Assembly (NCBI RefSeq): GCF_025790165.1
Contig: NZ_CP094970.1
Span: 2,232,001 to 2,296,000, forward strand
Direction: 5' to 3'
Length of the DNA: 64,000 bases
From: Solicola gregarius
Lineage (GTDB): Bacteria; Actinomycetota; Actinomycetes; Propionibacteriales; Nocardioidaceae
Shown here: one piece after another, positions 1-64,000 of the stretch
Layout: the number at the start of each line of letters is the position of its first letter
How positions within the stretch are numbered: the first letter of the stretch is position 1
Translations under genes and position numbers: made by a program
The notes under the pieces: model-generated
Databases searched by the model: none
What the model saw: the letters and a program-made list of their open reading frames with translations, nothing else
What the model was told of the DNA's origin: nothing

Positions 1-1
1 G

Positions 2-889
2 CGGCGAGCCGATGTGTTGGTCGAGAACTTCCGTACCGGTTCGCTCGACCGGCTCGGCCTCGGGTACGACGACGCGGCAAGGCTCAATCCGAGCCTCGTG
101 TACTGCTCGATCACCGGGTTCGGCAGCGGGGCGGGCGCCGACCTTTCGGGGTACGACTTCGTCGTCCAGGCGCTCGGCGGCCTGATGAGCATCACCGGGG
201 ATGCCGATGGAGAGCCGACGAAGGTCGGTGTCGCGCTGGTCGACGTACTCACGGGCAAGGACGCCGTGATCGGCATCCTCGCGGCCCTCGCAGAGCGGGA
301 GCGCAGCGGCCTCGGCCAGCGGGTCGAGGTGAACCTGCTGTCGAGCCTGCTCGGCTCGCTGGCGAACCAGGCGTCGGCCTACCTCGCCACCGGTGAGGCT
401 CCCGGCCGGATGGGCAATCGCCATCCGTCGATCGCACCGTACGAGACGCTGCACTGCCGCGACGGGATTCTCGCGGTGGCGTGCGGCAACGACGGCCAGT
501 TCCGCCGGCTCGCAAAGGCGCTGGGTATCGATGCGCTGGCCGACGACGAGCGCTTCGCCACGAACCCCGCGCGGGTGGCCAACCGGACGGCGATGGTGGA
601 GGCGCTCGAGTCGGTGCTGCGTACCGGCGACACCGCGCACTGGCAAGCCGTCCTGAACGACGCGGACATCCCGGTGGGTGAGGTCGGCGACATCGGGTCC
701 GCGATCGAACGAGCGCGTGAACTGGGCCTCGACCCCACCGTCGAGGTCGGCCCCGATCATCCGCCACAGGTGCGGCACGCGCCCACCTACTCGCGGAGTA
801 CGGTTGGTATACCAACGCCTCCGCCCACGCTCGGGCAGCACAACGACGAGGTCCGCCGGTTCCTGGCGGCCGGAACGAGGAGCACATGA
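2..889 (+). CDS. CaiB/BaiF family CoA-transferase (5' truncated by window edge)
   Basis: Family III CoA-transferases move CoA between carboxylic acids in the cytosol. The reading frame is open to the first base and begins inside the conserved RADVLVENF segment, so the N-terminal third, including the expected catalytic Asp, lies outside the window. The visible part shows the family signatures LVYCSITGFG, YDFVVQALGG and, near the C-terminus, PPPTLGQHNDE. The stop overlaps the start of the following acyl-CoA dehydrogenase by 4 bp, so the two are translationally coupled. A glutarate or other dicarboxylate CoA-transferase role is inferred from that partner. A perfect 14-bp palindrome lies within the coding sequence at 803-816. 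Confidence 0.92.
   Translation, partial: RRADVLVENFRTGSLDRLGLGYDDAARLNPSLVYCSITGFGSGAGADLSGYDFVVQALGGLMSITGDADGEPTKVGVALVDVLTGKDAVIGILAALAERERSGLGQRVEVNLLSSLLGSLANQASAYLATGEAPGRMGNRHPSIAPYETLHCRDGILAVACGNDGQFRRLAKALGIDALADDERFATNPARVANRTAMVEALESVLRTGDTAHWQAVLNDADIPVGEVGDIGSAIERARELGLDPTVEVGPDHPPQVRHAPTYSRSTVGIPTPPPTLGQHNDEVRRFLAAGTRST
803..816. promoter_or_regulatory. GGTATACC-type palindrome inside the CoA-transferase gene
   Basis: GTTGGTATACCAAC is a perfect 14-bp palindrome lying about 75 bp before the end of the CoA-transferase gene. A shorter copy, CGGTATACCG, sits at 2080-2089 just after the dehydrogenase stop. GntR/FCD regulators often bind GTATAC-centred palindromes. Its place inside conserved coding sequence (VGIPTPP) means coincidence is a real alternative. 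Confidence 0.3.
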
Positions 890-2076
890 GCACTGCAAGC
901 ACCCCGCCCGCGTTCGACCCGCTCGACCCCGCCGGCGTCGATGCCCTGCTCACTGCCGATGAGTTGGCGGTGCGCTCGTCCGTACGCCAGTTGTGTGACG
1001 ACCAGATCGACCCGTACGTCGCGGAGTGGTTCGAGGCGGGCGAGCTGCCCGACGTACGCGGGCTGGCGAAGGAGTTCGGTGCACTCGGCCTGCTCGGGAT
1101 GCACCTCGAGGGCTACGGCTGCGCCGGCATGAGCGCGACCGAGTACGGCATCGCGTGTCTCGAGCTGGAGGCGTCCGACTCGGGCATCCGCTCGATGGTG
1201 TCAGTGCAGGGATCCCTTGCCATGTACGCGATCTGGCGTTGGGGCAGCGAGGAGCAGAAGCAGGCCTGGCTGCCAGGGATGGCCGCGGGCGACCTGATCG
1301 GCTGCTTCGGGCTCACCGAGCCCGACCACGGGTCCGACCCCGGCAACATGCGCACGCGGGCGCGGCGCGACGGTGACGACTGGATCCTCGACGGTCGCAA
1401 GATGTGGATCACCAACGGATCGGTCGCCGACGTCGCCGTCGTGTGGGCGCAGACCGACGACAAGATCCGCGGTTTCGTGGTGCCGACGGATACGCCGGGC
1501 TTCTCGGCGCCGGTGATCAAGCACAAGATGTCGCTGCGGGCATCGGTGACCAGCGAGCTGGTGCTCGACGGCGTACGCCTGCCGGCCGATGCCGTGCTGC
1601 CGGAGGTTTCGGGGCTGAAGGGCCCACTGTCCTGCCTGAACGAGGCGCGCTACGGCATCGTGTGGGGTGCGATGGGTGCGGCGCGCTCGTCGATCCAGGC
1701 CGCCCTGTCGTACGCGGGTGAGCGCGAGCAGTTCGGCAAGCCGATCGCCGGGTTCCAGCTCACCCAGGAGAAGCTGGCCAACATGGCGCTGGAGTACTCC
1801 AAGGGCGTACTCCTCGCACTGCACCTCGGTCGCGCGAAGGACGACGGCCGGCTGCGGCCCGAGCACGTCAGCCTCGGCAAGCTGAACAACGTCCGTGAGG
1901 CGATCGAGATCTGCCGCACCGCGCGTACCATCCTCGGCGCCAACGGCATCTCGCTGGAGTACCCCGTGATCCGGCACGCCAACAACCTCGAGTCGGTGCT
2001 CACGTACGAAGGCACGGTCGAGATGCACACGCTCGTCGTCGGCCAGGCGATGACGGGGCTCGCTGCGTTCCGCTGA
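886..2076 (+). CDS. gcdH: Acyl-CoA dehydrogenase, glutaryl-CoA dehydrogenase-like
   Basis: A 396-residue FAD-dependent acyl-CoA dehydrogenase, normal length for the family. Flavin-contact motifs are CFGLTEPDHGSD (about 140-151) and MWITNGSVADVAVVWA (173-188). KMSLRASVTSEL (214-225) is characteristic of glutaryl-CoA dehydrogenases. The catalytic base is Glu375 in YEGTVEMH. The predicted reaction is oxidative decarboxylation of glutaryl-CoA to crotonyl-CoA in lysine/tryptophan breakdown, with electrons passed to ETF. The ATG overlaps the CoA-transferase stop (ATGA), which suggests that the transferase makes the CoA thioester used here. The gene ends just before the tandem hairpins at 2089-2191. 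Confidence 0.9.
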   Translation: MSTASTPPAFDPLDPAGVDALLTADELAVRSSVRQLCDDQIDPYVAEWFEAGELPDVRGLAKEFGALGLLGMHLEGYGCAGMSATEYGIACLELEASDSGIRSMVSVQGSLAMYAIWRWGSEEQKQAWLPGMAAGDLIGCFGLTEPDHGSDPGNMRTRARRDGDDWILDGRKMWITNGSVADVAVVWAQTDDKIRGFVVPTDTPGFSAPVIKHKMSLRASVTSELVLDGVRLPADAVLPEVSGLKGPLSCLNEARYGIVWGAMGAARSSIQAALSYAGEREQFGKPIAGFQLTQEKLANMALEYSKGVLLALHLGRAKDDGRLRPEHVSLGKLNNVREAIEICRTARTILGANGISLEYPVIRHANNLESVLTYEGTVEMHTLVVGQAMTGLAAFR

Positions 2077-2088
2077 CCGCGGTATACC

Positions 2089-2191
2089 GGGTAGTGGCGT
2101 GGTTTACCACGGGCCCATGGGAAACCGCGCCGCTAGGTAGCAAGTTTGCTGGGTAGTGGCGCGGATTACCATGTGCCCATGGTAATCCGCG
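2089..2191. repeat. Tandem pair of related hairpins (bidirectional terminator or dispersed repeat)
   Basis: Two copies of GGGTAGTGGCG (2089-2099 and 2151-2161) each open an inverted repeat. The second is perfect: arms 2160-2173 and 2178-2191 (14 bp) with a 4-nt loop. The first, arms 2097-2109 and 2118-2130, pairs at 11 of 13 positions plus one G-U. Between the copies one stem pair changes on both sides (GGT...ACC versus GGA...TCC), as expected if structure is conserved. The element separates converging genes, so a two-way terminator is the simplest role. Confidence 0.7.
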
Positions 2192-2199
2192 GGGTAACG

Positions 2200-3252
2200 T
2201 CAGCGCCGCAGGCGTAGGCGGAACACGCAGCCGTCGCCGTCGGGGCCCGGCGACTCGAGGGTGAGGTCGCCGCCATGCGCCGCCGCCACCTGACGAGCGA
2301 TCGGGAGGCCGAGCCCGGTTCCGTGCGTGTCGGCTTCGCCGTGTCCGTAACGTTCGAAGACTCGGGTCTGTTCGTCAGCGGGAATGCCAGGACCGTGGTC
2401 GGCCACCGTCACGTCGACCTGACCGTCGGCCGTCCACACCTCGACCGCAACCGACGTGCCTGGCGGTGCATGCCGGATCGCGTTGTCGACCAGGTTGGAC
2501 ACCGCACGGCGTACCGTCGTCTCGTCGACGGAGCACTCCGCCGACGCTGACCCGCCAACGCTCAGCTGCACGTCCTTCGACTCCGCGAGTACGCGGGCGT
2601 CGCCGATGACCTCGTTCGCGAGGGCGACCAGGTCGGCCGGTTGCCGGTCGATCGTACGAGCGCGGCCACGGGCATCGACGAGGAGCTCGTCGATCGTCGT
2701 ACGCAGCCGGGTCGCGGCAGACTGCGAACGATGCAGGCCCTCGCGGTACAGCTCGACGGTCGGTTCCGGATGCGACAACAGGACGTCCGCGTTGGTGGCC
2801 AACACCGCGAGCGGCGTACGAAGCTCGTGGCTGGCGTCCTCGATGAGCATGCTCTGCGTACGTGCGGCGTTCTCGAGACGGGCGAGCATCGCGTCGAAGC
2901 TGTCGGCGAGCGAGCGGATCTCGGCGGGGCCGCGGTCGAGATCGATCCGCCGGCTCAGGTCCGACGCCTCGATGTCCTCGGCGACTCGTCGTACCCGCTC
3001 GATCGGTCGCACGGCGCGGCCCGCGAGCCACCACGCGAGCCCGGCGGCGACCGGTAGCAGCGCGACCACGGTCCAGGTCGGCCACGGAGGGTCGTCGGAG
3101 GTCGTCGTCGAGACCGTCTCGCCGTTTCGGGTGGTCTCGGTGTCGTTCTCGGTCGCCGAGGTGACGCCGAACAGCAGCAGCACCGGGACGTAGATCGCGA
3201 GGAACCCGAGCACCGCCACCTGAACCCGCAGCGACTGCCATCCGTACTTCAC
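2200..3252 (-). CDS. Two-component sensor histidine kinase (HisKA type)
   Basis: A 350-residue membrane sensor kinase. Two transmembrane segments (about 11-30 and 58-78) bracket a short external loop rich in Thr/Asp/Asn. A HAMP linker (about 80-130) leads to the dimerisation box SHELRTPL with phospho-accepting His142. The ATPase domain shows NLVDNAIRH, DHGPGIP and GTGLGLPIA. It overlaps the upstream response-regulator gene by 4 bp and is its cognate partner. The stimulus cannot be read from the sequence; the small periplasmic loop suggests membrane-level sensing. Confidence 0.93.
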   Translation of the reverse strand: MKYGWQSLRVQVAVLGFLAIYVPVLLLFGVTSATENDTETTRNGETVSTTTSDDPPWPTWTVVALLPVAAGLAWWLAGRAVRPIERVRRVAEDIEASDLSRRIDLDRGPAEIRSLADSFDAMLARLENAARTQSMLIEDASHELRTPLAVLATNADVLLSHPEPTVELYREGLHRSQSAATRLRTTIDELLVDARGRARTIDRQPADLVALANEVIGDARVLAESKDVQLSVGGSASAECSVDETTVRRAVSNLVDNAIRHAPPGTSVAVEVWTADGQVDVTVADHGPGIPADEQTRVFERYGHGEADTHGTGLGLPIARQVAAAHGGDLTLESPGPDGDGCVFRLRLRR

Positions 3253-3920
3253 GATGTACTCCGCAACTCGTATCCGGCGTTGGTGATCGTCACGATCCGC
3301 GAGGGGTCGCCGAGCTTGCGGCGCAGGCGGCTGAGGATCACGCGTACCGATGCCGTGAACGGATCGGCGTTGGCGTCCCAGACGTGCTCGAGCAGGTCTT
3401 CGGCCGACAGCACCTCGTCCGGGTGGTGCATGAAGTACCGCAGCAGTGCATACTCACGCGCCGTCAACGCCAGCTCGGCATCGCCTCGCCAGGCACGGTG
3501 TGCGGCGAGGTCGAGGGTGAGGTCACCCACCCGCAACGTCGTACCCTCGGCATCCTTCCGGCGCGCGAGGGCGCGGATCCGCGCGACCAGCTCGGCGAAC
3601 GCGAACGGCTTGACCAGGTAGTCGTCCGCTCCCGCGTCGAGCCCGGTGACGCGGTCCGCGACTCCGTCGCGCGCGGTCAGTACGAGGATCCGACCCGGTC
3701 GGCGGAGTCGTTCATCCATTCGGGCCCGGGAGATGAGGTCGCCCCCGTCGCCGTCGGGCAGGCCGAGGTCGATGCACGCGACGTCGAACTCGGTCGTCGT
3801 CAGCAGCTCGTCGGCCTCGCCGTACGACCGCGCCACGTCCACCGCGTACGCCTCGTTGCGGAGTCCGAGAGCGACGACGTCGGCGAGGTCCGCGTCGTCC
3901 TCCACCAGCAGGATGCGCAT
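3249..3920 (-). CDS. OmpR/PhoB-family response regulator
   Basis: A 223-residue regulator. The receiver domain has the acidic pair in LLVEDDADL, phospho-acceptor Asp51 in CIDLGLPDGDGG and the conserved Lys in LVKPFAFAE. The C-terminal winged helix contains LTAREYALLRYFMHHP and SVRVILSRLRRKLGDP, typical of OmpR-type DNA binding. The stop overlaps the kinase start by 4 bp. The serine-hydrolase gene ends only 19 bp upstream on the same strand, so the three genes may share a transcript. Confidence 0.94.
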   Translation of the reverse strand: MRILLVEDDADLADVVALGLRNEAYAVDVARSYGEADELLTTTEFDVACIDLGLPDGDGGDLISRARMDERLRRPGRILVLTARDGVADRVTGLDAGADDYLVKPFAFAELVARIRALARRKDAEGTTLRVGDLTLDLAAHRAWRGDAELALTAREYALLRYFMHHPDEVLSAEDLLEHVWDANADPFTASVRVILSRLRRKLGDPSRIVTITNAGYELRSTS

Positions 3921-3939
3921 GCCGTGAGTCTCGCAGGTC

Positions 3940-5622
3940 TCAGCGGCCGGCCCGCTCGGCGCGAACAGTACCGTCCGGACCGCCGAGCGCGAGGTCGTGT
4001 TTCGTGAAGGTGACCGTCACGGCGGGTTCGTCGCCGGTCGGATCGTCGGACTGATAGCGATCCCCGCCTACCGGCACGAAGGTCGCGTGCGGAGGATCCG
4101 TGGGTATCTCCGCGGCCGAGATGGCGCCCGACTCGTCGAGCGCGTACCAGCCCAGCACCGACTCGGACGCGGTCCTGACGGTGATGTACGTACGCAGCTC
4201 GCCGTCGATGACCGCGGTGCCCGAGAGCGCGAGGTCGGTGATCGCGCCGAAGTCCGACTCGAACAGCTCCCGTTCCTTGCGCCCCTCGTCGGTCGCGCCC
4301 TGCAGCAGGTCGAGCACGGCGGCCTCGTGCGTCGAAGCGGTGTCGGCGGAGACGCTTGCGGGCCTGGGGAACAGCGCCTCGACGGCCCGCCGCCCGTGTG
4401 CCGAGATGTCGAGCTCGTCGTCGCGCACGGCGACGCCGAAGGAATCGCCCGGGTCGAGGTGATACGTACCCACGGCGGCTCGGAGCTCCGCCGGGTCGGC
4501 CGACCCCGCCGGGGTCTTGGGCGGCGGCACCGGGTCGCCCTCGACGAGCGCCGGAGCGATCGCCGTGAGCAGATCCTCGGCGCGTACGACCGGGGTGTTG
4601 GACGCGATCGCCACGGCGCGCTCACTGCGCGGAAGCCAGGCGACGACTGCGTCGTGCCCGATGTCGCCACCGCCTCCGGAGGTCGCGATGACCGGCTCGC
4701 CGTACGCGGACGCAGGGAACCGCACCCACCCCGGTGTCGCCGACGTCCCGTCGCCGCGGTCGATCCCCGCCCGGGCGATCCCCCGGGTCGACGTACGCGA
4801 GACGACGTCGCCGTCGAACAGCGCATGTGTCCACGACGCCAGGTCGTGGGTCGTCATCGCGAGATCGCCGTTGCCGCTGAGCGCCCAGTGCGGTCCCGCG
4901 AAGTCACCCAGCTGCTCGGTCGGCCCGCCGTCGAGGTAGCCGACCGCGCGCGGACCGCGGGCCGCCGGCTCGCCGTCCCAGAAGCCGCGTGACCGCACAC
5001 CGTCGGGCGTCCGCAGGACCTGCGACGCCATGAATCCGCGGTAGCCCTTACCCGCAAGCTTGTCGATGATCAGCGCGAGGAGCGTGTAGCCGGCGTTCGA
5101 GTACAGGTAATGCGAACCGGGCGCGTACGCGCGATGCAGTCGACCGAGTCGCCGGATCGCGGTTTCGCGCCCGAGCGGAGCATGGTCGGCACCGATCGAG
5201 CCGGTGAGCCCACTGGTGTGCAGAAGCAGCTGTCGTACGGTGGCGCGCGACGCCAGACCGTGCAGAGCCGGGATGATCGCTCCGGCCCGATCGCCCAGTC
5301 GCAGCCTGCCGGTGTCGACGAGTCGGAAGATCGCTGCGGCCGTGAACGCCTTGCTGATCGAGCCGATGCTGTAGACCGTGTCGGGCGCGTTCGTACGATC
5401 GGAGTCGCGGTCCGCCGCGCCGTATCCGGCGACGCAGTCGAACGTGCCGCCCGTCGAGATCGCGACCGTGCCGCTGAAGCCGGCGGCGGCCCAGGCATCG
5501 AGCCCGTCAGCGTACGTGGCCGCGCACTGTTGCGGCGAGTCGTCGGGCGGGGATTCGCCGGCGGTCGTACACGCCGATGCCAACAGGGTCGCCAATGCAA
5601 CGAGGGCGATGAATCGGGTCAT
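3940..5622 (-). CDS. Serine hydrolase lipoprotein, beta-lactamase class C/PBP4* family
   Basis: A 560-residue exported serine hydrolase. The signal peptide ends in the lipobox LASAC, with lipidated Cys18. The penicillin-recognising fold shows the SxxK motif at Ser88-Lys91 (SISK) and the YxN motif in YLYSNAGYTLL. The C-terminal 200 residues form an additional domain of unknown role. Members include esterases, D-aminopeptidases and carboxypeptidases; the substrate is not predictable. It lies directly upstream of the response regulator and sensor kinase, so a link to cell-envelope sensing is possible but inferred. Confidence 0.88.
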   Translation of the reverse strand: MTRFIALVALATLLASACTTAGESPPDDSPQQCAATYADGLDAWAAAGFSGTVAISTGGTFDCVAGYGAADRDSDRTNAPDTVYSIGSISKAFTAAAIFRLVDTGRLRLGDRAGAIIPALHGLASRATVRQLLLHTSGLTGSIGADHAPLGRETAIRRLGRLHRAYAPGSHYLYSNAGYTLLALIIDKLAGKGYRGFMASQVLRTPDGVRSRGFWDGEPAARGPRAVGYLDGGPTEQLGDFAGPHWALSGNGDLAMTTHDLASWTHALFDGDVVSRTSTRGIARAGIDRGDGTSATPGWVRFPASAYGEPVIATSGGGGDIGHDAVVAWLPRSERAVAIASNTPVVRAEDLLTAIAPALVEGDPVPPPKTPAGSADPAELRAAVGTYHLDPGDSFGVAVRDDELDISAHGRRAVEALFPRPASVSADTASTHEAAVLDLLQGATDEGRKERELFESDFGAITDLALSGTAVIDGELRTYITVRTASESVLGWYALDESGAISAAEIPTDPPHATFVPVGGDRYQSDDPTGDEPAVTVTFTKHDLALGGPDGTVRAERAGR

Positions 5623-5661
5623 GGGGCGACGCTAGGCGTCACGCTGTGAACCGGATGTAAA

Positions 5662-5724
5662 CCAGATTTGGGCCGAAACGCACCGTTTCGTCGACCGAAA
5701 CGGGCTGTTCGGGCCCAAATCTGG
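5662..5724 (-). terminator. Compound inverted repeat after the solute-importer operon
   Basis: A perfect 13-bp stem (CCAGATTTGGGCC at 5662-5674 with its complement at 5712-5724) encloses a second hairpin, CGAAACG (5674-5680) with CGTTTCG (5684-5690). A further CGAAACG copy at 5696-5702 could compete for the same partner. It lies just downstream of the substrate-binding-protein stop and before the serine-hydrolase start, so termination of the importer operon is the likely role. Confidence 0.65.
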
Positions 5725-5732
5725 GAGACGGG

Positions 5733-6713
5733 TCAGCCGATGAAGTCGTGCTCCTGCAGCCACTCCTGCGCGGCGTCCTCGGGCTGGAGGCCGTCGATGT
5801 CGACCTTCGCGTTGAGCTTCTGGATGGCCTCCTCGTCGAGGGCCTCCGCGATCGGGCTCAACACCTTCGCGATGTCGGGGTTGTCGGCCAGGACGTCCTT
5901 GTTGACGTTCGGCGCGGGGTTGTAGATCGGGAAGAAGTGCTTGTCGTCCTCGAGCACGGTCAGGTCGAGCGCCGGGATGCGGCCGTCGACCGACGTCATG
6001 TCACCGAAGTTGCAGGGGTCGCCCTCGGAGACCGCCTTGGGGATCGTGCCCATGGCGATGGTCTTCACCGCGTCGCTCGGCAGGTCGAAGCCGTACTTCT
6101 TCTCCAGGCCGGGGAGGCCGTCGTTGCGAGCCTCGAACTCGGAGTTCACGCACATCGACGCGTCCTCGGGGTTGGAGTTCGCGACCTTCGCGTAGTCGCT
6201 GAGCGTCTTGACCCCGAGCTCGTCCGCGGTGTCGCTGGCGACGGCGATCGCGTACGTGCTGTTGTACTGCGCCGGGTCGAGCCACTCGATGTCGTTCTTC
6301 GCCAGATCCTCCTTGGCGACCGCGTCGAACTGCTTCTGCGCATCGGGGATCGGGTCGGTGTGCTTGAGGTAGCTGATCCAGGTGGTGCCGGTGTACTCCC
6401 AGTACATGTCGATCTCACCGGACGTCAGCGCGGTGTGCGTCGTGTTGCTGCCGGCGAGGCCGCACTTGCGCTCGACGTCGGCACCCGCGGACTCCAGCGC
6501 CTGCGCCGTGATCTCGCACAGGATCAGCTGCTCGGTGAACTCCTTGCCGCCGACGGTGAGGCTCGCGCCGTCGAGGGACGCCTCCTCCGCCAGATCGCCG
6601 GACTTCGCCTTCGGCTCGTCGTCCAGGCTGCAGCCGCTGAGGGCGAGGCCGATGGCGGCCGTCACCGCCAGTGCGCGTAGCGGGGTCGATGAGGGGTTGA
6701 TCGATAACTTCAT
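5733..6713 (-). CDS. Glycine betaine/choline-type ABC transporter substrate-binding lipoprotein (OpuAC/OsmX family)
   Basis: A 326-residue extracytoplasmic solute receptor. The signal peptide ends in LALSGC with lipidated Cys28. VGGKEFTEQLILCEITAQ and MYWEYTGTTW are typical of the quaternary-ammonium receptor family (OpuCC/ProX/OsmX), which binds ligands such as glycine betaine, choline or carnitine through an aromatic cage. It is the last gene of a five-gene minus-strand operon, 25 bp after the second permease gene. The exact ligand is unknown; the operon's amidohydrolase hints at an amide or peptide-like betaine. Confidence 0.9.
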   Translation of the reverse strand: MKLSINPSSTPLRALAVTAAIGLALSGCSLDDEPKAKSGDLAEEASLDGASLTVGGKEFTEQLILCEITAQALESAGADVERKCGLAGSNTTHTALTSGEIDMYWEYTGTTWISYLKHTDPIPDAQKQFDAVAKEDLAKNDIEWLDPAQYNSTYAIAVASDTADELGVKTLSDYAKVANSNPEDASMCVNSEFEARNDGLPGLEKKYGFDLPSDAVKTIAMGTIPKAVSEGDPCNFGDMTSVDGRIPALDLTVLEDDKHFFPIYNPAPNVNKDVLADNPDIAKVLSPIAEALDEEAIQKLNAKVDIDGLQPEDAAQEWLQEHDFIG

Positions 6714-6738
6714 GGTTGCCGTTCCTTTCGGATGGTCG

Positions 6739-7536
6739 TTAGAGGCCGCGCGGGCGCAGCAGGCGTTCGGCGAGCCCGGCGAGCCAGTCGATCGCGAGGG
6801 CGAGGCACGCCGTGAGTACGGCGCCGGTGATCAGGATCGGATCGCGCTGCAGGGTGAGGCCGGTCTCGATCATGCTGCCGAGGCCGCCGGCGTTGGTGAA
6901 CGTGGCGAGCGCGGCACTTCCGACGTTCAGGATGAGCGCGACCCGGATGCCCGCCATGATCACCGGGACGGCCAGGGGGAGCTCGACCCGGAACAGCACC
7001 TCGGCCCTGGACAAACCCATGCCGCGGGCGGCGTCGATGTAGGCCGGGTCGAGCCCGTCGATGCCGACGATCGTGTTGCGTAGCACGGAGAGGAACGAAA
7101 CCAGGATCAACGCGAAGACGGCGTACGTGAAGCCGAAGCTGAACCAGATGCCGAACAGGGTCAGCACGCCGATGGACGGAATCGCTTGACCGAAGTTGGC
7201 AAGTGGGAGAACAACGGCCGATGCGCGGCGGATGGCCGGCCGGGTGAGCAGGATGCCGATCGGAACCGCGAGCGCGACGACCGCGACGCTCGAGACGGCA
7301 ACCAACTTCAGGTGCTGCCCGACGAGCGTCCAGATCTTGTCCGCTGTGAGAGTGCGGGTCTCGATGTCATCGAGCGTTTGGCCCTGCACGTACGCGAAAA
7401 GCGCGATCAAGGAGCAAACCAGGACGACCGGGATGAAGAGAAGGTCGAAGTAGAACGCGAAGCCCTTGCGTGGCGGCGTCCTGACGTCGTCGACGCGGCC
7501 CAGCGCCTGCTGCCCACCGTCGATCAGCGCGCTCAT
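6739..7536 (-). CDS. ABC transporter permease (OpuC/ProW type), second permease
   Basis: An integral-membrane permease of about 265 residues with roughly six hydrophobic spans. The cytoplasmic EAA-type loop lies near AARGMGLSRAEVLFRVELPLAVPVIMAG (quoted in part: ARGMGLSRAEVLF), which docks on the ATPase. The ATG at 7536 was chosen because it overlaps the ATPase stop by 4 bp (ATGA); a GTG 17 codons upstream would only add an Arg-rich leader. It pairs with the other permease of this operon to form a heterodimeric importer channel. Confidence 0.9.
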   Translation of the reverse strand: MSALIDGGQQALGRVDDVRTPPRKGFAFYFDLLFIPVVLVCSLIALFAYVQGQTLDDIETRTLTADKIWTLVGQHLKLVAVSSVAVVALAVPIGILLTRPAIRRASAVVLPLANFGQAIPSIGVLTLFGIWFSFGFTYAVFALILVSFLSVLRNTIVGIDGLDPAYIDAARGMGLSRAEVLFRVELPLAVPVIMAGIRVALILNVGSAALATFTNAGGLGSMIETGLTLQRDPILITGAVLTACLALAIDWLAGLAERLLRPRGL

Positions 7537-8546
7537 GTCGGACCGCTCCCGACGCCGTCCACGGCGCGCGCGAGCACGGTGCTCCACGGGAGGCCGCCGA
7601 CCACGGACCCGTTGCCGTCGACCACGACGGCGACGTCATCGTGCGCGTGCAGCATTGCGTCGAGCGTCGCGTACAGGCTCTGGTCGGCACGTACGACGGC
7701 GGCCTCGCCCCGACCATGCTTCTCCGCAAGCGCATCGTCGAGGGGGAGCAGCGGCATCGAACCCGTCTGCTCGAGACGCAGCAGTCGTACGGCGGCGCCG
7801 GCACCGATGAATGAGGAGACGAACTCGTCGGCGGGGTTGGCGAGGATCTGCGCGGGGGTGTCGTACTGCGCGATGCGACCGCCCTCGGCGAAGATGGCGA
7901 TCCGGTCGCCCAGCTTCACCGCCTCCTGGATGTCGTGCGTGACGAACACGACCGTCTTGTGGATCTGCTGCTGCAGCGCGAGGAACTCGTCTTGCAGCCG
8001 GTCGCGGACGATCGGGTCGATCGCGCCGAACGGCTCGTCCATCAACATCACCGGCGGATCGGCCGCCAGTGCCCTGGCGACCCCGACTCGCTGCTGTTGG
8101 CCGCCCGACAGCTGCTTCGGATATCTGCCGCGGTACATCGCGGGGTCCAGCCCCACGAGGTCGAGCAGCTCCTCGACGCGCTCGCGGATGCGCTTCTTCT
8201 CCCAGCCAAGGGCGCGGGGCACGAGGCCGATGTTCGATGCGACGGTCATGTGCGGCAGTAGTCCGACTTGCTGGATCACGTAGCCGATGCGCCGGCGGAG
8301 CTCATCGGCGTTGACGTTCGTGACGTCGTCGCCGTCGAGGATGACCCGGCCCGTTGTGGGCTCGATCAGCCGGTTGATCATCCGCATCGTCGTGGTCTTG
8401 CCGCATCCGGACGGGCCGACGAGCACGACGATCTCGCCCGCGCGTACGTCGAGAGACAGCTCCTCGATGGCCGGAGCGGTGCTGCCGGGGTACGTCTTGC
8501 TGACGCGGTCCAGCTGAATCATCGTCGGGTGTGCGTCGTCAGTCAC
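7533..8546 (-). CDS. Glycine betaine-type ABC transporter ATP-binding protein with CBS-like tail
   Basis: A 337-residue ATPase of the ProV/OpuAA/OpuCA type. Walker A is GPSGCGKTT, the signature is LSGGQQQRVGVARAL, Walker B is VMLMDEPFGAIDP and the switch is VFVTHD. The C-terminal 100 residues resemble a CBS-type regulatory region, which in this family senses ionic strength or c-di-AMP. The GTG at 8546 overlaps the first permease by 8 bp; an ATG at 8522 (MIQLDRVSKTYPG) is an equally possible start. Confidence 0.92.
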   Translation of the reverse strand: MTDDAHPTMIQLDRVSKTYPGSTAPAIEELSLDVRAGEIVVLVGPSGCGKTTTMRMINRLIEPTTGRVILDGDDVTNVNADELRRRIGYVIQQVGLLPHMTVASNIGLVPRALGWEKKRIRERVEELLDLVGLDPAMYRGRYPKQLSGGQQQRVGVARALAADPPVMLMDEPFGAIDPIVRDRLQDEFLALQQQIHKTVVFVTHDIQEAVKLGDRIAIFAEGGRIAQYDTPAQILANPADEFVSSFIGAGAAVRLLRLEQTGSMPLLPLDDALAEKHGRGEAAVVRADQSLYATLDAMLHAHDDVAVVVDGNGSVVGGLPWSTVLARAVDGVGSGPT

Positions 8547-9186
8547 GGATACCTCGTGAGGTGGTCAGTCGGGCGATCAGGATGAACAGCAAATCGAGAA
8601 TCAGCGCAACCGCCATCACGCCGATGACGCCGCTCAGCGTGGCGTTGAGCGCGTTTGCGCCACCGACTCTCGCGAGGCCCTCGAAGATCGGCTTGCCTAG
8701 CCCCGGGCCGTTGACGGCAGCGGCGATCGCGGCGATCGCCACGCACAAGATGGTGGCGACCCGGACGCCGTTCAGTAGCACGGGCCACGCGAGCGGCACG
8801 CGGACGAGGATCAGCCGCCGTCGTGCGGACAGGCCCATACCGCGGGCCGCTTCTTCGACCTCGGCGGGTACGGACTGCAGGCCGGTGATCACGTTGCGCA
8901 GGATCGGGAAGATCGCGTAGAACGTCAGCGCGAAGATCGTCGGGGCAGCACCGAGCCCGAGCCACGGGATCAGCAGACCGAACATCGCGAACGACGGAAT
9001 CGTCAGCATGGTCGCGGTGACCGTGAGAATGACCTGGCGGGCGACGGGCCGGTCGTAGACGAGCGTGCCGACCACGATCGCGATCAGGGCACCGAGGCCC
9101 ACGGCGATCAACACCACCTGGATGTGCTGGAAGGTGTACAGCAGCAGGTCCTGCCACTGGTAGTCGATGTACTCCCGGAACGTCAC
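8539..9186 (-). CDS. ABC transporter permease (OpuC/ProW type), first permease
   Basis: A 215-residue permease with five to six hydrophobic segments. The coupling loop AARGMGLSARRRLILVRVPLAW is typical of BPD-type permeases (positions about 118-139). The GTG start overlaps the amidohydrolase stop (GTGA), placing it second in the operon. With the other permease and the ATPase it should form an osmoprotectant-type importer in the cytoplasmic membrane. Confidence 0.9.
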   Translation of the reverse strand: MTFREYIDYQWQDLLLYTFQHIQVVLIAVGLGALIAIVVGTLVYDRPVARQVILTVTATMLTIPSFAMFGLLIPWLGLGAAPTIFALTFYAIFPILRNVITGLQSVPAEVEEAARGMGLSARRRLILVRVPLAWPVLLNGVRVATILCVAIAAIAAAVNGPGLGKPIFEGLARVGGANALNATLSGVIGVMAVALILDLLFILIARLTTSRGIRD

Positions 9187-10529
9187 GAGGCCCGGCCCAC
9201 CTCCGACAGCGGTACCTCGAGGGCCGTGCCGGCGACGGGGCTTCCCTCCTGGAGTACGAGCCAGAACCGGTCGCGATCACCGAACAGCTCGGGCTCGCGT
9301 ACGGGGTCGCCGTCGACGACCACGATATCGGCGATCTTGCCGGGCTCGATGGTGCCGAGGTCGTGCAAGCCCAACGCGTGTGCGGCCGCCGACGTCGACG
9401 CGACGAGTGCGTCATGTGCGGGCAGCCCGTGGTGGATCATCCGCCGGATCTCGATCCAGGCGCCTCCGCGCCGCAGCTCCAGATCGTCGCCACCCAGCGC
9501 GATCGGTACGCCGGCAGCGTGCGCTGCCTGCAGGGTGCGCTCCGCAGCGGCGATGTTGACCTCGGCGACCCGGTCGAGCTCACGCGTCGAGAACCGCTCG
9601 GTCGGGCCGTCGGTGCCGACCTGCAGGTCGCGTCCGGCGAACACGTACTGGCTCGAGAACGTCGGTACGAGCGCGATGTCTTGCTCGGCCATCCGCTCCA
9701 GCAATTCGGGCCGCTGGAAGAGGTAGAAGCCGTGCTCGATCGTGCGCATGTTCAAGTCGATAGCGATCTCGCAGCCGGCGAGCCCTTCGGCATGCGCGAC
9801 GACGGCGTAGCCCATCCGGTTGGCTTCCTCGACCGCGGTCTCCAGCTCCGCGCGGGTGAGCTGCTCGGACATGCCGTGCGCCGAGTCGTGCTCGTCGCGG
9901 TTGATGCCCGCCTCGAGCTCGACCGAGCGGGCGCCGGTCGCCATCACCTTGATGAAGTCGGCGCCGCGCCGGATCTGCTCGCGTACGCCCTTGCGCACCT
10001 CGTCGTTGCCGTCGGTCGCGCGGTACATGCCGTCGAAGATGACGTCGCCGGGTGCGGTGCTCGAGATGATCAGGCCGCAGGTCAGGATGCGCGCGCCGCG
10101 GAACAGGCCGTAGCGCATCGCCTGGCGGTTCTCCATCACCTGGTCGCCGTACGTGCCCATATCGCGCACAGTCGTCACGCCGTACCGCAGGAACTCGCGG
10201 AGCTTCGCCCCGAGCGCGTGGCCGAGGGTGCCGGGAAGCACGGGTTGGACGCCGAACCCCAGGTCGGGGACCGCTCCGATCGCGTGCAGGTGAGCGTTGA
10301 CGATGCCCGGCATGAGGGTCCGGCCGCCGAGGTCGACGGTGTCGACGCCCTCGGGTGCGCCGTCGCCGGCCGAGCCGACTCGGGCGATGCGGCCGTCCTC
10401 GACGAGAACACCCGCGCCCTCGCGGATCGGAGTCGACGTGCCGTCGAACAGTCGGGCGTTCGTCAGCCAGACGGGCCGGTCGGCTCGGTCGTGCTCGGCG
10501 AACAGCATCGCCGGGAGCTGAACCTCCAT
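9183..10529 (-). CDS. Metal-dependent amidohydrolase (prolidase/imidazolonepropionase-like)
   Basis: A 448-residue amidohydrolase-superfamily enzyme. Metal ligands HxH are His80 and His82 in NAHLHAIG; DFIKVMATG supplies the probable carboxylated Lys; VVAHAEG and IEHGFYL supply further His ligands; LGGDDLEL carries a late Asp in place of the common GTDA. Relatives cleave Xaa-Pro dipeptides, imidazolones or organophosphates. GAGGAG six bases upstream supports the ATG at 10529. It is the first gene of the importer operon and overlaps the first permease by 4 bp. This suggests that the imported solute is an amide, lactam or dipeptide hydrolysed in the cytosol. Confidence 0.87.
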   Translation of the reverse strand: MEVQLPAMLFAEHDRADRPVWLTNARLFDGTSTPIREGAGVLVEDGRIARVGSAGDGAPEGVDTVDLGGRTLMPGIVNAHLHAIGAVPDLGFGVQPVLPGTLGHALGAKLREFLRYGVTTVRDMGTYGDQVMENRQAMRYGLFRGARILTCGLIISSTAPGDVIFDGMYRATDGNDEVRKGVREQIRRGADFIKVMATGARSVELEAGINRDEHDSAHGMSEQLTRAELETAVEEANRMGYAVVAHAEGLAGCEIAIDLNMRTIEHGFYLFQRPELLERMAEQDIALVPTFSSQYVFAGRDLQVGTDGPTERFSTRELDRVAEVNIAAAERTLQAAHAAGVPIALGGDDLELRRGGAWIEIRRMIHHGLPAHDALVASTSAAAHALGLHDLGTIEPGKIADIVVVDGDPVREPELFGDRDRFWLVLQEGSPVAGTALEVPLSEVGRAS

Positions 10530-10583
10530 CAGATCTCCTCACTCACGACGACTCGACGGCGCCAGTACACCACAAGAGTAGAT

Positions 10584-10589
10584 GTATAC
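10584..10589. promoter_or_regulatory. GTATAC core, candidate GntR operator in the divergent promoter
   Basis: The 86-bp gap between the divergent amidohydrolase and CocE genes contains TGTATACGACA around a palindromic GTATAC. FadR/FCD-subfamily GntR proteins commonly bind GT-N-AC cores of this kind. The GntR gene of this cluster is coupled to the CocE gene, so control of both divergent units by that protein is plausible. A TATTCT at 10604-10609 lies 6 bp before the GTG, as expected for a leaderless CocE message. Confidence 0.4.
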
Positions 10590-10615
10590 GACAGTCCCCC
10601 TGGTATTCTGCGGCT

Positions 10616-12271
10616 GTGAACTCGTACGGGGGCGTGCTGTCGCCGGGCACGCATCGCAGGGGCGCGACGCCACGCCCGTTTGCCGACGTTCCGGCCGATG
10701 CGAGGCCGTACGCCGTGCGGATGCGAGACGACGTACTCCTCGCGACCGATGTCTATCTGCCGAGCCGTGGGAGCCGCTGGCCGGTGCTCGTTTCCCGTCT
10801 GCCGTACGACAAGGCGGGCGACGAGTGCTTCATGCCCGACATCGCCCGGTGGTTCAACGAGCGTGGATACGCCGTGGTCGTCCAAGACGTACGCGGCAAG
10901 GTCCGCTCGGGCGGCGCGCTGGCCCCTTTCGAGACCGAGGTCGCCGACGGGTACGACACGATCGAGTGGGTGACCGAGCAGTCCTGGTGCAACGGCTCGA
11001 TCGGGATGTTCGGCGACTCGTACTTCGGCTGGACCCAATGGGCGGCCGCGGCGTCGCGTCATCGCGCGCTGCGCGCCATCGCGCCGCGGGTGATCTCGGC
11101 CGATATCGGCGACGTCACCTCTCGTGGCGGGCTGTTCGCTCTCGAGGTCACGGCACTGTGGGCGCTCGAGACCTGGGTGGACGAACGGCTGTACGCGTAC
11201 GACGGTGAGCTCGAGTGGGGTGTCCGGCCGCTGTCCGAGGTGGTGCCGGCGGCACTCGGCGGCCGGCGCTCTGCGTTCCTGGACGATACGGCGCGTCGCG
11301 GCCTGCCTCCGTCGGCGCGGCTGTCGGTCGACGCAGACCTTCCCGCGTTGCACCTCGGTGGTTGGTGGGACCTCGTCAACGGCGGCCAGTTCGCCACCTG
11401 GCGCCGGAGCGTCGGCGCGCAGCGAGCGCCGCAGTACCTCGTCGTCGACGCGGTCGATCACGGCTGGACCCGACTTCGTCCGCCGGGCGAGCCGTACGTC
11501 GATCCGCTCACCGACGCTTCGACCCTCAGCGCCTTCCTGGACGACTACCTGGGCCCGCTGCTGCCCTTCTTCGACTATTACGTCTCGGGTGTCCGCGCGT
11601 ACGACGCGCCGCCCGTCAGGTGGATGCTCACGCACGAGTCCTGGCGGCACGACGACCGTTGGCCGCCGCGCGACAGCGCGCCGGTCGACTGGTTCCTGAC
11701 GGGCGGCCCGCGCGGTGGGCTCGCCGAGGCGCCTGACCGAGCCGAGCGAGTCGTCGAGTGGGCACAAGACCCGGACGACCTCGTGCCGAGCCTGGCGCAC
11801 GCGTACCACCCGCTGATCGAGCCGGCCGACGACTCGGTGTTGATCCGGCGCGACGACGTGCTGACCTTCGAGACCGAGCCAGTACCTCGCCCCGTCGACC
11901 TCGCGGGGCCGATCAGTGTCGCGCTCGCGTACGAGTCGTCCTCGCCGACTGCGCGGATCATGGCGAGCCTGTGTGACGTGTCTCCCGACGGATCTGCGCT
12001 TCGCATCACCGACGGTGCGGGCATGGTCACGGCACAAGGCAGGTCGGCCGTCGATCTCGGCGACATCGGCTACCGCGTACGCCCCGGCCATCGGCTGCGG
12101 CTGCAGCTGTCGGCGTCGGAGTTCCCGCGGTACCTTCCCGATACAGGGACCGACGAGCACCCGTGGACCGCCCGCGAGTTCCGGCGCACCGAACACCGCA
12201 TCGTCACCGGCGGGCGCCGTGGTGCCAGACTTCGATGCTTCGCCCTGCGAGCCCCGGGAGACAACGCATGA
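10616..12271 (+). CDS. CocE/NonD family hydrolase (X-Pro dipeptidyl-peptidase S15 type)
   Basis: A 551-residue alpha/beta hydrolase with a C-terminal jelly-roll domain. The nucleophile Ser sits in GDSYFGWTQW (GxSYxG pattern). VVQDVRGKVRSGG is the conserved oxyanion region of the S15 family. Known members cleave cocaine-type esters, glutaryl amides or X-Pro peptides; the substrate here is unknown. GTG at 10616 was chosen because it gives the usual N-terminus and avoids overlapping the divergent amidohydrolase; the earlier reading frame is implausible. The stop overlaps the GntR start (ATGA). Functional linkage to the importer operon is inferred from divergence and shared regulation. Confidence 0.87.
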   Translation: MNSYGGVLSPGTHRRGATPRPFADVPADARPYAVRMRDDVLLATDVYLPSRGSRWPVLVSRLPYDKAGDECFMPDIARWFNERGYAVVVQDVRGKVRSGGALAPFETEVADGYDTIEWVTEQSWCNGSIGMFGDSYFGWTQWAAAASRHRALRAIAPRVISADIGDVTSRGGLFALEVTALWALETWVDERLYAYDGELEWGVRPLSEVVPAALGGRRSAFLDDTARRGLPPSARLSVDADLPALHLGGWWDLVNGGQFATWRRSVGAQRAPQYLVVDAVDHGWTRLRPPGEPYVDPLTDASTLSAFLDDYLGPLLPFFDYYVSGVRAYDAPPVRWMLTHESWRHDDRWPPRDSAPVDWFLTGGPRGGLAEAPDRAERVVEWAQDPDDLVPSLAHAYHPLIEPADDSVLIRRDDVLTFETEPVPRPVDLAGPISVALAYESSSPTARIMASLCDVSPDGSALRITDGAGMVTAQGRSAVDLGDIGYRVRPGHRLRLQLSASEFPRYLPDTGTDEHPWTAREFRRTEHRIVTGGRRGARLRCFALRAPGDNA

Positions 12272-12924
12272 AGGGATTCCGGCCTCAACCGGTCGTCAAG
12301 GCCTTGCCCGACAAGACTCCGTCGAGCGGGCGGGTCCACGACGCGTTGCGTACCGCGATCCTGCACGGAGAGCTCGCGGCCGGCACGAGCCTCGGCGAGG
12401 CGCAGATCGGCGAGCAGCTCGGAGTCTCGCGTACGCCGGTGCGGGAGGCGTTCGCCGAGCTGCTCAACCAGGGCCTGCTCGTCGAGGGCGCCCGCCGGCA
12501 GGTCGTCGTCGCCGACCCGTCGCAGGAGATGATCGACGAGATCGTCCTGATGCGAGACGCGGTCGAACCAGTGATCGCCAGGCAGGCGGCCGAGCGAATG
12601 GACGTGTCGGACGTCGACCAGCTGCGGCTGATCATGATTCGTACGCGCCGGGCGATCGAAGCAGGCGACGGCAATGCCGCGCTCGACTGCGACGACGACT
12701 TCCATCTGCACATTCCGCGTGCGGCCGGGCTCGGCCTTGCGGCGGACGCCATCCGGCGTTTCCGAGGGCTCACCCGGCTCGCCGTGCGGCACTCGGTTTC
12801 CGACGATGCGGCGCTGCGGCGGATTGCCGATGACCACGACGCGATCATCGAGGCGCTGGCCAGTGGAGACGGCGAGAGCGCGGCCGAGGCGATGGCCGCG
12901 CATCTCGCCTCGGCGCCTTACTGA
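12268..12924 (+). CDS. GntR family transcriptional regulator with FCD ligand domain
   Basis: A 218-residue regulator. The N-terminal winged helix (about 20-85) contains [20 protein letters not shown], the classic GntR recognition helix region. The C-terminal FCD domain has the metal-site pattern [13 protein letters not shown] and further His residues. GGGAG seven bases upstream supports the ATG, which overlaps the CocE stop by 4 bp. Co-translation with the hydrolase suggests local control of it and the divergent importer operon. Its 3' end overlaps the converging sodA end by 7 bp. Confidence 0.92.
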
Positions 12925-13544
12925 GCGGTGATCAGCCGGCCCATGTTCGTACGCGCGCGCTCGAACCGCTCGGACACGTCGGCCCAGTTCGCGATGTTCC
13001 AGAACGCCTTCACGTACTCGGCCTTGACGTTCAGGTAGTCGAGGTAGAACGCGTGCTCCCACATGTCGAGCAGCAGCAGCGGGACGACGCCGACGGGTAC
13101 GTTGGCCTGCTGGTCGAAAAGCTGGAAGATCAACAGGCGCTGCCCGATCGAGTCCCAGCCGAGCACTGACCAGCCTGAGCCCTGGATGCCGGTCGCCGTC
13201 GCCGTGAAGTGCGCCTGGAACGCCGCGAACGACCCGAACTGGTCGGTGATCGCCGCAGCGAGCTCGCCATCGGGCTCGCCGCCACCGGTCGGCGAGATAT
13301 TGTGCCAGAACACGGTGTGGTTGGTGTGCCCGCCGAGGTTGAAGGCGAGGTTCCTCTCGTGCAGGTTCACCGCGGCCAGGCTGTCGGTGTCGCGGGCCTC
13401 GGCAAGCCTCTCCAACGCCGTGTTGGCGCCGGCGACGTACGCGGCGTGGTGTTTGTCGTGGTGGAGCTCCATGATCTTCGCGCTGATGTGCGGCTCGAGC
13501 GCCGCGTAGTCGTACGGGAGTTCGGGCAGCGTGTAGACGCTCAT
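12918..13544 (-). CDS. sodA: Superoxide dismutase, Fe/Mn type
   Basis: A 208-residue enzyme that dismutates superoxide to oxygen and hydrogen peroxide. The metal ligands are His28 in ELHHDKHH, a second His in [12 protein letters not shown], and Asp and His in [21 protein letters not shown] is also conserved. The ATG at 13544 follows AGAGGAAACC, a good ribosome-binding site; the longer frame upstream runs through the promoter. No signal peptide is seen, so it is cytosolic. Upstream, a CTCAAC-N4-GTTGAG operator lies in a 19-bp promoter spacer (13574-13604), the hallmark of MerR-type activation. Confidence 0.96.
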
Positions 13545-13573
13545 GTGGTTTCCTCTCGTTCGCGTCGACCTCG

Positions 13574-13604
13574 AACGTAGAACCTCAACCTCAGTTGAGT
13601 TCAA
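13574..13604 (-). promoter_or_regulatory. MerR/SoxR-type promoter of sodA
   Basis: On the minus strand TTGAAC (13604-13599) and TACGTT (13579-13574) are separated by 19 bp, too long for normal sigma-70 recognition but standard for MerR-family activation. The spacer holds CTCAAC-TGAG-GTTGAG (13599-13584). The MFS promoter at 62808-62838 has the same elements and spacing. SoxR boxes (CCTCAA...TTGAGG) are similar but not identical. Confidence 0.7.
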
Positions 13605-13635
13605 GGCGGCGTTGCGTGCTTAAACTCGAGGGTGG

Positions 13636-14178
13636 CTAGGAGTCGTCTGGGGCGTCGTGCCTGTCCGGGTGCCGCCAGAAATCCGGGCACGTCGTGTCTG
13701 CCGCTTCGGGGAGGTAGCGCTCGATGCGCCTTCGTTGCCAATCGGCCTCTTTGCCGCGATAGAGCGTCGCTAGGTTGCCGACTGCGGCGTCCGGCTTCCC
13801 GAGGACCAGTACCAACACCCTTTGACCCGGTTCGTACGGACGCGTCTCGTTGAACCGTGCCGAGCCCGTGAGAACGCGCGTGGTCGCACGCGTCTCGGCA
13901 GCGGGCTTGATCCAGTCGTCGACGGCGATGGTCATCCATACTTCCAACGCCTTCGTCGTTCGCTTGGTCGACACGATCGTGCCCTCGACGATCCGGTACG
14001 CGCACGCGATCTCCTCGGCTCCGGTGAGCGCCTGCGACGCGTCTTGATCAGGATCGCTCCCGTTCGCGTAAACCGCGGTGGCGACTGCGGCGGCCACAAT
14101 GCTCGCCGCGACGAGCACGGTGGATCGCCTCCACGGACTTCGAGGTCGCTCTGTGGCGGGCGCCGGGTTTGACGTCAT
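13636..14178 (-). CDS. Hypothetical membrane-anchored protein, paralogue A
   Basis: A 180-residue protein of unknown function. A short cytoplasmic Pro/Arg-rich N-terminus is followed by one hydrophobic span (about residues 18-38, STVLVAASIVAAAVATAVY) and an extracytoplasmic domain. Two Cys residues (in EIACAYRIVEG and in the C-terminal CPDFW) could form a disulfide. The tail CPDFWRHPDRHDAPDDS is nearly identical to that of the preceding gene, so the two are tandem duplicates. The ATG at 14178 overlaps that gene's stop by 4 bp. Confidence 0.75.
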   Translation of the reverse strand: MTSNPAPATERPRSPWRRSTVLVAASIVAAAVATAVYANGSDPDQDASQALTGAEEIACAYRIVEGTIVSTKRTTKALEVWMTIAVDDWIKPAAETRATTRVLTGSARFNETRPYEPGQRVLVLVLGKPDAAVGNLATLYRGKEADWQRRRIERYLPEAADTTCPDFWRHPDRHDAPDDS

Positions 14179-14771
14179 GAGTCGTCCGGTACGTCGTGGC
14201 GGTCCGGATGGAGCCAGAAGTCGGGGCACTTAGTATGCGCGCCCTGCTTCAGGTAGGGCACGACCTCCGAGCGTGAGATGGAAATGGCCCGGTCGGCATA
14301 GACCGGCGTCCAAGGTGGGTCATACTCGACGATGAATACGTGTTGTCCCGGCGCGTACGCGCGGACAACATCGGCTGCTCGCGTAGAGAAGGCCACGAAG
14401 GTGGCGATACGTTTCGACTGATCGGTCGGCTTGTACCAGCGGCTGACCGCAACGGTCATTCGAACCCTCGATCGTCTGTCGGTAGGATCGATCGTTCTGA
14501 TCGTGCCCTCGAAGATCCGGTTCGCGCAGGCGACAGTCTCGGGACCGTTGAGTGCTTGGGACGCCTCTTGATCAGGATCGCTCCCGTCACTGGCGTACAG
14601 AGCAGTGGCGATGACGGCGACCGCGGCGATACATGCGGCGACGAGGATGCCTGGACGAGTCCATCGACTGTGTGGCGATTGGGACCTCGGCGTATCGGTA
14701 GCGGCTTCGTCGCCAATCATGGTCATCGCTCGCCGCAGGCGTTCCTCCTCCGGCCCGCTCAGCTGGCTCAT
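14175..14771 (-). CDS. Hypothetical membrane-anchored protein, paralogue B (possible anti-sigma partner)
   Basis: A 198-residue protein of unknown function with an acidic, charged cytoplasmic N-terminus (EEERLRRAMTM), one transmembrane span (about 42-62) and an external domain sharing ACANRIFEGTI and CPDFWLHPDRHDVPDDS with the next gene. It starts one base after the stop of the sigma-factor-like gene, in the place usually taken by anti-sigma factors. An anti-sigma role is inferred from position and topology only; no ZAS zinc motif is visible. Confidence 0.75.
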   Translation of the reverse strand: MSQLSGPEEERLRRAMTMIGDEAATDTPRSQSPHSRWTRPGILVAACIAAVAVIATALYASDGSDPDQEASQALNGPETVACANRIFEGTIRTIDPTDRRSRVRMTVAVSRWYKPTDQSKRIATFVAFSTRAADVVRAYAPGQHVFIVEYDPPWTPVYADRAISISRSEVVPYLKQGAHTKCPDFWLHPDRHDVPDDS

Positions 14772-14772
14772 C

Positions 14773-15198
14773 TCAGATCACTTCCTTGTCTTGGAGTCGC
14801 GCCCTTATCGCACCCGTGGCGGAGTGGAGTCGGCTCTTGACGGTGCCCTCCGCGACGTCGAGGAGAGTCGCTATTTCGGAGACGTGCAGATCGGCGTAGA
14901 AGCGAAGCACGATGACCTGCCGTTGACGGTCGGTCAGGCCACCTAGCCCTTCGGCGACTGCGAGAGCGAGAACGCGCTCTTCCTCGCTGCTTGCCTCGGG
15001 CGGTCGTAGAGACCATCGGGCAGCGAGTCGTTCTCGCAGATTCGCGTCCCGTTCCCTAGATCGGTGCGAGTCGACCGCGACCCGAGACGCCACCGCCGAC
15101 GTCCAAGCGCGGACGTTGCGAATCGGCGGCGCATCCCCCCGCGACCGGGACTCCAGCACCGTTGCCGAATCGCCCGGGGATCCCCGGTTAGCGCTCAT
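14773..15198 (-). CDS. Short ECF/SigE-like sigma factor lacking most of region 2
   Basis: A 141-residue protein. Region 4 is complete (about 85-135), with GGLTDRQRQVIVLRFYADLH and the HTH SEIATLLDVAEGTVKSRLHS. Only the end of region 2 remains (NVRAWTSAVASRVAVDSHR); the core-binding helices 2.1-2.2 are missing. GGAGGG eight bases before the ATG and an in-frame TAG 24 bases upstream show that the short start is real. It may be an inactive regulator, act with another sigma factor, or be a relic. The coupled membrane proteins downstream resemble sigma/anti-sigma operons. Confidence 0.78.
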   Translation of the reverse strand: MSANRGSPGDSATVLESRSRGDAPPIRNVRAWTSAVASRVAVDSHRSRERDANLRERLAARWSLRPPEASSEEERVLALAVAEGLGGLTDRQRQVIVLRFYADLHVSEIATLLDVAEGTVKSRLHSATGAIRARLQDKEVI

Positions 15199-15316
15199 GC
15201 GACTTTCCCTCCGTCGTGACTAAGACGGAACAGCGCCGCAGATCGTTCGGTCGGATACCGGATTTGTAATCCGCGCGAGTTTCGTCAGGCCTGCAGGGCG
15301 ATCGGATCGAGGCCGT

Positions 15317-16087
15317 TCAACACCCATGAAACGCGCTCGGACGGTTGACTGGCTTGGCGTCGTTCAGTGCTCTCGCCAGGTCGGACGCATCTTGGCCGAC
15401 GAGCGTGTCCTCGAGGCCGGGATCCGGGCCTGGCCTCCTGGCCGAGCGTCGTGCCTGCGGTGTGGATACGATCTTCCCCTCGTTCTCGCCGGCCCCGATC
15501 GAAGCGTGATCGTAGGGAACGAGACCACCCTCGCCGAGGCCGAGCCACTCGCCGTCCCCGGCGGCGCACTTCGCGCCAACCCAGTCGAGCGCGACGACGT
15601 AGTGATGGCCCTCCTCCACGCGAGGCTCGTCCTCATACAGCATCGTTGTGCGTCGTGAGGTAGCCCCGTCGCTGAACGTCCATCCGGGCGCATGCCAGAC
15701 GACTGACTCCGGCGCGGGCCTCGCCGCGTGCCGTCGTGACCACACCACTTTGTCGACGCGCAGGCGCATATCCCGACCGATGAGACCTTCGCCGATATCC
15801 ATCTCTTCGCGCGACGGTGGAATCTCGGTCTCCTCGGCAGCTGTGACAACGACAATGTGGTCTGCGTAAGTGACCCAGTCAGCGGCAGTGTCGCTGGGCA
15901 GGCGATCGGCGCCTTCCACGAAGACGATGCCGGGATCAGATGGGTCGGGACTGGCGGGCCGATCACGTATCGGTGCCCCGACGAGCACTACGGCGCCAGA
16001 CACCACGATGGCCACCGCAATCGCCATAATGACGACGGCGAATCGGCTGCGACGGACGGAGTAGCCGATCAAGCCATGCCTCCTCAT
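15317..16087 (-). CDS. Hypothetical single-span membrane protein
   Basis: A 256-residue protein with no recognised domain. A basic N-terminus precedes a hydrophobic segment (about 17-38, VVIMAIAVAIVVSGAVVLVG) and a large external domain containing WVTYADHIVVVTAAEETEIP, a pattern seen in secreted actinobacterial proteins of unknown role. The ATG at 16087, 15 bp after the metalloprotease stop, gives a normal anchor; a start at 16174 would overlap that gene by 73 bp. The C-terminal 60 residues look disordered. It probably shares a transcript with the protease. Confidence 0.65.
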   Translation of the reverse strand: MRRHGLIGYSVRRSRFAVVIMAIAVAIVVSGAVVLVGAPIRDRPASPDPSDPGIVFVEGADRLPSDTAADWVTYADHIVVVTAAEETEIPPSREEMDIGEGLIGRDMRLRVDKVVWSRRHAARPAPESVVWHAPGWTFSDGATSRRTTMLYEDEPRVEEGHHYVVALDWVGAKCAAGDGEWLGLGEGGLVPYDHASIGAGENEGKIVSTPQARRSARRPGPDPGLEDTLVGQDASDLARALNDAKPVNRPSAFHGC

Positions 16088-16101
16088 TTTGTGCTCGTCA
16101 T

Positions 16102-16800
16102 CTAGAAGCCGTAGTTGATGTTCCGCCTGTTCAACCTCCTCGGTTTGGGGTACCTGGACGGCGTAGTCATACAACCGAGCTTCTTGGCGTGCTTCGAGAT
16201 CGAGGGGTTCGCGTTGTCACCGTGGACAAGGCCAATCGCGTGCCCGGTCTCGTGGCAGGCGATTGGGCGTCTATACACACCGTTGCCGCGGATGCGGACG
16301 TACTGTTGGTCGCACTTGAAGGTGTGGACACCGGCGGCATCGTCGCACCAGGTAACACCGTCCTTACTGCTGCTCACGTGCCGGGAACCCTCCTGGTACA
16401 CGACATCGGTTTCCGATGATCCGGTGAAGTCCGGGTTGCGGTCGTAGCGCACCGACAGGTCGGTCCGCCTGTAGCTACGCATTGCGTTGCGCACCGCTTT
16501 ACGGTCGGATTTCTCGAGCCTCCGACTGCCGTGAGAGTCCATGTAGTACTTAACTGACCTGTTATCCGTCTGGCAGGTGATATGGCCATCTCCGCCATCC
16601 GGATCATCGCCACAGCGCCGCGCGCCAGGGGCCGCGCCGAAGACTGGGTAGAGGGTGCGAATCCTGGGTCGCTGCGCTCGTCCACCGTCACTCACCGGCG
16701 CGGCCTGATTCGACAACCGCCTTTCGCTGCCTCCTCGAGCGCCGACGTCAGTCGCGAAGACGACCGTGGATGCTGCGCCGACCGACAGCGTCACCGACAC
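16102..16800 (-). CDS. Secreted zinc metalloprotease-like protein (HExxHxxGLxHG)
   Basis: A 232-residue putative exported protein. The zinc signature CHETGHAIGLVHGD matches the metzincin/snapalysin pattern, with His, Glu, His and a third His in GLVHG; KLGCM may supply the downstream Met-turn. Four or more Cys suggest disulfides. With the GTG at 16800 the hydrophobic leader lacks a basic start. Reading further upstream gives a better signal peptide (RTAGRGFIAAAIVSV), but the only well-placed ATG (16862, behind GGGGGAG) is in another frame. A start-region frameshift is possible. Confidence 0.65.
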   Translation of the reverse strand: MSVTLSVGAASTVVFATDVGARGGSERRLSNQAAPVSDGGRAQRPRIRTLYPVFGAAPGARRCGDDPDGGDGHITCQTDNRSVKYYMDSHGSRRLEKSDRKAVRNAMRSYRRTDLSVRYDRNPDFTGSSETDVVYQEGSRHVSSSKDGVTWCDDAAGVHTFKCDQQYVRIRGNGVYRRPIACHETGHAIGLVHGDNANPSISKHAKKLGCMTTPSRYPKPRRLNRRNINYGF

Positions 16801-16936
16801 GATTGCCGCAGCGATGAAGCCCCGTCCTGCCGTGCGAGTGAGACTCGACCGAATCGAACATTCCGACTCCCCCAGCCCGGGCCATTACGGACAGTGATCA
16901 CCTTCGTTACGGTTGCGGGCGGATGTCAACAGATGC

Positions 16937-18559
16937 TCAGCTCGGCACCCGGATCAGCAGTACGCCCGGCTGCACCTCGGCGGTGAACTCCGTACCCTCG
17001 CCGATCGGGTCGCCGTCGAGCTGGCGGGGCGTCGGGCGTTCGGCGCGCACGACGACCTTCCGGCCGGTGAGCCTGTCGAGCTTCTCGTCGGTACGCCGGC
17101 GGCGAGTCAGCACGCGTACGACGAGACGGACCCAGCTCCACGCCCGGGGTGGCGCGATGACGACCACGTCGATCTTGCCGTCGTCTATGGTGGCGTCCGG
17201 CAGCAGCGGGATGCCGCCCTGCAGCTGACCGACGTTGCCGACCACAACGGTGCGGGCGCGGTACCGCTCGAACTCGCCGTCGTCGACCGAGATCTCCACC
17301 TTCACCGCCGGATAGCGCAGCTGCCGGAAGGCCGACACGACGTACGCGAGCCAGCCCATCTTGGCCTTCATCTCGTCGGCGACGCCGTTCATGATCGCCG
17401 CATCGAGGCCGAGGCCGGCCATCACCATGAAGCTGGTGTCGGTGAACGACTCGGGTGCGTCCTCGTCGTCGGACGCGTCGGCGCTGCGGAACCTCGCAAC
17501 GTCGACCGCGCGATCCTGACCGTTGAACGCGACCTCGATCGCATCCCCCTTGTGCAGCGGGATGCCGAGGTTTCGCGCGAGCAGGTTGCCCGTGCCGAGC
17601 GGGATGACACCGATCGCGACTCCGGTGCGCGCGAGCTCGGTGCACACCACGCGTACGGTGCCGTCGCCGCCCGCGACCAGCACCAGGTCGACCCCCGCCT
17701 CGAGCGCGCGGTGCGCCATCGAGGTTCCGGGATCCTCGATCGTCGTCTCGTAGAACGTCGGCGTACGCCAGCCGGCGACCGCGGCGGCCTCGCGTACCTG
17801 GTGGCGGAACACCGCGTTGTCGCCGACCTTGATCGGGTTGAAGACGACCGCGACCCGTTTCGAGCCCGTGCCCGTCGTCGTGATGCGCGGCAGGATCCCG
17901 TCGACCGCCGCCTGCATCGCGAGCACCCATGGCACGAGCGCGAACAGCGACCCGAGCAGTGCGCCGGCGACCACATCGCTCAGCCAGTGCACGTCGAGGA
18001 AGATGCGATCGGCGCAGATCAGTGCACCGACGGCACTCCACAGCGCGATCAGGGCGTACCGGATCGGTCCGCGCGCCGTGCTGACGACCGTCACCAGGAT
18101 CATCGTCGTCGTGAGGACGCCGGCGCCGAGTGCGTGGCCGCTGGGGTACGAGGTGCCGCCGATCTCGATCAGCGGCTGCGCCCAGCTGGGCCGCGGCCGC
18201 TCCAGCAGCCCCTTGGCGAACAGCGCTGCCAGCCAGGAAAGGACGCCGGTCGCGAGCAACCACAGGACCATCCGGTACTGGCGCCGCACGAGGAAGACGA
18301 TCGCCACGACGGTGAGCAGCCCGGTGACGTACACGCCCCGGCTCACGTTCTGCACGACCGTCCAGAAGTCGATCCACGTCTCGTGGCCCGAGCCGAGGTC
18401 GTACGCCCAATCGGCGACGGCCTCGTCGAGGTCGACCACCGGAGCCCACTCGTAGTGGACCGCGACGGTCAGCAGCACCAGCGCGAACGCCAGGACGCCG
18501 ATGACGATCCACCAGATACGCGGACGCGCGGGGTGCGCACGGCGCAGGTCGATCGGCAC
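16937..18559 (-). CDS. Bifunctional PAP2 phosphatase/diacylglycerol kinase-family membrane protein
   Basis: A 540-residue fusion. The N-terminal half has about six transmembrane spans and the three PAP2 motifs: KGLLERPRP, PSGHA and LDVHWLSDV. The C-terminal half is a DAGK/sphingosine-kinase catalytic domain with VFNPIKVG, VLVAGGDGTVR and PLGTGNLLARNLGIP. Together they could interconvert lipid phosphates and their dephosphorylated forms at the membrane, for example phosphatidate and diacylglycerol. GTG at 18559 was chosen as the first start upstream of the first span; the frame continues back into the divergent serS gene. The promoter region is shared with serS. Confidence 0.9.
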   Translation of the reverse strand: MPIDLRRAHPARPRIWWIVIGVLAFALVLLTVAVHYEWAPVVDLDEAVADWAYDLGSGHETWIDFWTVVQNVSRGVYVTGLLTVVAIVFLVRRQYRMVLWLLATGVLSWLAALFAKGLLERPRPSWAQPLIEIGGTSYPSGHALGAGVLTTTMILVTVVSTARGPIRYALIALWSAVGALICADRIFLDVHWLSDVVAGALLGSLFALVPWVLAMQAAVDGILPRITTTGTGSKRVAVVFNPIKVGDNAVFRHQVREAAAVAGWRTPTFYETTIEDPGTSMAHRALEAGVDLVLVAGGDGTVRVVCTELARTGVAIGVIPLGTGNLLARNLGIPLHKGDAIEVAFNGQDRAVDVARFRSADASDDEDAPESFTDTSFMVMAGLGLDAAIMNGVADEMKAKMGWLAYVVSAFRQLRYPAVKVEISVDDGEFERYRARTVVVGNVGQLQGGIPLLPDATIDDGKIDVVVIAPPRAWSWVRLVVRVLTRRRRTDEKLDRLTGRKVVVRAERPTPRQLDGDPIGEGTEFTAEVQPGVLLIRVPS

Positions 18560-18680
18560 GGTGGGCGTCCAGGTCGGTCGGGGATGGGCTGGTCCAGCGT
18601 AATCGAGCGGACCCTCGCCCGATTCGGGGCACGCACGTACCGGAACAATCGCGTTGACGTGCGCCGATAGGCTTGGAGGC

Positions 18681-19964
18681 GTGATTGACGTACGCGTACT
18701 CCGTGATGACCCCCAAGCGATCAGGGCTGCCCAGGAGCGCCGTGGAGAGTCTCCCGCCATCGTCGACGACCTGTTGGCGGCCGACGAGCGACGTCGATCG
18801 AGCATCGCCGCCTTCGAGGAGCTGCGCGCCGAGCAGAAGCGGCTCGGCAAGCTGATCCCTGCGGCCGAGGCCGACGAGAAGCAGGCGTTGCTCGCCAAGA
18901 CCAAGGAGCTCTCGGCCGAGGTCAAGGCGGCCGAGACGCAGCAGAACGAGTCGGCTGCGGCGTTCGAGGAGCTGCTGAAGGCGGTGCCGAACGTCGCGTC
19001 ACCCGACGCTCCGGCGGGCGGTGAGGAGAACTTCACCACGATCGAAACCCATGGCACGCTGCGCGACTTCGCCGCCGAGGGGTTCGAGCCGCGCGACCAC
19101 CTCGAGCTCGGCGAGCTGCTCGGCGCGTTCGACACCGAGCGCGGAGCGAAGGTCAGCGGGGCGCGCTTCTACTACCTGATCGGTGTGGGTGCGCAGCTGG
19201 AGCTCGCGCTCGTCCAGCTGGCGATGCAGCGCGCCGCCGAGTGGGGCTTCACGCCGATGATCCCGCCGTCGCTGGTCGGCCCGGAGGCGATGGAGGGCAC
19301 CGGGTTCCTCGGCCAGGCGGCCGACGACGTCTACTACCTGCCGAAGGACGACCTCTACCTGGTCGGTACGTCGGAGGTGCCGCTCGCGGCGTACCACGGC
19401 GGCGAGATTCTCGACGCCGAAACTCTGCCCCGTCGTTACGCGGCGTTCAGCCCGTGCTTCCGGCGCGAGGCAGGCTCGTACGGCAAGGACACCCGGGGGA
19501 TCTTCCGGGTCCATTGGTTCGACAAGGTGGAGATGTTCATCTACACGACCGTCGAGGAGTCGTACGCCTACCACGAGCGCCTCCTCGAGTGGGAGAAGCA
19601 GTGGCTCGACGATCTCGAGCTGCCGTACCGCGTGATCGACACAGCGGCGGGCGACCTCGGGCTGTCCGCGATCCGCAAGTTCGACTGCGAGACCTGGCTT
19701 CCGTCGCAGCAGCGCTACCGCGAGGTCTCGTCGACGTCGAACTGCACCGACTACCAGGCGCGCCGCCTCAACACGCGCGTACGTACGGCTGAGGGCACCG
19801 TGACCGCGGCGACGCTCAACGGCACGCTGATGGCGAGCGCCCGCACCATCATCGCGCTGCTGGAGAACCATCAGCAGCGCGACGGCTCGGTCGTCGTGCC
19901 GAAGACGCTGCGGCCGTTCCTCGGTGGCCGCGAGGTGCTCGAACCGCTCGGGGAGTCGACATGA
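18681..19964 (+). CDS. serS: Serine--tRNA ligase
   Basis: A 427-residue class II synthetase that charges tRNA-Ser in the cytosol. The N-terminal coiled-coil arm (about 30-100, rich in EEL/AEQKR/AEVKAAE) reaches the long variable arm of tRNA-Ser. Motif 2 is [20 protein letters not shown], and motif 3 includes [19 protein letters not shown]. The GTG at 18681 gives the standard [10 protein letters not shown] start. A TAGGCT at 18668-18673 lies 7 bp upstream, suggesting a leaderless or nearly leaderless message. The stop overlaps the HAD gene by 4 bp. Two tRNA-Ser genes occur elsewhere in the window. Confidence 0.98.
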
Positions 19965-20746
19965 CCTTCAGCCCGAAGGTCCTCGCGCTCGACGTCGACG
20001 GCACGCTCGTCAACGACGCGAACGAGCTGTCGCCGGCGGTCCGCGACTCCGTACGCGCCGCGGTAAACGCCGGCATGCATGCGGTGATCTCGACCGGACG
20101 GTCGCTGCCGGGTGTCATGGACGCCGTGCACAAGCTCGACCTCACCGGGGGCCTCGCCGTCGCGTCGAACGGTGCCGTGGTGTTCGGTTACGACCCGATC
20201 GAGGTGATCCACACGGTCACGTTCGATGCCCGCGAAGCGGTGAAGCTGCTGCTCGACCACGTACCCGACGCGGCCGTCGCCGTCGAGGAGATCGGGGTCG
20301 GCTATCGCATCAACAAGCCGTTCCCCGACGGCGAGATCAACGGCCGGATGACGGTGCAGACGGTCGACGAGCTCGTCGCCGAGCCGGTGACCCGCGTGAT
20401 CATCCGAAGCCCGGAGAAGTCCGCGGAGGAGTTCGCCCAGATGGCGCATTCGCTCGGCCTCGTCGGTACGAACTACTTCGTCGGCTACACCGCCTGGCTC
20501 GACCTTGCACCGGAGGGGGTCTCGAAGGCCTCCGGCCTCGAGGTCGTCACCGAACGCCTCGGCCTGTCGCCGGCCGACGTACTCGCGATCGGCGACGGTC
20601 ACAACGACGTCGAGATGCTCGAGTGGGCCGGCCGCGGAGTCGCGATGGGCCAGGCGCCGGTGCAGGTCCAAGACGTCGCCGACGACGTCACGGAGACGGT
20701 CGACAACGACGGCGCGGCGATGGAGATCGCGCGCTACCTCGGCTGA
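19961..20746 (+). CDS. HAD-superfamily hydrolase, Cof/IIB type
   Basis: A 261-residue phosphatase. Motif I is [10 protein letters not shown] with nucleophile Asp and acid/base Asp; motif II is ISTGRS; motif III Lys lies in [11 protein letters not shown]; motif IV is [11 protein letters not shown]. The inserted cap is of type IIB, typical of Cof-like enzymes acting on sugar phosphates, FMN or HMP-PP. The ATG overlaps the serS stop, a common actinobacterial arrangement. The physiological substrate is not predictable. Confidence 0.93.
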
Positions 20747-21339
20747 GCTGCCTCGGCCGTCGCGTGCAGTACGTGTCGCTCGATGCGGCGCACATGGGGC
20801 ACGCCTGTGCCGATGGTGGTGTGGCATGCCGCTGAGCTGAGACCCGAGTGAGCGTCGGCAGCGGCGTCGAGCTCGCCGAACGGCGCGCGTGCGAGGTCGA
20901 ACACGACGATCTGGCCGCCCGGTCGGAGCACTCGTGCGAGCTCTGCGACCGACGCGGCGACGTCATCCCAGTGATGGAGGCTCAGCGAGGTGACGACGAG
21001 ATCGAACGCGGCGTCGTCGCTCGGAACCTCGGCGGCAGAGCCTATGCGTGCGTGGACGCGACCGGGATACGGCTCGATGTTGCGCGTTGCCGCCGCGATC
21101 ATGTCGGCCGACGGGTCGATGCCGGTGATGCTGACGTCGGGACGGCGGCGGGCCGTCTCGGTGAGCAGGACGCCGGGCCCGGTGCCGACGTCGAGTATGT
21201 CCGCCCCGTTTGGCGCCAGCAACGCGACATCTTCGGCGATCCGCCGGTAGAAGCCGCGCATGAGGCGCCGGGCCATGAAGTCGTACCGACGGGTCGAGCG
21301 GCCCGCGAACGCGCCATGTGCTTGATGCTGCGTGTGCAT
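20734..21339 (-). CDS. Class I SAM-dependent methyltransferase
   Basis: A 201-residue cytosolic methyltransferase. The SAM-binding motif I is ILDVGTGPGVLL, an acidic residue follows in ITGIDPSADMI, and the later motif LRPGGQIVVFDLAR is typical of UbiE/Methyltransf_11 enzymes. GGAGG six bases before the ATG supports the start. It is divergent from a MarR gene; a MarR-type operator (21352-21368) lies directly over its promoter region. It is therefore probably repressed by that MarR and may modify the compound that MarR senses. The 3' end overlaps the HAD gene by 13 bp. Confidence 0.88.
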   Translation of the reverse strand: MHTQHQAHGAFAGRSTRRYDFMARRLMRGFYRRIAEDVALLAPNGADILDVGTGPGVLLTETARRRPDVSITGIDPSADMIAAATRNIEPYPGRVHARIGSAAEVPSDDAAFDLVVTSLSLHHWDDVAASVAELARVLRPGGQIVVFDLARAPFGELDAAADAHSGLSSAACHTTIGTGVPHVRRIERHVLHATAEAAQPR

Positions 21340-21351
21340 CGATTCCTCCAG

Positions 21352-21368
21352 AGTTGTATTCTACAACT
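21352..21368. promoter_or_regulatory. MarR-type operator O1
   Basis: AGTTGT-ATTCT-ACAACT, a perfect 6+6 palindrome with a 5-bp spacer, lies 13 bp upstream of the methyltransferase start. An identical pair of arms with the same spacing is found 41 bp away (O2). Paired operators between a MarR gene and a divergent gene are classic for autoregulating MarR proteins. Confidence 0.8.
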
Positions 21369-21392
21369 GTCAGATTCGATCGTACGTCGATG

Positions 21393-21409
21393 AGTTGTAT
21401 GACACAACT
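21393..21409. promoter_or_regulatory. MarR-type operator O2
   Basis: AGTTGT-ATGAC-ACAACT, the second copy, lies 24 bp upstream of the marR start. Flanking G and C extend the palindrome by one pair. The centre-to-centre distance to O1 is 41 bp, close to four helical turns, so bound dimers would sit on the same face of the DNA. Confidence 0.8.
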
Positions 21410-21432
21410 CTGGACCAGCTGGGAGGCGCAGG

Positions 21433-21858
21433 ATGGTCGAGCATGCCGACGAACTGCACGCGCTGTTGATGGACCTCGGTCGCGTTGCCGCGCAGCTCCA
21501 CCCCGACGAAGAGGTACGGGGTTTGTCGCTGACCCAGCTGTTCGCCCTGCACGAGCTCGACGCCGCAGACACGCTGTCGCAGCGAGACCTGGCCGAGCGA
21601 CTTCGCCTCGAGAAGAGCACGGTGAGCCGTCTCGTTGCCGATCTCGTCCGCGACGGGATGATCACCAAGGAACGCGACCCCGACAACCGCCGCTACAGCC
21701 GGCTGCGTATCACGGCGCGCGGCAGCAAGACCCATGGCCGCATCGGCTCCGGGATGCACGAGAGGTTTGATCGCCTCGCTGCCGAGCTGAGCCCCACCGA
21801 GCGGGACGCGTTGCTCGCGGGGCTTCCCGGTCTCGTACGCGCCCTCCGGAACGTCTAG
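21433..21858 (+). CDS. MarR family transcriptional regulator
   Basis: A 141-residue winged-helix regulator. LSQRDLAERLRLEKSTVSRL is the HTH and DGMITKERDPDNRRYSRLRI is the wing with the conserved DxRxxxxxLT-type motif. It is divergent from a methyltransferase, with two matching palindromes in between, so repression of both genes and relief by a small ligand is the expected mode. Its 3' end overlaps the copper-oxidase end by 4 bp. Confidence 0.92.
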   Translation: MVEHADELHALLMDLGRVAAQLHPDEEVRGLSLTQLFALHELDAADTLSQRDLAERLRLEKSTVSRLVADLVRDGMITKERDPDNRRYSRLRITARGSKTHGRIGSGMHERFDRLAAELSPTERDALLAGLPGLVRALRNV

Positions 21859-23418
21859 GTGATCTCGAAGTTCGCCATCATCGCCATATCCTCGTGCTCG
21901 AGGTTGTGGCAGTGGAAGACGTACTTGCCCGGGTAGCTGTCGAACTTCACCAGTACGTGCGCCGTCTCGCCCTCCTTGAGGTCGACCGTGTCCTTCCAGC
22001 CGATGTCGGTGGGCAGCGGCTCGTCGTCGTTCTTGTTCCGCGAGAGAACCTTGAACGACACCTGGTGCAGGTGGATCGGATGCGCAGGGTCGCTGTGCAG
22101 CTCCCACACCTCGATCGAACCTCGCGCCGGCTTCGCGTCGATCCGTTCTGGGTCGAACAGCTTGCCGTTGACGGTCCACATCTCCATGCCGTCGCGCTCG
22201 CCGTCCTTCTCGAACTCGAAGCTGCGGGTGACCTCTGCCGCCGACTCGTCGAGCTCGTCGTACGCGCTCATGTCCGCGAGCTTCTCGGGCAGCGGTTCGG
22301 GCCTCGGTGCGGTACTCGCTACCCGGAACCGCATGACCTCGGACATGTCGCCGTCCCCGGCACCGTTGGTCAGCGTGATCTCGTCGCCGATGTCGTACCC
22401 GCTGAAGTCGATCACCACGTCGAACCGTTCGGCCTGGGCGATCGGGATCGTGTCGTGCGAGACCGGCGACCCGAGCAGGCCACCGTCACTGCCGATCTGG
22501 GTGAACCCGTCGTCCGGTGCCGGATCCAGCCCGAGCTCGAGACGCCTTGCGTTGCATGCGTTCAGGATCCGGAACCGATACGTCGTCGCGGCGACATCCA
22601 GTACCGGCCACGGCGCGCCATTGACCAGCATCACGTCGCCGAGCACGCCGTCCATGTACTCCTCCTCGACCCCTGGGTCACCCATCAGGGAGTCGTCTCG
22701 TGAGGGGTAGAGGAACGAGCCGTCCGATGCGAACGCGCGGTCGCAGATCATCAGGGGCACCTCCCGATCGCCCGCCGGGAGGTCGAGCGCCTCCTCCTCG
22801 TCGTCGCGGACGATGTGGAAGCCGGCGAGGCCACGCCAGACCGCCGGCCCGGTGAAGTCCATCCGGTGGTCGTGGTACCAGAGCGTTGCCGCGCGCTGTT
22901 GCATCGGATAGGCGTACGTGCGCTGCCCCTCCGACACGTCGCCGCCTTCCATGGATGAGTGATCCCCATGATCCCCACCCTTGGGCAGGACGAGATCGAT
23001 CGGGTAGCCGTCGTTCTCCGGAGGGGTGCGCGCGCCGTGCAGGTGTACGACGGTGGGCACCGGAAGGTCGTTTCGGTGCCGCACGACCGTACGCCGGCCG
23101 CTGCGCGACTCGATCGTAGGACCGGGGAACGTGCCGTTGTAGCCCCACACCGTCGTACGCGCACCGGGCACGATCTCCTGCTCGGTCTCCCGCTGCACGA
23201 TCTCGAAGTAGTCGGTCGTCCGGTCCGACCGCACTGGATGCAGGCGCTCCGGGATCGGCAGCGGGCGTTCGTACTTGGCGGGCAGGTCGATCTCACTCTC
23301 GAGTGCCTTGCCGGTCGTGGTCGATCGGTCCGACAGCGAACATCCGGTACTGACGAGCGGCAGAGCGATCGCCAGTCCCCCCCGTCGTCCGCAGCAGCGC
23401 GCGTCGAGTGAGAGTCAC
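21855..23418 (-). CDS. Multicopper oxidase, Tat-exported lipoprotein, frameshifted in the signal peptide
   Basis: A periplasmic-type (cell-surface) laccase/CotA-like oxidase. The intact body (from GTG 23234) has all copper sites: HLHGARTPPENDG, WYHDHRM, HPIHLHQV and HCHNLEHEDMAMM. Upstream, GTG 23418 overlaps the preceding stop (GTGA) and encodes TLTRRALLRTTGG, a Tat signal. After a run of seven G (23377-23383, minus strand) that frame is lost; with six G it continues as LAIALPLVSTGCSL, a Tat/lipobox leader joining the body. Thus one extra G separates the leader from the enzyme. This may be an assembly error, phase variation or inactivation. Confidence 0.87.
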
Positions 23419-23855
23419 GCATCCACCTCGGTACGTGCCGCGGTGAAGCCCTTCTCGCCGAACGACAGACGCGAGAGCAGGCCCATGATGACCAGGCCGT
23501 TGAGCGCGTGTATTCCGCCGAACCAGGCGTCGGTGTCATCGCCGAGATTCGCGAGGATCGTCTGACCCGCAGTCGCGAGCAGGACGACGAGAACCGTCAG
23601 ACCGACGCTCAGCCAGCTAGGCCGCGCGACGAGTACCACGATCAGCATCAGCACGGTCAGCATGCCGATGATCCCGCCGAGCGTCCGGTGCGCGTCGAAG
23701 CTCGCCCCGTACGAGCCGAGCCCGGCGAACACGATCTGTACGACGCACGCCAGCAGCGTGATCGCGCCGATGGCGCGGAACACGGCGAGGGCGCCGCGTC
23801 GGAAGCCGCCAGGCCCCGAGACGGCGGGCTGCGAATGGGTCGAGGTATCGGTCAT
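23415..23855 (-). CDS. DUF6220-like four-span membrane protein
   Basis: A 146-residue membrane protein with four hydrophobic spans (about 27-45, 57-80, 84-100 and 113-130). Conserved features include the His in DAHRTLGG and in GGIHALNG, possible haem or metal ligands. Function is unknown. It overlaps the genes on both sides by 4 bp, so it is co-translated with the small upstream protein and the multicopper oxidase. A role in membrane electron transfer or oxidase maturation is conceivable but not shown. Confidence 0.78.
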   Translation of the reverse strand: MTDTSTHSQPAVSGPGGFRRGALAVFRAIGAITLLACVVQIVFAGLGSYGASFDAHRTLGGIIGMLTVLMLIVVLVARPSWLSVGLTVLVVLLATAGQTILANLGDDTDAWFGGIHALNGLVIMGLLSRLSFGEKGFTAARTEVDA

Positions 23856-24124
23856 GATGTGGCCTTTCCCTGGGAGTTGAGCGGTGAGGGAGTCGAGAAG
23901 ATCGGGCTGATGGCCTCGTGCAGGGCGGGCCGTCGGCGGATCGCATCGAGCAGCAGGCGCTCGGCGAGTTCGGCGAGGGCCGCGTCGACGGCGTCGAGGT
24001 CGGCCTGCGTGAGGCAGGGCCTTCGGCGTCGGAGGCGTTCCACCTCCGCGGCGATCACGACGTCACAGTCGCGAGCGATACGGACGAGCAGGCCGTTGTC
24101 CTCGCGGGTCGCCAGCTGTGTCAT
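23852..24124 (-). CDS. Small helical protein of unknown function
   Basis: A 90-residue, mostly helical protein rich in Arg, Ala and Leu (VERLRRRRPCLTQADLDAVD). The pattern faintly resembles the helical dimerisation domain at the end of glutamyl-tRNA reductases, but no other part of that enzyme is present. It is the first gene of the copper-oxidase operon and its stop overlaps the DUF6220 start. It could be a small regulator or assembly factor; nothing firmer can be said. Confidence 0.6.
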   Translation of the reverse strand: MTQLATREDNGLLVRIARDCDVVIAAEVERLRRRRPCLTQADLDAVDAALAELAERLLLDAIRRRPALHEAISPIFSTPSPLNSQGKATS

Positions 24125-24250
24125 GCCTTCCCCCTGTTCGTGGTGCTGGGCACGACGATGCCGCTGCCGGCACCACGGGCGCGTCGCCTACGGGGAGGCT
24201 CCGCGCGTACGCCGACGGGAGTACGCGACCGCCTCGCATACGTCGATCGG

Positions 24251-24796
24251 CTACCTGTTCGACGCGCGCTTACGGGTGCGACCCCACGGCTTGAACACCG
24301 ACAGCACCACCGCGATCGTCAGAGCCGTGAGCGACACCGCCGGCGGGAACGCCATCTGACTTGTGTCGACGGGCGCAGCGGACTCACCGGCCAGCGTGGC
24401 GCGACCATACTCGGCGAGGTCGTCGACACCGGGTCGAAGGGCGACCAGGACCAGCGTCGTGAGCACGACGTTGAGGCACAGCTTGATCGCGACCCACCAG
24501 TAGCGCAGCAGTCCGTACTTCGTGCCCAGCCCGAGCAGCAGGCCGGACGTCAGGCAGGCGAGGCCGGCGACCAACATCGGCCAGACGGCGACCAGACCGA
24601 GTGCGCGGTACGCAACGGCCTGCGTCTGTGCGTCGTCGGTCAGGAAGCTGGTCACGGTCAGCAGCGCGACAACGACGTCGATCCCGATCCACGCGGCCGC
24701 CGACACGATGTGCGTGACGAGCACCGTCTTGCGCAGTCGCCGGCCGATCGACAAGGTCGGCCGCACTCTTGGCGTACGCCCAGTTGTCGTAGACAT
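24251..24796 (-). CDS. DUF2269-like integral membrane protein
   Basis: A 181-residue protein with four to five hydrophobic spans (about 24-44, 58-80, 92-112 and 148-168). VTHIVSAAAWIGIDV near the start and WWVAIKLCLNVVL are typical of predicted membrane proteins with a conserved His in the first span. GGAGAG five bases upstream supports the ATG at 24796. It lies 126 bp upstream of the copper-oxidase operon on the same strand and may belong to the same functional group. Function is unknown. Confidence 0.72.
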   Translation of the reverse strand: MSTTTGRTPRVRPTLSIGRRLRKTVLVTHIVSAAAWIGIDVVVALLTVTSFLTDDAQTQAVAYRALGLVAVWPMLVAGLACLTSGLLLGLGTKYGLLRYWWVAIKLCLNVVLTTLVLVALRPGVDDLAEYGRATLAGESAAPVDTSQMAFPPAVSLTALTIAVVLSVFKPWGRTRKRASNR

Positions 24797-24954
24797 CGCG
24801 CTCTCCGAGTCCTTCGCCGGAGCCCCGGTGGCTCCTTGCAAGCCGACTCTCCCGCTTCAGGGGGTGCCACGGCATCGCCCGAGCGGCGACACCGGGCGTA
24901 CGCCAAGCGGTGCAGTCAGGCCCACGCCGTACGCGCCGACCGCGGTACGAGGGT

Positions 24955-25536
24955 TCAGCGGTCGGCCTCGACGACCGCGTCGAAGCAGTCGAGTACGTCG
25001 TCGACCGTGGGCACGTCATCGCGCTTCGGCTTCGCGCGCGGGCTCGGAGCCGCGTCGGCCTCGCGGGCACGCCGCAGGTGGCGTTTCACGGTCGACAACG
25101 AGCAGCCGAGGCGTTCGGCGATCGACTCCAACGAGTCGGCCGGGAACGCAGACCGGGTCGCGAGAACGGTCTGGTGGTCGATCGGCTTGCCCTCGGCACG
25201 TACGCCGGCGATGGTATCGAAGTCTTCGGACTGCACAGAGACGCCGAGCATGCGCCGGATGCGGCGGCGCTCCCGGGCCGTCGTACACCCGACGTACCCG
25301 GAGACATCGACCTGGACGACCGCACGGTAGAGACAGTCGACGAACAGCGGGCACTTGGCGCAGGCGTTGCGGACCTCCTCGAGGCGCTCGCGGTACTCGG
25401 CCCAGATCGCCTTCGCCACCTTCGACTGCACCGGCGGGTTGTCGAGTAGCTCGTGCAGGTACATCTCGGGGTGCGCCGCGCAGGTCGGCACGTCCTCATC
25501 GCCGGGTGGTCCCGGTGTCGATGGAGTGACCTGCAT
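24955..25536 (-). CDS. WhiB-like iron-sulfur regulator with a C-terminal helix-turn-helix
   Basis: A 193-residue protein. Four Cys at 19, 59, 62 and 68 (last three in CAKCPLFVDC) match the WhiB cluster pattern, and GYVGCTTARERRRIRR replaces the usual GVWGG turn plus basic tail. Unlike classical WhiB proteins of 80-120 residues, it continues into SIAERLGCSLSTVKRHLRRA (about 136-155), a helix-turn-helix of sigma-region-4/MerR-like type. Classical WhiB proteins act by binding the housekeeping sigma factor; this one could also contact DNA directly. The gap between the first and second Cys is longer than usual. Confidence 0.8.
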   Translation of the reverse strand: MQVTPSTPGPPGDEDVPTCAAHPEMYLHELLDNPPVQSKVAKAIWAEYRERLEEVRNACAKCPLFVDCLYRAVVQVDVSGYVGCTTARERRRIRRMLGVSVQSEDFDTIAGVRAEGKPIDHQTVLATRSAFPADSLESIAERLGCSLSTVKRHLRRAREADAAPSPRAKPKRDDVPTVDDVLDCFDAVVEADR

Positions 25537-25850
25537 GTGTGTCCCGTCGTCTCATGGGCCGAACCGCCTGGTGTGCGGCTTTCACGTACGCATGCCTGCT
25601 GCGCAAGATACCCGGCGGCGAGGGATGCTGGACACCCCCACCGCCCGGGTGAGACGCGGTTCGTCCGCGATGGGTTCAGAAACGGCTAGTGTCCTGCGTT
25701 TGAAGTGGCTCTACGGAAGGCGTCGTCCAGGTGGATGCATCCGCAAGGCCGAGGAGGAGACGTCATAGTCGGCCCTATTTCCGACGACGAGAACGCCGCG
25801 GGGCGCCGCCTGGGCGGCGAAAGACGTCAAGGTACTTCGAACGTAGGGCA
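25537..25850. other. Intergenic region with the whiB promoter and bpa terminator
   Basis: This 314-bp stretch has no convincing gene. It should hold the whiB-like promoter at its left end (minus strand). The right end holds a hairpin, CGCCGC (25804-25809) with GCGGCG (25814-25819), 32 bp past the bpa stop, a likely terminator. Nothing else was recognised. Confidence 0.6.
25804..25819 (-). terminator. Hairpin after bpa
   Basis: A GC-only 6-bp stem with a CTGG loop lies 32 bp downstream of the bpa stop codon on the minus strand. No T-run follows, as is usual for actinobacterial terminators. Confidence 0.45.
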
Positions 25851-26378
25851 CTAGAGGTACATCCCGCGGCCGCCGCCCGGTTCGGCGTCGCCACCCTCGT
25901 ACGGCGGCTGCCCGGAGGCCTCCGCGCCACCCGGGAGCGCGCGTCGAATCTGCTGGAGCTGGGACTGCGCGGCCATCTGCTGGGCGTAGATCGCGGTCTG
26001 GATGCCATGGAACAGGCCTTCGAGCCAGCCGACGAGCTGCGCCTGTGCGATGCGCAGCTCGGACTCCGACGGGGTCGCCGACCCGAACGGCAGGCTCAGT
26101 CGCTCGAGCTCCTCGATCAGCTCGGGCGCGAGACCGTCCTCGAGCTCCTTGATCGACGTCGTGTGGATCTCTCGCAGACGCGCGCGGCTGGCGTCGTCGA
26201 GCGGTGCTGCCTTTACCTCTTCGAGCAGCTGTCGGATCATGCTGCCGATCCGCATCACCTTCGCGGGCTGCTCGACCAGGTCGGTGACCGACGGCGGCTC
26301 GTGCTCGTCGTCCGCAGGTACGGCGACCGGCCGGCCGTCGGGTCCTATGACGGTGTGTTCGGATGGCTTGTCGGTCAT
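25851..26378 (-). CDS. bpa: Bacterial proteasome activator Bpa/PafE family protein
   Basis: A 175-residue helical protein. The core (about 30-130) contains VMRIGSMIRQLLEEVK, LIEELERLSLPFG and AQLVGWLEGLFHGIQTAIYA, typical of Bpa, which forms an ATP-independent ring that opens the 20S proteasome gate. The C-terminus, GRGMYL, corresponds to the gate-opening GQYL tail of mycobacterial PafE with Met replacing Gln. The ATG at 26378 was chosen because the longer frame overlaps the epimerase gene. Its presence implies prcBA and a Pup-proteasome system elsewhere in the genome. Confidence 0.9.
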   Translation of the reverse strand: MTDKPSEHTVIGPDGRPVAVPADDEHEPPSVTDLVEQPAKVMRIGSMIRQLLEEVKAAPLDDASRARLREIHTTSIKELEDGLAPELIEELERLSLPFGSATPSESELRIAQAQLVGWLEGLFHGIQTAIYAQQMAAQSQLQQIRRALPGGAEASGQPPYEGGDAEPGGGRGMYL

Positions 26379-26409
26379 ACCGCCACTGTACTGATTGCGG
26401 GCGCCGGTA

Positions 26410-27270
26410 TCAGTCCACGGCCTGCAGGCCCCAGGTGACGCGGTGCGAAGACCCCGGCTCGACGACGACCAGATCGTCGCCGCTACGGAACGCATCGGGC
26501 GGGCTGGTGCACGGCTCGACCGCGATCGACGCGCGGTCGGGGGGTGTGAAGAGCTGCACCCAGGGCATTGCGGCGTCCCACCACACCGCGACGCGACCGA
26601 CGTGGAGGTGATGGCGACCGTCCGTGTCGTGGCTCAACTGCGTGAACGCGTCGTCGAGTTCGCGCGTACCGATGGGCAGACCCGCCCCGAAGTCGTACGG
26701 CGTGCCTGGGGTCGGCTCGCGTCCGGTCGGCAGAAGGCGGACCGGGTCGGTGCGCAGGCGCTCGGCGGCTTCGAACCGCAGGGTGGCCGCGTCGACGGGA
26801 TCGGTGCCCGGGCAGACGTACGGATGGAACCCGCATCCGTACGGGGCCGCGGAGTCACCGGCGTTGGAGGCGTCGAGGGTGACGGTGAGCCCGTCGTCCG
26901 CGAGCGCGTACGTCAGTGTGAGGTCGAGCAGGAACGGGTACCCCGTGACCGGCCCGACCCGCAGCCGAAGGGTGGCGGTCGAGTCCGATCGATCCGCGAT
27001 GGTCCACGGCTCGTCGAGTACGAGCCCGTGCAGCGCGTTGTCGCGCTCCGGCTCGGTGATCGACAGCTGGTGGTCGGTGTTTGCGAACCGGTAGCGGCCG
27101 TCGCCGATGCGGTTAGACCACGGTGCGAGCACGGCGCCACGGAACCGCGGCGTACCGGACTCGCCGTGCTGCGGAACGATCAGGTCGCTCCCGTCGTACG
27201 TGAGGGTGGCGAGCCCGCCGCCGAGCGGGTTGACGGTGGCGGCGTACGGCCCGGAGGCGAGCCCGATCAT
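26410..27270 (-). CDS. Aldose 1-epimerase family protein
   Basis: A 286-residue galactose-mutarotase-like protein. The catalytic His pair lies in DNALHGLVLDEPW and GCGFHPYVC, and the catalytic Glu in SIAVEPCTSPPDAF. APWSNRIGDGRY carries the substrate-binding Asn-Arg. It interconverts sugar anomers in the cytosol. The ATG overlaps the upstream oxidoreductase stop by 4 bp (ATGA), so the pair is co-translated. The sugar is not predictable. Confidence 0.92.
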   Translation of the reverse strand: MIGLASGPYAATVNPLGGGLATLTYDGSDLIVPQHGESGTPRFRGAVLAPWSNRIGDGRYRFANTDHQLSITEPERDNALHGLVLDEPWTIADRSDSTATLRLRVGPVTGYPFLLDLTLTYALADDGLTVTLDASNAGDSAAPYGCGFHPYVCPGTDPVDAATLRFEAAERLRTDPVRLLPTGREPTPGTPYDFGAGLPIGTRELDDAFTQLSHDTDGRHHLHVGRVAVWWDAAMPWVQLFTPPDRASIAVEPCTSPPDAFRSGDDLVVVEPGSSHRVTWGLQAVD

Positions 27271-28244
27271 GTGGTGAGCAGGACTTTGCCGATGTGGCTG
27301 CTGTCCTCGAGTGTCTGGTGTGCGTCGCGTACGCGGTCGAGCGGGAAGGTCGCGTGCACGATCGGCCGAACCGCGCCGTCGGCAACGAGCGGCCACACGT
27401 TCTCCCGGACGCTCTCGACGATCGCCGCCTTCTCGGCTACGGGTCGCGGACGCAGCATGGTGCCGATGATGGCGGCACGTTTACGAAGCAGCGTGCCGAT
27501 GTTGAGCTCACCGTTGACGCCGCCCTGCATGCCGATGACAGCGAGCCGGCCCGAGGTGGCCAGGGTGTCGATGTTACGGGGCAGGTACTTCGCGCCCATG
27601 ATGTCGAGGATCACGTCGGCGCCGTGGCCATCGGTCGCCTCGCGTACGACCTCGACGAAGTCCTGCTCGCGGTAGTTGACGGTGATGTCGGCGCCGAGGT
27701 CGCGGCATGCGGCGAGTTTCTCGGCGGACCCGGCGGTCACGGCGACGCGCGCACCGAGCGCACGCCCGAGCTGGATCGCCATCGTGCCGATGCCACTGCC
27801 GCCGCCGTGCACGAGGAGTACCTCGTCCGGGCGAAGGCCGGCGAGCATGAACACGTTCGACCACACCGTGCATGCGACCTCGACGAGCGATGCCGCTTCG
27901 ACCGTCGAGACGCCGGCCGGCAGCGGCAGCACCTGACCGGCCGGTACCGCGACCTGCTCTGCGTACGCGCCGCCGGCGACCAGTGCACACACCGGGTCGC
28001 CGACCTGCCAATCCTCAACGCCACCGCCGACTGCGGAGATCGTGCCCGCGCACTCGAGGCCCAAGATGTCAGTCACTCCGGGTGGCGGGGAGTAGTTGCC
28101 CATCCGCTGCGCGAGGTCGGGACGGTTGACGCCGGCCGCCTCGACGTCGATGACGACCTCGCCGGAGTCGGGCGTCGGGGCGTCGCGGTCGACGAGCTCG
28201 AGGGCGTCGACGCCGCCCGGTTCAGACACGATCACTGCGCGCAT
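27267..28244 (-). CDS. NAD(P)H-quinone oxidoreductase, PIG3/QorA family
   Basis: A 325-residue zinc-independent MDR-family enzyme. The N-terminal GroES-like fold has VEAAGVNRPDLAQRMGNYSPPPG, characteristic of TP53I3/PIG3-like quinone reductases. The Rossmann motif is VLLVHGGGSGIGTMAIQLG. The predicted reaction is NADPH-dependent reduction of quinones or activated alkenes. It is the first gene of a two-gene unit with the epimerase and diverges from an alpha/beta hydrolase 56 bp away. Confidence 0.92.
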   Translation of the reverse strand: MRAVIVSEPGGVDALELVDRDAPTPDSGEVVIDVEAAGVNRPDLAQRMGNYSPPPGVTDILGLECAGTISAVGGGVEDWQVGDPVCALVAGGAYAEQVAVPAGQVLPLPAGVSTVEAASLVEVACTVWSNVFMLAGLRPDEVLLVHGGGSGIGTMAIQLGRALGARVAVTAGSAEKLAACRDLGADITVNYREQDFVEVVREATDGHGADVILDIMGAKYLPRNIDTLATSGRLAVIGMQGGVNGELNIGTLLRKRAAIIGTMLRPRPVAEKAAIVESVRENVWPLVADGAVRPIVHATFPLDRVRDAHQTLEDSSHIGKVLLTT

Positions 28245-28300
28245 GGCGCAACCGTACGCGGCGACGTTCGACCACCTGTGCAACGGGCTATGGTGCACCC

Positions 28301-29191
28301 ATGAAGCGCTTCGACGTGACGTTCGCATCGGGGCCAAACGCCTGTGCCGGTTGGCTTTACGAGCCTGCCGGGCCGCCTCGCCGCACGCCGCTCGTGGTAC
28401 TCGGGCATGGGCTCGGCGCGACCCGAGACATGGGCCTCGACGCGTACGCCGAGCGCTTCTGCGACGCCGGCTATCGGGCCCTCGCCTTCGACTACCGTCA
28501 CTTCGGCGACAGCGAGGGTGAGCCACGGCAGCTCCTCGACCTCCGCCGCCAGATCGACGACTGGACCGCAGCCGTTCACTACGCACGCTCCCTGCCGCGA
28601 GCCGACCCAGATCGGATCGTGCTTTGGGGCACGAGTCTCGCGGGCGGTCTCGTGATCTCCGTTGCGGCCCGAGACGCGCGCGTCGCGGCGGTGATTTCCC
28701 AATGCCCATTGACGCATGGGACCGCATCGGCCCTGAGACTAGGCATGCTCAGCGCCACCAAGGTGCTCCTCGCAGGGCTGCGCGACGTGGGCGCACACCT
28801 TTCCACGCGAGCGCCCGCGACCGTACGCATCACTGGAGCCCGCGGCGATGCCGCGCTGATGGTCGCACCCGATGCCAAAGACGGATACGCGGCGCTCGTA
28901 CCCGTAGGGCACACGCATCCCGACACCGTCTCCGCCCGTGCAGGACTCACGATCCCGCTGTACGCTCCCGGCCGAACCGTCAAGGACGTCGCATGTCCCA
29001 TGCTGTTCTGTGTATGCGACAAAGACGCCGTCACACCCGCACGCGTCACCCGTTGGTACGCCCGCCGGGCCCGCGATGGCGAGCTCCGGCGGTACGACGT
29101 CGGTCACTTCGACATCTACCACGGTGAGCCCTTCGAGTCGGCCGTCGCGGACCAGTTGGACTTCCTCAGGCGCCGGGTTCCGCTCGGGTAG
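28301..29191 (+). CDS. Alpha/beta hydrolase
   Basis: A 296-residue serine hydrolase. The oxyanion motif is VVLGHGLGATRD, the nucleophile elbow GTSLAGGL, the acid Asp in FCVCDKDAVTP and the His in DVGHFDIYHG, giving a full triad. The layout resembles dienelactone-hydrolase/acetyl-xylan-esterase-like proteins. No signal peptide is present. The substrate is unknown. Downstream lies a gene-poor 0.6-kb region. Confidence 0.88.
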   Translation: MKRFDVTFASGPNACAGWLYEPAGPPRRTPLVVLGHGLGATRDMGLDAYAERFCDAGYRALAFDYRHFGDSEGEPRQLLDLRRQIDDWTAAVHYARSLPRADPDRIVLWGTSLAGGLVISVAARDARVAAVISQCPLTHGTASALRLGMLSATKVLLAGLRDVGAHLSTRAPATVRITGARGDAALMVAPDAKDGYAALVPVGHTHPDTVSARAGLTIPLYAPGRTVKDVACPMLFCVCDKDAVTPARVTRWYARRARDGELRRYDVGHFDIYHGEPFESAVADQLDFLRRRVPLG

Positions 29192-29785
29192 TCGTCGGCG
29201 CGGGTCCTGGGTGGTCGGTCTGATGCTTCGGTTGCCTGCCTTCACCTTTCCGTGCGTTGGGCTTCCGCCTTCACCGTTTCGCGTTTGCGGCGGTGCAGAC
29301 CGATAGGCGGCGACGAGATCCGTCTCCGGTGGGCCCGGGTCGCCGGTCGGCTCTCCCCAGCTTTCTGCTTCCGCTTTCGTCGTTGCCGTGCGCTTCGGTG
29401 CCGGCCCGGCCCCGTTGCCGATGAAGGAATCTGCGTTTTTACCGGACCGAAACCTGTGTCCGCATAGCCCTCGCTACACCGGCGCCGTCATCAGCATCGA
29501 TCCCATCGGGCATTACCTCGCCGCAACAAGACCCTCGCAAGGGACAGCAACATGAGACCCGTTGTGACGATGATCACAGGGCCGTGTCGGGTACGGCGAC
29601 GATCCGGGACCACGGCGGTGATCGCCCGTGTGATTGAAGCAAGCGATGCCGATGGGCGGCGCAGGCACGTCCACCCTGACTATGGTGCCTGGCCGACCTC
29701 GGTCTCACCGTGTCGAGGAGGTCCACACCGACGACATCCACGCGCGTCTTGCCGAGCTCGACCACTCGGCCAGCTGACCGCCGGT
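29192..29785. other. Gene-poor region, possible gene remnants
   Basis: No convincing gene was found in 594 bp. Composition is more pyrimidine-rich than its neighbours at 29220-29420. A short plus-strand frame ending at 29777 (from ATG 29646) closes with EEVHTDDIHARLAELDHSAS, which looks protein-like and may be the tail of a lost gene. No repeats or mobile-element ends were recognised. Confidence 0.5.
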
Positions 29786-30553
29786 TCAGCTCGTCATCGC
29801 CGCACCGACATCGAACTCCGTGCCGAACGGGTCCGTGATGTTCGCGACCCGCCCGTAGATCATGTCGTAGGGCTCGGCCGAGGTCCCACCCGCGTCGACC
29901 GCTCGCCGCGCCGCCGCATCGGCGTCGTCCACCTGGAACAAGGTCCCCCAACGGGACTTCGTGGCCTTTGGGTCACCGGCGATGCCGCCGATCTCGTGGC
30001 CATCCGGTCTGCGCAGGAACGTGAAGTCGAGCTCGGGCATGTCCGGGTTGGCATCCAACGTGTAGCCGAAGACCGCGACGTAGAAGTCGCGCGCGGGCCC
30101 GGATTCCGCGGTGACCAGGTCGTTGCGGAGCAGGGCGTTCGGCTCGTTGACGATCTCGCAGCCGATGTGGGCACCGGCCTGCCACAGTCCACACTGCGCA
30201 CCGGTGGTGTCCTTGATGATCGCCGTCCGGCCCTGGTCCAGCACGTCCATCGGACCGGTGACGATCGAGCCGCCCGCGTCCCGCGCTCGGGCGGCCGCGG
30301 CGTCACAGTCATCCGTCGCGAAGTAGACGTTCCACCAGAAGTCCGTGGCGTCGGGATCGGGGTTCGGCCTGATGGCCGCGACGGGTCTGCCCCGTAGCAA
30401 GCACTGGGTGTAGTGGCCGAACTCCGCCGGTCCCACATCGAACTCCCAACCGAACAACGCGCCGTAGAAGGTCATCGCGCGGTCGAGATCCGGGATGCCC
30501 AGGTCGATCCAGGTCGGTGTGCCAGCCGGCTGCGTGGTAGTTAGCTCGCTCAT
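29786..30553 (-). CDS. VOC (glyoxalase/bleomycin-resistance) family protein, two-domain
   Basis: A 255-residue protein made of two vicinal-oxygen-chelate halves. The first begins TWIDLGIPDLDRAMTFYGAL, the second near ARDFYVAVFGYTLDANPDMP and ends DPFGTEFDVG. This form is common in actinobacteria (27-kDa antigen Cfp30B-like). Metal ligands are only partly conserved, so enzyme activity is uncertain. AGGAGAG before the ATG at 30553 decides the start. It is flanked by two gene-poor stretches. Confidence 0.9.
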   Translation of the reverse strand: MSELTTTQPAGTPTWIDLGIPDLDRAMTFYGALFGWEFDVGPAEFGHYTQCLLRGRPVAAIRPNPDPDATDFWWNVYFATDDCDAAAARARDAGGSIVTGPMDVLDQGRTAIIKDTTGAQCGLWQAGAHIGCEIVNEPNALLRNDLVTAESGPARDFYVAVFGYTLDANPDMPELDFTFLRRPDGHEIGGIAGDPKATKSRWGTLFQVDDADAAARRAVDAGGTSAEPYDMIYGRVANITDPFGTEFDVGAAMTS

Positions 30554-30877
30554 CGTCTCTCCTTGTCGTGTCCCCATCTTGTCCAGCATGACCCCGGAAC
30601 CTAAAGCACCGGTGTAAACCCGGCTCACACCGACGTGGGCTGCCCTCTCCGTCACTTACACTTTCGGGCCAGTTTCAGCGTCACCGTGCGTTCCCTTCCC
30701 AGTCCGTTTGCTGGCAACATCTACCGACCCGGGCTGGCTCCGATGCGTAAAGCACACGGCGTGTCGATCAGGAGTCCGGTCAACACGCTTGTGTCGCTAT
30801 CCGCACCCAAAACGCAGATTCTCTTCGCACGGGGTACCCGGGCCTAGAATTTTCTCGACCTTTTCTCGTATTCCCTT
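30554..30877. other. Leader region before the DUF222/HNH gene
   Basis: A 324-bp stretch with no convincing gene. The right half is AT-richer (TAGAATTTTCTCG at 30844-30856) and probably holds the promoter of the HNH gene. A short inverted CACACGGCGTGT-like repeat lies near 30749-30760. Nothing else was recognised. Confidence 0.45.
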
Positions 30878-32377
30878 GTGGATAAGGCCTCTGAGCATCC
30901 GGTTCTGTCGGTGGTGGGTGGCAGAATATGTTCTATGAGGGCGGCCACACTCACCGACGAAGCCGAGTCCAAGGACGGGCTCGACATCGCCCTGGATGCG
31001 CGGCGCCAACTGGCGCAGACCGAGGCCGCCCAGTACGACGCCCTCCTCGGCTACCTCGCCGACACCGCAGACACGCCCCTCGCACGGGCAGGCGGTGTCA
31101 ACGAGTGGACCCGTTACGGCGGGTCGGGCACCCCATCGGTGTCGGAATACGCCGCATGTGAGGTCGGCCCCGCGCTCGGGCTGTCCGCGTCCGGCAGTCG
31201 GGACCTGATCGCCGACGCCCTCGACCTGACCTACCGCCTCCCGCGACTGTTCGCCTGCCTGCACGAAGGTTCGGTGGATGCGTGGCGGATCCGGAAGGTC
31301 GCCCGCAAGACCCGGAAGTTCACTTTGGCCCAGGCCGGCGACGCAGACCGACGGCTCGCCGCAGCGAATGTGGATGGGACGCCGTTGATCGCGCGGGTGA
31401 GCATGGGGCGGGTGAACCAGATCCTGGACCAGATCCGCATCACCGAAGACCCCGACGACCCCGAAAACCAGCGCAACGAAAACAGTGCTCGGCGGAGTGT
31501 GTCGATCTGGCCCGACGACGGTGTCGCCCGCATCTCCGGCACCCTGTCCCTCGACGACGGCAAGAGGCTCGACCAGCGTCTCGACCAGATCGTCGAATCG
31601 CTGCGGTTCCTCGGCGACAACCGACCTCACGGCATCCTCCGCTCCGTCGCGCTCGGGATGCTCGACGAACCCGACTCCCTCGACGACCTCTACCACCAGG
31701 TCCAGACGGCACGCGCCGGCGAGGACACCCAGACCGACAACCAGCCCGACCAGACCGACCAGACCGACCAGACCAGCCAGACCGGCGAGACCGAGCCGAC
31801 ACCGAACCCGGCCCCACCCGACGGAGCCGAGCGGCCCGACGCGTTCACCCGTCCCACCCGCACCCGCGGGTCGCGGGCAACGACGTTGTACCTGCACTTC
31901 GACCGCACCTGGGGCACCTGGTCACTCGAAGACGTCGGCGCCATCACCCGCTCCGAAGCCGCCGAGATCCTCGGCCACTCCCACGTCACGGTCAAACCCG
32001 TCATCGACCTCGAGACCACCATCTCCGCCACCGGGTACGTCGCACCGCCGCGGCTCAAGGAGCAGCTCGGCCTGATGAACGGCCTGACCTGCACCTTCCC
32101 GCACTGCACCCGCCCCGCCCGGGTCGGCGACTACGACCACATCATCAACCACCGAGACGGCGGCCCGACCAACTCGAGAAACGGCCACCGATTGTGCCGA
32201 TACCACCATCGCGCGAAGACCTTCACGGCATGGACCGTGCAATCACCCGCGCCCGGCATCTGGCTCTGGCAATCACCCGCCGGACGGTCCTACCTCGTCA
32301 CCGGCGGGACAACGACCAAACTCCCCGGCCGCACCACACCGACCATCCGCAACCGCCGAAAACGGGACGCCGCTTAG
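30878..32377 (+). CDS. DUF222/HNH endonuclease-signature protein (13E12 repeat family)
   Basis: A 499-residue protein. The N-terminal DUF222 region (about 45-270) is helical. A Gln/Thr/Asp-rich linker follows, with repeated DQT units (about 287-305). The C-terminal HNH motif shows CTFPHCTRPARVGDYDHI, INHRDGGPT and NGHRLCRYHH. These proteins are multi-copy in actinobacterial genomes and some are split by inteins or introns; their role is unsettled. GTG 30878 includes the usual HPVLSVVGG leader; ATG 30935 is an alternative start. Confidence 0.86.
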   Translation: MDKASEHPVLSVVGGRICSMRAATLTDEAESKDGLDIALDARRQLAQTEAAQYDALLGYLADTADTPLARAGGVNEWTRYGGSGTPSVSEYAACEVGPALGLSASGSRDLIADALDLTYRLPRLFACLHEGSVDAWRIRKVARKTRKFTLAQAGDADRRLAAANVDGTPLIARVSMGRVNQILDQIRITEDPDDPENQRNENSARRSVSIWPDDGVARISGTLSLDDGKRLDQRLDQIVESLRFLGDNRPHGILRSVALGMLDEPDSLDDLYHQVQTARAGEDTQTDNQPDQTDQTDQTSQTGETEPTPNPAPPDGAERPDAFTRPTRTRGSRATTLYLHFDRTWGTWSLEDVGAITRSEAAEILGHSHVTVKPVIDLETTISATGYVAPPRLKEQLGLMNGLTCTFPHCTRPARVGDYDHIINHRDGGPTNSRNGHRLCRYHHRAKTFTAWTVQSPAPGIWLWQSPAGRSYLVTGGTTTKLPGRTTPTIRNRRKRDAA

Positions 32378-32500
32378 GATCCCCGTCGCGACAGCACCAC
32401 CGCGGCGGGGCACCAGCACGCCCATGTGACCCACAAACGGCGGATCTCGCCGATGTCGTTCGTTTCCATGTCGGCCGAACCGTGCGAGGCTACAAGCGCG

Positions 32501-33017
32501 ATGAACCCCTGCGCGGAGTGTGGCTTCGGCGGTGATCACGTCGGATTGGCGACGGTCGCGCGTCAGGTTGCCGAGTTTCCAGATCTGCTGGCAACGGCGA
32601 CCGACGCCGTCGAGGTGGTCGAGGTCCGGCGACGCCCCGCGCCGAACGTGTGGTCACCGCTTGAGTACGCGGCGCACGCGGCCGCGGCGTTGGCGTGGTA
32701 CGGCGCTCGGATCGAACGAGTACGTACCGAGGATCGGCCACACTTCTCCGCCTACGACTGGGACAAGGGCGTGCGAGGACGGCGGATACCGCGACCGAAC
32801 TCCGTTGGGTGTCTTCGTCGACGTACGTCGAACCTGTGCCGAGCTGGCCGATGTGCTCATGTCGCTAGACAATGATGAATGCGACCGTTTCGGAATCGGT
32901 TCCGACGGGACGCCGCGTACTGTTGCGCAGCTCGCGCGTACGGCTGCACACGAGACCGTTCACCATCTCCGAGACATCAGACAAGGGATCGAGCGGGCCC
33001 AGCGTCACCGCAACTGA
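32501..33017 (+). pseudogene. DinB-like protein with a frameshift
   Basis: The first frame encodes MNPCAECGF, then VWSPLEYAAHAAAALAWYG, a DinB/YfiT-like helical-bundle start with a metal-binding His. It goes off frame after YDWDKGV. The next frame, entered by dropping one base near C32774, continues EDGGYRDRTPLG and ends AHETVHHLRDIRQGIERA, the typical DinB C-terminus. Together they give about 171 residues, the normal family length. One extra base is the simplest explanation. DinB-fold proteins include thiol-dependent (mycothiol) transferases; the exact role is unknown. Confidence 0.8.
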
Positions 33018-33064
33018 TGTAACACCGCACTCAGCCGCGCGTCGGGATCGCAATGCATCGCCCG

Positions 33065-33814
33065 CTACGCCACCACCTGGCCACCCCTGGGGTGACTCCG
33101 GGCCAGCCACTCGATCACGACGACGATGGCGATGACCTGCGCCGCCAGGATGCCGACCAGCACCAGGATCTGGGCGGCCCCGGCCTCGGTCGGGGATCCG
33201 CCGCCGAGAAGGACGCCGATGAACGCGCCAGGCAGCGTGACGAGCCCGACGGTGCGGGTCTGGTCCATGGCCGGTATGAGCGCGGTCGTCGCGGCCGGGC
33301 GAAGGAGCATCAAGGCCGATTCGCGCCCGGAGAGGCCCAACGCGAGCGCGGCCTCGTACTCGCCATGCCGGTCGACGAGCTCCTTGAGCGCGAGCCGTCC
33401 CGCGACAGACGTGCCGGTCATGGAGTTCCCGATGATGATGCCGGCGATCGGGAGCACCGCCTCGGGTTCGGCCGGCACCACTCCGCTGAGGAGCACAGTC
33501 GCGAGTACGGGGGTCACGCCGACCGCCATGGGCACGATCGGCCACAGGGGCGGGCCGCTGTCGGTGCCGATTCGGCGCCACGACGTCCACGCTCCGACGA
33601 GCAGCATCAGCCCGATGAAGGCCGCGGTCCACAGGCCGGACCGAAGGACCCAGACGAGGATCAGCGACACGGCGGCGAGCTGGATCACGGCGCGCACGAC
33701 CGCGTACGCGAGGCGACGCGAGACGTCGAGCCTGCTGAGTGCGGCGACGACGACGGCGAGCAGGGTCAGGCCGGCGAGTACCGGCCCCAAGACCCAGCTC
33801 GCCGCGTCGATCAC
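33065..33814 (-). CDS. fetB: FetB/YbbM (UPF0014) family ABC permease, putative iron exporter
   Basis: A 249-residue membrane protein with about seven spans. Conserved family segments are GIIIGNSMTGTSVAGRLA, DQTRTVGLVTLPGAFIGVLL and EAGAAQILVLVGILAAQ. In Escherichia coli FetAB exports iron under oxidative stress. No FetA-type ATPase is adjacent here; the 3' neighbour is a broken DinB gene and upstream is a DUF6457 gene overlapping by 4 bp. The partner ATPase must be encoded elsewhere or be shared. Confidence 0.88.
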   Translation of the reverse strand: MIDAASWVLGPVLAGLTLLAVVVAALSRLDVSRRLAYAVVRAVIQLAAVSLILVWVLRSGLWTAAFIGLMLLVGAWTSWRRIGTDSGPPLWPIVPMAVGVTPVLATVLLSGVVPAEPEAVLPIAGIIIGNSMTGTSVAGRLALKELVDRHGEYEAALALGLSGRESALMLLRPAATTALIPAMDQTRTVGLVTLPGAFIGVLLGGGSPTEAGAAQILVLVGILAAQVIAIVVVIEWLARSHPRGGQVVA

Positions 33815-34056
33815 GCGTCGTCGGCTGGGGGTGTCGGTACGAGATTGCGTACTGCCGCGTCGACGTCCTCGATGTCGCGGACAGATCCACCGCGTACGCC
33901 GGCCGCGTAGCCGATCAGAAAGGCGGTAACCGGTGCCGCGGGGCGCTCGACCCCGTGCGCGACGTCACGGGCGGTGTCCAGGATGGCCCGCAGATCGGGC
34001 TCGACCTCGATGTCGAGTGCGGCACGTACCTCGTCGGTCCACTGCTGCAGATTCAT
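33811..34056 (-). CDS. DUF6457 small protein
   Basis: An 81-residue helical protein beginning MNLQQWTDEVRAAL, with PVTAFLIGYAAGVRGG in the second half. It matches small actinobacterial proteins usually encoded beside molybdenum-cofactor genes. Here it overlaps mobA by 4 bp upstream and the FetB-type permease by 4 bp downstream. It may assist cofactor synthesis; function is unproven. Confidence 0.78.
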   Translation of the reverse strand: MNLQQWTDEVRAALDIEVEPDLRAILDTARDVAHGVERPAAPVTAFLIGYAAGVRGGSVRDIEDVDAAVRNLVPTPPADDA

Positions 34057-34607
34057 GGCTCCGACGGTATGTCGTCGGGAGTGTCGATGTCGTGCGACTC
34101 GGCGCCAACCGACACGACGTTCGCCAGGTCGAGCGGGTCGAGCAGCTCGCGCATCGCGGCGCCCGCCCAGTCGTCGCGCGACGCCACCTGCCGCCGGAGG
34201 GCGGTCGTACGGACGACGGCGCACAGCCATTGGGGTCGTGCGTCGGCATCATGCAGCACCGCGCCGTCGCCGTCACCCGTCGCCTCGACCAGGCGCGAGA
34301 CGGTCGCCGGCTCGACGTACGGGAGGTCGCCGGCGAGCACGGCAACGAGCTCGGAGGCGACGTACGGGACGGCACACGCCACCCCGCTCGCCGGGCCGGA
34401 ACCCGGCGGGTCCTCGCGCAACCAGCGCACGCGGGAGGCGTCCGCCAACGGACGCGACGGGCCGACCACGAGCCGGCTCCGGGCGTCGGCGACGGCGGCG
34501 AGCACCCGGTCGAGCACCGGGGTGCCGCCGACGGCGACGCGGGTCTTGTCGGTACCGAGCCGCACCGAGCGCCCGCCCGCCAGGACGATCGCGTCATAGG
34601 GCGTCAC
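34053..34607 (-). CDS. mobA: Molybdenum cofactor guanylyltransferase-like NTP transferase
   Basis: A 184-residue nucleotidyltransferase. The nucleotide-binding loop is IVLAGGRSVRLGTDKTRV, followed by LAGDLPYVEPATVSRL, the metal-binding Asp region, and a C-terminal segment WLCAVVRTTALRR. MobA adds GMP to molybdopterin to form the guanine dinucleotide cofactor. GTG at 34607 was chosen because it gives the standard N-terminus and clears the divergent nitrilase gene, 34 bp away. It is first in a three-gene operon with DUF6457 and the FetB-type permease. Confidence 0.88.
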   Translation of the reverse strand: MTPYDAIVLAGGRSVRLGTDKTRVAVGGTPVLDRVLAAVADARSRLVVGPSRPLADASRVRWLREDPPGSGPASGVACAVPYVASELVAVLAGDLPYVEPATVSRLVEATGDGDGAVLHDADARPQWLCAVVRTTALRRQVASRDDWAGAAMRELLDPLDLANVVSVGAESHDIDTPDDIPSEP

Positions 34608-34641
34608 CCACCGATTGTGGCAGTCCTGCCAAGATGGATGG

Positions 34642-35430
34642 ATGCGCATCGCCCTGCACCAGATGAGTGCGACGACCGACTCGGCCGAGAACCGCCAGGC
34701 CGTCGAGAAGGCTCTCGACGCCGTACGCGGCCCGGTCGACCTCGTCGTCCTTCCCGAGGCGGTGATGCACGACTTCGGTGCGCCCGACCACGACCTGGCC
34801 GCGATCGCCGAGACCCGTGACGGACCCTTCTGCGAGTTGCTGTCCCGCCATGCCGCACGCCTCGAGACGACGGTCGTCGCGGGAATGTTCGAGGTCGGCG
34901 ACACCCCGAGCGGGCTCCCGTACAACACGCTGGTCGCGTTCGGCCCCGACGGCTCGCTGCGCGCCGCGTACCGCAAGGTGCACCTGTACGACTCGTTCGG
35001 CTACCTCGAGTCCGACCGGCTCGCCGCCGGAGACGTCACGACCGTCACGCTGCCCGTCGCAGGGCGCACGATCGGCCTGATGACCTGCTACGACCTGCGC
35101 TTCCCCGAGTACGCCCGGATGCTCGTCGATGCGGGCGCCGATGTGCTCGTCGTACCCGCCGCCTGGGTGGCCGGGCCGCTCAAGGAAGACCACTGGATCA
35201 CCCTGCTGCGTGCCCGTGCGATCGAGAACACCGTCGACGTCGTCGCCGTCGGCCAATGCGGACGTCGCTACGCCGCCGGTACGTCGGCCGTCGACCCGCT
35301 CGGCGTCGTGGCCGTCTCCGCCGGTGAGCGCACGACGACCGTGTACGCCGAGCTGGACGCCGATCGGCTCGCCGAGGCGCGCGCGACGAACCCGTCGCTC
35401 GCCAACCGCCGGATAGGGCGGCCCGGATGA
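34642..35430 (+). CDS. Carbon-nitrogen hydrolase (nitrilase superfamily)
   Basis: A 262-residue cytosolic amidase. The catalytic triad is complete: Glu in VVLPEAVMHDFG, Lys in AYRKVHLYDSFG and Cys in GLMTCYDLRFPEYARML. This is close to the NIT2/deaminated-glutathione amidase branch. A likely role is repair of deaminated metabolites or hydrolysis of small amides. The ATG at 34642 begins the usual MRIALHQMSA. The stop overlaps the downstream membrane-protein gene by 4 bp. Confidence 0.9.
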   Translation: MRIALHQMSATTDSAENRQAVEKALDAVRGPVDLVVLPEAVMHDFGAPDHDLAAIAETRDGPFCELLSRHAARLETTVVAGMFEVGDTPSGLPYNTLVAFGPDGSLRAAYRKVHLYDSFGYLESDRLAAGDVTTVTLPVAGRTIGLMTCYDLRFPEYARMLVDAGADVLVVPAAWVAGPLKEDHWITLLRARAIENTVDVVAVGQCGRRYAAGTSAVDPLGVVAVSAGERTTTVYAELDADRLAEARATNPSLANRRIGRPG

Positions 35431-36506
35431 GTCATCGCAGTCCGATCGAGCCGGCCCCGGACAGTAACGGGACCGGAATGACCGGCCTCTACAACCTGCC
35501 GACCGTGGGCAAGCAGCGCCCGGCCGTGGGAAGGGCCAAGGCGTTCCTCTGGTTCGTGCTCTGGGTCGCGGGCACCGCGGCGGCCCTGACCGGCCTGATC
35601 GACGTCGATGCCGGCGTCGACGTTCCCGATCGCGTCGCCCCGGCCGGCTCGGCCCTCCTGACCGTGCTCTTCATGGTCGCGCTCGCGCACCGCTGCGGGG
35701 GTCGGGTGCTGCTCTGGGGCGGCCTGGCCTTCGTCGCCGCAGCGACCTGGCTGGTCTGGGACCCCTCCTGGCTCACCGCAGGGATGGCCGTCGTCGGCGC
35801 GGTGTCGTCCGGCGTGCTCGCAGTGATGCTCACCCGGCCTGCCCGTACCTGGTGGAGTGCGACGTTCGAGGCACTCGTCGCCGCCGTCATCGCCGGCACC
35901 GGCGCGATCGCCGTCGCCGGCTTCGAGGCCGACGTACTGACGCAGCGTTACAACATCACGGTGCACATCCTGGCCCTGATCCTGACCATCAGCGTCGTCT
36001 GGGGACTCGGCGCCGGCCTGCACGGGCTCGGCCGCCGCGGATTCGCGACGATCCTGGGCGGAGCCGTGCTTGTCCTCGTCGTCCTCATGTATGGCGCCGT
36101 GCTGCGGTCGTACGGCTCGTCGGCCGTGACCGAGGCGGTCGATGACACGGTCGGCTGGATGCGCGACACGTTCGGTGGCGTGCCAAGACCCAGCGAGGTA
36201 CTGGTCGGGTTCCCCGCGCTCGTCTGGGGTGTCAGCACCCGCTCCAGTCGCCGGCAAGGCTGGTGGATGTGCGCGTTCGGCGTCATCGGCACCGGCACGA
36301 TCGCGACGTCCCTCGTCTCGCCGGACGCCGTCGTCGACTACGTCGCACTCTCCTCGGTCTACTCGGTGATCCTCGGCATCCTGCTCGGACTGGTCGTACG
36401 CCGGATCGACCAGATGTTGACGGGTGGGTCGGGCCGCCGGGCGCGCCGCAGCGAGGCCGTTGCCCAGATCCGGCCCGAGCCGCCGCGCACCGCGGCACTT
36501 CGCTGA
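35427..36506 (+). CDS. Hypothetical multi-span membrane protein
   Basis: A 359-residue membrane protein with eight or nine hydrophobic spans and no recognised domain. The N-terminal 35 residues and C-terminal 35 residues (Arg/Pro-rich) are hydrophilic. It resembles actinobacterial hypothetical membrane proteins encoded next to tRNA-Ser genes. It overlaps the nitrilase gene by 4 bp and ends 74 bp before tRNA-Ser(UGA). Confidence 0.8.
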   Translation: MSHRSPIEPAPDSNGTGMTGLYNLPTVGKQRPAVGRAKAFLWFVLWVAGTAAALTGLIDVDAGVDVPDRVAPAGSALLTVLFMVALAHRCGGRVLLWGGLAFVAAATWLVWDPSWLTAGMAVVGAVSSGVLAVMLTRPARTWWSATFEALVAAVIAGTGAIAVAGFEADVLTQRYNITVHILALILTISVVWGLGAGLHGLGRRGFATILGGAVLVLVVLMYGAVLRSYGSSAVTEAVDDTVGWMRDTFGGVPRPSEVLVGFPALVWGVSTRSSRRQGWWMCAFGVIGTGTIATSLVSPDAVVDYVALSSVYSVILGILLGLVVRRIDQMLTGGSGRRARRSEAVAQIRPEPPRTAALR

Positions 36507-36580
36507 GTACTCGCCGCGGTTCGATGATGCGGGGATGCGACAATCGGTCCCGGCGTTTGCTCGTCAGGGCACGACGCCGA

Positions 36581-36672
36581 GGAGGGGTGCCGGAGCGGCC
36601 GAACGGAACCGCCTTGAAAGCGGTCACTGGTAGAGATACCAGTCGCGGGTTCGAATCCCGCCCCCTCTGCCA
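36581..36672 (+). tRNA. tRNA-Ser (anticodon UGA)
   Basis: A class II tRNA. Acceptor GGAGGGG pairs with CCCCTCT (36662-36668) with one G-U end pair. The anticodon loop CTTGAAA gives UGA. A long variable arm (CACTGGTAGAGATACCAGT) and T-arm GCGGG-TTCGAAT-CCCGC follow. Discriminator G36669 and an encoded CCA (36670-36672) are present. Confidence 0.96.
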
Positions 36673-36699
36673 CCGCCACGCGACCGGGAGAGGTTCAAC

Positions 36700-37677
36700 A
36701 TGCGCGCCGTCACCGTCCCTCGCTTCGGCGACGCCGATGTGCTCGTCGTAGGGGAGGTCTCGACCCCTGAACCGGCCTCGGGACAGGTCGCCATCGAAGT
36801 GACGCACGCCGCCGTCGGCCTGGCCGACGTGCTGATGCGGCGCGGCGAGTTCGGCGGTACGACCCCGCTGATCCCCGGCCTCGAGGTCGCCGGCACCGTA
36901 CGCTCGGTCGGTGCGGGCGTCTCCGGCCTCGAGCCTGGTCGGCCGGTGGTGACCCTGTCTCGTCCGACCGCCGGGGGGTACGCCGAAGTCAGCATCGCGG
37001 ACGCCGCGATCACGTTCCCGATCGACGATCCGGGGGCCACTCTCGACCCCGCCCTCGCGGTCGCCGGCGTACCGAACACCACGACCGCGCTCATCGTCCT
37101 GGAGCGGGTTGCCCACCTGCGACAAGGTGAGCGCGTACTGGTCCACGGTGCTGCCGGCGGTCTCGCGGCCATGGTCGGCCAGGTCGCCAAGGCACTCGGC
37201 GCGGGTCAGGTCATCGGGAGCGTACGCAGCGACGAGGCCGCGGCGGCCGCGCGTCGGCACGGGTTCGACACGATCGTCGACGGCCGCCGCCTGATCGCAT
37301 CGCTCAAGGAGCACGACGTCGATCCGGTCGATGTCGTCGTCGACCCTGTCGGCGGTGAGCTCCGTGCCCAGAGCATGGGCCTACTCGCCCCGCTCGGTCG
37401 GCTGATCGCCGTCGGCAACGCCAGCGGCGCGGGCGACGTCATGATCGGCGCGAACGATGCCTGGCTGACGAATCGTGCGGTCCTCGGCCTCAACATCGGT
37501 GGGTTGCTGATGGCACATCCCACCTTCGCGGACGAGGCGGCACGGCGTGCGATCCAGCTCCTCAGCGCGGGCGACGTGACCATCGACCACGTCACGATGC
37601 CGCTCGACCAGGCGGCGGAGGCGCATCGCAGGCTCGAAGCGGGCGGACTCACGAGCCGGATCCTGCTGGCGCCATGA
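36700..37677 (+). CDS. Zinc-independent quinone oxidoreductase (MDR family)
   Basis: A 325-residue oxidoreductase. VTHAAVGLADVLMRRGEFGG lies in the substrate pocket; the cofactor-binding Rossmann motif is VLVHGAAGGLAAMVGQVA. It resembles QorA-type NADPH:quinone reductases. GGGAGAGG upstream of the ATG supports the start. It shares about the same fold as the gene at 27267-28244 but is clearly divergent. The stop overlaps the PH-domain-like gene by 4 bp. Confidence 0.9.
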   Translation: MRAVTVPRFGDADVLVVGEVSTPEPASGQVAIEVTHAAVGLADVLMRRGEFGGTTPLIPGLEVAGTVRSVGAGVSGLEPGRPVVTLSRPTAGGYAEVSIADAAITFPIDDPGATLDPALAVAGVPNTTTALIVLERVAHLRQGERVLVHGAAGGLAAMVGQVAKALGAGQVIGSVRSDEAAAAARRHGFDTIVDGRRLIASLKEHDVDPVDVVVDPVGGELRAQSMGLLAPLGRLIAVGNASGAGDVMIGANDAWLTNRAVLGLNIGGLLMAHPTFADEAARRAIQLLSAGDVTIDHVTMPLDQAAEAHRRLEAGGLTSRILLAP

Positions 37678-38138
37678 AATCCGACGAGACCGTCTACCGG
37701 CTCGACCCGCGGCCGGGCATGCGCCTGTTCGGGCTGCGGTTCGTGCTCGCGGCCGTGCTGGTCGTGGTCGCCTGGCTGCTCGCCGGGGTGTTCGACGACG
37801 GCGCGGGGCTCGCCGCCGCCTGGGTGGTCGGTGCGCTGGCCGCCCTGCTCGTCGTGGTGAGCGTGCTGCTGCTCGTACGTCCACCCGCCGTCGTTCGCCT
37901 CGACGACGAGGGCTATCGGCTCGGGCGGGTGCCTCAGGGCGGCGTACGAAAGGCGCGCTGGCGCGACGTCTCGCGCGCAACGGCGCGCGACTCCCTGCAC
38001 GGGTACGCCTTGGTCATCGAGGTCGGCGACGGCACGTCGACTGTCCCGCTGCTGCTCGTCGCGGCCCGGGCGAACGAGCTACAGCACGAGGTCAACGAGC
38101 GCCTCAACCGCGCGCACGGGTACCGCCGATTGGAGTAG
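37674..38138 (+). CDS. Two-span membrane protein with PH-like domain
   Basis: A 154-residue protein. Two transmembrane segments (about 20-40 and 45-65) precede a bacterial PH-like domain (about 70-145: LDDEGYRLGRVP, WRDVSRATAR). It is coupled to the oxidoreductase upstream. Function is unknown; similar small PH proteins are membrane-associated in many actinobacteria. Confidence 0.75.
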   Translation: MKSDETVYRLDPRPGMRLFGLRFVLAAVLVVVAWLLAGVFDDGAGLAAAWVVGALAALLVVVSVLLLVRPPAVVRLDDEGYRLGRVPQGGVRKARWRDVSRATARDSLHGYALVIEVGDGTSTVPLLLVAARANELQHEVNERLNRAHGYRRLE

Positions 38139-38206
38139 CCGGTGTGCCGCCTAGTAGTCTGTGGCGACGCCACCTCTCGTACGCAGGTCGTACGCGGCGG
38201 TGTCAT

Positions 38207-38293
38207 GGAGGTGTCGCATAGTGGCCTAGTGCGCCCGCCTGCTAAGCGGGTTGAGGATGAAACCTCTCGCGGGTTCAAATCCCGCCACCTCCG
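38207..38293 (+). tRNA. tRNA-Ser (anticodon GCU)
   Basis: A class II tRNA. Acceptor GGAGGTG pairs perfectly with CACCTCC (38286-38292). The anticodon stem CCCGC/GCGGG holds loop CTGCTAA, anticodon GCU. A long variable arm (TTGAGGATGAAACCTC) and T-arm GCGGG-TTCAAAT-CCCGC follow. The discriminator is G38293; CCA is not encoded, unlike the other two tRNAs of the window. Confidence 0.95.
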
Positions 38294-38359
38294 CAGACGC
38301 GACCAGTACTTCTCGAAGTGCTGGTCGTTCGTCATGTTGCCGCTTCTCGACGCGGTGCG

Positions 38360-39187
38360 ATGATACGAGGCGTGAACCACGCCGATCAGCCGCCGAGCTC
38401 GGGTGACCTCGTACATCCGCCGAAGCTCAAGGGCTCCACGTACCGCCGCGAGCTCCATGACCTCCAGGTGGAGCTGGTCAAGCTGCAGTCGTCGCTGTCC
38501 GAACGCGGCGAACGCGTGCTGGTGATCTTCGAGGGCCGTGACACGGCCGGAAAGGGCGGCACCATCCGGCGCTTCCGCCGGCACACCAACCCGCGGAACG
38601 TAAGCCACGTCGCCCTCGCGAAGCCGAACGACACCGAACGAAGCGAGTGGTACTTCCAGCGGTACATCGCGCATCTTCCGGCTGCCGGTGAGCTCGTGTT
38701 GTACGACCGCTCCTGGTACAACCGGGCCGGCGTCGAGCACGTGATGGGCTTCTGCACGCCGGAGGAGTACTCGCTGTTCCTGCGCCAGGCGCCCGAGCTC
38801 GAGCGATCGCTGATCGAGTCCGGCATCCACCTGTTCAAGCTGTGGCTCGCGGTCAACCACGACGAGCAGGCGCGGCGGCTGGAGTCCCGGCACACCGACC
38901 CGCTGAAGAAGTGGAAGTTGAGCTCCCTCGACCGCTACGCACAAGACCGCTGGGACGACTACACCGAGGCGATGGAGGCGATGTTCCGCTTCACCGACAC
39001 GCCCGAGGCGCCGTGGTGGGTGGTGAACACCAACGACAAGCGGACCGGCCGCGTCAACGCCATGCGCCTCGTACTCAGCGGGCTCGAGTACGCCGACAAG
39101 GATCCCGACGTGGCGCGGCCGCCGGATCCCGCGCTGGTGTCCCGGCCGGCCGACGCGTTCCCGGCCGACGGAGGCCCGACCGCCTAG
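38360..39187 (+). CDS. ppk2: Polyphosphate kinase 2 family protein
   Basis: A 275-residue PPK2-fold enzyme that transfers phosphate between polyphosphate and nucleotides. Walker A is FEGRDTAGKGGTIRRF, Walker B and lid include LYDRSWYNRAGVEHVMGF, and the tail has KWKLSSLDRYAQDRWDDYT, all diagnostic. Class I members make GTP or ATP from the diphosphate; the class is not decided here. ATG 38360 or GTG 38372 are both possible starts. The stop codon lies inside the terminator stem that follows. Confidence 0.93.
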   Translation: MIRGVNHADQPPSSGDLVHPPKLKGSTYRRELHDLQVELVKLQSSLSERGERVLVIFEGRDTAGKGGTIRRFRRHTNPRNVSHVALAKPNDTERSEWYFQRYIAHLPAAGELVLYDRSWYNRAGVEHVMGFCTPEEYSLFLRQAPELERSLIESGIHLFKLWLAVNHDEQARRLESRHTDPLKKWKLSSLDRYAQDRWDDYTEAMEAMFRFTDTPEAPWWVVNTNDKRTGRVNAMRLVLSGLEYADKDPDVARPPDPALVSRPADAFPADGGPTA

Positions 39188-39213
39188 ACCTAGGCCCACC
39201 CCCGGTCTAGGCG
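39181..39213 (+). terminator. Terminator hairpin overlapping the ppk2 stop
   Basis: CGCCTAGACC (39181-39190) pairs perfectly with GGTCTAGGCG (39204-39213) across a 13-nt loop. The ppk2 TAG stop (39185-39187) is part of the left arm, so a terminating ribosome would cover the stem. Confidence 0.7.
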
Positions 39214-39291
39214 TACGACCATCGTCGCCCGCGCGGCGCCCTGCGAGACTCGAGGAGTACGCATCGCACCGCAGTCCGAGGAGATCGACCC

Positions 39292-39543
39292 ATGACGCAG
39301 CCAACCACAGACGAATGGCTCATCCCTTCGGTCGTGCTCAAGGTCGTGACCGTTGTCGCGGTCCTCATCTCCGCCATCCAGGCCGCGGTTTGGGGCACCA
39401 TCTGCCTGATGACCTGGGACCTGAAGTACCCGTGGTGGCTCTGGTCGACGCTGATCGCGGCCGCCGTCGTCGGCTCGTTCTGGGCGTACAACGCGATCCT
39501 GAGACGAATAGTCGACGAGCCCGAGCCGAACGAGGAGCTGTGA
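39292..39543 (+). CDS. Small two-span membrane protein
   Basis: An 83-residue protein with two hydrophobic segments (about 14-38 and 48-66) and an acidic tail (DEPEPNEEL). GAGGAG lies 8 bases before the ATG. Function is unknown. Confidence 0.68.
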   Translation: MTQPTTDEWLIPSVVLKVVTVVAVLISAIQAAVWGTICLMTWDLKYPWWLWSTLIAAAVVGSFWAYNAILRRIVDEPEPNEEL

Positions 39544-39625
39544 CGGTATGTCACATTCCGCCGCCGCAGACACGTGTCGGTCGCAACTACCCGGTATCCC
39601 TTCCGTGGTCGCCTAGCCTTGAGAC

Positions 39626-40492
39626 ATGTTCGCGATCACCGGTGCGACGGGCGCCGTCGGCAAAAGGGTCGCCGCGCGCCTCGCGGCGGCCGGTGCCGAC
39701 CAGCGCCTCGTCGTGCGCGACCCCGGTCGGGCGCCGACCCTTTCGGGTGTCGAGATCAGCGCGCCGGCCGAGTACGCCGACCGCGAGGCGATCATCCGGG
39801 CATTCGACGGCGTCGACACGGTGTTCCTGGTGTCGGCGAGCGAGTCGGAGAACCGGGTCGAGGAGCATCGCAGCGTCGTCGACGCCGCTGTGCAGGCGGG
39901 AGTCGCCCGGATCGTGTACCTGTCGTTCCAGGGCGCCGCGGAGTTCTGCACGTTCACGTTCGGACGCGACCACTGGCACACCGAGCAGTACATCCGCGAC
40001 TCGGGGCTCGAGTTCACCTTCTTGCGTGACTCCCTGTACCTCGCGGGCATCGTCTCCTTCGTCGGCGACGACGGCGTGATTCGCGGCCCGGCCGGCACGG
40101 GTCGGGTTGCCGCGGTCGCACACGACGACGTCGCCGACGTCGCCGCGTCGATCCTCGTCGACGGCGACGCGTCCGGGCGTACGTACGACGTCACGGGTCC
40201 CGAGGCGATCGGTCTCGCCGACGCCGCACGGATCATCGGCAATGCGTGCGGCCGCGAGATCACGTACTACGACGAGACGATCGAGGAGGCGTACGCGTCG
40301 CGCGCGTCGTACAGCGCAGCGGAGTTCGAGGTCACCGGTTGGGTCTCGTCGTACCAAGCCATCGCCGCGGGAGAGCTGTCCAAGGTCAGCGACACCGTCG
40401 ACCGCATCACCGGGCACGCCCCGATGGGCCTTCCCGAGTACCTCACCCGCCATCCGGCGAGCATCGCGCGGCTCATGCCGCGCGAGGTCTGA
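39626..40492 (+). CDS. NmrA-like/SDR family NAD(P)-binding protein
   Basis: A 288-residue atypical short-chain dehydrogenase. The cofactor-binding motif is MFAITGATGAVGKRVA at the extreme N-terminus. DTVFLVSASESENRVEEH and GIARIVYLSFQGA-like segments resemble NmrA and azoreductase-like QorB proteins, which bind NAD(P) and may sense or use it. A TAGCCT lies 7 bp before the ATG with no ribosome-binding site, suggesting a leaderless message. No partner gene is evident. Confidence 0.88.
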   Translation: MFAITGATGAVGKRVAARLAAAGADQRLVVRDPGRAPTLSGVEISAPAEYADREAIIRAFDGVDTVFLVSASESENRVEEHRSVVDAAVQAGVARIVYLSFQGAAEFCTFTFGRDHWHTEQYIRDSGLEFTFLRDSLYLAGIVSFVGDDGVIRGPAGTGRVAAVAHDDVADVAASILVDGDASGRTYDVTGPEAIGLADAARIIGNACGREITYYDETIEEAYASRASYSAAEFEVTGWVSSYQAIAAGELSKVSDTVDRITGHAPMGLPEYLTRHPASIARLMPREV

Positions 40493-40547
40493 GCTTCCCG
40501 GCCTCGAAGGATCGGGCCGCACCGCGCGAGGGCCGTACGATCGGGAT

Positions 40548-41321
40548 ATGTCCACTCACGACCAGGCCGTGCGCCTCCTCGCACTCCACACCGAGCCCGC
40601 GCTGCTGAAACTAGTCAACGTATGGGACGTCGTCAGCACGCAGGTGATCGCCGATACCGCCGGCGTCGACGCGATCGCCACTGCAAGTCACTCCATCGCG
40701 GCGTCCTACGGGTATCCCGACGGCGAGCACATTCCGGTCGACCTGATGATCGAGGCCGTCGGTCGGATCGCCGACGCGACGGAGCTGCCCGTGTCGGCCG
40801 ACCTCGAGGCCGGGTACGGCGAGCCGGGCGAGACCGTACGCAAGGCGATCGCGGTCGGCATCGTCGGCGCGAACATCGAGGACCAGATGCGGCCGCTACG
40901 GGAGGCCGTCGCCGCCGTGGAGGCGGTTGTCGCTGCAGGCGAGAGCGAGGGGATCCCGTTCGTGCTGAACGCGCGCACCGACGCGTACCTGCGGGCGGGA
41001 GATCGTCCCAGCGACGAGGTGCTGGCCGATGCGGTCGAACGCGGCCGAGCGTTCCTCGACGCGGGCGCCGCCTGCGTGTTCGTGCCCGGACTCCTCGACG
41101 AGCCGACGATAACCGCGCTGGTCGAGGCGTACGGTGAGCGACGGCTCAGCGTGATCGGCGTACCGGGCACCCTCCCGCTCGAGCGACTCGAACAGCTCGG
41201 CGTTGCGCGGATCTCGTACGGCCCGTTCAGCCAGCAGGTCGCGTTGACGGCGCTCCAGGACTTCGCGGTCGACATCGTCGCCGGCGGTGCGCTGCCCGAG
41301 GGCACCCGCCGGCTGAACTGA
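40548..41321 (+). CDS. Isocitrate lyase/PEP mutase family protein
   Basis: A 257-residue TIM-barrel enzyme. Catalytic-region segments are ATASHSIAASYGYPDGE, PVSADLEAGYGE (Mg-binding Asp) and GIVGANIEDQM, typical of the ICL/PEPM superfamily (2-methylisocitrate lyase, PEP mutase, oxaloacetase). The KKCGH motif of true isocitrate lyases is absent, so a C-C or P-C lyase of other substrate range is likely. TACGAT lies 6 bp upstream of the ATG, consistent with leaderless initiation. Confidence 0.88.
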   Translation: MSTHDQAVRLLALHTEPALLKLVNVWDVVSTQVIADTAGVDAIATASHSIAASYGYPDGEHIPVDLMIEAVGRIADATELPVSADLEAGYGEPGETVRKAIAVGIVGANIEDQMRPLREAVAAVEAVVAAGESEGIPFVLNARTDAYLRAGDRPSDEVLADAVERGRAFLDAGAACVFVPGLLDEPTITALVEAYGERRLSVIGVPGTLPLERLEQLGVARISYGPFSQQVALTALQDFAVDIVAGGALPEGTRRLN

Positions 41322-41394
41322 TCGAGCGGCACCACCACTGGCCCCATCGGGCGATCGGCGTCCCCCGCGCGGGTGACGTACGCACGGTCGCGTC

Positions 41395-42642
41395 ATGCCA
41401 GACTCATGGATCGTGAAGACGACTAGGCTCCGAGCGATCCTGCTCGCGCCCACGCGACCGGTGACCTGGCGGCACTGGGTTTACCTCGTGCTGGGCGGCG
41501 CAGTCATGCTGCCGTACGTCTTCCTCGCGATGACGCCGGTGGGGTTCACCACCGACCTGCAGGGTGCGGTCGTCGTGGCCGTCGTCGCCATCGTCTTCCT
41601 CGCGACGATCGCGGCCGTCGCCGCGACGGGCACGCTCAGCGCCGTACGCAAGGTCGAGATGTTCACCGCTCGCGAGCTCCTGGGCGGCGGTATTCGCGAG
41701 ATCGCTGTGCCCGACAGTCCGCCGCGTGAGGACCGTTGGCGCGCAGGCACGTACTTCACGATGCATCTGCTGGCGGGTGGCGTCGTCGGGACGCTGACGA
41801 TCACGATGATCCCGCTCGCGATCGCGTGGGTGCTCTACCCACTGACCAGCTGGGACGGTCAGATGGGCACTGTCGACCCGACGTACGCGATGCCGATCTA
41901 CGGCATCGGGCTGATCGTCGGGTTCGGCTACCTCTGCGCTGCCCTCGGCGCCCTGCTGGCCCGCCTCGCGCCACGGCTCCTCGGGCCGTCGCAGGCGGCC
42001 AGGATCGCCCAGATGGAGCGCGTCGCCGACGACCTGGCCGAACGCAACCGGCTCGCGCGCGATCTGCACGACTCCGTCGGCCACTCCCTGAGCGTCGTCA
42101 CCTTGCAGGCCGCCGCGGCGCGCCGGATGTGGAGCAAGAACCCCGACTTCGCGTACGAAGCGCTCGGCGCCGTCGAGCAGTCGGCCCGCACCGCGCTCGC
42201 GGATCTCGACCACGTGCTCGGGCTGCTGCGCGAGGAGACGACCGAAGAGGCGTCCGCAACGCTGCTGCAGCTCGACACCCTCGTGCGGCGCAACCGCGCT
42301 GCCGGCGCGACGATCGAGGTCGATGTCGCGGGTGCTCTCGACGCTCTGCCCATCGGCATCTCGCGCGAGGCGTACCTGATGGTTCAGGAGGCATTGACCA
42401 ACGCGATGCGCCACGCGAACGGGAGGCCCGTTGGTCTCCGCGTCTCCGTGGGTCCACATACGCTGCGACTGCAGGCCCGCAATCCATTACCCGAGGGCGA
42501 GGCGCAGTCACGGCCGAGCGGTGGTCGCGGCGTGCGCGGAATGCGCGAGCGGGTCGCGTCGCTCGGCGGCACGATCGACGTCGGAGCGGACGGCGACGAA
42601 TGGTGCGTAGACATCCATATCGACTGGGAGGCAGCGAAATGA
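41395..42642 (+). CDS. Sensor histidine kinase, NarL/DesK (HisKA_3) type
   Basis: A 415-residue membrane kinase. About four hydrophobic spans (near 29-48, 55-78, 122-146 and 166-190) form the sensor. The H-box is NRLARDLHDSVGHSLSVV; ATPase motifs include VQEALTNAMRHANG and GRGVRGMRERV. The input loop is small, so membrane stress is the probable signal. The stop overlaps the response-regulator start by 4 bp. A GTG at residue 8 is a possible alternative start. Confidence 0.92.
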   Translation: MPDSWIVKTTRLRAILLAPTRPVTWRHWVYLVLGGAVMLPYVFLAMTPVGFTTDLQGAVVVAVVAIVFLATIAAVAATGTLSAVRKVEMFTARELLGGGIREIAVPDSPPREDRWRAGTYFTMHLLAGGVVGTLTITMIPLAIAWVLYPLTSWDGQMGTVDPTYAMPIYGIGLIVGFGYLCAALGALLARLAPRLLGPSQAARIAQMERVADDLAERNRLARDLHDSVGHSLSVVTLQAAAARRMWSKNPDFAYEALGAVEQSARTALADLDHVLGLLREETTEEASATLLQLDTLVRRNRAAGATIEVDVAGALDALPIGISREAYLMVQEALTNAMRHANGRPVGLRVSVGPHTLRLQARNPLPEGEAQSRPSGGRGVRGMRERVASLGGTIDVGADGDEWCVDIHIDWEAAK

Positions 42643-43280
42643 CCATCCGAGTGTTGCTCGTCGACGACGAGTACCTCATCCGAAGCGGGCTCCGCGCGAT
42701 CGTCGACTCCGAGGACGATCTCGAGGTGGTCGCCGAGGCCTCTGACGGCACGGAGGTGCTGCCGCTCGTGCGCTCGCTTCGCCCCGACGTCGTGATGATG
42801 GACGTACGCATGCCGACCATGAACGGCATCGACACGACCCGGATGCTCATCGACAAGCTCGACGATCCACCGGCGATCCTGGTTGTCACGACGTACGAGA
42901 ACGACGAGTACGTGTACGACGCGCTGCGGGTCGGCGCCCGTGGCTTCGTGCTCAAGCGCATCACGCCGGAGGGGCTGATCGAGGCGATCCGGGTGGTGGC
43001 GAAGGGCGAGTCGTTGCTGTTCCCGGCGGCCGTACGCCAGCTCGTCGCCGCGCAGGCCGATAAGCGCAAGAAGCGTGAGCTACCGGCACTGACCGACCGA
43101 GAGGGTGAGATCCTGCGGCTGATGGCGACCGGCGCATCCAACGCCGAGATCGCCAAGGAGCTCTACATCACTGTCGAAACGGTCAAGACCCATGTCGGCA
43201 ACGTGCTCGCCAAGCTCGGCGCCCGCGACCGTACGCAGGCCGTGATCGCGGCGTACGAGTCGGGCTTCGTGGAGGCCTGA
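42639..43280 (+). CDS. NarL/LuxR-family response regulator
   Basis: A 213-residue regulator coupled to the preceding kinase. The receiver has LLVDDEYLIRSG and phospho-acceptor Asp in VVMMDVRMPTMNG. The LuxR-type HTH is LTDREGEILRLMATGASNAEIAKELYI (residues about 150-176) followed by VETVKTHVGNVLAKLG. It ends 19 bp before the converging second response regulator. Confidence 0.94.
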   Translation: MTIRVLLVDDEYLIRSGLRAIVDSEDDLEVVAEASDGTEVLPLVRSLRPDVVMMDVRMPTMNGIDTTRMLIDKLDDPPAILVVTTYENDEYVYDALRVGARGFVLKRITPEGLIEAIRVVAKGESLLFPAAVRQLVAAQADKRKKRELPALTDREGEILRLMATGASNAEIAKELYITVETVKTHVGNVLAKLGARDRTQAVIAAYESGFVEA

Positions 43281-43299
43281 CTCCGCGTCGCGCCGCGGG

Positions 43300-43946
43300 T
43301 CAGGTGCGCAGGTACGCGAGCACGGCGAGTACGCGGCGGTGGCCCGACGCCTCCGGGGGAGGTCGAGCTTGGTCATGATGCTGCCGATGTGCTTGGCGAC
43401 GGCAGCGTCGCTCACCACGAGGCTCGCGGCGATCTCGACGTTGGAGCGGCCCTCGGCCATCAGCGCGAGTACCTCGCGTTCGCGAGGGCTCAACCGGGAC
43501 AGGGGATCTCGCTTGCTGGACACCATCAGGCGTACGACGTCGGGGTCGAGCACCATGCCTCCGGCGGCGACTGTCGTGACCGCCGACGCGAACTCCGACA
43601 CGTCGCCGATGCGCTCCTTGAGCAGGTAGCCGACACCTGCGTCCGACGGTACGTCGAGCAACTCGGTCGCGTACGTCGGCTGCACGTACTGGCTGAGCAC
43701 CATGACCCCGAGCCGCGGCCACCGTCGCCGCAGAGCGATGGCGGCGACCAGCCCTTCGTCGGAGAACGTCGGCGGCATACGTACGTCGGTGATGACGAGG
43801 TCGGGTGCATGCTCGGTGACGGCATCCTCGAGCGCCGACGCGTCACCGAGGTCGGCGACCACGGAGTGTCCGAACCGGTCGAGCACGCCGACCACCCCTT
43901 CGCGCAGCAGCAGCGAGTCCTCACAGAGCACTACTCGAAGGCCCAC
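43300..43946 (-). CDS. NarL/LuxR-family response regulator with a 3'-end frameshift
   Basis: The receiver has VVLCEDSLLLREG and Asp in LVITDVRMPPTFSDEG; the HTH is LSPREREVLALMAEGRSNVEIAASLVV. After KLDLP the original frame continues as basic nonsense into the opposite gene (to 43080, 288 residues). If the run of five C (43355-43359, minus strand) were six, the protein would end normally as PEASGHRRVLAVLAYLRT at 43300, about 215 residues. One lost C in a homopolymer is the simplest reading. It overlaps its kinase gene by 16 bp. Confidence 0.85.
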
Positions 43947-45169
43947 GGCACCTCCACGTGAACCGAGGTCGGACCACCGGTCGGGCTCGACACCGAGAGC
44001 GTGCCACCGACCACCGCGAGCCGCGCGTGCAGTCCCGCCAGCCCGGACTGCGGCCTCGGCACGGCACCGCCACGCCCGTCATCGGCTATCTCGAGGGTCA
44101 GTACGCCGGCCCGTACCCGACCCGTCACCGACGCCCGGCTCGCGTCGGCGTGGCGATCGATGTTCGTCAACGCCTCCGCGACGCAGAAGTACGCCGCCGA
44201 CTCGACGTCCGCGGCGGCCCTTCCGGACAGGTCGATGTCGACCGTCACCGGGGCAGCCGTACGACCGGCGACATCACGTACGGCTTCGCGCAACCCCCGC
44301 TCCGTCAGCACCTGCGGGTGGATGCCGCGGATCAGGTTGCGTACGTCCTCGAGCGCGAGGCGGGTCTGCTGCTGTGCCTGCTCGAGCTGCTCGGCCGTGC
44401 GTGACCCCTCGGGTACGTCGAGGCGTGCCATGCCGAGGGCCACGTTGAGCGCTACGAGTCGCTGTTGCGCACCGTCGTGCAGATCGCTTTCGATGCGGCG
44501 CCGTTCCACGTCGAACGCGTCGGAGAGCGCCGCTCGCGAGGCCGTCACCTCGGAGAGCCGCCGACCGAGCGCGAGGTCGTCGGGGCTCACGACCGCGCGG
44601 GTGATCTCGGCTCGCGCCGTCGCCCAGCCGGTGATGACGTACAGCGCGAGCGGAATCAGCACGACGCCGACACCGCAGGAGAAGAGGTACCAGTACCAGG
44701 TCACGTAGTAGATGGTGCTTTGCACGAAGACACTGCCGACGAGCCCTACGGTGATCGCGAGAACGCCGAGGTCGATCCAGCACAGTGCCGCAGCACTGAC
44801 CACGGCGTACCCGAGCTCACGCCACGTCGATCGTTCCCGCAGCCGGGTGAGCAGCCATGCACGCAGGCCGGGTTGGTCGGGATCTGCGTGCGGGTCGAAG
44901 GTCGGCCGCTCGTCGACCAGGCGCAGGCGTACGCGCTCCCACCGGGCGACCACAATGCCGCTCAGCAGGCACGCGGCGAAGAAGGCGAACCCGATCAGCG
45001 CGATCGCGAGCACCGCGCCCGCAACCACCATCGCGATGATCGCGGCGGCCGTGAGCGCGCCGAGGATGGCGCCGCTGAGCAGGTACGCCAAGCAGCGCCA
45101 CGGCCAAGCCGAGAGCAGAAATCTCCACGGCGACAACAGCATCGCCTGGCGCGCGGTCGTGACGGTCAC
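43931..45169 (-). CDS. Sensor histidine kinase, HisKA_3 type
   Basis: A kinase of about 412 residues. The N-terminal half has a sensor region of hydrophobic spans with SAWPWRCLAYLLSG, typical of actinobacterial kinases with a putative sensor (PspC/DUF-like) domain. The H-box is RRRIESDLHDGAQQRLVAL; ATPase motifs are AEALTNIDRHADA and IADDGRGG. GTG at 45169 gives the usual start; GTG at 45229 is an alternative. It is divergent from a MacB-like exporter 110 bp away, a common target of such systems (LiaRS/VraRS-like cell-envelope sensing, inferred). Confidence 0.9.
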   Translation of the reverse strand: MTVTTARQAMLLSPWRFLLSAWPWRCLAYLLSGAILGALTAAAIIAMVVAGAVLAIALIGFAFFAACLLSGIVVARWERVRLRLVDERPTFDPHADPDQPGLRAWLLTRLRERSTWRELGYAVVSAAALCWIDLGVLAITVGLVGSVFVQSTIYYVTWYWYLFSCGVGVVLIPLALYVITGWATARAEITRAVVSPDDLALGRRLSEVTASRAALSDAFDVERRRIESDLHDGAQQRLVALNVALGMARLDVPEGSRTAEQLEQAQQQTRLALEDVRNLIRGIHPQVLTERGLREAVRDVAGRTAAPVTVDIDLSGRAAADVESAAYFCVAEALTNIDRHADASRASVTGRVRAGVLTLEIADDGRGGAVPRPQSGLAGLHARLAVVGGTLSVSSPTGGPTSVHVEVPWAFE

Positions 45170-45279
45170 GCACTGACGGTACCGAGCGCCTTGCTCGTCG
45201 CGCGGTAGTGCGTGCTCTACCTCGTTCACTCCAGCGTGCGTGACTGCGCAAGGAGTACGCGGCGCGGTTCGCTGATGGC

Positions 45280-46032
45280 ATGTCAGACCTACTCATCGAA
45301 GTCGCCCACGCAGTTGCTGTCGAGGGCGTGACCAAGACGTACGGCAGCGAGCAGCAACCCGTCGTCGCGCTGGACGACGTGACGATCGACTTCGCGGCGC
45401 GCACGTTCACCGCGGTCATGGGCCCCTCCGGATCCGGCAAGTCGACGCTGATGCATTGCGCCGCCGGGCTCGAGCGGCCGGATGCCGGCATCGTCCGCAT
45501 CGGTGGTACGGACCTCGGGCCGCTGAACGAGCGACGCCGAACCGAGCTCCGCCGACGCCAGGTCGGGTTCGTGTTCCAGGCATTCAACCTCGTTGCGTCG
45601 TTGACCGCGCAGCAGAACGTCGCGCTGCCGCTTCGGCTCGACGGGAAACGCCCGCGGCAGGAGACCGTGCTCGCGGCGCTGGACGCGGTCGGCTTGGGCG
45701 ATCGAGCCGGCCATCGACCGGCCGAGCTGTCCGGCGGGCAGCAGCAGCGGGTCGCGCTCGCGCGAGCGCTGGTCACCGAGCCGACGGTGCTGTTCGCCGA
45801 CGAGCCGACGGGCGCACTCGACCTGCGCTCGTCTCGGGAGGTCCTCCGGCGTCTCCGCGACCTCGTCGACGAGAGCGGGCAGACGGTCATCACCGTGACG
45901 CACGATCCGATCGTCGCGGCCGCGGCCGACCGCATCGTGTTCCTTGCCGACGGGCGCATCGTCGACGACGTACGTACCCGGATGGACGCGAGCACGATCG
46001 CCACCCGTATGACGCACCTGGAGGACCGATGA
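45280..46032 (+). CDS. ABC transporter ATP-binding protein, MacB/LolD type
   Basis: A 250-residue ATPase. Walker A is MGPSGSGKSTLMH, the signature LSGGQQQRVALARALV, Walker B VLFADEPTGALD and the switch TVTHD. This subgroup works with FtsX-like permeases in lipoprotein or antimicrobial-peptide export. It overlaps the permease gene by 4 bp and diverges from a sensor kinase. Confidence 0.95.
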   Translation: MSDLLIEVAHAVAVEGVTKTYGSEQQPVVALDDVTIDFAARTFTAVMGPSGSGKSTLMHCAAGLERPDAGIVRIGGTDLGPLNERRRTELRRRQVGFVFQAFNLVASLTAQQNVALPLRLDGKRPRQETVLAALDAVGLGDRAGHRPAELSGGQQQRVALARALVTEPTVLFADEPTGALDLRSSREVLRRLRDLVDESGQTVITVTHDPIVAAAADRIVFLADGRIVDDVRTRMDASTIATRMTHLEDR

Positions 46033-48392
46033 TCGCGTGGTCCACCGCCCGGTACCGCTGGCGCACGCTGCTCGGCAGCTTCGTCGCGCTCGCCTTGGGC
46101 ATCGGCCTGCTCGCCTCGGCCGCGATCGTCATCGCATCCGCGAAGGCACAGCCGGATCCGCGCTACTCGGACGCCGAGGTGCTGGTCGCTCCGGCCGTTG
46201 TGGGCGAGACGAGCACCCTCGCGGAGAGACGGCTTCCCTGGACTCCCGACAAGGCTGACCGGCTCGTCGACGAACTGTCGGAGGCCGAGGGCGTACGAGC
46301 CGTTGCCGCCGACCTGGCGTTTCCCGTCGAAGTGCTGCGAGGCGACGACCAGCTCAGCGACGCGGCGGATGACGAGCAACTCGGCCACAACTGGTCGAGC
46401 CGACTGCTTGGTGACGACGAGCTCGTCGACGGCGTGGCACCGACGGGTGCGCGAGAGGCAGTCGTACCGGATGCGTACGGCGTCGAGCCGGGCGATCGGG
46501 TAGCGCTGTCCACCCCGACCGGGCGATCCGACGTCACCGTGGCGGGTACCTCGACCGGGTCGTCGGTATACGTCGCGGATCAGGTGGCGACGCGATGGTC
46601 GACCGGATCCGGCGCCATCGGCCTGGTGCTCGAGGAGCACGCTGACGAAACCCAGGTGGCGGAAGAGGTACGCGGGATCGTCGGCGGCGACGCGTCGGTG
46701 TTGACGGGAGCAGACCGGTCGACACTGGAGAACGCCGTCGACCGGTCGAACCGCAATGTCGGCGCGCAGCTGTTGTCGGCGATGGGTGTGATGTCATCGT
46801 TTGTCTCGGTGTTCGTTGTTGCCACGACATTCGCTTTCGTCGTGTCGCAGCGTCGGCGCGAGATCGGCCTGCTGCGGGCGATCGGGGCGACGCCGCGCCA
46901 GGTACGCCGGATGCTGCTCGGCGAGGCAGTCGTCGTCGGTGTCGTCGGGTCGCTCGTCGGTGCAGTGCTCGGCCTCGTCGGTGCGCCGTTGCTCGGCCGA
47001 TGGATGGTCGACGCCGGCATGCAGGCGCGCGACTGGGAGCCGACGACGATCGTCGTCCCCCTCGCAGGATCGGTACTCACCGGCATCACCGTGGCGTTTG
47101 TCGGGGTCCTGGCGGCATCGCGGCGCGCGGCGCGTACATCCCCGCTTCAGGTGTTGCGCGAGTCGAGCGTCGAGCACCGTGCGATGACCACCGCCAGATG
47201 GGTCGTCGGCGTCCTGGCAGGCGTGCTCGGCATCGGCCTCGCGGCGGGTACGCCGACGGCCGAGGGCGGGGCGGTTGCCGGTCTCGCGGTCGGTGCGGTG
47301 GCCGCGTTCGTCACCGCGCTCACCTTGCTCGCCCCGCTCTACCTGCCGTTGGTCGTGCGGCTCCTCTGCCCGGGACGCGCGACCGCGGCCGAGCTGGCCC
47401 GGGCCGAGACCGCGGTGGGCGTACGCCGGATCGCATCGCTCATAGCGCCCGTCCTTGTCACTGTCGCGTTCACCGTCACGATCACCGGGATGACGAACAC
47501 GATGGAGGAGGCGTTCTCGCAGGACGCTCGATCCGACGTGCCGACCGACCGCGTCGTCGTACCCGACGACGAGTCCGTCGGCGTCTCGGACGCGACCGTT
47601 CGTGCGGCCAACGAGTCGGGAGCCCGGGTCGCCGCGGATCTGCCGACGGGCGTCGTTGTCGGTGGCGAGTGGCACGATGCGCTGGGTTCGGAGCGGATCG
47701 CGGTCGAACGGGGGGCGATCGCGGTCAGCGCCGGGCAGGCTCGCGACCGAGGCTGGGCCGACGGCGACCGCGTCCGGCTCAGCTGGGCCGACGGGCGGGC
47801 GTCGTCCGTGCGGGTGATCGTCACCGGCGACGTCCCGGCGCCGATCACCCTTGACCGCAGGCAAGCGCGCGAGCACGATCCCGCTGCCGTCGCCGACGTT
47901 GGCTACCTCGACACGCAAGGTGCAGCAGGACTCGCCGACGCGCTGTCACCGACGTACGCGACCGTCGAGGCGACCGGAGCGTACGAGTCGGCGGACAACG
48001 CCGACGAGGGGAGACTGCTGCGGCTGTTCGTCGTTGTGCTGCTGGGGTTGTCGATGGGATTCACCGCGCTGGCCATCGCGAACACGATGCTGATGGCAAC
48101 CGGTGAACGACGTAGCGACTTCGGGGTGCTCCGGATGGTGGGGGCGACGGGCCGGCAGATCCGCCGCTACGTCGGTGTCGAGGCCGTCATCGTCGTGCTG
48201 ATCGGGTCGGTGCTCGGCATCGTGGTCGCCGTGCCCGCGCTGTACGGCATCGCCGCCGGCCTCGGCGACGATCTGGGCTTCGACGTCGCCGTGGCGATGG
48301 ATTGGCGTGCGGTCGCCGCAGTCGTGGCCGGCTGCTTGACGATCGCGGTCGCGGCGGGTGTACTCCCGGCGCGCGCTCGCACCACCAACTAG
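46029..48392 (+). CDS. FtsX/MacB-like ABC transporter permease
   Basis: A 787-residue permease with two FtsX-type repeats. The first anchor (about 13-32) precedes a large external domain; FtsX segments include SQRRREIGLLRAIGATPRQV near 273-292 and RRSDFGVLRMVGATGRQIRR near the end. About ten spans are predicted. Such exporters commonly remove peptide antibiotics or transport lipids and lipoproteins. ATG 46029 overlaps the ATPase stop. It converges with the DUF503 gene with a 4-bp overlap. Confidence 0.93.
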   Translation: MIAWSTARYRWRTLLGSFVALALGIGLLASAAIVIASAKAQPDPRYSDAEVLVAPAVVGETSTLAERRLPWTPDKADRLVDELSEAEGVRAVAADLAFPVEVLRGDDQLSDAADDEQLGHNWSSRLLGDDELVDGVAPTGAREAVVPDAYGVEPGDRVALSTPTGRSDVTVAGTSTGSSVYVADQVATRWSTGSGAIGLVLEEHADETQVAEEVRGIVGGDASVLTGADRSTLENAVDRSNRNVGAQLLSAMGVMSSFVSVFVVATTFAFVVSQRRREIGLLRAIGATPRQVRRMLLGEAVVVGVVGSLVGAVLGLVGAPLLGRWMVDAGMQARDWEPTTIVVPLAGSVLTGITVAFVGVLAASRRAARTSPLQVLRESSVEHRAMTTARWVVGVLAGVLGIGLAAGTPTAEGGAVAGLAVGAVAAFVTALTLLAPLYLPLVVRLLCPGRATAAELARAETAVGVRRIASLIAPVLVTVAFTVTITGMTNTMEEAFSQDARSDVPTDRVVVPDDESVGVSDATVRAANESGARVAADLPTGVVVGGEWHDALGSERIAVERGAIAVSAGQARDRGWADGDRVRLSWADGRASSVRVIVTGDVPAPITLDRRQAREHDPAAVADVGYLDTQGAAGLADALSPTYATVEATGAYESADNADEGRLLRLFVVVLLGLSMGFTALAIANTMLMATGERRSDFGVLRMVGATGRQIRRYVGVEAVIVVLIGSVLGIVVAVPALYGIAAGLGDDLGFDVAVAMDWRAVAAVVAGCLTIAVAAGVLPARARTTN

Positions 48393-48682
48393 TCGTCGAT
48401 CGTCGACACGCTGCGCCGGGCAGAGAGCAGCTCGAACTCGGGTCGAGCGGCGACGAGCCGCTCGACCCGATCGAGTACGTCGACCACGTGGCCGCGGTCG
48501 GCGGCGACGCAGGACGCGCCGACCGCCGATCGCCGGTGCAGGTCGAGATGGTCGACTTCGGCGGCGCTCACCTCGAAGCGTTGGCGCAGCTCGCGTACGA
48601 GCGGGCGTACGAGACCGCGCTTGGTCTTGAGTGAGTGCACATCGCCGAGGAGCAGGTCGAGCTCGATCGCACCAATCCACAT
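48389..48682 (-). CDS. DUF503 (YlxP-like) protein
   Basis: A 97-residue protein starting MWIGAIELDLLLGDVHSLK with SKR-like KTKRGLVRPLVREL, the DUF503 signature. In many bacteria it is encoded next to infB/rbfA; here it stands alone beside a channel gene. RNA or ribosome association is suspected for the family but unproven. Confidence 0.88.
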   Translation of the reverse strand: MWIGAIELDLLLGDVHSLKTKRGLVRPLVRELRQRFEVSAAEVDHLDLHRRSAVGASCVAADRGHVVDVLDRVERLVAARPEFELLSARRSVSTIDD

Positions 48683-48694
48683 GACGCCGCGACT

Positions 48695-49432
48695 CTATAC
48701 GGAGGAGTGCCCCGACGCTTCGCCTCCTGAGTCCTTGGCGCTCCGGGTCTCCGACTCGATGCTGCTCAGCCAGCCCTCCCAGCGCTGACGCATCGGGCCG
48801 ATGAGACCGCCACCGACACCGACGACGATGACGCCGCCGATCGTGGCGAGCACGGTGATCAGCACCGGCATCGTCACGGTCGTTGCGATGCCGACCTGGT
48901 TCAGCGCCGCGATCACACCGAGCGCGAGGATGAACACGCCGACGATGTTGGTGAGCACCTCGCCGTACGACACGCCGCCGAGCACACCGCGCAGGATGTC
49001 CTTCACTGCGTTGGCGATTGCCGCGACGATCACGATGATGACGATCGCGACGACGGCCTTGGGCAGGAAGTTGACGATGTCGTTGATGATGTCGCTGACC
49101 GGGTTGGACGGACCGAACGCGGTCAGTGCCAACTGCAGGGCGATCAGCAGGATGAAGTAGTAGACGAGCTTGCAGATCAGCCCGACCGGGGTGAACGACG
49201 ACTGGCTGAAGAATCTCGAGAGGCCGGCCTTGTCGAGTAGGCGTCCGAACCCGAGCCGTTCGAGCACTTTGCCGAGTACACCGGCGACCACCCTCGCGAT
49301 GATCCAGCCGATGAACAGGACTATCAGGAATGCAACAAGCTTCGGGATGAAGGTCGCGAACGACGACCAGGCGTCTTCGAGACCCCCGCTCCACTCGATG
49401 GCTTGTGTCGATGTTGCCGCGTGCGATGACAT
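48695..49432 (-). CDS. Mechanosensitive-channel-like protein with conserved TM helices (CmpX type)
   Basis: A 245-residue membrane protein with five hydrophobic segments. PKLVAFLIVLFIGWIIARVV (29-48) and the repeated PKAVVAIVIIVIVAAIANAV match the TM_helix repeats of small MscS-related proteins such as CmpX. A full MscS beta-domain is missing. A role in membrane tension or envelope integrity is inferred. ATG 49432 begins MSSHAATST; earlier in-frame sequence is implausible. Confidence 0.85.
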   Translation of the reverse strand: MSSHAATSTQAIEWSGGLEDAWSSFATFIPKLVAFLIVLFIGWIIARVVAGVLGKVLERLGFGRLLDKAGLSRFFSQSSFTPVGLICKLVYYFILLIALQLALTAFGPSNPVSDIINDIVNFLPKAVVAIVIIVIVAAIANAVKDILRGVLGGVSYGEVLTNIVGVFILALGVIAALNQVGIATTVTMPVLITVLATIGGVIVVGVGGGLIGPMRQRWEGWLSSIESETRSAKDSGGEASGHSSV

Positions 49433-49600
49433 CCGTGCCTCCCGAATAAGGCACCAGAGGACGATCCTCCGGGCGTTTGGCACCGTAGCAACGATGGGCA
49501 CCTCCCGCAGATGTGTGAGACCGTCACTCACCCGCGTGGGGGAGCGACTCCGCTCAGCCGGGTGAGGCCCGTACGCGTATGAGACGCGAGGCTGCTGCTT

Positions 49601-51529
49601 ATGACCCTCCTCGTGCTTCCAGCAGCGGGCATCACCGCGCTGGTCTTCACCGTCGTCGCCGGCCGTGCCGTACGTCGGTTGATGGGCGTCGACATCGGAA
49701 CCGTTCGGATGCTGCTCGCCGGCGCCGTCATCATCAGCCTGCAGGGTCCACTGATCCGGTCGTTGGCCGGCGGGCGGTACGAGGACGAGAGCGTGACAGT
49801 GGGTTTGGGTCTGCTGCTGTTGTCGCTCGCCGGGTCTGCGGTGATTGCGATGATCGGACTGGCGATCGCGGAGGCGCTCGTACCGTCCGGGTCGATCGCG
49901 GGCCCACTCACCGCCTGGCAGCGCGGGCGCGGGTCGGTCGCTCGGGTGCGCCGCTACCTTCGGATCGCACGGATCGTGGCGCGCCACGGTCTCGGGCCGT
50001 ACGTCGCTCGTCGGGGTCGCCATGGGCGTACGAGCCGGGACCAGCTGGCGCGCTCGCTGCGTCTCGCGCTGGAGGACGGCGGGGCCGCATTCGTGAAGTT
50101 CGGGCAGCTGCTGTCGACCCGGGTCGACCTCCTCCCCGAGGCGTTCACCGTCGAGCTGGCGTTGCTGCGTGACCGCGTACCGCCGGCGGGATGGGAGGCC
50201 GTCGAACCGACCCTGCGCGCCGACCTGGACGACCCCGAGGCGTTCGCGTGGATCGACCCGGAGCCGCTGGCCGCGGCGTCGATCGCGCAGGTCCATGCGG
50301 CGCAGCTACGCGACGGCAGCGACGTGGTACTGAAGATCCAGCGCCCGGGTGCGGCGGCGACGATGGCCGCCGATCTCGACATCCTTTCCCGGCTCGCGCG
50401 CTGCCTGCAGCACCGTACCGCCTGGGCGTCGAAGATCGGCCTGGTCGCGCTCGTCGATGCGTACGCGACTGCGCTGCGCGAGGAGTTCGACTTCGAGCTC
50501 GAGGCCGCCAACGCGCTCTCGATCGGTGCATCTACGGCTCGTACGTCGACCACGCCGCCCGTGCGGGTGCCGGAGGTCTACGCACGGTTGTCGACGAAGC
50601 GGGTGCTCGTGATGGAGCGCTTTCGCGGGCAACCGATCGGACGCGCGACGGGCGACGACGGACGACAGGTCGCCCGGTCTCTGCTCGCGTCCGTTCTCGA
50701 CCAGATCCTGCGCGACGGCGTCTTCCACGCCGACCCGCACCAGGGCAACATCGTGCTGCTCGAAAGCGGCGGTGTCGGGCTGCTGGACTTCGGGTCGGTC
50801 GCCCGGATCGACGCCGAGCTGCGCGCCGGGCTACGCCGCCTGCTGCTCGCCGTCGACCGAGACGACCCCCGTGCCGCGACGGATGCACTGCTCGGAGTCG
50901 TCGAGTCTCCACGCGATCTCGACCGCGTGCGTCTCGTACGCGAGGTCGGGCGTTGCCTCATGCGGCATCTCGGACCCGGCGCATCGGCGGGCGCCGGCCT
51001 GCTCGTCGACCTGATCCGCGTCCTCACCCGGTTCGGGTTGCGCGTACCGCCGGAGGTGGCGGCCGCCTTCCGCGCGGTCGCGACGCTCGAGGGCGTTCTC
51101 GCGCAGTCGGTCCCCGGGTTCGACGTCGTCACCGAGGCGCGCGACATCGCTTCGCGCGTGCGGATGCCGGCGTTCGAGCCCGCCGACGTACGACGTGAGC
51201 TGGCGCGGGTGTTGCCGGCGATCCAGGAGATTCCACGCACCATCGAACGGCTCGGCCAGGCGCTCGAGGCCGGCAAGCTGACCGTACGACACGAGGTCGT
51301 CGTCGATGCTGCCGAACGAGCCCGTGTCCGCGACACAGTGCATCAGGTGCTCGCCGGTGCGATCGGTTCCGCGCTCGGCTTCATGGCGCTGATGCTGTTG
51401 CAGCTGCCCGGTGGCCCACAGGTGAGCGACCGACTCGACCTGCACCAGCTACTCGGCTACGGGCTGCTGACCACGGGCGCGCTTCTCGTCACGCGCGCGC
51501 TCGTGCCGATCTTCAGCTCTGCTCGCTGA
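49601..51529 (+). CDS. ABC1/AarF/UbiB-family protein kinase-like protein
   Basis: A 642-residue protein. Three N-terminal membrane spans (about 1-20, 35-55 and 68-92) precede the atypical kinase: KxGQ motif [11 protein letters not shown], Ala-rich loop [21 protein letters not shown], catalytic [13 protein letters not shown] and LLDFGSVAR. Two C-terminal spans follow (about 580-635). Family members are ATPases that support quinone or lipid metabolism. The four- to five-span anchoring is typical of actinobacterial forms. It overlaps aroQ at the 3' end by 17 bp. Confidence 0.92.
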
Positions 51530-51971
51530 GCCGCTGTGCCAGGTGGTCGATCGCCAGTACGTAGCCGTGGATGCCGGCGCCGACGATCACGGCCTCGCAC
51601 ACCGCCGAGAGGTACGAGTGGTGCCGGAAGTCCTCTCGCTTGTGCACGTTGGAGATGTGCACCTCGATGGTCGGCAGCGCGACGGCGGCGATCGCATCGC
51701 GCAGCGCGACGGAGGTGTGCGTGTATCCGCCGGCGTTGATGACGATGCCGCTGCAGTCGTCGCGCGCCTCATGAATGGCGTCGATCAGCTCGCCCACATG
51801 GTTGCTCTGCACGAATCGGCACGCCACCCCATGGCGCGTGGCCGCGGCCTCGGCGTCCCGCTCCACGTCGGCGAGGGTCGCCGAACCGTACGTTGCCGGC
51901 TCGCGCGTACCGAGCAGGTTCAGGTTCGGCCCGTTGACGACGAGGATGGTGCGCCCGTCGGAGCTGTCCAT
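51513..51971 (-). CDS. aroQ: 3-dehydroquinate dehydratase, type II
   Basis: A 152-residue enzyme that converts 3-dehydroquinate to 3-dehydroshikimate in aromatic amino-acid synthesis. [19 protein letters not shown] holds the active-site Asn, Arg and Tyr; [33 protein letters not shown] and [17 protein letters not shown] complete the dodecameric type II signature. ATG at 51971 gives a normal length. It stands alone rather than in an aro operon. Confidence 0.97.
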
Positions 51972-52028
51972 CGGCAGTGGCCTTTCGTACGCAAGCGGTG
52001 AACAGCGCAACCGTACCGCGCATGCACA

Positions 52029-52060
52029 TCGGCCCCGACTCCATGCGGAGTCGGGGCCGA
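52029..52060 (-). terminator. Strong hairpin after pckG
   Basis: A perfect 14-bp stem, TCGGCCCCGACTCC (52029-52042) with its complement at 52047-52060 and an ATGC loop, lies 20 bp past the pckG stop. It can also terminate aroQ leader read-through. No T-tract follows. Confidence 0.85.
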
Positions 52061-52080
52061 CGTACGGCTGTTATCTCGGG

Positions 52081-53910
52081 TCAGCCAAGGCGTTCGCGGA
52101 GCCCGTCGAGCTCGCTCCAGAAGATCGACGGAAGCTTCTCGCCGAACTTCTCGAACCACTCGGTGATCTGCGGAAGCTCGTCGCGCCACTCCTCCGGCTT
52201 CACCGCGAGCGCCTTCGCGATGTCGTCCTCGGTGACATCGAGGCCGTCGATGTCGAGCGAGCCCGGCGCCGGCACCCGGCCGACCGGTGTCTCGACGGCG
52301 TCGACCGTGCCCTGGATGCGCTCGAAGACCCACTTCAGCACCCGGGAGTTCTCGCCGAAACCCGGCCACAGGAAGCCGCCGTCGTCGTCGCGGCGGAACC
52401 AGTTGACGTAGAAGATCCGCGGCAGCTTGGACGAGTCGGCGTCCTTACCGACGTTCAGCCAGTGCTGGAAGTAGTCGCCGGCGTTGTAACCCATGAACGG
52501 CAGCATCGCCATCGGATCACGGCGTACGACGCCGACGGCACCGGTGGCGGCCGCGGTCGTCTCCGAGCTCAGCGTCGCGCCCATGAAGGTGCCGTGGGTC
52601 CAGTCGCGGGCCTCGGTGACGAGCGGGATGGTCGTCTTGCGACGACCGCCGAACAGGATCGCGTCGATCGGCACACCGCGTGGGTCGTCGTACTCGTCGG
52701 CGATGATCGGGCACTGGCGGATCGGCGTGCAGAAGCGGCTGTTGGGATGCGCGGCCTTCTCGCTCGACGCGGGCGTCCAGTCGCGACCCTTCCAGTCGGT
52801 CAGGTGGGCCGGCGGCTCGTCGGTCATGCCCTCCCACCAGATGTCGCCGTCGTCGGTGAGCGCGACGTTGGTGAAGACCGAGTTGCCCTGCTCGATCGCC
52901 TTCATGGCGTTGGGGTTCGTGCCGTACCCGGTGCCCGGAGCGACGCCGAACAGGCCGTCCTCGGGGTTCACGGCGTACAGTCGGCCGTCCTTGCCGAACC
53001 GCATCCACGCGATGTCGTCGCCGAGTGTCTCCGCCTTCCAGCCCGGGATCGTCGGCGTGATCATCGCAAGGTTCGTCTTGCCGCACGCGCTCGGGAACGC
53101 CGCGGCGACGTACTTCACGACGCCCTCCGGGTTGGTCAGCTTGAGGATCAGCATGTGCTCGGCGAGCCAGCCCTCGTCGTGGGCCATCGCCGATGCGATG
53201 CGCAGGGAGTAGCACTTCTTGCCCAGCAGCGCGTTGCCGCCGTACCCCGAGCCGTACGACCAGATCGCCCGCTCCTCGGGGAAGTGCACGATGTACTTGG
53301 TGTCGTTGCACGGCCACGCGATGTCGGCCTCGCCCGGCTCGAGCGGGGCGCCGACGGAGTGCAGGCAGGGTACGAAGTCGGCCTCGGTCGACTCGATCTT
53401 GTCGAGGACGTCCATGCCCATGCGGGCCATCACGCGCATCGACGCGACGACGTACGCGGAGTCGGTGATCTCGACCCCGAACATCGGCTTGTCGGCGTCG
53501 AGGTGCCCCATCACGAAGGGGATCACGTACATCGTGCGGCCCCGCATCGACCCGCTGTACAGGTCGTTGAGGACGGACTTCATCTCGCTCGGGTCCATCC
53601 AGTTGTTGGTGGGACCGGCGTCTTCGGCGTTCTGACTACAGATGAAGGTGCGGTCCTCGACGCGAGCGACATCGCTCGGATCGGAGGCACACCAGAACGA
53701 GTTGGGCTTCTTGGATTCGTCGAGTCGGACGAACGTACCTGCCGCGACGAGTTCGTCGGTAAGGCGGTTCCACTCCTCATCGGTGCCATCGCACCAATAG
53801 ATGGAGTCGGGCTGCGTGAGCTCCGAAACCTCGTCGACCCACGCCGCTAGTTTGGCGTGGGTCGTTCGGTAGGTGGTGTTCGTCGGATGGTCTGTGGTGG
53901 CTGCGGCCAT
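52081..53910 (-). CDS. pckG: Phosphoenolpyruvate carboxykinase (GTP)
   Basis: A 609-residue enzyme that converts oxaloacetate and GTP to PEP and CO2, linking the TCA cycle to gluconeogenesis. [12 protein letters not shown] is the GTP P-loop; [30 protein letters not shown] and the guanine-binding [14 protein letters not shown] region are all family-specific. ATG 53910 gives the usual length; the earlier frame runs through the promoter palindrome. The upstream region carries a perfect inverted repeat (53960-53978). Confidence 0.98.
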
Positions 53911-53959
53911 GTGTGAGTGTCCTTCTCGCGCATCGCGAATCGAGCGTATCGAATCGCAA

Positions 53960-53978
53960 TGTCGGGCATTGCCCGACA
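53960..53978. promoter_or_regulatory. Palindrome upstream of pckG
   Basis: TGTCGGGC-ATT-GCCCGACA is a perfect 8+8 inverted repeat centred about 60 bp upstream of the pckG start, in an AT-richer stretch. A protein operator controlling gluconeogenesis is more likely than a terminator because no gene ends just before it. The regulator is not identified. Confidence 0.5.
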
Positions 53979-54142
53979 AATTGATGTGGATAGGTACCCC
54001 CGGATCGGAGGTGCCACTCACCGTACGCGCCTTGCTTCGGCCTCGATACCGAATGCCTTGTGAAGCGCCTCACGAAATTCGGCGTGTCGGGAGTTTCGTC
54101 GGCGTGTCGAAGTGACCCGCGTCGCACTGCGCTCGCAGGTCA

Positions 54143-54180
54143 ACGGCGGCGACACCCCCGTCACAGGGTGCCGCCGCCGT
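54143..54180 (-). terminator. Terminator after the GH19-like gene
   Basis: A long GC-rich stem pairs 54143-54157 with 54166-54180 (14 of 15 positions, one A-C mismatch) around an 8-nt loop. It lies 14 bp beyond the stop of the GH19-like gene on the minus strand. Confidence 0.75.
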
Positions 54181-54193
54181 CGTTGTGGGCCGG

Positions 54194-55189
54194 CTACTGC
54201 GCCGCTCGGTGTTGCGCTCCCTGGCGGGACGCCCGGACGAGCAGCTTGTCGTACGGTGCGAACTCCTCCGGGCTCACCTTGCGCGGGTTCGGCATGCCGG
54301 CGATCGACGGCCGAGTGCAGGCGAACGTTCCGCTGCCGCCGAAGTGCGCGAGGGCCCGGTTCGCGACGTCGCAGCGGGCAGCGTCCTCCGTGCCGTCACC
54401 CACCGGGTAGCCGATGGCCGCGTTGACCGCGCCCATGTCGAGGTTGTCCGCCATCGCGTTGATGTCGTGTGCGACGGTCCAGTACCAGGTCGCGATCCTC
54501 GGGCTGTGGTCGATCGACATCGCGAGGTCGGGGTCGCCGAGCAGGTCGATGCCGAGGTAGTCACCCGCCGGGCCGTAGTTGAAGTCGCCGGTCAGCTGGA
54601 TGAATCCGCGACCACCGTACGTGCGGGTGTCGCCGTCCTCGCGGCGGTCGTACTCGAGATTCGACTCGTGCGAGAGGGTGGCGACCAGGGCGGCCTTGCG
54701 CTCGGGTGTGGTGATGCCCGCTTCGTTCATCGCCGCGTTCAGGTTCGGCAGTCCTTCGGCGATCCTGTTCGGGTCCCGCACCTTCTCGGGCACGATTGCC
54801 TGGATGTCCTCGACGGTCATGTCGCCCTCGGACGGCGGTGGCTCGTCGGAGTCGCACTCGGCGACCCCGGGGAGTTTGCTCTCAGGAATGTCGACGTACG
54901 CCACGGTCACGTAGCCGTTCAGGGCCGGTACCTTCGCCCACCAGCTGCTGCCGACTCCTCCGCCGAGGTCGACGTACTCGCCGTTGGTCTGGCATTCGAC
55001 GTCGATCGCAGTCGGGCCGGGCAGGGTGCCCACAACCGACGACTGAGTCGTCGCCTCGGCTCGTACGTTGACGTCGTTGCCGTATGTGGTGAACTCGGCC
55101 GCGCTCGCGGGGCTTGCAGCGACGAGACTCGTCGCGCAGATCCCCACGGCGCCGACCGCTGCGCCGAACGCTCGCAGGTTGCGGATCAC
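54194..55189 (-). CDS. Secreted GH19-like chitinase/muramidase with SH3b domain
   Basis: A 331-residue exported hydrolase. The Sec signal peptide ends near SPASAAEF (about residue 30). A bacterial SH3 domain (35-105: NDVNVRAEATTQSSVVGTL) likely binds the cell wall. The lysozyme-like GH19 domain (120-310) has the catalytic Glu in TLSHESNLEYDRR and the conserved TYGGRGFIQLTGDFNYGPAG. It probably cleaves chitin or peptidoglycan. It is next to the kinase/transglycosylase gene, so joint function in wall remodelling is possible. Confidence 0.88.
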   Translation of the reverse strand: MIRNLRAFGAAVGAVGICATSLVAASPASAAEFTTYGNDVNVRAEATTQSSVVGTLPGPTAIDVECQTNGEYVDLGGGVGSSWWAKVPALNGYVTVAYVDIPESKLPGVAECDSDEPPPSEGDMTVEDIQAIVPEKVRDPNRIAEGLPNLNAAMNEAGITTPERKAALVATLSHESNLEYDRREDGDTRTYGGRGFIQLTGDFNYGPAGDYLGIDLLGDPDLAMSIDHSPRIATWYWTVAHDINAMADNLDMGAVNAAIGYPVGDGTEDAARCDVANRALAHFGGSGTFACTRPSIAGMPNPRKVSPEEFAPYDKLLVRASRQGAQHRAAQ

Positions 55190-55292
55190 GGTGCTGTCCC
55201 TTCGTCGACATTCGGTACGGGAGGTCTCTCGCGTACCCCGACGTTGCTGACCTACCCCGACCGAGGCGGGCTTACACCTGTCGTGCGCAGCG

Positions 55293-56870
55293 TCAGCTCG
55301 GAACGGCGAACTCGCGCAGATGGCGGCGTACCTCTGCGGCGTACGCGCGGTACTCGGGCGGCACCCCGCCGAAGTCGCTGACCGTCTTGTCGCTCGTGCG
55401 GTAGGCGACGGCGCGGTAGACGGGGTCGTTGACGGGGACGTTCTCCAGCACGCCGCCGGCCCAGCACAGATAGTCGCTCAGCGCGCGGATCGAGTCGCGG
55501 GCGTTGAAGACCGAACGTTTCGGATGCTCTTCGGCCTTTGCCCAGACCTGGAAGATCGCCGGGGTCCACATGGCGATGCCGTACTCGCCGGTCTGCGGGG
55601 AACGCTTGGCGCGGTCGAATCCCGACTCGGTGGCGAGTACGGCCGCGACGAATGCCGGCGTCACCAACGGATCGGCGCATCGGTGCGCCATCTTCGTGAT
55701 GACGCTCCGATAGCGGGCGGGCACGTCGGCATCCGTGGCGATGTCGCCCGGGGCGCTCGCCGCGGGCACGATCGGCTCAGGCCCGCGGGCCGTACGCTCG
55801 CCGGGCGGGCTCGACGGCGGTGAATCCGGGTCGGAGACGAGCGCGCTCGCGCCGACGGCCGCAACCGCGGCGACCGTCGCGGCGGCGACACCGACGGCGA
55901 TGTGCCAGCGCAGCGTACGGAGGCGGTCGGCCGGACGGTCGGGTGCGGCCGAGCCGGCCTCGATCGGCACGTCGGAGAGCGCCCGGACCCGGTCGGCGAG
56001 CGTACCGGCGAGTGCACCTCGGGCCGACGGGTCACGTTCGAGGCAGGTCGCGATGAGTTCTCGCCAGGGCGCTGCGAGCGTGGGTTCGAGGTGCATACCG
56101 TCGCCGGTCGCCGCGTACTCGCGGACCGCGGTCGCGCGGGTACGTGGGTCGCAGCCCGGGAACGGATGGTGGCCGCCGCTCAACAACCGGTGAGCGAGTA
56201 CGCCGAACGCCCAGACATCTCTGCTCGGGCGGGCCTCGACGCCGCGATCGTCGACCGGCGCCGACCACCATTCGGCGGGTGTGTAGTCGAACGACCCGAG
56301 CTGGGGGATGTATGCGTGCGTGCCGTCGAGCTCGGCGCTGAGGCCGAAGTCGGCGAGTCGGACGTCGCCGTCGTCCATGACGAGCACGTTGGAGGCCGAG
56401 ACGTCGCCGTGGACCCAGCCGGCGTCGTGCACGTCGTCGAGTGCCTGGGCGAGTCCGGTGAGCATCGCGACGGCGTCGGGCGGTGGTGTCTGGTCGGTGA
56501 GCCCGTCGAGTACCTCGCGCAGGCTGGTGCGCGCGCGTTCCATGACGATGACGGTGCAGCCGTCCAGGTGCTTGTCGTCCTCGTCGGCGACGTCGAGCAC
56601 CTCGTACGTCTGGATCAGGTGCTCGCTGCGTACGTTGGCGCCGAAGGCGCGCTCTCGCGACGCGAGGTCTTCGACCGTGGCTCGCTGCGCGGGCGTGAGC
56701 GCGTTGCCCGGCAGGAACTTGCAGGCCGCGATGGACGGGCCTTCGCCATCGACCCGCTCGGCCGCGTACACGCTGCCCCAGCAGCCGCTCGCGATCGGCG
56801 TACCGATGCGCCACGGACCGACCCGGTATCCCTCCGGGACGACAACCGCCCAGCCCCCGCGGCGCGTCAT
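55293..56870 (-). CDS. Ser/Thr protein kinase fused to an extracellular transglycosylase-like domain
   Basis: A 525-residue, three-part protein. Residues 15-300 form a Hanks-type kinase: Gly-loop IASGCWGSVY, ATP Lys51, catalytic WVHGDVSASNVLV (Asp156; HGD replaces HRD), DFG 174-176. A single span (about 323-346) follows. The external C-terminus (about 385-525) resembles lytic transglycosylases/resuscitation-type hydrolases: FVAAVLATESGFD with candidate catalytic Glu415 and YGIAMWTPAIF. Kinases of this type normally carry PASTA or sensor domains outside; a wall-degrading domain there is unusual. Its start overlaps the FHA gene by 4 bp. Confidence 0.85.
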   Translation of the reverse strand: MTRRGGWAVVVPEGYRVGPWRIGTPIASGCWGSVYAAERVDGEGPSIAACKFLPGNALTPAQRATVEDLASRERAFGANVRSEHLIQTYEVLDVADEDDKHLDGCTVIVMERARTSLREVLDGLTDQTPPPDAVAMLTGLAQALDDVHDAGWVHGDVSASNVLVMDDGDVRLADFGLSAELDGTHAYIPQLGSFDYTPAEWWSAPVDDRGVEARPSRDVWAFGVLAHRLLSGGHHPFPGCDPRTRATAVREYAATGDGMHLEPTLAAPWRELIATCLERDPSARGALAGTLADRVRALSDVPIEAGSAAPDRPADRLRTLRWHIAVGVAAATVAAVAAVGASALVSDPDSPPSSPPGERTARGPEPIVPAASAPGDIATDADVPARYRSVITKMAHRCADPLVTPAFVAAVLATESGFDRAKRSPQTGEYGIAMWTPAIFQVWAKAEEHPKRSVFNARDSIRALSDYLCWAGGVLENVPVNDPVYRAVAYRTSDKTVSDFGGVPPEYRAYAAEVRRHLREFAVPS

Positions 56871-57622
56871 GCGTCAGCACCTGACCGCGGGCCGAGGACG
56901 CCGAGATGTTCCTCGGTGACCAGGTTGAAGCGCAGTGCGAGTGCGACGAGGGAGGCTCGTTTGGACTCGGCGCGGTCGCCGTCGGTGGCCGATCGGATGC
57001 GCAACTTGGTCTCCGCCAGGTAGTTGATGTGATAGTCGACGGCCGAGCGACTCATCCGTTCGCCGGTCGGCGCCAGCCGGCGGGCGACATCGTCGCTGCT
57101 CGGGATCGCAACACTCGACGGGTCTCGCAGGCGCGGCTCGCACAGTGCAACGAGAACGCGGAAGTACTTCGAGGTCTCGTCGAGCACGAACGGCCGGACC
57201 GTGGTGTCGCCGGCGACAGTGGGATCGCCGGCGAGGTACGCGTGTTGCGGCGCGTACACGTGGAGGTCGTACGTGCCTGCGTCGACGGGGATGAGCAGGC
57301 GGGACAGCTCGAAGGGCACGGGAGCGTCGGCTCGCCCGGGTGGGATCTTGACGTGCTCGCCTGCCCCTTCCAGGTTCTCGACGACGTACGTGACCGCACT
57401 GGCGTTGGTGAGCAGCCAGTAGTCGGCGACCGCGCGGATCGTCCCCGCGCGGCGAGAGACCTCGGCGCTCTGCAGGGTGAGGTCGACGGAGGTGTCCGGG
57501 CTGCCGCGCCCGAACGTGAGCGATTGGCCGGGCTCGAGATCGCGTACGCCGCGGCGACGAGTGGTTTCGTCGCAGCCCGGGCTACGGGTAAGGGTGACGT
57601 CTTCGACGGTGACGGACGACAA
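56867..57622 (-). CDS. FHA-domain protein with C-terminal helical (HTH-like) region
   Basis: A 251-residue cytosolic protein. Residues 30-90 form an FHA phosphothreonine-binding domain (LTFGRGSPDTSVDL, AEVSRRAGTIRAV). The C-terminal part (about 145-235) contains SSDDVARRLAPTGERMSRSAVDYHINYLAE, quoted at 178-207, a winged-helix-like pattern. The TTG start follows GGAAAG. It overlaps the kinase gene by 4 bp, so the kinase probably phosphorylates it or a partner it binds. A hairpin (57646-57664) lies in its leader. It could be a phospho-controlled transcription factor; DNA binding is inferred. Confidence 0.82.
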   Translation of the reverse strand: MSSVTVEDVTLTRSPGCDETTRRRGVRDLEPGQSLTFGRGSPDTSVDLTLQSAEVSRRAGTIRAVADYWLLTNASAVTYVVENLEGAGEHVKIPPGRADAPVPFELSRLLIPVDAGTYDLHVYAPQHAYLAGDPTVAGDTTVRPFVLDETSKYFRVLVALCEPRLRDPSSVAIPSSDDVARRLAPTGERMSRSAVDYHINYLAETKLRIRSATDGDRAESKRASLVALALRFNLVTEEHLGVLGPRSGADA

Positions 57623-57645
57623 GACGACTGCTTTCCGGATTGTCG

Positions 57646-57664
57646 GGCCGCGCCTCTCGCGGCC
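57646..57664 (-). promoter_or_regulatory. Hairpin in the leader of the FHA/kinase operon
   Basis: GGCCGCG (57646-57652) and CGCGGCC (57658-57664) form a perfect 7-bp stem with a 5-nt loop, 24-42 bp before the TTG start. It may shape translation or be an operator. An AT-rich stretch at 57680-57716 upstream is the probable promoter. Confidence 0.4.
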
Positions 57665-57788
57665 GGGCCTATGGGGTGCACGTACTGTTTTACCGCAATC
57701 GTCCCACTTTTAAACACCCCCTGTAGTGGGTCGCTTGGTCGCCGGACGTGATCGCGCCCGTCGACGGCGCCGTCGCGCGCGTACTGGT

Positions 57789-58550
57789 TCAGGCCTGGCC
57801 ACGCGCGAACCACGCGCGGGCATCGAGGCTGAACGCACCATCGGGCAGTAGGGCGCGACAGGCTTCGCGTACCTCGGCCTGGTCGCCGGACGACAGGGTC
57901 TGGAGGTACGCGCCGGCCGGTCCCACGCCCAACATGAATGGATCCCAGAAGTCGTCGAAGCCTGTGTAGTCCGCGCTCACGGTGAGCGCGCCGCCGACGA
58001 CATCATCGAGGTCGACTCGGTCGAACAGTCGCGCGAGTTCGCCCTCGGCAGTGCCGGGCAATGCATGCTCGGCGGGTGCGTCGGGGTTGATCCGTTTCAC
58101 CGCGGCCCAGAACGTACTCAGCATCGTCATCCCGCCGGTCGCGATGTCCCACATGCACGCGGTGACGGTGCCGCCCGGCTGGGTGACGCGCTTCATCTCG
58201 CGTACGCCTTGCTCGGGGTCGTCCATGAACGCGACCACGAGGCAGCAGAGGGTGGCGTCGAATTCGCCGCCATCCCATGGCAGCTGCTCTGCGACGCCCT
58301 CGCGTACGTCTGTACCTGGATTGCGCTCGCGGCACGCGGCGACGAACAACGGTGCGGGATCGATCGCCGCCACCCTGCTGGCTCCGAGCCGGTTGGCGAG
58401 CTCGCTGGTGAGCGCGCCGGGTCCGCAGCCGACGTCGAGCGCCCGCTGCCCGGACCGGACCCCCGCCGCGTCCGCGAGGGCGGCAGCGAGACCGGTGCTG
58501 TAGCGCCCCATGAACCGGTCATAGTGGTCGGCGGGCGCTGAGAACCGCAT
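57789..58550 (-). CDS. Class I SAM-dependent methyltransferase
   Basis: A 253-residue methyltransferase. SAM motif I is ALDVGCGPGALTSEL; the acidic residue lies in VAAIDPAPLF; later motifs are LPWDGGEFDATLCCLVVAF and QPGGTVTACMWDI. It resembles UbiE-like enzymes acting on small molecules. The start MRFSAPADHYDRFMGRYS is typical of this subgroup. Function is not predictable. It ends 166 bp before the FHA operon start on the same strand. Confidence 0.92.
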   Translation of the reverse strand: MRFSAPADHYDRFMGRYSTGLAAALADAAGVRSGQRALDVGCGPGALTSELANRLGASRVAAIDPAPLFVAACRERNPGTDVREGVAEQLPWDGGEFDATLCCLVVAFMDDPEQGVREMKRVTQPGGTVTACMWDIATGGMTMLSTFWAAVKRINPDAPAEHALPGTAEGELARLFDRVDLDDVVGGALTVSADYTGFDDFWDPFMLGVGPAGAYLQTLSSGDQAEVREACRALLPDGAFSLDARAWFARGQA

Positions 58551-58672
58551 ATTCGAGATGGTACGGCGCGGTCGTCCCGTTCGGGGCAGATCGCGAGAGT
58601 CGGCCGCCGCGGCCCCGATTTAGCCTCGGTGACGGTGAGAGGCTAGACTCTGCGAGGCCGCAACACCTGCCA

Positions 58673-58748
58673 GCGCTCGTAGCTCAACGGATAGAGCATC
58701 TGACTACGGATCAGAAGGTTGGGGGTTCGAATCCCTCCGAGCGCGCCA
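58673..58748 (+). tRNA. tRNA-Arg (anticodon ACG)
   Basis: Acceptor GCGCTCG pairs with CGAGCGC (58738-58744). The anticodon stem CTGA/TCAG encloses CTACGGA, anticodon ACG (A34 is usually edited to inosine). The T-arm contains GGGTTCGAATCCC. Discriminator G and encoded CCA (58746-58748) are present. Accessory genes follow, as often beside tRNA integration sites, but no repeated 3' end was found downstream. Confidence 0.96.
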
Positions 58749-58892
58749 ACCAGAAACAGCGCCTGACCTGCGCAAACGCGCCGACCTTCTGATTCCTGCG
58801 AGATCTGAGCGGCCGACGCGGGGCGCTCATGTCACTTTGGGGCCGAGTGCGCTCAGGTGCCCAAGAAGGGCCTCACAAGCGCACGGATTAAA

Positions 58893-58908
58893 ACACGTCT
58901 ACTCGTGT
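58893..58908. promoter_or_regulatory. Palindrome before the toxin-antitoxin pair
   Basis: ACACG-TCTACT-CGTGT, arms 58893-58897 and 58904-58908, lies 35 bp before the DUF433 start in an AT-richer patch (ATTAAAAC). Antitoxins commonly bind such sites to repress their own operon. Confidence 0.45.
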
Positions 58909-58943
58909 GATTGGCTCGTCCGAGGTGTGCAGAAGCTGAGGGC

Positions 58944-59177
58944 ATGTCTCGACTCGAGCGGATCACGGTCGACGCGTCGATCTGCCACGGCAAGCCGACG
59001 GTCCGTGGGCTGCGGTATCCGGTCCAGATGCTTCTGGAGCTGTTGGCTTCGGGGATGTCCGTCGATGAGGTTCTCGGGGACTATCCAGACCTGGAGCGCG
59101 ATGACGTGCTCGCGGCTCTGGAGTTCGGGGCGCTCACCGCCGCCGGTCAATCGGTTGGGCCGCTCGGTGCCGCGTGA
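58944..59177 (+). CDS. DUF433 antitoxin-like protein
   Basis: A 77-residue DUF433 protein: ITVDASICHGKPTVRGLRYP, LELLASGMSVDEVLGDYPDL and DDVLAALEFG are the family pattern. DUF433 proteins are DNA-binding antitoxins found beside PIN-like toxins. GAGGG precedes the ATG. The stop overlaps the DUF5615 gene (GTGA), giving a standard two-gene module. Confidence 0.92.
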   Translation: MSRLERITVDASICHGKPTVRGLRYPVQMLLELLASGMSVDEVLGDYPDLERDDVLAALEFGALTAAGQSVGPLGAA

Positions 59178-59539
59178 GGTTCCTCGTTGATGCGCAGCTG
59201 CCGGCGCGGTTGGCTGCTCGTCTGGGCGACCTTGGTCATGACGTGGTCCACACCTCGTCGTTGCCGCACGGCAATAGAACCACCGACGTCGAGATCTCGG
59301 AGATCGCCGATCAGAAGAACCGGATCGTCGTCACTAGGGACGCCGACTTCCGGAACAGCCATCTGCTGCAGGGCTCGCCCAGCAAGGTACTCGTCATTGC
59401 CACGGGCAACATCAGCAACACCGATCTGTTGACCCTTTGCGAGTCGTGCCTGAGTCGGATCGAGGACGCGCTCGTCGTCGGAGCCTACGTCAAGCTCAGG
59501 CAAGACGGCGTGGTCTCGCATCCACGCCCAGGTTCCTGA
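59174..59539 (+). CDS. DUF5615 PIN-like toxin
   Basis: A 121-residue PIN-like protein. MRFLVDAQLPARLA holds the first acidic residue; EISEIADQKNRIVVTRDADF carries the central acidic cluster; VLVIATGNISNTDL is typical of DUF5615. These are predicted ribonucleases neutralised by the DUF433 partner. The GTG start overlaps the antitoxin stop by 4 bp. Confidence 0.92.
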   Translation: MRFLVDAQLPARLAARLGDLGHDVVHTSSLPHGNRTTDVEISEIADQKNRIVVTRDADFRNSHLLQGSPSKVLVIATGNISNTDLLTLCESCLSRIEDALVVGAYVKLRQDGVVSHPRPGS

Positions 59540-59802
59540 ACACGGCGTTTCACAAATCGAGCCATCGACGTACGCCCGATAGGTACGAGTCCGCCTCCGC
59601 AAGATCGCGACCCGACGCACACAACCGTGACCCTTCGGCGGTGGAATGACGCACAATCTGCACGGCCGGCTGACCGGGATGGCTCTCACCTGCGCGCTGG
59701 AGGCTGGTGGGCCGAGCGAGTCCTGATTGTCACGCCTGCTGCACCCTTCGTGCTCGCGTAGTCGCCGAACTACGGTGCAGCACGTGGACGTTCGTCCCTG
59801 CC
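59540..59802. other. Intergenic region between the toxin and SGNH genes
   Basis: A 263-bp stretch between converging genes. No gene, tRNA or repeat was recognised. Confidence 0.5.
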
Positions 59803-61053
59803 CTATCGGTTACAGTCCAACTGCCGGAGCCTGACGGTGTCGGCCATCGCCTGGTAGCCCTCGTCTCCGGGGTGCAGGTGGTCGCCGCTGTCGTACGCCG
59901 GGAGGAATCGCTTCGGATTGTCCGGGTCGCGGGTCCCCTTGTCGAAGTCGATCACCGAGTCGAACTGTCCGCTTGTGCGAATCCAGTGATTGACTTCAAT
60001 ACGGAGCCTGTTCCGCTCCTCGCTGTACAGGCTGCCACCTGCCCAGGGCGTCATGGTCGCGCCCACCACGCAAACCCCGTTGGCGTGAGCGCGTCTTATC
60101 AGCTGTCGGTAGGCAGCAGTCAGATCCTCCGGCTCCGTTGCGGTCTCGTGCCGGATGTCGTTGATCCCTTCTAGGATTACCACGGTGTCAATGCCGGGCT
60201 GCGCCAAGACGTCACGGTCGAACCTGGCCTGGGCGCTGACGCCTGAGCCGTCTGCCAGCACCTTGTTTCCCGAGATGCCCTCGTTCATCACTCCGAACTG
60301 CTTCGGACGTGGCCGACTGGTCATGCGTCGGGCGAGGTAATCCGGCCACCGATGGTTTGCGCCCGCTGTGGAACCGTTTCCGTCGGTGATCGAGTCGCCG
60401 AACAGAGCTACTGTCTCCACCTGCAGTGGCTCCTCGACAACTAGCCCGTCGACCCAGTACCAGTGACTAGTGGTTGCGTCGTACGCGTCTCCGGCCAGGT
60501 CGGCGGCATGATCGCCTCCGGTGGCGATATACGAGGTCTGGTTCGCCACGTTGTGCCCGGTCACCGTGCCCGGATCACCGCTCGTGTGTACGCTCACCGC
60601 GAGCGTGCTTTCGGCGGGGATGCGGCCCGGCAGTGGGTCGCTCAGCACCTCCGCGCCAGGTGGAACCGTGATCGAGGACTTCTCGGAGAACGTGACGCGC
60701 CGGTTTCCGGTCACTGACGCAGAGCCGTCCGAGGCATCGCCCACATATACGGAGTCGAAGGTGACCGGCACGGTGCCGAACGCGTTGGACAGCGACACCC
60801 GAAGGTCCGAGCCCGTCACGCTGGTGTGCACGATGTTGCGTACCGTCTTGTCCGACATAGTGGCATCGGTTCGGTCGGCGCTCGCGCCCCAGGTCACGAC
60901 GGGATGGGTGTTGCCGCCCACTGTTGACCCGCCCGCCGTGGCGTCAGCGGTGTCCGGGACGGCCGCAGGTGCGAGGACGACGACCAGTGCTGTAGAGGAC
61001 GCGGCGATCATTCCCCGCCATCCGGTGGCGGTCCTGTTGTGTGCCTCGATCAT
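59803..61053 (-). CDS. Secreted SGNH/GDSL-family hydrolase
   Basis: A 416-residue exported esterase. The signal peptide (about 1-38) is followed by a beta-rich domain (50-205), then the SGNH fold: block I VALFGDSITDG with nucleophile Ser221, GISGNKVLADG (Gly block), GINDIRHE (Asn block) and SGDHLHPGDEGY with catalytic His394. This two-domain form is common in actinobacteria and may deacetylate polysaccharides or cleave esters. The ATG at 61053 allows a normal leader. It ends a small accessory stretch beside the IS element. Confidence 0.9.
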   Translation of the reverse strand: MIEAHNRTATGWRGMIAASSTALVVVLAPAAVPDTADATAGGSTVGGNTHPVVTWGASADRTDATMSDKTVRNIVHTSVTGSDLRVSLSNAFGTVPVTFDSVYVGDASDGSASVTGNRRVTFSEKSSITVPPGAEVLSDPLPGRIPAESTLAVSVHTSGDPGTVTGHNVANQTSYIATGGDHAADLAGDAYDATTSHWYWVDGLVVEEPLQVETVALFGDSITDGNGSTAGANHRWPDYLARRMTSRPRPKQFGVMNEGISGNKVLADGSGVSAQARFDRDVLAQPGIDTVVILEGINDIRHETATEPEDLTAAYRQLIRRAHANGVCVVGATMTPWAGGSLYSEERNRLRIEVNHWIRTSGQFDSVIDFDKGTRDPDNPKRFLPAYDSGDHLHPGDEGYQAMADTVRLRQLDCNR

Positions 61054-61315
61054 GATCGGATCTCCTGAACGGTGGCGTGATTGCAGCGGGGGCGCCTGAG
61101 ACGTAATGAGCCTGCATCGCGTGGGTCGCGTCGGTCAACGATTCGATGGCGACTCCGCGACAAACGGCGTGATCGCTGCGACCAACGGTCCTTCGTGTCC
61201 TGAAGGGCTGCTCCGTTGTTCGACCGCAATCGCGACGTGGTACCTAGGGACAGCTGCACGGATAGGTGACATCTGATCTGTGGTGCCGTGAGGTGCTGCT
61301 GGAAGGATGCGCATC

Positions 61316-61605
61316 ATGCCGAAGCCGTATCCGAAGGAGTTCCGTGCCGATGTTGTCCGGGTCGCTCGCGATCGTGGTCCGGAGCAGACCATCGCGCAGA
61401 TCGCGAAGGATTTCGGGATCTCCGAGACGTGTCTGCAGACTGGCTGCGTAAGGCCGACGTCGACGACGGAAGTCGTCCTGGCCTTACCGCTGAAGAAGGG
61501 CGAGAGAACCGCGAACTGCGCAAGCGAGTCCGGCTGCTGGAGCAGGAGAACGAGGTCCTGCGGCGGGCGGCTGCGTATCTGTCGCGTGATGTGAACCCAA
61601 AATGA
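61316..61605 (+). pseudogene. IS3-family OrfA (transposase HTH subunit), frameshifted
   Basis: Starts PKPYPKEFRADVVRVARDRG and has the HTH TIAQIAKDFGISETCLQ. It then goes off frame near 61438, where one base is missing (the other frame reads DWLRKADVDDG). The second frame carries the leucine-zipper tail ENRELRKRVRLLEQENEVLR and ends at 61605. The lost base prevents normal OrfA and the usual programmed OrfAB fusion. Confidence 0.85.
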
Positions 61606-62293
61606 TGTACCCGCTCGTCCGTGAGTTGGCCGTCGACGGTGTCCCCGTCACGGTGACGTGCCGGGTGCTCAAGATCGCTCGTCAGCCGTACTACCGGTGG
61701 CTGGGCGACCCGATCACCAGTACAGAACTCGGAGAGACGTATCTGACCAACGCCGTCTTCGATGCCCACCGCGACGACCCGGAGTTCGGCTATCGGTATC
61801 TGGCCGATGAGGTCCGAGCCACCGGCTATGCGGTTGTCGATCGGACGGTGTGGCGGATCTGTGCGACCAACGGCTGGTGGAGCGTGTTCGGTAAGAGGCG
61901 TGGCAAGAACGGTAAGAAGCCGGGGCCACCGGTCCACGACGACCTAGTCCAACGCGACTTCACTGCTGATGCGCCGAATCGGTTGTGGCTAACCGATATC
62001 ACCGAACACCCAACCGACGAAGGCAAGCTCTACTTGATCGGCACCGCATGGCCGGCTCGATGGGCCAAGTCGGCGCCGCCGGCGACAACGCCGCGATGGA
62101 GTCGTTCTTCGCGCTGCTGCAGAAGAACGTCCTGGACCGCCGCCGCTGGAACACACGAGACGACCTCCGGATCGCGATCATCACGTGGATCGAACGGAAC
62201 TACCACCGCCGACGCCGACAAGACGCGCTCGGCCGATTGACCCCCACCGAGTACGAGACCATCGTGAACCAGACGGTCGCACTGGCGGCCTAA
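61602..62293 (+). pseudogene. IS3-family OrfB (DDE integrase subunit), internal deletion
   Basis: Starts MMYPLVRELAVDGVPV; the first catalytic Asp is in LWLTDITEHPTDEGKLYL. The frame then breaks near 62036, and the other frame resumes at GSMGQVGAAGDNAAMESFF (catalytic Glu) and ends LTPTEYETIVNQTVALAA. The middle part that normally holds the second Asp (HTDRGSQF-type motif) is absent, a loss of roughly 50-60 residues plus a frame change. The element cannot transpose on its own. Confidence 0.87.
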
Positions 62294-62537
62294 CCAAACT
62301 GTCACCTAATCGTGCAGCAGTCCCGTACGGACGATAGCGACCTTCGTGTTCCGCGGCGAAGTCCCAACCGAGCTCGTCAACCCACGCCTCGACCGCCGAC
62401 TCGACAAGAAGTGCGGATACACCGACTGAACCGACCGCATCCGTCCACGCCGCCGGCATTAGGCCACAAGACGATGCCCAATACTCATGGCCGAAACCAT
62501 CCGCCCAAACGACCGACACCCGCGACGAGTGCCACAT

Positions 62538-62844
62538 GTCCCTCGAAGGCGGCTCACGCAGGCGCTGCCCGGAAACGACCGATTTTGGGCGACGGGGGAC
62601 CTACGATGCGGCGTCGAGAAGTCAGGCGACGGCCTTGGCGCCCTCGCGGCTGTTATGGCGCACAGTGGCGATAGCCTGCGCGCTCGCGGCACTAGACCCC
62701 GCTTGCGATGGACAGTCAACGCGGTGAAGCCTTCTGACCCCCGCAAGCGGTTCGGACTGTCGATGGGAGCGAGCTCGCTGAGGATGGACAACTCAGGCGG
62801 TTCACCGTTGACCTCAACTATGGTTGAGTTCCTAGGTTGTCGGT
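62538..62844. other. Intergenic region before the MFS gene
   Basis: A 307-bp stretch with no convincing gene on either strand. The last 40 bp hold the MerR-type promoter of the MFS gene. Short protein-like minus-strand fragments are present but have no start or recognisable family. Confidence 0.5.
62808..62838 (+). promoter_or_regulatory. MerR/SoxR-type promoter of the MFS gene
   Basis: TTGACC (62808-62813) and TAGGTT (62833-62838) are 19 bp apart, with CTCAAC-TATG-GTTGAG (62813-62828) in the spacer. The same layout drives sodA (13574-13604). The start codon lies 6 bp after the -10 element, so the message should be leaderless. Confidence 0.7.
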
Positions 62845-64000
62845 ATGACGATCACTGACTCGACGCCCGCGTCCCCAGGCGGCACGTGGCGCGAACTCCT
62901 CGGCCGCCGCTATCTGGCCACCGCGCTCGTGCTCGCTGGTGGAGTCGCACTGCATGCGGTCAATATCTTCCTGACCACAAGCCTGTTGCCGACGGCCGTC
63001 GGCGACATCGGTGGTCTCGAGCTGTACGCCTGGACCACGACCGTCTTCATGGTCGCTTCGGTCGTCTCCTCGATGCTCGTCAGCAGGCTGCTGGCCGCAC
63101 GAGGTGCGGCGGGCGCGTACCTGTCCGGCCTGGCGCCGTTCGTGTTCGGCACGCTCATCTGCGCCGCGAGCCCGACCATGGAGGTCATGCTCGCGGGCCG
63201 AGCGGTCCAGGGCTTCGGCGGCGGCCTGCTCGCCGGCCTCGGTTACGCACTCATCCAGTCGTCACTTCCCAAACACCTGTGGGCACGCGCCACCGCACTC
63301 GTCTCGGCCATGTGGGGTGTCGGCACCCTGGCAGGGCCGGCCGTCGGAGGAGCGTTCGCGCAGTTCGACGCGTGGCGATTCGCGTTCGTCGTGCTCGCAG
63401 TACTCGGTGTCGCTGCCGCCGTTCTCGCCCCCCGCGCGCTTCCGCGTACCGAGCGCTCAACCTCAACCGAGCCCGTCCCGGGCGCTTCGCTCGGACTGTT
63501 GACCGCCGCGACGGCGGCGATCAGTGTCGCCGGCGTGCTCGAGAACGACACGGCGATGGTCGCGGCACTCCTCCTCGGCATCGCTCTGCTGGTCGGCTTC
63601 GTCGGTTGGGAGCGTCGCTCGCGGATCAGCGTGCTGCCGGCAGCGACGTACCGGGGCCGCTCACCGCTTCGGTGGCTCTACCTGACCGTCGGTCTGCTCT
63701 CGATGGGCACCGTTGTCGAGGCGTTCACTCCGCTGTTCGGCCAGGAGCTCGGCGGCCTCGATCCGTTGCTGGCAGGCTTCCTCGGCGCCACCGTGTCTCT
63801 CGGTTGGTCCACGTCGATGATCTTCAGCTCGAACGCCGAGCGCGAGTCCGTTCAGCGGGCGCTCCGGGTGGTCGGTCCGTCGATCCTCGCGGTCGGACTC
63901 ACGCTTGCTGCGCTCCTCCAACGTGACGACATGGGCGCAACGCTCGTGATCGGATGGGCCGTTGCCCTGATGGTCGCCGGGTCCGGCATCGGTCTCGCGT
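62845..64000 (+). CDS. MFS transporter (3' truncated by window edge)
   Basis: At least 385 residues of a major-facilitator exporter, open to the window end. About 10-11 spans are visible. NIFLTTSLLPTAVGDIGG opens the first helix; LAGRAVQGFGGGLLAGLGYA matches motif B/C regions of drug:H+ antiporters; MWGVGTLAGPAVGGAFAQF is motif C of the 12/14-span DHA group. The substrate is unknown. The promoter carries a MerR-type operator shared with sodA, so induction by redox-active compounds and their export is a reasonable inference. ATG 62845 has no ribosome-binding site. Confidence 0.92.
   Translation, partial: MTITDSTPASPGGTWRELLGRRYLATALVLAGGVALHAVNIFLTTSLLPTAVGDIGGLELYAWTTTVFMVASVVSSMLVSRLLAARGAAGAYLSGLAPFVFGTLICAASPTMEVMLAGRAVQGFGGGLLAGLGYALIQSSLPKHLWARATALVSAMWGVGTLAGPAVGGAFAQFDAWRFAFVVLAVLGVAAAVLAPRALPRTERSTSTEPVPGASLGLLTAATAAISVAGVLENDTAMVAALLLGIALLVGFVGWERRSRISVLPAATYRGRSPLRWLYLTVGLLSMGTVVEAFTPLFGQELGGLDPLLAGFLGATVSLGWSTSMIFSSNAERESVQRALRVVGPSILAVGLTLAALLQRDDMGATLVIGWAVALMVAGSGIGLA

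Follow-up and report, generated by a model that had tools for sequence, protein, structure and literature searches.

A Ser/Thr kinase with a transglycosylase-like outer domain, encoded in an overlapping gene pair with an FHA-like protein

A kinase gene that overlaps the gene of an FHA-like protein

On the minus strand of the window, by which we mean the whole 64,000-nucleotide stretch of Solicola gregarius DNA that was analysed, lie genes for an FHA-like protein, a membrane Ser/Thr kinase and a secreted GH19-type hydrolase (Table 1). The reading frames of the first two are found where the original prediction had placed them, with the start of the kinase gene inside the end of the FHA gene so that the two overlap by 4 bp. 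The FHA gene begins with TTG, at a position where aligned relatives have GTG or ATG starts. The GH19 gene follows downstream of the kinase gene on the same strand, after a gap of 103 bp. Elsewhere in the window, open reading frames resembling an IS3-type transposase pair are visible by eye at 61288-62293 (+).

Table 1. Features of the locus, with window coordinates and the evidence for each
Feature	Coordinates	Strand	Evidence or position
FHA-like protein gene, 251 aa, TTG start	56867..57622	(-)	
FHA-like part, residues about 26-125			alignment of 16 relatives; beta-rich model; weak FHA fold matches
GerE/LuxR-like HTH (candidate), C-terminal in the FHA protein, residues about 150-245			hhalign with GerE domains; five-helix model
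Membrane Ser/Thr kinase gene, 525 aa	55293..56870	(-)	Pkinase and PK_Tyr_Ser-Thr matches; conserved pair
Kinase domain, residues about 23-286	56013..56804	(-)	Pfam match; invariant columns
Single membrane span, residues about 323-345	55836..55904	(-)	sequence; hydropathy of all tails
Outer SLT-like domain (putative sensor), residues 366-525	55296..55775	(-)	Pfam SLT; model and fold matches; motif table and tree
Secreted GH19-type hydrolase gene, SH3_3-like N-terminal part	54194..55189	(-)	Pfam matches; gene clusters
29-bp block GTTTAAAAGTGGGACGATTGCGGTAAAAC	57687..57715	(-)	upstream of the FHA gene

Examination of the kinase bears out what had been claimed for it: Lys51, Asp156 in a non-canonical HGD loop, a DFG motif and one membrane span. 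The domain matches Pfam Pkinase (1e-23) and PK_Tyr_Ser-Thr (2e-24), and its catalytic set of Lys51, Asp156, Asn161 and DFG is intact, as in Hanks-type Ser/Thr kinases. The catalytic loop reads HGDVSASN, as opposed to H[GA]DLKPxN in nearly all relatives, and Arg residues flank the membrane span on the kinase side. No match to PASTA repeats was found in the window kinase, which scores 65 bits with the PknB_PASTA_kin profile against a cut-off of 450.

The original prediction staked its case on the FHA-kinase pair being shared with relatives, and the pair is conserved far beyond this genome. Profile searches recovered the FHA protein from 10 of 396 genomes across the phylum, from 5 of 295 in its own family and from 55 of 121 in one Streptomycetaceae genus. 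Downstream of the FHA gene, on the same strand, there is nearly always a kinase of the same group, and the exact 4-bp overlap recurs in 67 of the 84 called pairs. A search with the tail, the part of the kinase beyond the membrane span, located it in further families as well (coded f90, f91 and f92). An FHA relative lies upstream of the tail-bearing gene in f91 and f92; this check covered loci other than those of f90 and L230 (f91), where the sequence is too short or the kinase belongs to a different, PknB-like group.

The 29-bp block GTTTAAAAGTGGGACGATTGCGGTAAAAC is identical in the sister species and is likely to be the pair's own promoter region. Even with up to 3 mismatches allowed, the genome has no second copy of it, which rules it out as a regulon motif; because this conserved upstream block is unique, no regulon can be read from it. 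By eye, its GTTT-N17-GGTAAA spacing recalls stress-sigma promoters. A sigma-70 promoter and terminator scan of the locus found none, and a dyad and 8-mer search upstream of FHA genes returned only coding-start and close-relative signals. In the gap between the kinase and GH19 genes (55190-55292, minus strand), the stretches GGTGTAAGC, GGGGTAGGTCA and CGTCGGGGTACGCG are conserved in the sister species and perhaps constitute a separate GH19 promoter.

The outer domain and its relation to secreted transglycosylases

The prediction that the tail is lysozyme- or transglycosylase-like was upheld by profile search and by structure prediction. The window tail alone exceeds the Pfam SLT cut-off (22.0-22.3 bits versus 21.3), and SLT is matched by all 25 of the 25 aligned tails (best 5e-9). 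The ten PDB structures closest in fold to the tail model (pLDDT 76, pTM 0.76) are lysozymes, transglycosylases or a cell-wall hydrolase, matched with probabilities up to 0.97 but E values of 0.16 or above. Searching PDB sequences with the tail, and also with profiles, gave no significant match. Sequence and predicted fold thus agree on an SLT/lysozyme-like domain, the fold search not being significant alone.

The closest outside relatives of the tail are secreted Streptomyces SLT proteins. Secreted actinobacterial SLT proteins with NlpC/P60- or M23-like parts share the Glu and cysteine positions of the tail (Glu415, Cys398 and Cys469 in the window kinase), but two other motifs set the groups apart: the secreted proteins keep GIAQF and AYNAG in 13 of 13 cases, whereas the kinase tails carry GIA[MR]W and mostly YR[TS]S (GIAMW and AYRTS in the window). 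Specifically, 35/35 copies of the type found on the kinases (hereafter sensor copies) have lost both the Gln of GIAQF and the Asn-Ala-Gly of AYNAG, compared with 0/13 secreted relatives. A tree of 48 SLT sequences separates these 35 sensor copies from the 13 secreted ones with support 100/99, and the motif split follows it perfectly. Within the motif set of family 1 lytic transglycosylases (Glu, GxxQ, AYNAG), the sensor copies retain only the catalytic Glu, which is present in 48 of 49 kinase tails; the lone exception, L073 from the same family as the window, has Gln. The second aromatic position in sensor copies is Tyr, Phe, Trp or His, mostly Tyr. Because two motifs kept by the secreted relatives are replaced in every sensor copy, the tail is probably not a wall-cutting enzyme as such. 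Of the wall-cutting or wall-binding enzyme fold proposed originally, the fold holds and the cutting probably does not.

This version of the domain is not confined to the FHA-coupled kinases. Two PknB-like kinases (L231, L233) and two HTH_31 membrane proteins (L197, L232) carry it on the outside. That signalling proteins of unlike cytoplasmic output share one version of the domain argues most strongly for a sensing role, and from its sequence the sensor-type SLT domain looks like a receptor made from an enzyme. Among matches at E <=1e-30 with frames read, some of them fragments at contig ends or frameshifted and a few read in part, no free secreted copy was seen. L197 and L232 each consist of an N-terminal HTH_31, a span and the outer sensor-type SLT domain, and it is possible that they are a one-protein form of the kinase-FHA pathway.

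Conversely, related kinases carry other outer domains: besides SLT, the tails are of PG_binding_1 (1e-14), Inhibitor_I36 (1e-10) and SH3-like types, the last named by eye. Mapped onto a tree of 87 kinase domains, the four tail types require at least seven changes, and SLT, I36 and PG_binding_1 tails are intermixed within one supported kinase clade. As far as these comparisons go, the outer domain is swapped on a constant kinase-FHA base, one of the replacements being a clear wall binder.

These observations bear on whether the outer domain could instead be an active, membrane-tethered lytic transglycosylase, with the kinase controlling cutting from inside or the product of cutting serving as the signal, and with the changed motifs altering specificity only. 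The nearly invariant Glu fits an active enzyme and so counts against a receptor, and the prevalence of Tyr at the second aromatic position points the same way. However, the uniform loss of the Gln and Asn-Ala-Gly from the sensor copies, the copy with Gln for Glu, the exchange of SLT for a binding domain, PG_binding_1, on a shared kinase base, and the use of SLT on HTH_31 regulators, in which an enzyme would serve no obvious purpose, all argue against it; we consider an active enzyme unlikely.

The FHA-like protein and its helical half

The partner protein had been described as an FHA domain plus an HTH-like region. The first part is weak by sequence: the window protein has no Pfam match at E 1, and the Pfam FHA profile is touched by 4 of 16 relatives at an E value of only about 0.06. 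Its pattern FGR...VSRRAG...LLTNxS follows FHA logic, but the usual His is Ala. Among 101 relatives the phosphate-contacting residues are conserved as Gly-Arg in 98 and Ser in 86, and both are present in the window protein; the Ser position is Pro in 10 of the 101. The structure model has a beta-rich first half followed by five helices, and a fold search with it weakly matched the FHA domains of APLF and Ki67 and the MH2 domain of SMAD. An FHA assignment fits the GR...SR...N pattern and the beta-rich model.

Compared by hhalign with GerE/LuxR HTH domains of this genome, the helical half gave a moderate match (score 28.2, P 1e-4, probability 57); controls scored at most 14.8 for 30 column shuffles, 8.8 when reversed and at most 14.1 for unrelated domains. 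A search of the FHA protein for a GerE/LuxR HTH by Pfam gave no match. From these comparisons, the FHA protein is probably a regulator that binds DNA. In bacteria, FHA proteins frequently target other proteins instead of DNA, and the HTH assignment is based on one moderate profile match. On a less likely reading, the helices form a protein-binding module and the pair exerts direct control over envelope enzymes or division, in the way that PknB works via FHA proteins. Against this, the GerE alignment spans the scanning helix, the recognition helix and the helix that follows, its score is about twice that of the best shuffle, and the sensor domain is attached to HTH_31 elsewhere. We give the protein-binding module a low probability, and continue with the FHA protein as a putative transcriptional regulator.

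Some FHA-HTH relatives depart from the pair arrangement. L074, L138, L139 and L140 have no kinase of the same group adjoining; the FHA Ser is lost in all of them and the Gly-Arg in three. In L075, from the same family as the window, a more distant FHA-HTH-like gene lies directly after a PknB-like kinase gene, which suggests a wider FHA-HTH group with ties to kinases.

Secreted neighbours and a possible wall-sensing pathway

The hydrolase encoded after the window kinase matches Glyco_hydro_19 (4e-9) and SH3_3 (1e-5) in Pfam. The original prediction had made it part of the neighbourhood, but the survey removes it as an obligatory partner: the GH19 gene is retained only in the window and the sister species L072, inside wider synteny. 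What recurs is some adjoining secreted protein, in many cases one that acts on the wall. A product predicted to be secreted by a crude signal-peptide rule is encoded just after the kinase in 44 of 85 cases, compared with 129 of 585 genes at other locus positions (Fisher 4e-8), and by 28 of 42 same-strand genes just after the kinase; counted by gene cluster, the comparison becomes 17/47 versus 82/373 (p 0.04). Genes after or near the kinases encode M23 peptidases, an M23-I36 fusion, PG_binding_1 proteins, an Rv2525c-like hydrolase with PG_binding_1, and a beta-lactamase-like protein whose cluster contains a stretch related to the N-terminal part of the window GH19 protein. In L014, that N-terminal part has a relative in the secreted protein beside an FHA-kinase pair. 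Outer domains and neighbours tend to correspond: PG_binding_1 tails lie near secreted proteins with a related domain in 5 of 6 cases (1 of 79 for other tails), and I36 tails near I36 proteins in 5 of 15 (1 of 70). Because the loci are related and not independent, these counts are a pattern and not a tested rule.

Taken with the architecture and gene coupling described above, we lean, by a little, toward a wall-sensing kinase-regulator pair in which an outer SLT fold has turned receptor and the signal passes to transcription. The ligand, the phosphotransfer and the DNA binding, and hence the wall-to-transcription pathway, are what we infer. The outer domain would probably bind peptidoglycan glycan or its fragments rather than cut them efficiently; binding would alter the kinase through the single membrane span, and the kinase would autophosphorylate. 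The co-translated FHA protein could then dock on a phosphothreonine, and its GerE-like HTH could bind DNA and shift transcription of envelope genes, the adjacent secreted wall protein gene being one possible target. The pathway is weakened by the faint FHA signal, the Ala in place of the usual His, the Pro at the Ser position in a tenth of relatives and the moderate HTH match.

Several parts of such a pathway have precedents. PASTA kinases bind muropeptides (PMC4601284). Like the window kinase, PknB, PrkC and StkP are one-span Ser/Thr kinases with a wall-related outer domain; unlike them, the window kinase lacks PASTA, its outer domain is SLT-like (PG_binding_1, I36 or SH3-like in relatives) and its gene is coupled to an FHA-HTH gene. 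In PknH-EmbR of Mycobacterium tuberculosis, a Ser/Thr kinase acts on an FHA-containing transcription factor that controls wall genes (PMC4601284), and the window pair likewise couples a Ser/Thr kinase with a putative FHA regulator. EmbR, however, is ordered as OmpR-type HTH, BTA and FHA, whereas the window protein has its FHA-like part first and the GerE-like HTH last, without BTA, and the window genes overlap; no EmbR-type domains were matched by Pfam in the window protein. The RsgI anti-sigma factors of Clostridium thermocellum sense different substrates and control cellulosome genes, and their outer modules resemble the enzymes. Both RsgI and BlaR1 resemble the sensor SLT domain in using enzyme-like or carbohydrate-binding outer modules, related to the secreted proteins controlled, as sensors. 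RsgI works by releasing a sigma factor and BlaR1 as a protease receptor, whereas the window output is a kinase with an FHA-HTH partner. The window pair combines the ideas of PASTA kinases, PknH-EmbR and RsgI, with a different sensor fold and domain order. In the portion of the published work available to us, our search found no description of an SLT-type outer domain on a kinase, which does not prove absence. The data do not support placing the pair in one family with the PkaH-PkaJ cluster of S. coelicolor kinases; there each gene is transcribed separately and the spacers measure 93-173 bp, and FHA is not mentioned (PMC4416010).

A broader proposal, which we hold tentatively and think rather less than evenly probable, is that actinobacteria possess a dedicated receptor version of the lytic transglycosylase fold, borne by kinases and HTH membrane regulators alike, together with a family of plug-in FHA-coupled kinases whose SLT, PG_binding_1, I36 or SH3-like outer domain is matched to that of the adjoining secreted wall protein. 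If that matching is true, each unit watches the substrate of the protein under its control. Sensing of wall state in bacteria is known mainly from PASTA kinases and a few protease receptors, and the signature of GIA[MR]W for GIAQF and R[TS] for the NA of AYNAG would make such receptors findable in sequence data. A sensor with a transglycosylase fold also raises the question of which glycan feature is read, and the outer domains that have been exchanged in nature on a single kinase-FHA base supply ready material for testing ligands.

The same units might instead sense foreign attack, by lysozymes, proteases or competitors' wall hydrolases, and not the cell's own wall. The pair is patchy among species and often forms tandem arrays in Streptomyces, its tails include the I36 inhibitor family, and its neighbours include I36 proteins and hydrolases; patchiness has other causes, however, and nothing in these data separates own from foreign wall as the ligand. 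We regard this reading as very improbable. Several Streptomyces carry two or three FHA-kinase pairs near each other, and at L105, L108, L116, L097, L104, L115, L119 and L144 such neighbouring pairs bear differing outer domains, like a sensor bank.

Follow-up and report, generated by a model that had tools for sequence, protein, structure and literature searches.

The stretch of DNA analysed here, called the window, covers 64,000 nucleotides of the Solicola gregarius genome. Near its end, an MFS exporter gene is preceded by a promoter that closely resembles that of sodA, a superoxide dismutase gene located much earlier in the window. The locus raises the question of whether both genes answer to one regulator, which regulator that would be, and how many other genes it would control.

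Two promoters of one layout

The features of the window that bear on this question are the following:

12918..13544, - strand: sodA, Fe/Mn superoxide dismutase (SOD) of 208 aa (PF00081, PF02777), the one of two copies with a SoxR-type box
13552..13557, - strand: Shine-Dalgarno-like GAGAGG of sodA, for a leadered transcript (from the sequence)
13574..13604, - strand: SoxR-type promoter of sodA, with TTGAAC at 13604-13599, the box at 13600-13583 and the -10 TACGTT at 13579-13574
62808..62813, + strand: -35 TTGACC of the MFS gene (from the sequence)
62812..62829, + strand: SoxR-type box CCTCAACTATGGTTGAGT, overlapping the end of the -35 and the 19-bp spacer (from the sequence and pattern search)
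62814-62832, + strand: 19-bp spacer of the MFS promoter (from the sequence)
62833..62838, + strand: -10 TAGGTT of the MFS gene (from the sequence)
62845..64000, + strand: MFS exporter of 470 aa (PF07690), running past the window end and complete in L048:7845-9257

The MFS promoter at 62808-62838 (+ strand) reads TTGACCTCAACTATGGTTGAGTTCCTAGGTT, that is TTGACC-19-TAGGTT around CTCAAC-TATG-GTTGAG, and on re-reading the sequence the description of this layout in the earlier note proved exact. The sodA promoter at 13604-13574 (- strand) reads TTGAACTCAACTGAGGTTGAGGTTCTACGTT. Both share TTGA.., a 19-bp spacer, TA.GTT and an internal CTCAAC-N4-GTTGAG, and 25 of the 31 bases are equal (counted by eye). 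At both sites a palindromic box lies within a 19-bp spacer between -35 and -10, the arrangement that characterises SoxR-activated promoters (PMC4411124). The pattern TTGANNTCAACNNNNGTTGANNTNNTANNNT, with up to three mismatches, matches exactly these two places within the window, whereas two matches were obtained in 0 of 100 dinucleotide shuffles (mean 0.00). With a chance expectation of zero in the window and such close agreement, the claim that the MFS gene carries a MerR-type promoter of sodA-like layout stands.

IS3-like transposase reading frames (OrfA/OrfB type, by eye), broken into overlapping frames, occupy 61307-62293 (+ strand), some 500 bp short of the MFS promoter on its upstream side.

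Candidate targets and their regulator

The earlier note had assigned the two genes to a single regulon and had asked for a motif search across the promoters of the genome. This search, performed on the 4.92-Mb single-contig genome with the reversed pattern as control, agrees with a single regulon and widens it from two targets to about ten genes. The bare palindrome CTCAACN4GTTGAG occurs three times (each on both strands) versus zero for the control, and the full promoter pattern with up to three mismatches 12 times versus zero. Ten sites show 0-2 mismatches (reversed control, 0), every one of them upstream of a gene:

L051: SgcJ/EcaC family protein (TIGR02246 over cut-off)
L052: sodA
L053: MFS exporter
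L054: short-chain dehydrogenase (SDR)
L055: NmrA-like reductase
L056: second SgcJ/EcaC protein
L057: SnoaL-like protein
L058: second MFS exporter
L059: quinone-oxidoreductase-like protein with an ADH_N domain
L060: ABC exporter

The set holds MFS, ABC, quinone oxidoreductase, SDR and NmrA-like genes, in line with the exporters and oxidoreductases that had been anticipated for SoxR. A sequence profile (R1), trained on 42 sites, ranks the ten own sites as its ten top matches in the genome, from 32.1 to 22.9 bits, and the next match at 17.5; since these ten belong to the training set, the ranking says no more than that the pattern search overlooked no other strong site. The sodA promoter comes first genome-wide (32.1 bits, E 5.6e-7), and the match spanning 62808-62838 reaches 31.2 bits (E 1.1e-6). 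Two sites with three mismatches were not counted as targets, L061 because of its poor -10 and L062 because it is without a consensus -10.

Two side observations concern the surroundings of such sites. An identical 31-bp box-like element lacking a consensus -10 is found at L062 (G000:C1:2696955-2696985) and at L193 (G301:C1:678362-678385), in two species of one genus, and precedes a similar small ORF in both, so that L062 is kept as a possible site. At about 7195-7350 of L050, short tandem repeats of GAGGAGAGAGTTCTGGCCCGGT-like units immediately precede the SoxR box of an SgcJ/EcaC gene.

A single protein of the genome scores above the cut-off of the SoxR family (TIGR01950, 225.9 bits versus a cut-off of 116.9). 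This protein matches the E. coli SoxR structure 2ZHG at 183.8 bits with the cluster motif aligned, the [2Fe-2S] cysteines CX2CXCX5C being present in CIGCGCLSLSRC, which faces CIGCGCLSRSDC of 2ZHG. Its gene, soxR (C1:4218441-4218857, - strand), lies about 1.9 Mb away and adjoins none of its presumed targets. Autoregulation of soxR was rejected, no box being found in the surrounding 10 kb even with five mismatches allowed, and so was a locally encoded regulator, as there is no match to PF13411 (MerR family) inside the window.

The link between motif and SoxR was examined in 296 genomes of the class, with SoxR defined by TIGR01950 over cut-off, the status of each genome taken from its best E-value (which reproduces the total of 176) and the motif threshold set at one mismatch. 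SoxR was found in 176 genomes and the motif in 110, and no reversed-control motif appeared among the matches listed for the 296. The motif is present in 109 of the 176 SoxR-bearing genomes versus 1 of the 120 without SoxR (Fisher P 2e-32). The sole exception is G033, where three sites were counted and no protein reaches the SoxR cut-off, and 67 of the 176 SoxR-bearing genomes are without a site at this strict threshold. Within the 16 genera found to hold both kinds of genome, the motif occurs in 53 of 85 with SoxR versus 1 of 32 without; a value of 53 was never reached when the data were permuted 200,000 times within genera. In at least 19 genomes, the motif lies 11-60 bp from soxR itself, and in Arthrobacter (L064, L086) and a member of the Microbacteriaceae (L070) the box sits between a divergent soxR and an MFS gene.

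A separate scan of a named genome collection, based on the motif only, gave 28 loci, and in 16 of them the first gene after the box is a relative of one of the ten targets in S. gregarius. This gene is a relative of the MFS exporter in L065, L074, L083, L088 (Mycolicibacterium) and, weakly (28%), L085 (Rhizobium), of the second MFS exporter in L064, L070 and L086, of the ABC exporter in L069, L072, L079 and L081 (Streptomyces), of an SgcJ protein in L076 and L084, of the quinone oxidoreductase in L082, and of sodA in L077 (Mycolicibacterium). Cellulomonas (L067) and Curtobacterium (L071, L078, L090) contribute four further loci, with sodA as the second gene behind the box. The other eight have no target relative as first or second gene, although L089 ends too early to tell; in one of them, L068 of Cellulomonas, the box is followed by a ferredoxin gene and then soxR. 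The box thus heads ferredoxin-sodA (L067), ferredoxin-soxR (L068) and first-gene-sodA (L071, L078, L090) arrangements, which suggests that redox-partner genes may be co-transcribed with SOD or SoxR in Cellulomonas and Curtobacterium. In the congener G301, the promoter precedes MFS, SDR, ABC, quinone oxidoreductase, sodA and second MFS genes.

A chance palindrome in ordinary promoters would account for these sites only with negligible probability: the shortness of the element is the sole point for it, whereas the shuffled and reversed controls gave zero and the conservation of the element in the congener and across the class refutes it. Another MerR-family activator, sensing multiple drugs or electrophiles, might use the promoters in place of SoxR; relatives within the family have the 19-bp architecture in common, and one of the other MerR-family proteins of the genome (21 PF13411 matches in all) could share some sites. 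This is very improbable, given that the motif tracks TIGR01950 both between genomes and within genera and adjoins soxR in at least 19 of them, and that a proven SoxR box has equal half-sites. The latter is the box of Stenotrophomonas maltophilia mfsA, an MFS gene, CCTCAACTGCAGTTGAGG, to which purified SoxR binds and whose mutation abolishes binding, according to the available part of PMC4411124. The MFS box is identical to it at 14 of 18 bases (by eye), with CCTCAAC...GTTGAG in both, and to the E. coli SoxR box at 12 of 18 (by eye; both boxes as given in that part of PMC4411124).

The regulator of the ten-gene set is hence most likely SoxR. The guess in the earlier note that SoxR was involved gains from each of these comparisons, namely a single SoxR in the genome, a motif that follows SoxR over 296 genomes and adjoins soxR elsewhere, the same target families in other species and a published box with equal half-sites. 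What the sequences show directly is the sites and where they lie, the gene for SoxR and its association with the motif across genomes. On these grounds, we hold with high confidence that the 31-bp element would be a SoxR-activated promoter of a redox-stress regulon of about ten genes.

Exporter promoters and a second superoxide dismutase

The exporter belongs to the MFS family (PF07690, 102.9 bits versus 33.4). It stays below the cut-offs of the named subfamilies DHA2/EmrB (TIGR00711, 87.4 versus 230.2 bits) and SdrM (NF040895, 89.9 versus 550 bits), as it does for all NCBIfam cut-offs listed. Its ATG is at 62845, only six bases behind the -10. Among 30 MFS relatives fetched, own gene included, 19 present the box with 0-2 mismatches; the remaining 11 show 6-9 mismatches, which is the level of shuffled sequence, and 7 of these come from SoxR-bearing genomes. 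None of the four relatives from SoxR-less genomes (G184, G201, G219, G283) has the box. An in-frame start codon is located 37-39 bases after the first -35 base, thus 6-8 after the -10, in 18 of the 19 boxed relatives (L146 was counted at 202, its match beginning only at residue 94, and has an ATG at 38). In the own genome, six of the ten targets start at exactly 37, and sodA and the NmrA, quinone oxidoreductase and ABC genes have longer leaders with purine-rich ribosome sites. From this promoter-to-start geometry, leaderless mRNAs are predicted for the MFS pumps, consistent with the transcript start that the earlier note expected at A62845. The own MFS paralogue (52% identical) was rejected as a target, its best match having seven mismatches.

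Several MFS relatives (L122-L126) harbor CTCAAG...CTTGAG, the E. coli-type half-sites, at the place where the others have CTCAAC...GTTGAG, so that the two half-site forms look interchangeable. This bears on a possible mixed set, in which the three perfect sites would belong to SoxR and some of those with one or two mismatches (for example L057 and L058) to a paralogous MerR regulator. The left half-sites of L057 and L060 have diverged and the profile scores drop from 32 to 23 bits among the ten sites; against this, the box precedes six target families in the congener and SoxR boxes do vary at the base in question, as these relatives illustrate. We regard a mixed set as unlikely, and SoxR as the candidate regulator of all ten genes.

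Superoxide dismutase is encoded twice in S. gregarius, and the second copy (C1:4509592-4510182), 71% identical to sodA, is without a box and was rejected as a target (best match, six mismatches). A SOD of the sodA kind occurs in 35 of 100 genomes of the family, with two copies in four: S. gregarius (G000), G301, G337 and G349. The box precedes one SOD copy in exactly these four genomes, and the second copy of each is without it; it was found in 0 of the 26 other loci examined, a survey that left five single-copy genomes unfetched. In a tree of 33 SODs from a set of 35 sequences (L156 and L166, wrongly cut at contig ends, were left out), a clade with local support 0.989 unites the boxed SODs of G000, G301 and G337; the boxed Mycolicibacterium SOD joins it (0.966), apart from the single-copy SODs. 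The boxed SOD of G349 (L169, G349:C1:246210-246818) is identical in coding DNA over 611 bp to the unboxed copy L186, an identity indicating that, unless the assembly is in error, a housekeeping SOD copy was recently put behind the box by duplication or gene conversion. Recruitment of a SOD gene to a SoxR-type promoter thus seems to have happened at least twice. The sodA gene of the window is best read as a stress-inducible spare, a dedicated second SOD. No SoxR-controlled SOD of actinobacteria was found in the literature searched, subscription papers being mostly outside its reach.

Proposed mechanism and known SoxR systems

We infer SoxR binding, redox activation, the transcription starts and the substrates of the regulon from the arrangement of sites and genes. 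A SoxR homodimer with [2Fe-2S] clusters would bind CTCAAC-N4-GTTGAG in the over-long 19-bp spacer, and a redox-cycling compound would oxidise the cluster. Oxidised SoxR would then distort the spacer and thereby make the -35 and -10 usable for RNA polymerase. Spacers of 19-20 bp are typical of the MerR family (available part of PMC8113463), and distortion of the promoter by oxidised SoxR is described as enabling RNA polymerase to start (available part of PMC4411124). The following would be switched on together: export by the two MFS pumps and the ABC pump, chemical conversion by the quinone oxidoreductase, the SDR, the NmrA-like and the SnoaL/EcaC-type proteins, and the dedicated second superoxide dismutase. 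The MFS transcript would begin at the A of its ATG, leaderless, and the sodA mRNA would have a short leader that includes a Shine-Dalgarno sequence.

Here, as in several other lineages of actinobacteria, SoxR may act as a one-step superoxide-and-efflux switch, with direct control of a spare SOD that was boxed more than once in evolution and with pumps expressed from start-codon-fused promoters as leaderless mRNAs when SoxR is oxidised, a reading towards which we lean. If true, it departs from the view drawn from streptomycetes, in which SoxR deals only with redox-active antibiotics made by the cell itself, and suggests that non-streptomycete actinobacteria use SoxR directly for superoxide defence through a second SOD, in addition to export. 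The resemblance of two promoters becomes a defined candidate regulon of ten genes, and the motif and profile can be used to predict SoxR targets in further actinobacteria; one of these is Mycolicibacterium, with an MFS pump and a SOD behind the same promoter.

The kind of system is already known: a SoxR regulon which, like that of Streptomyces coelicolor, would serve to export and convert redox-active compounds. What the sequences would add is the size of the regulon, a spare SOD under direct control, the apparently repeated recruitment of SOD and promoters abutting the start codon. The closest proven case is mfsA of S. maltophilia, where a 19-bp SoxR promoter with CTCAAC/GTTGAG half-sites likewise precedes an MFS gene; mfsA has soxR as its divergent neighbour in that species, whereas soxR is unlinked in Solicola (available part of PMC4411124). 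In S. coelicolor, SoxR controls six genes (ecaA-ecaD, SCO2478 and SCO0320ext), comprising an ABC exporter, a monooxygenase, oxidoreductases and an epimerase-like gene, and a term search of the main text of PMC4146615 found no mention of superoxide dismutase. As proposed here, SoxR acts directly on its targets, the box lies between -35 and -10, and an ABC exporter and quinone or other oxidoreductases are among the targets (available part of PMC4146615). Compared with the six genes given there, Solicola would have about ten, including a superoxide dismutase and two MFS pumps, and unlike in S. coelicolor, as far as this part of the source goes, most of its promoters reach up to the start codon. 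Four Streptomyces loci have boxed ABC genes, presumably ecaA orthologues, with 73-75% identity to the own ABC gene. A SoxR target of Agrobacterium tumefaciens is reportedly sodBII, and direct SoxR control of a target gene in this species is the subject of a paper by Eiamphungporn in 2006. In both species, control of a superoxide dismutase by SoxR would be direct, with no SoxS in between; unlike in A. tumefaciens, the regulon proposed for Solicola is actinobacterial and would include efflux pumps.
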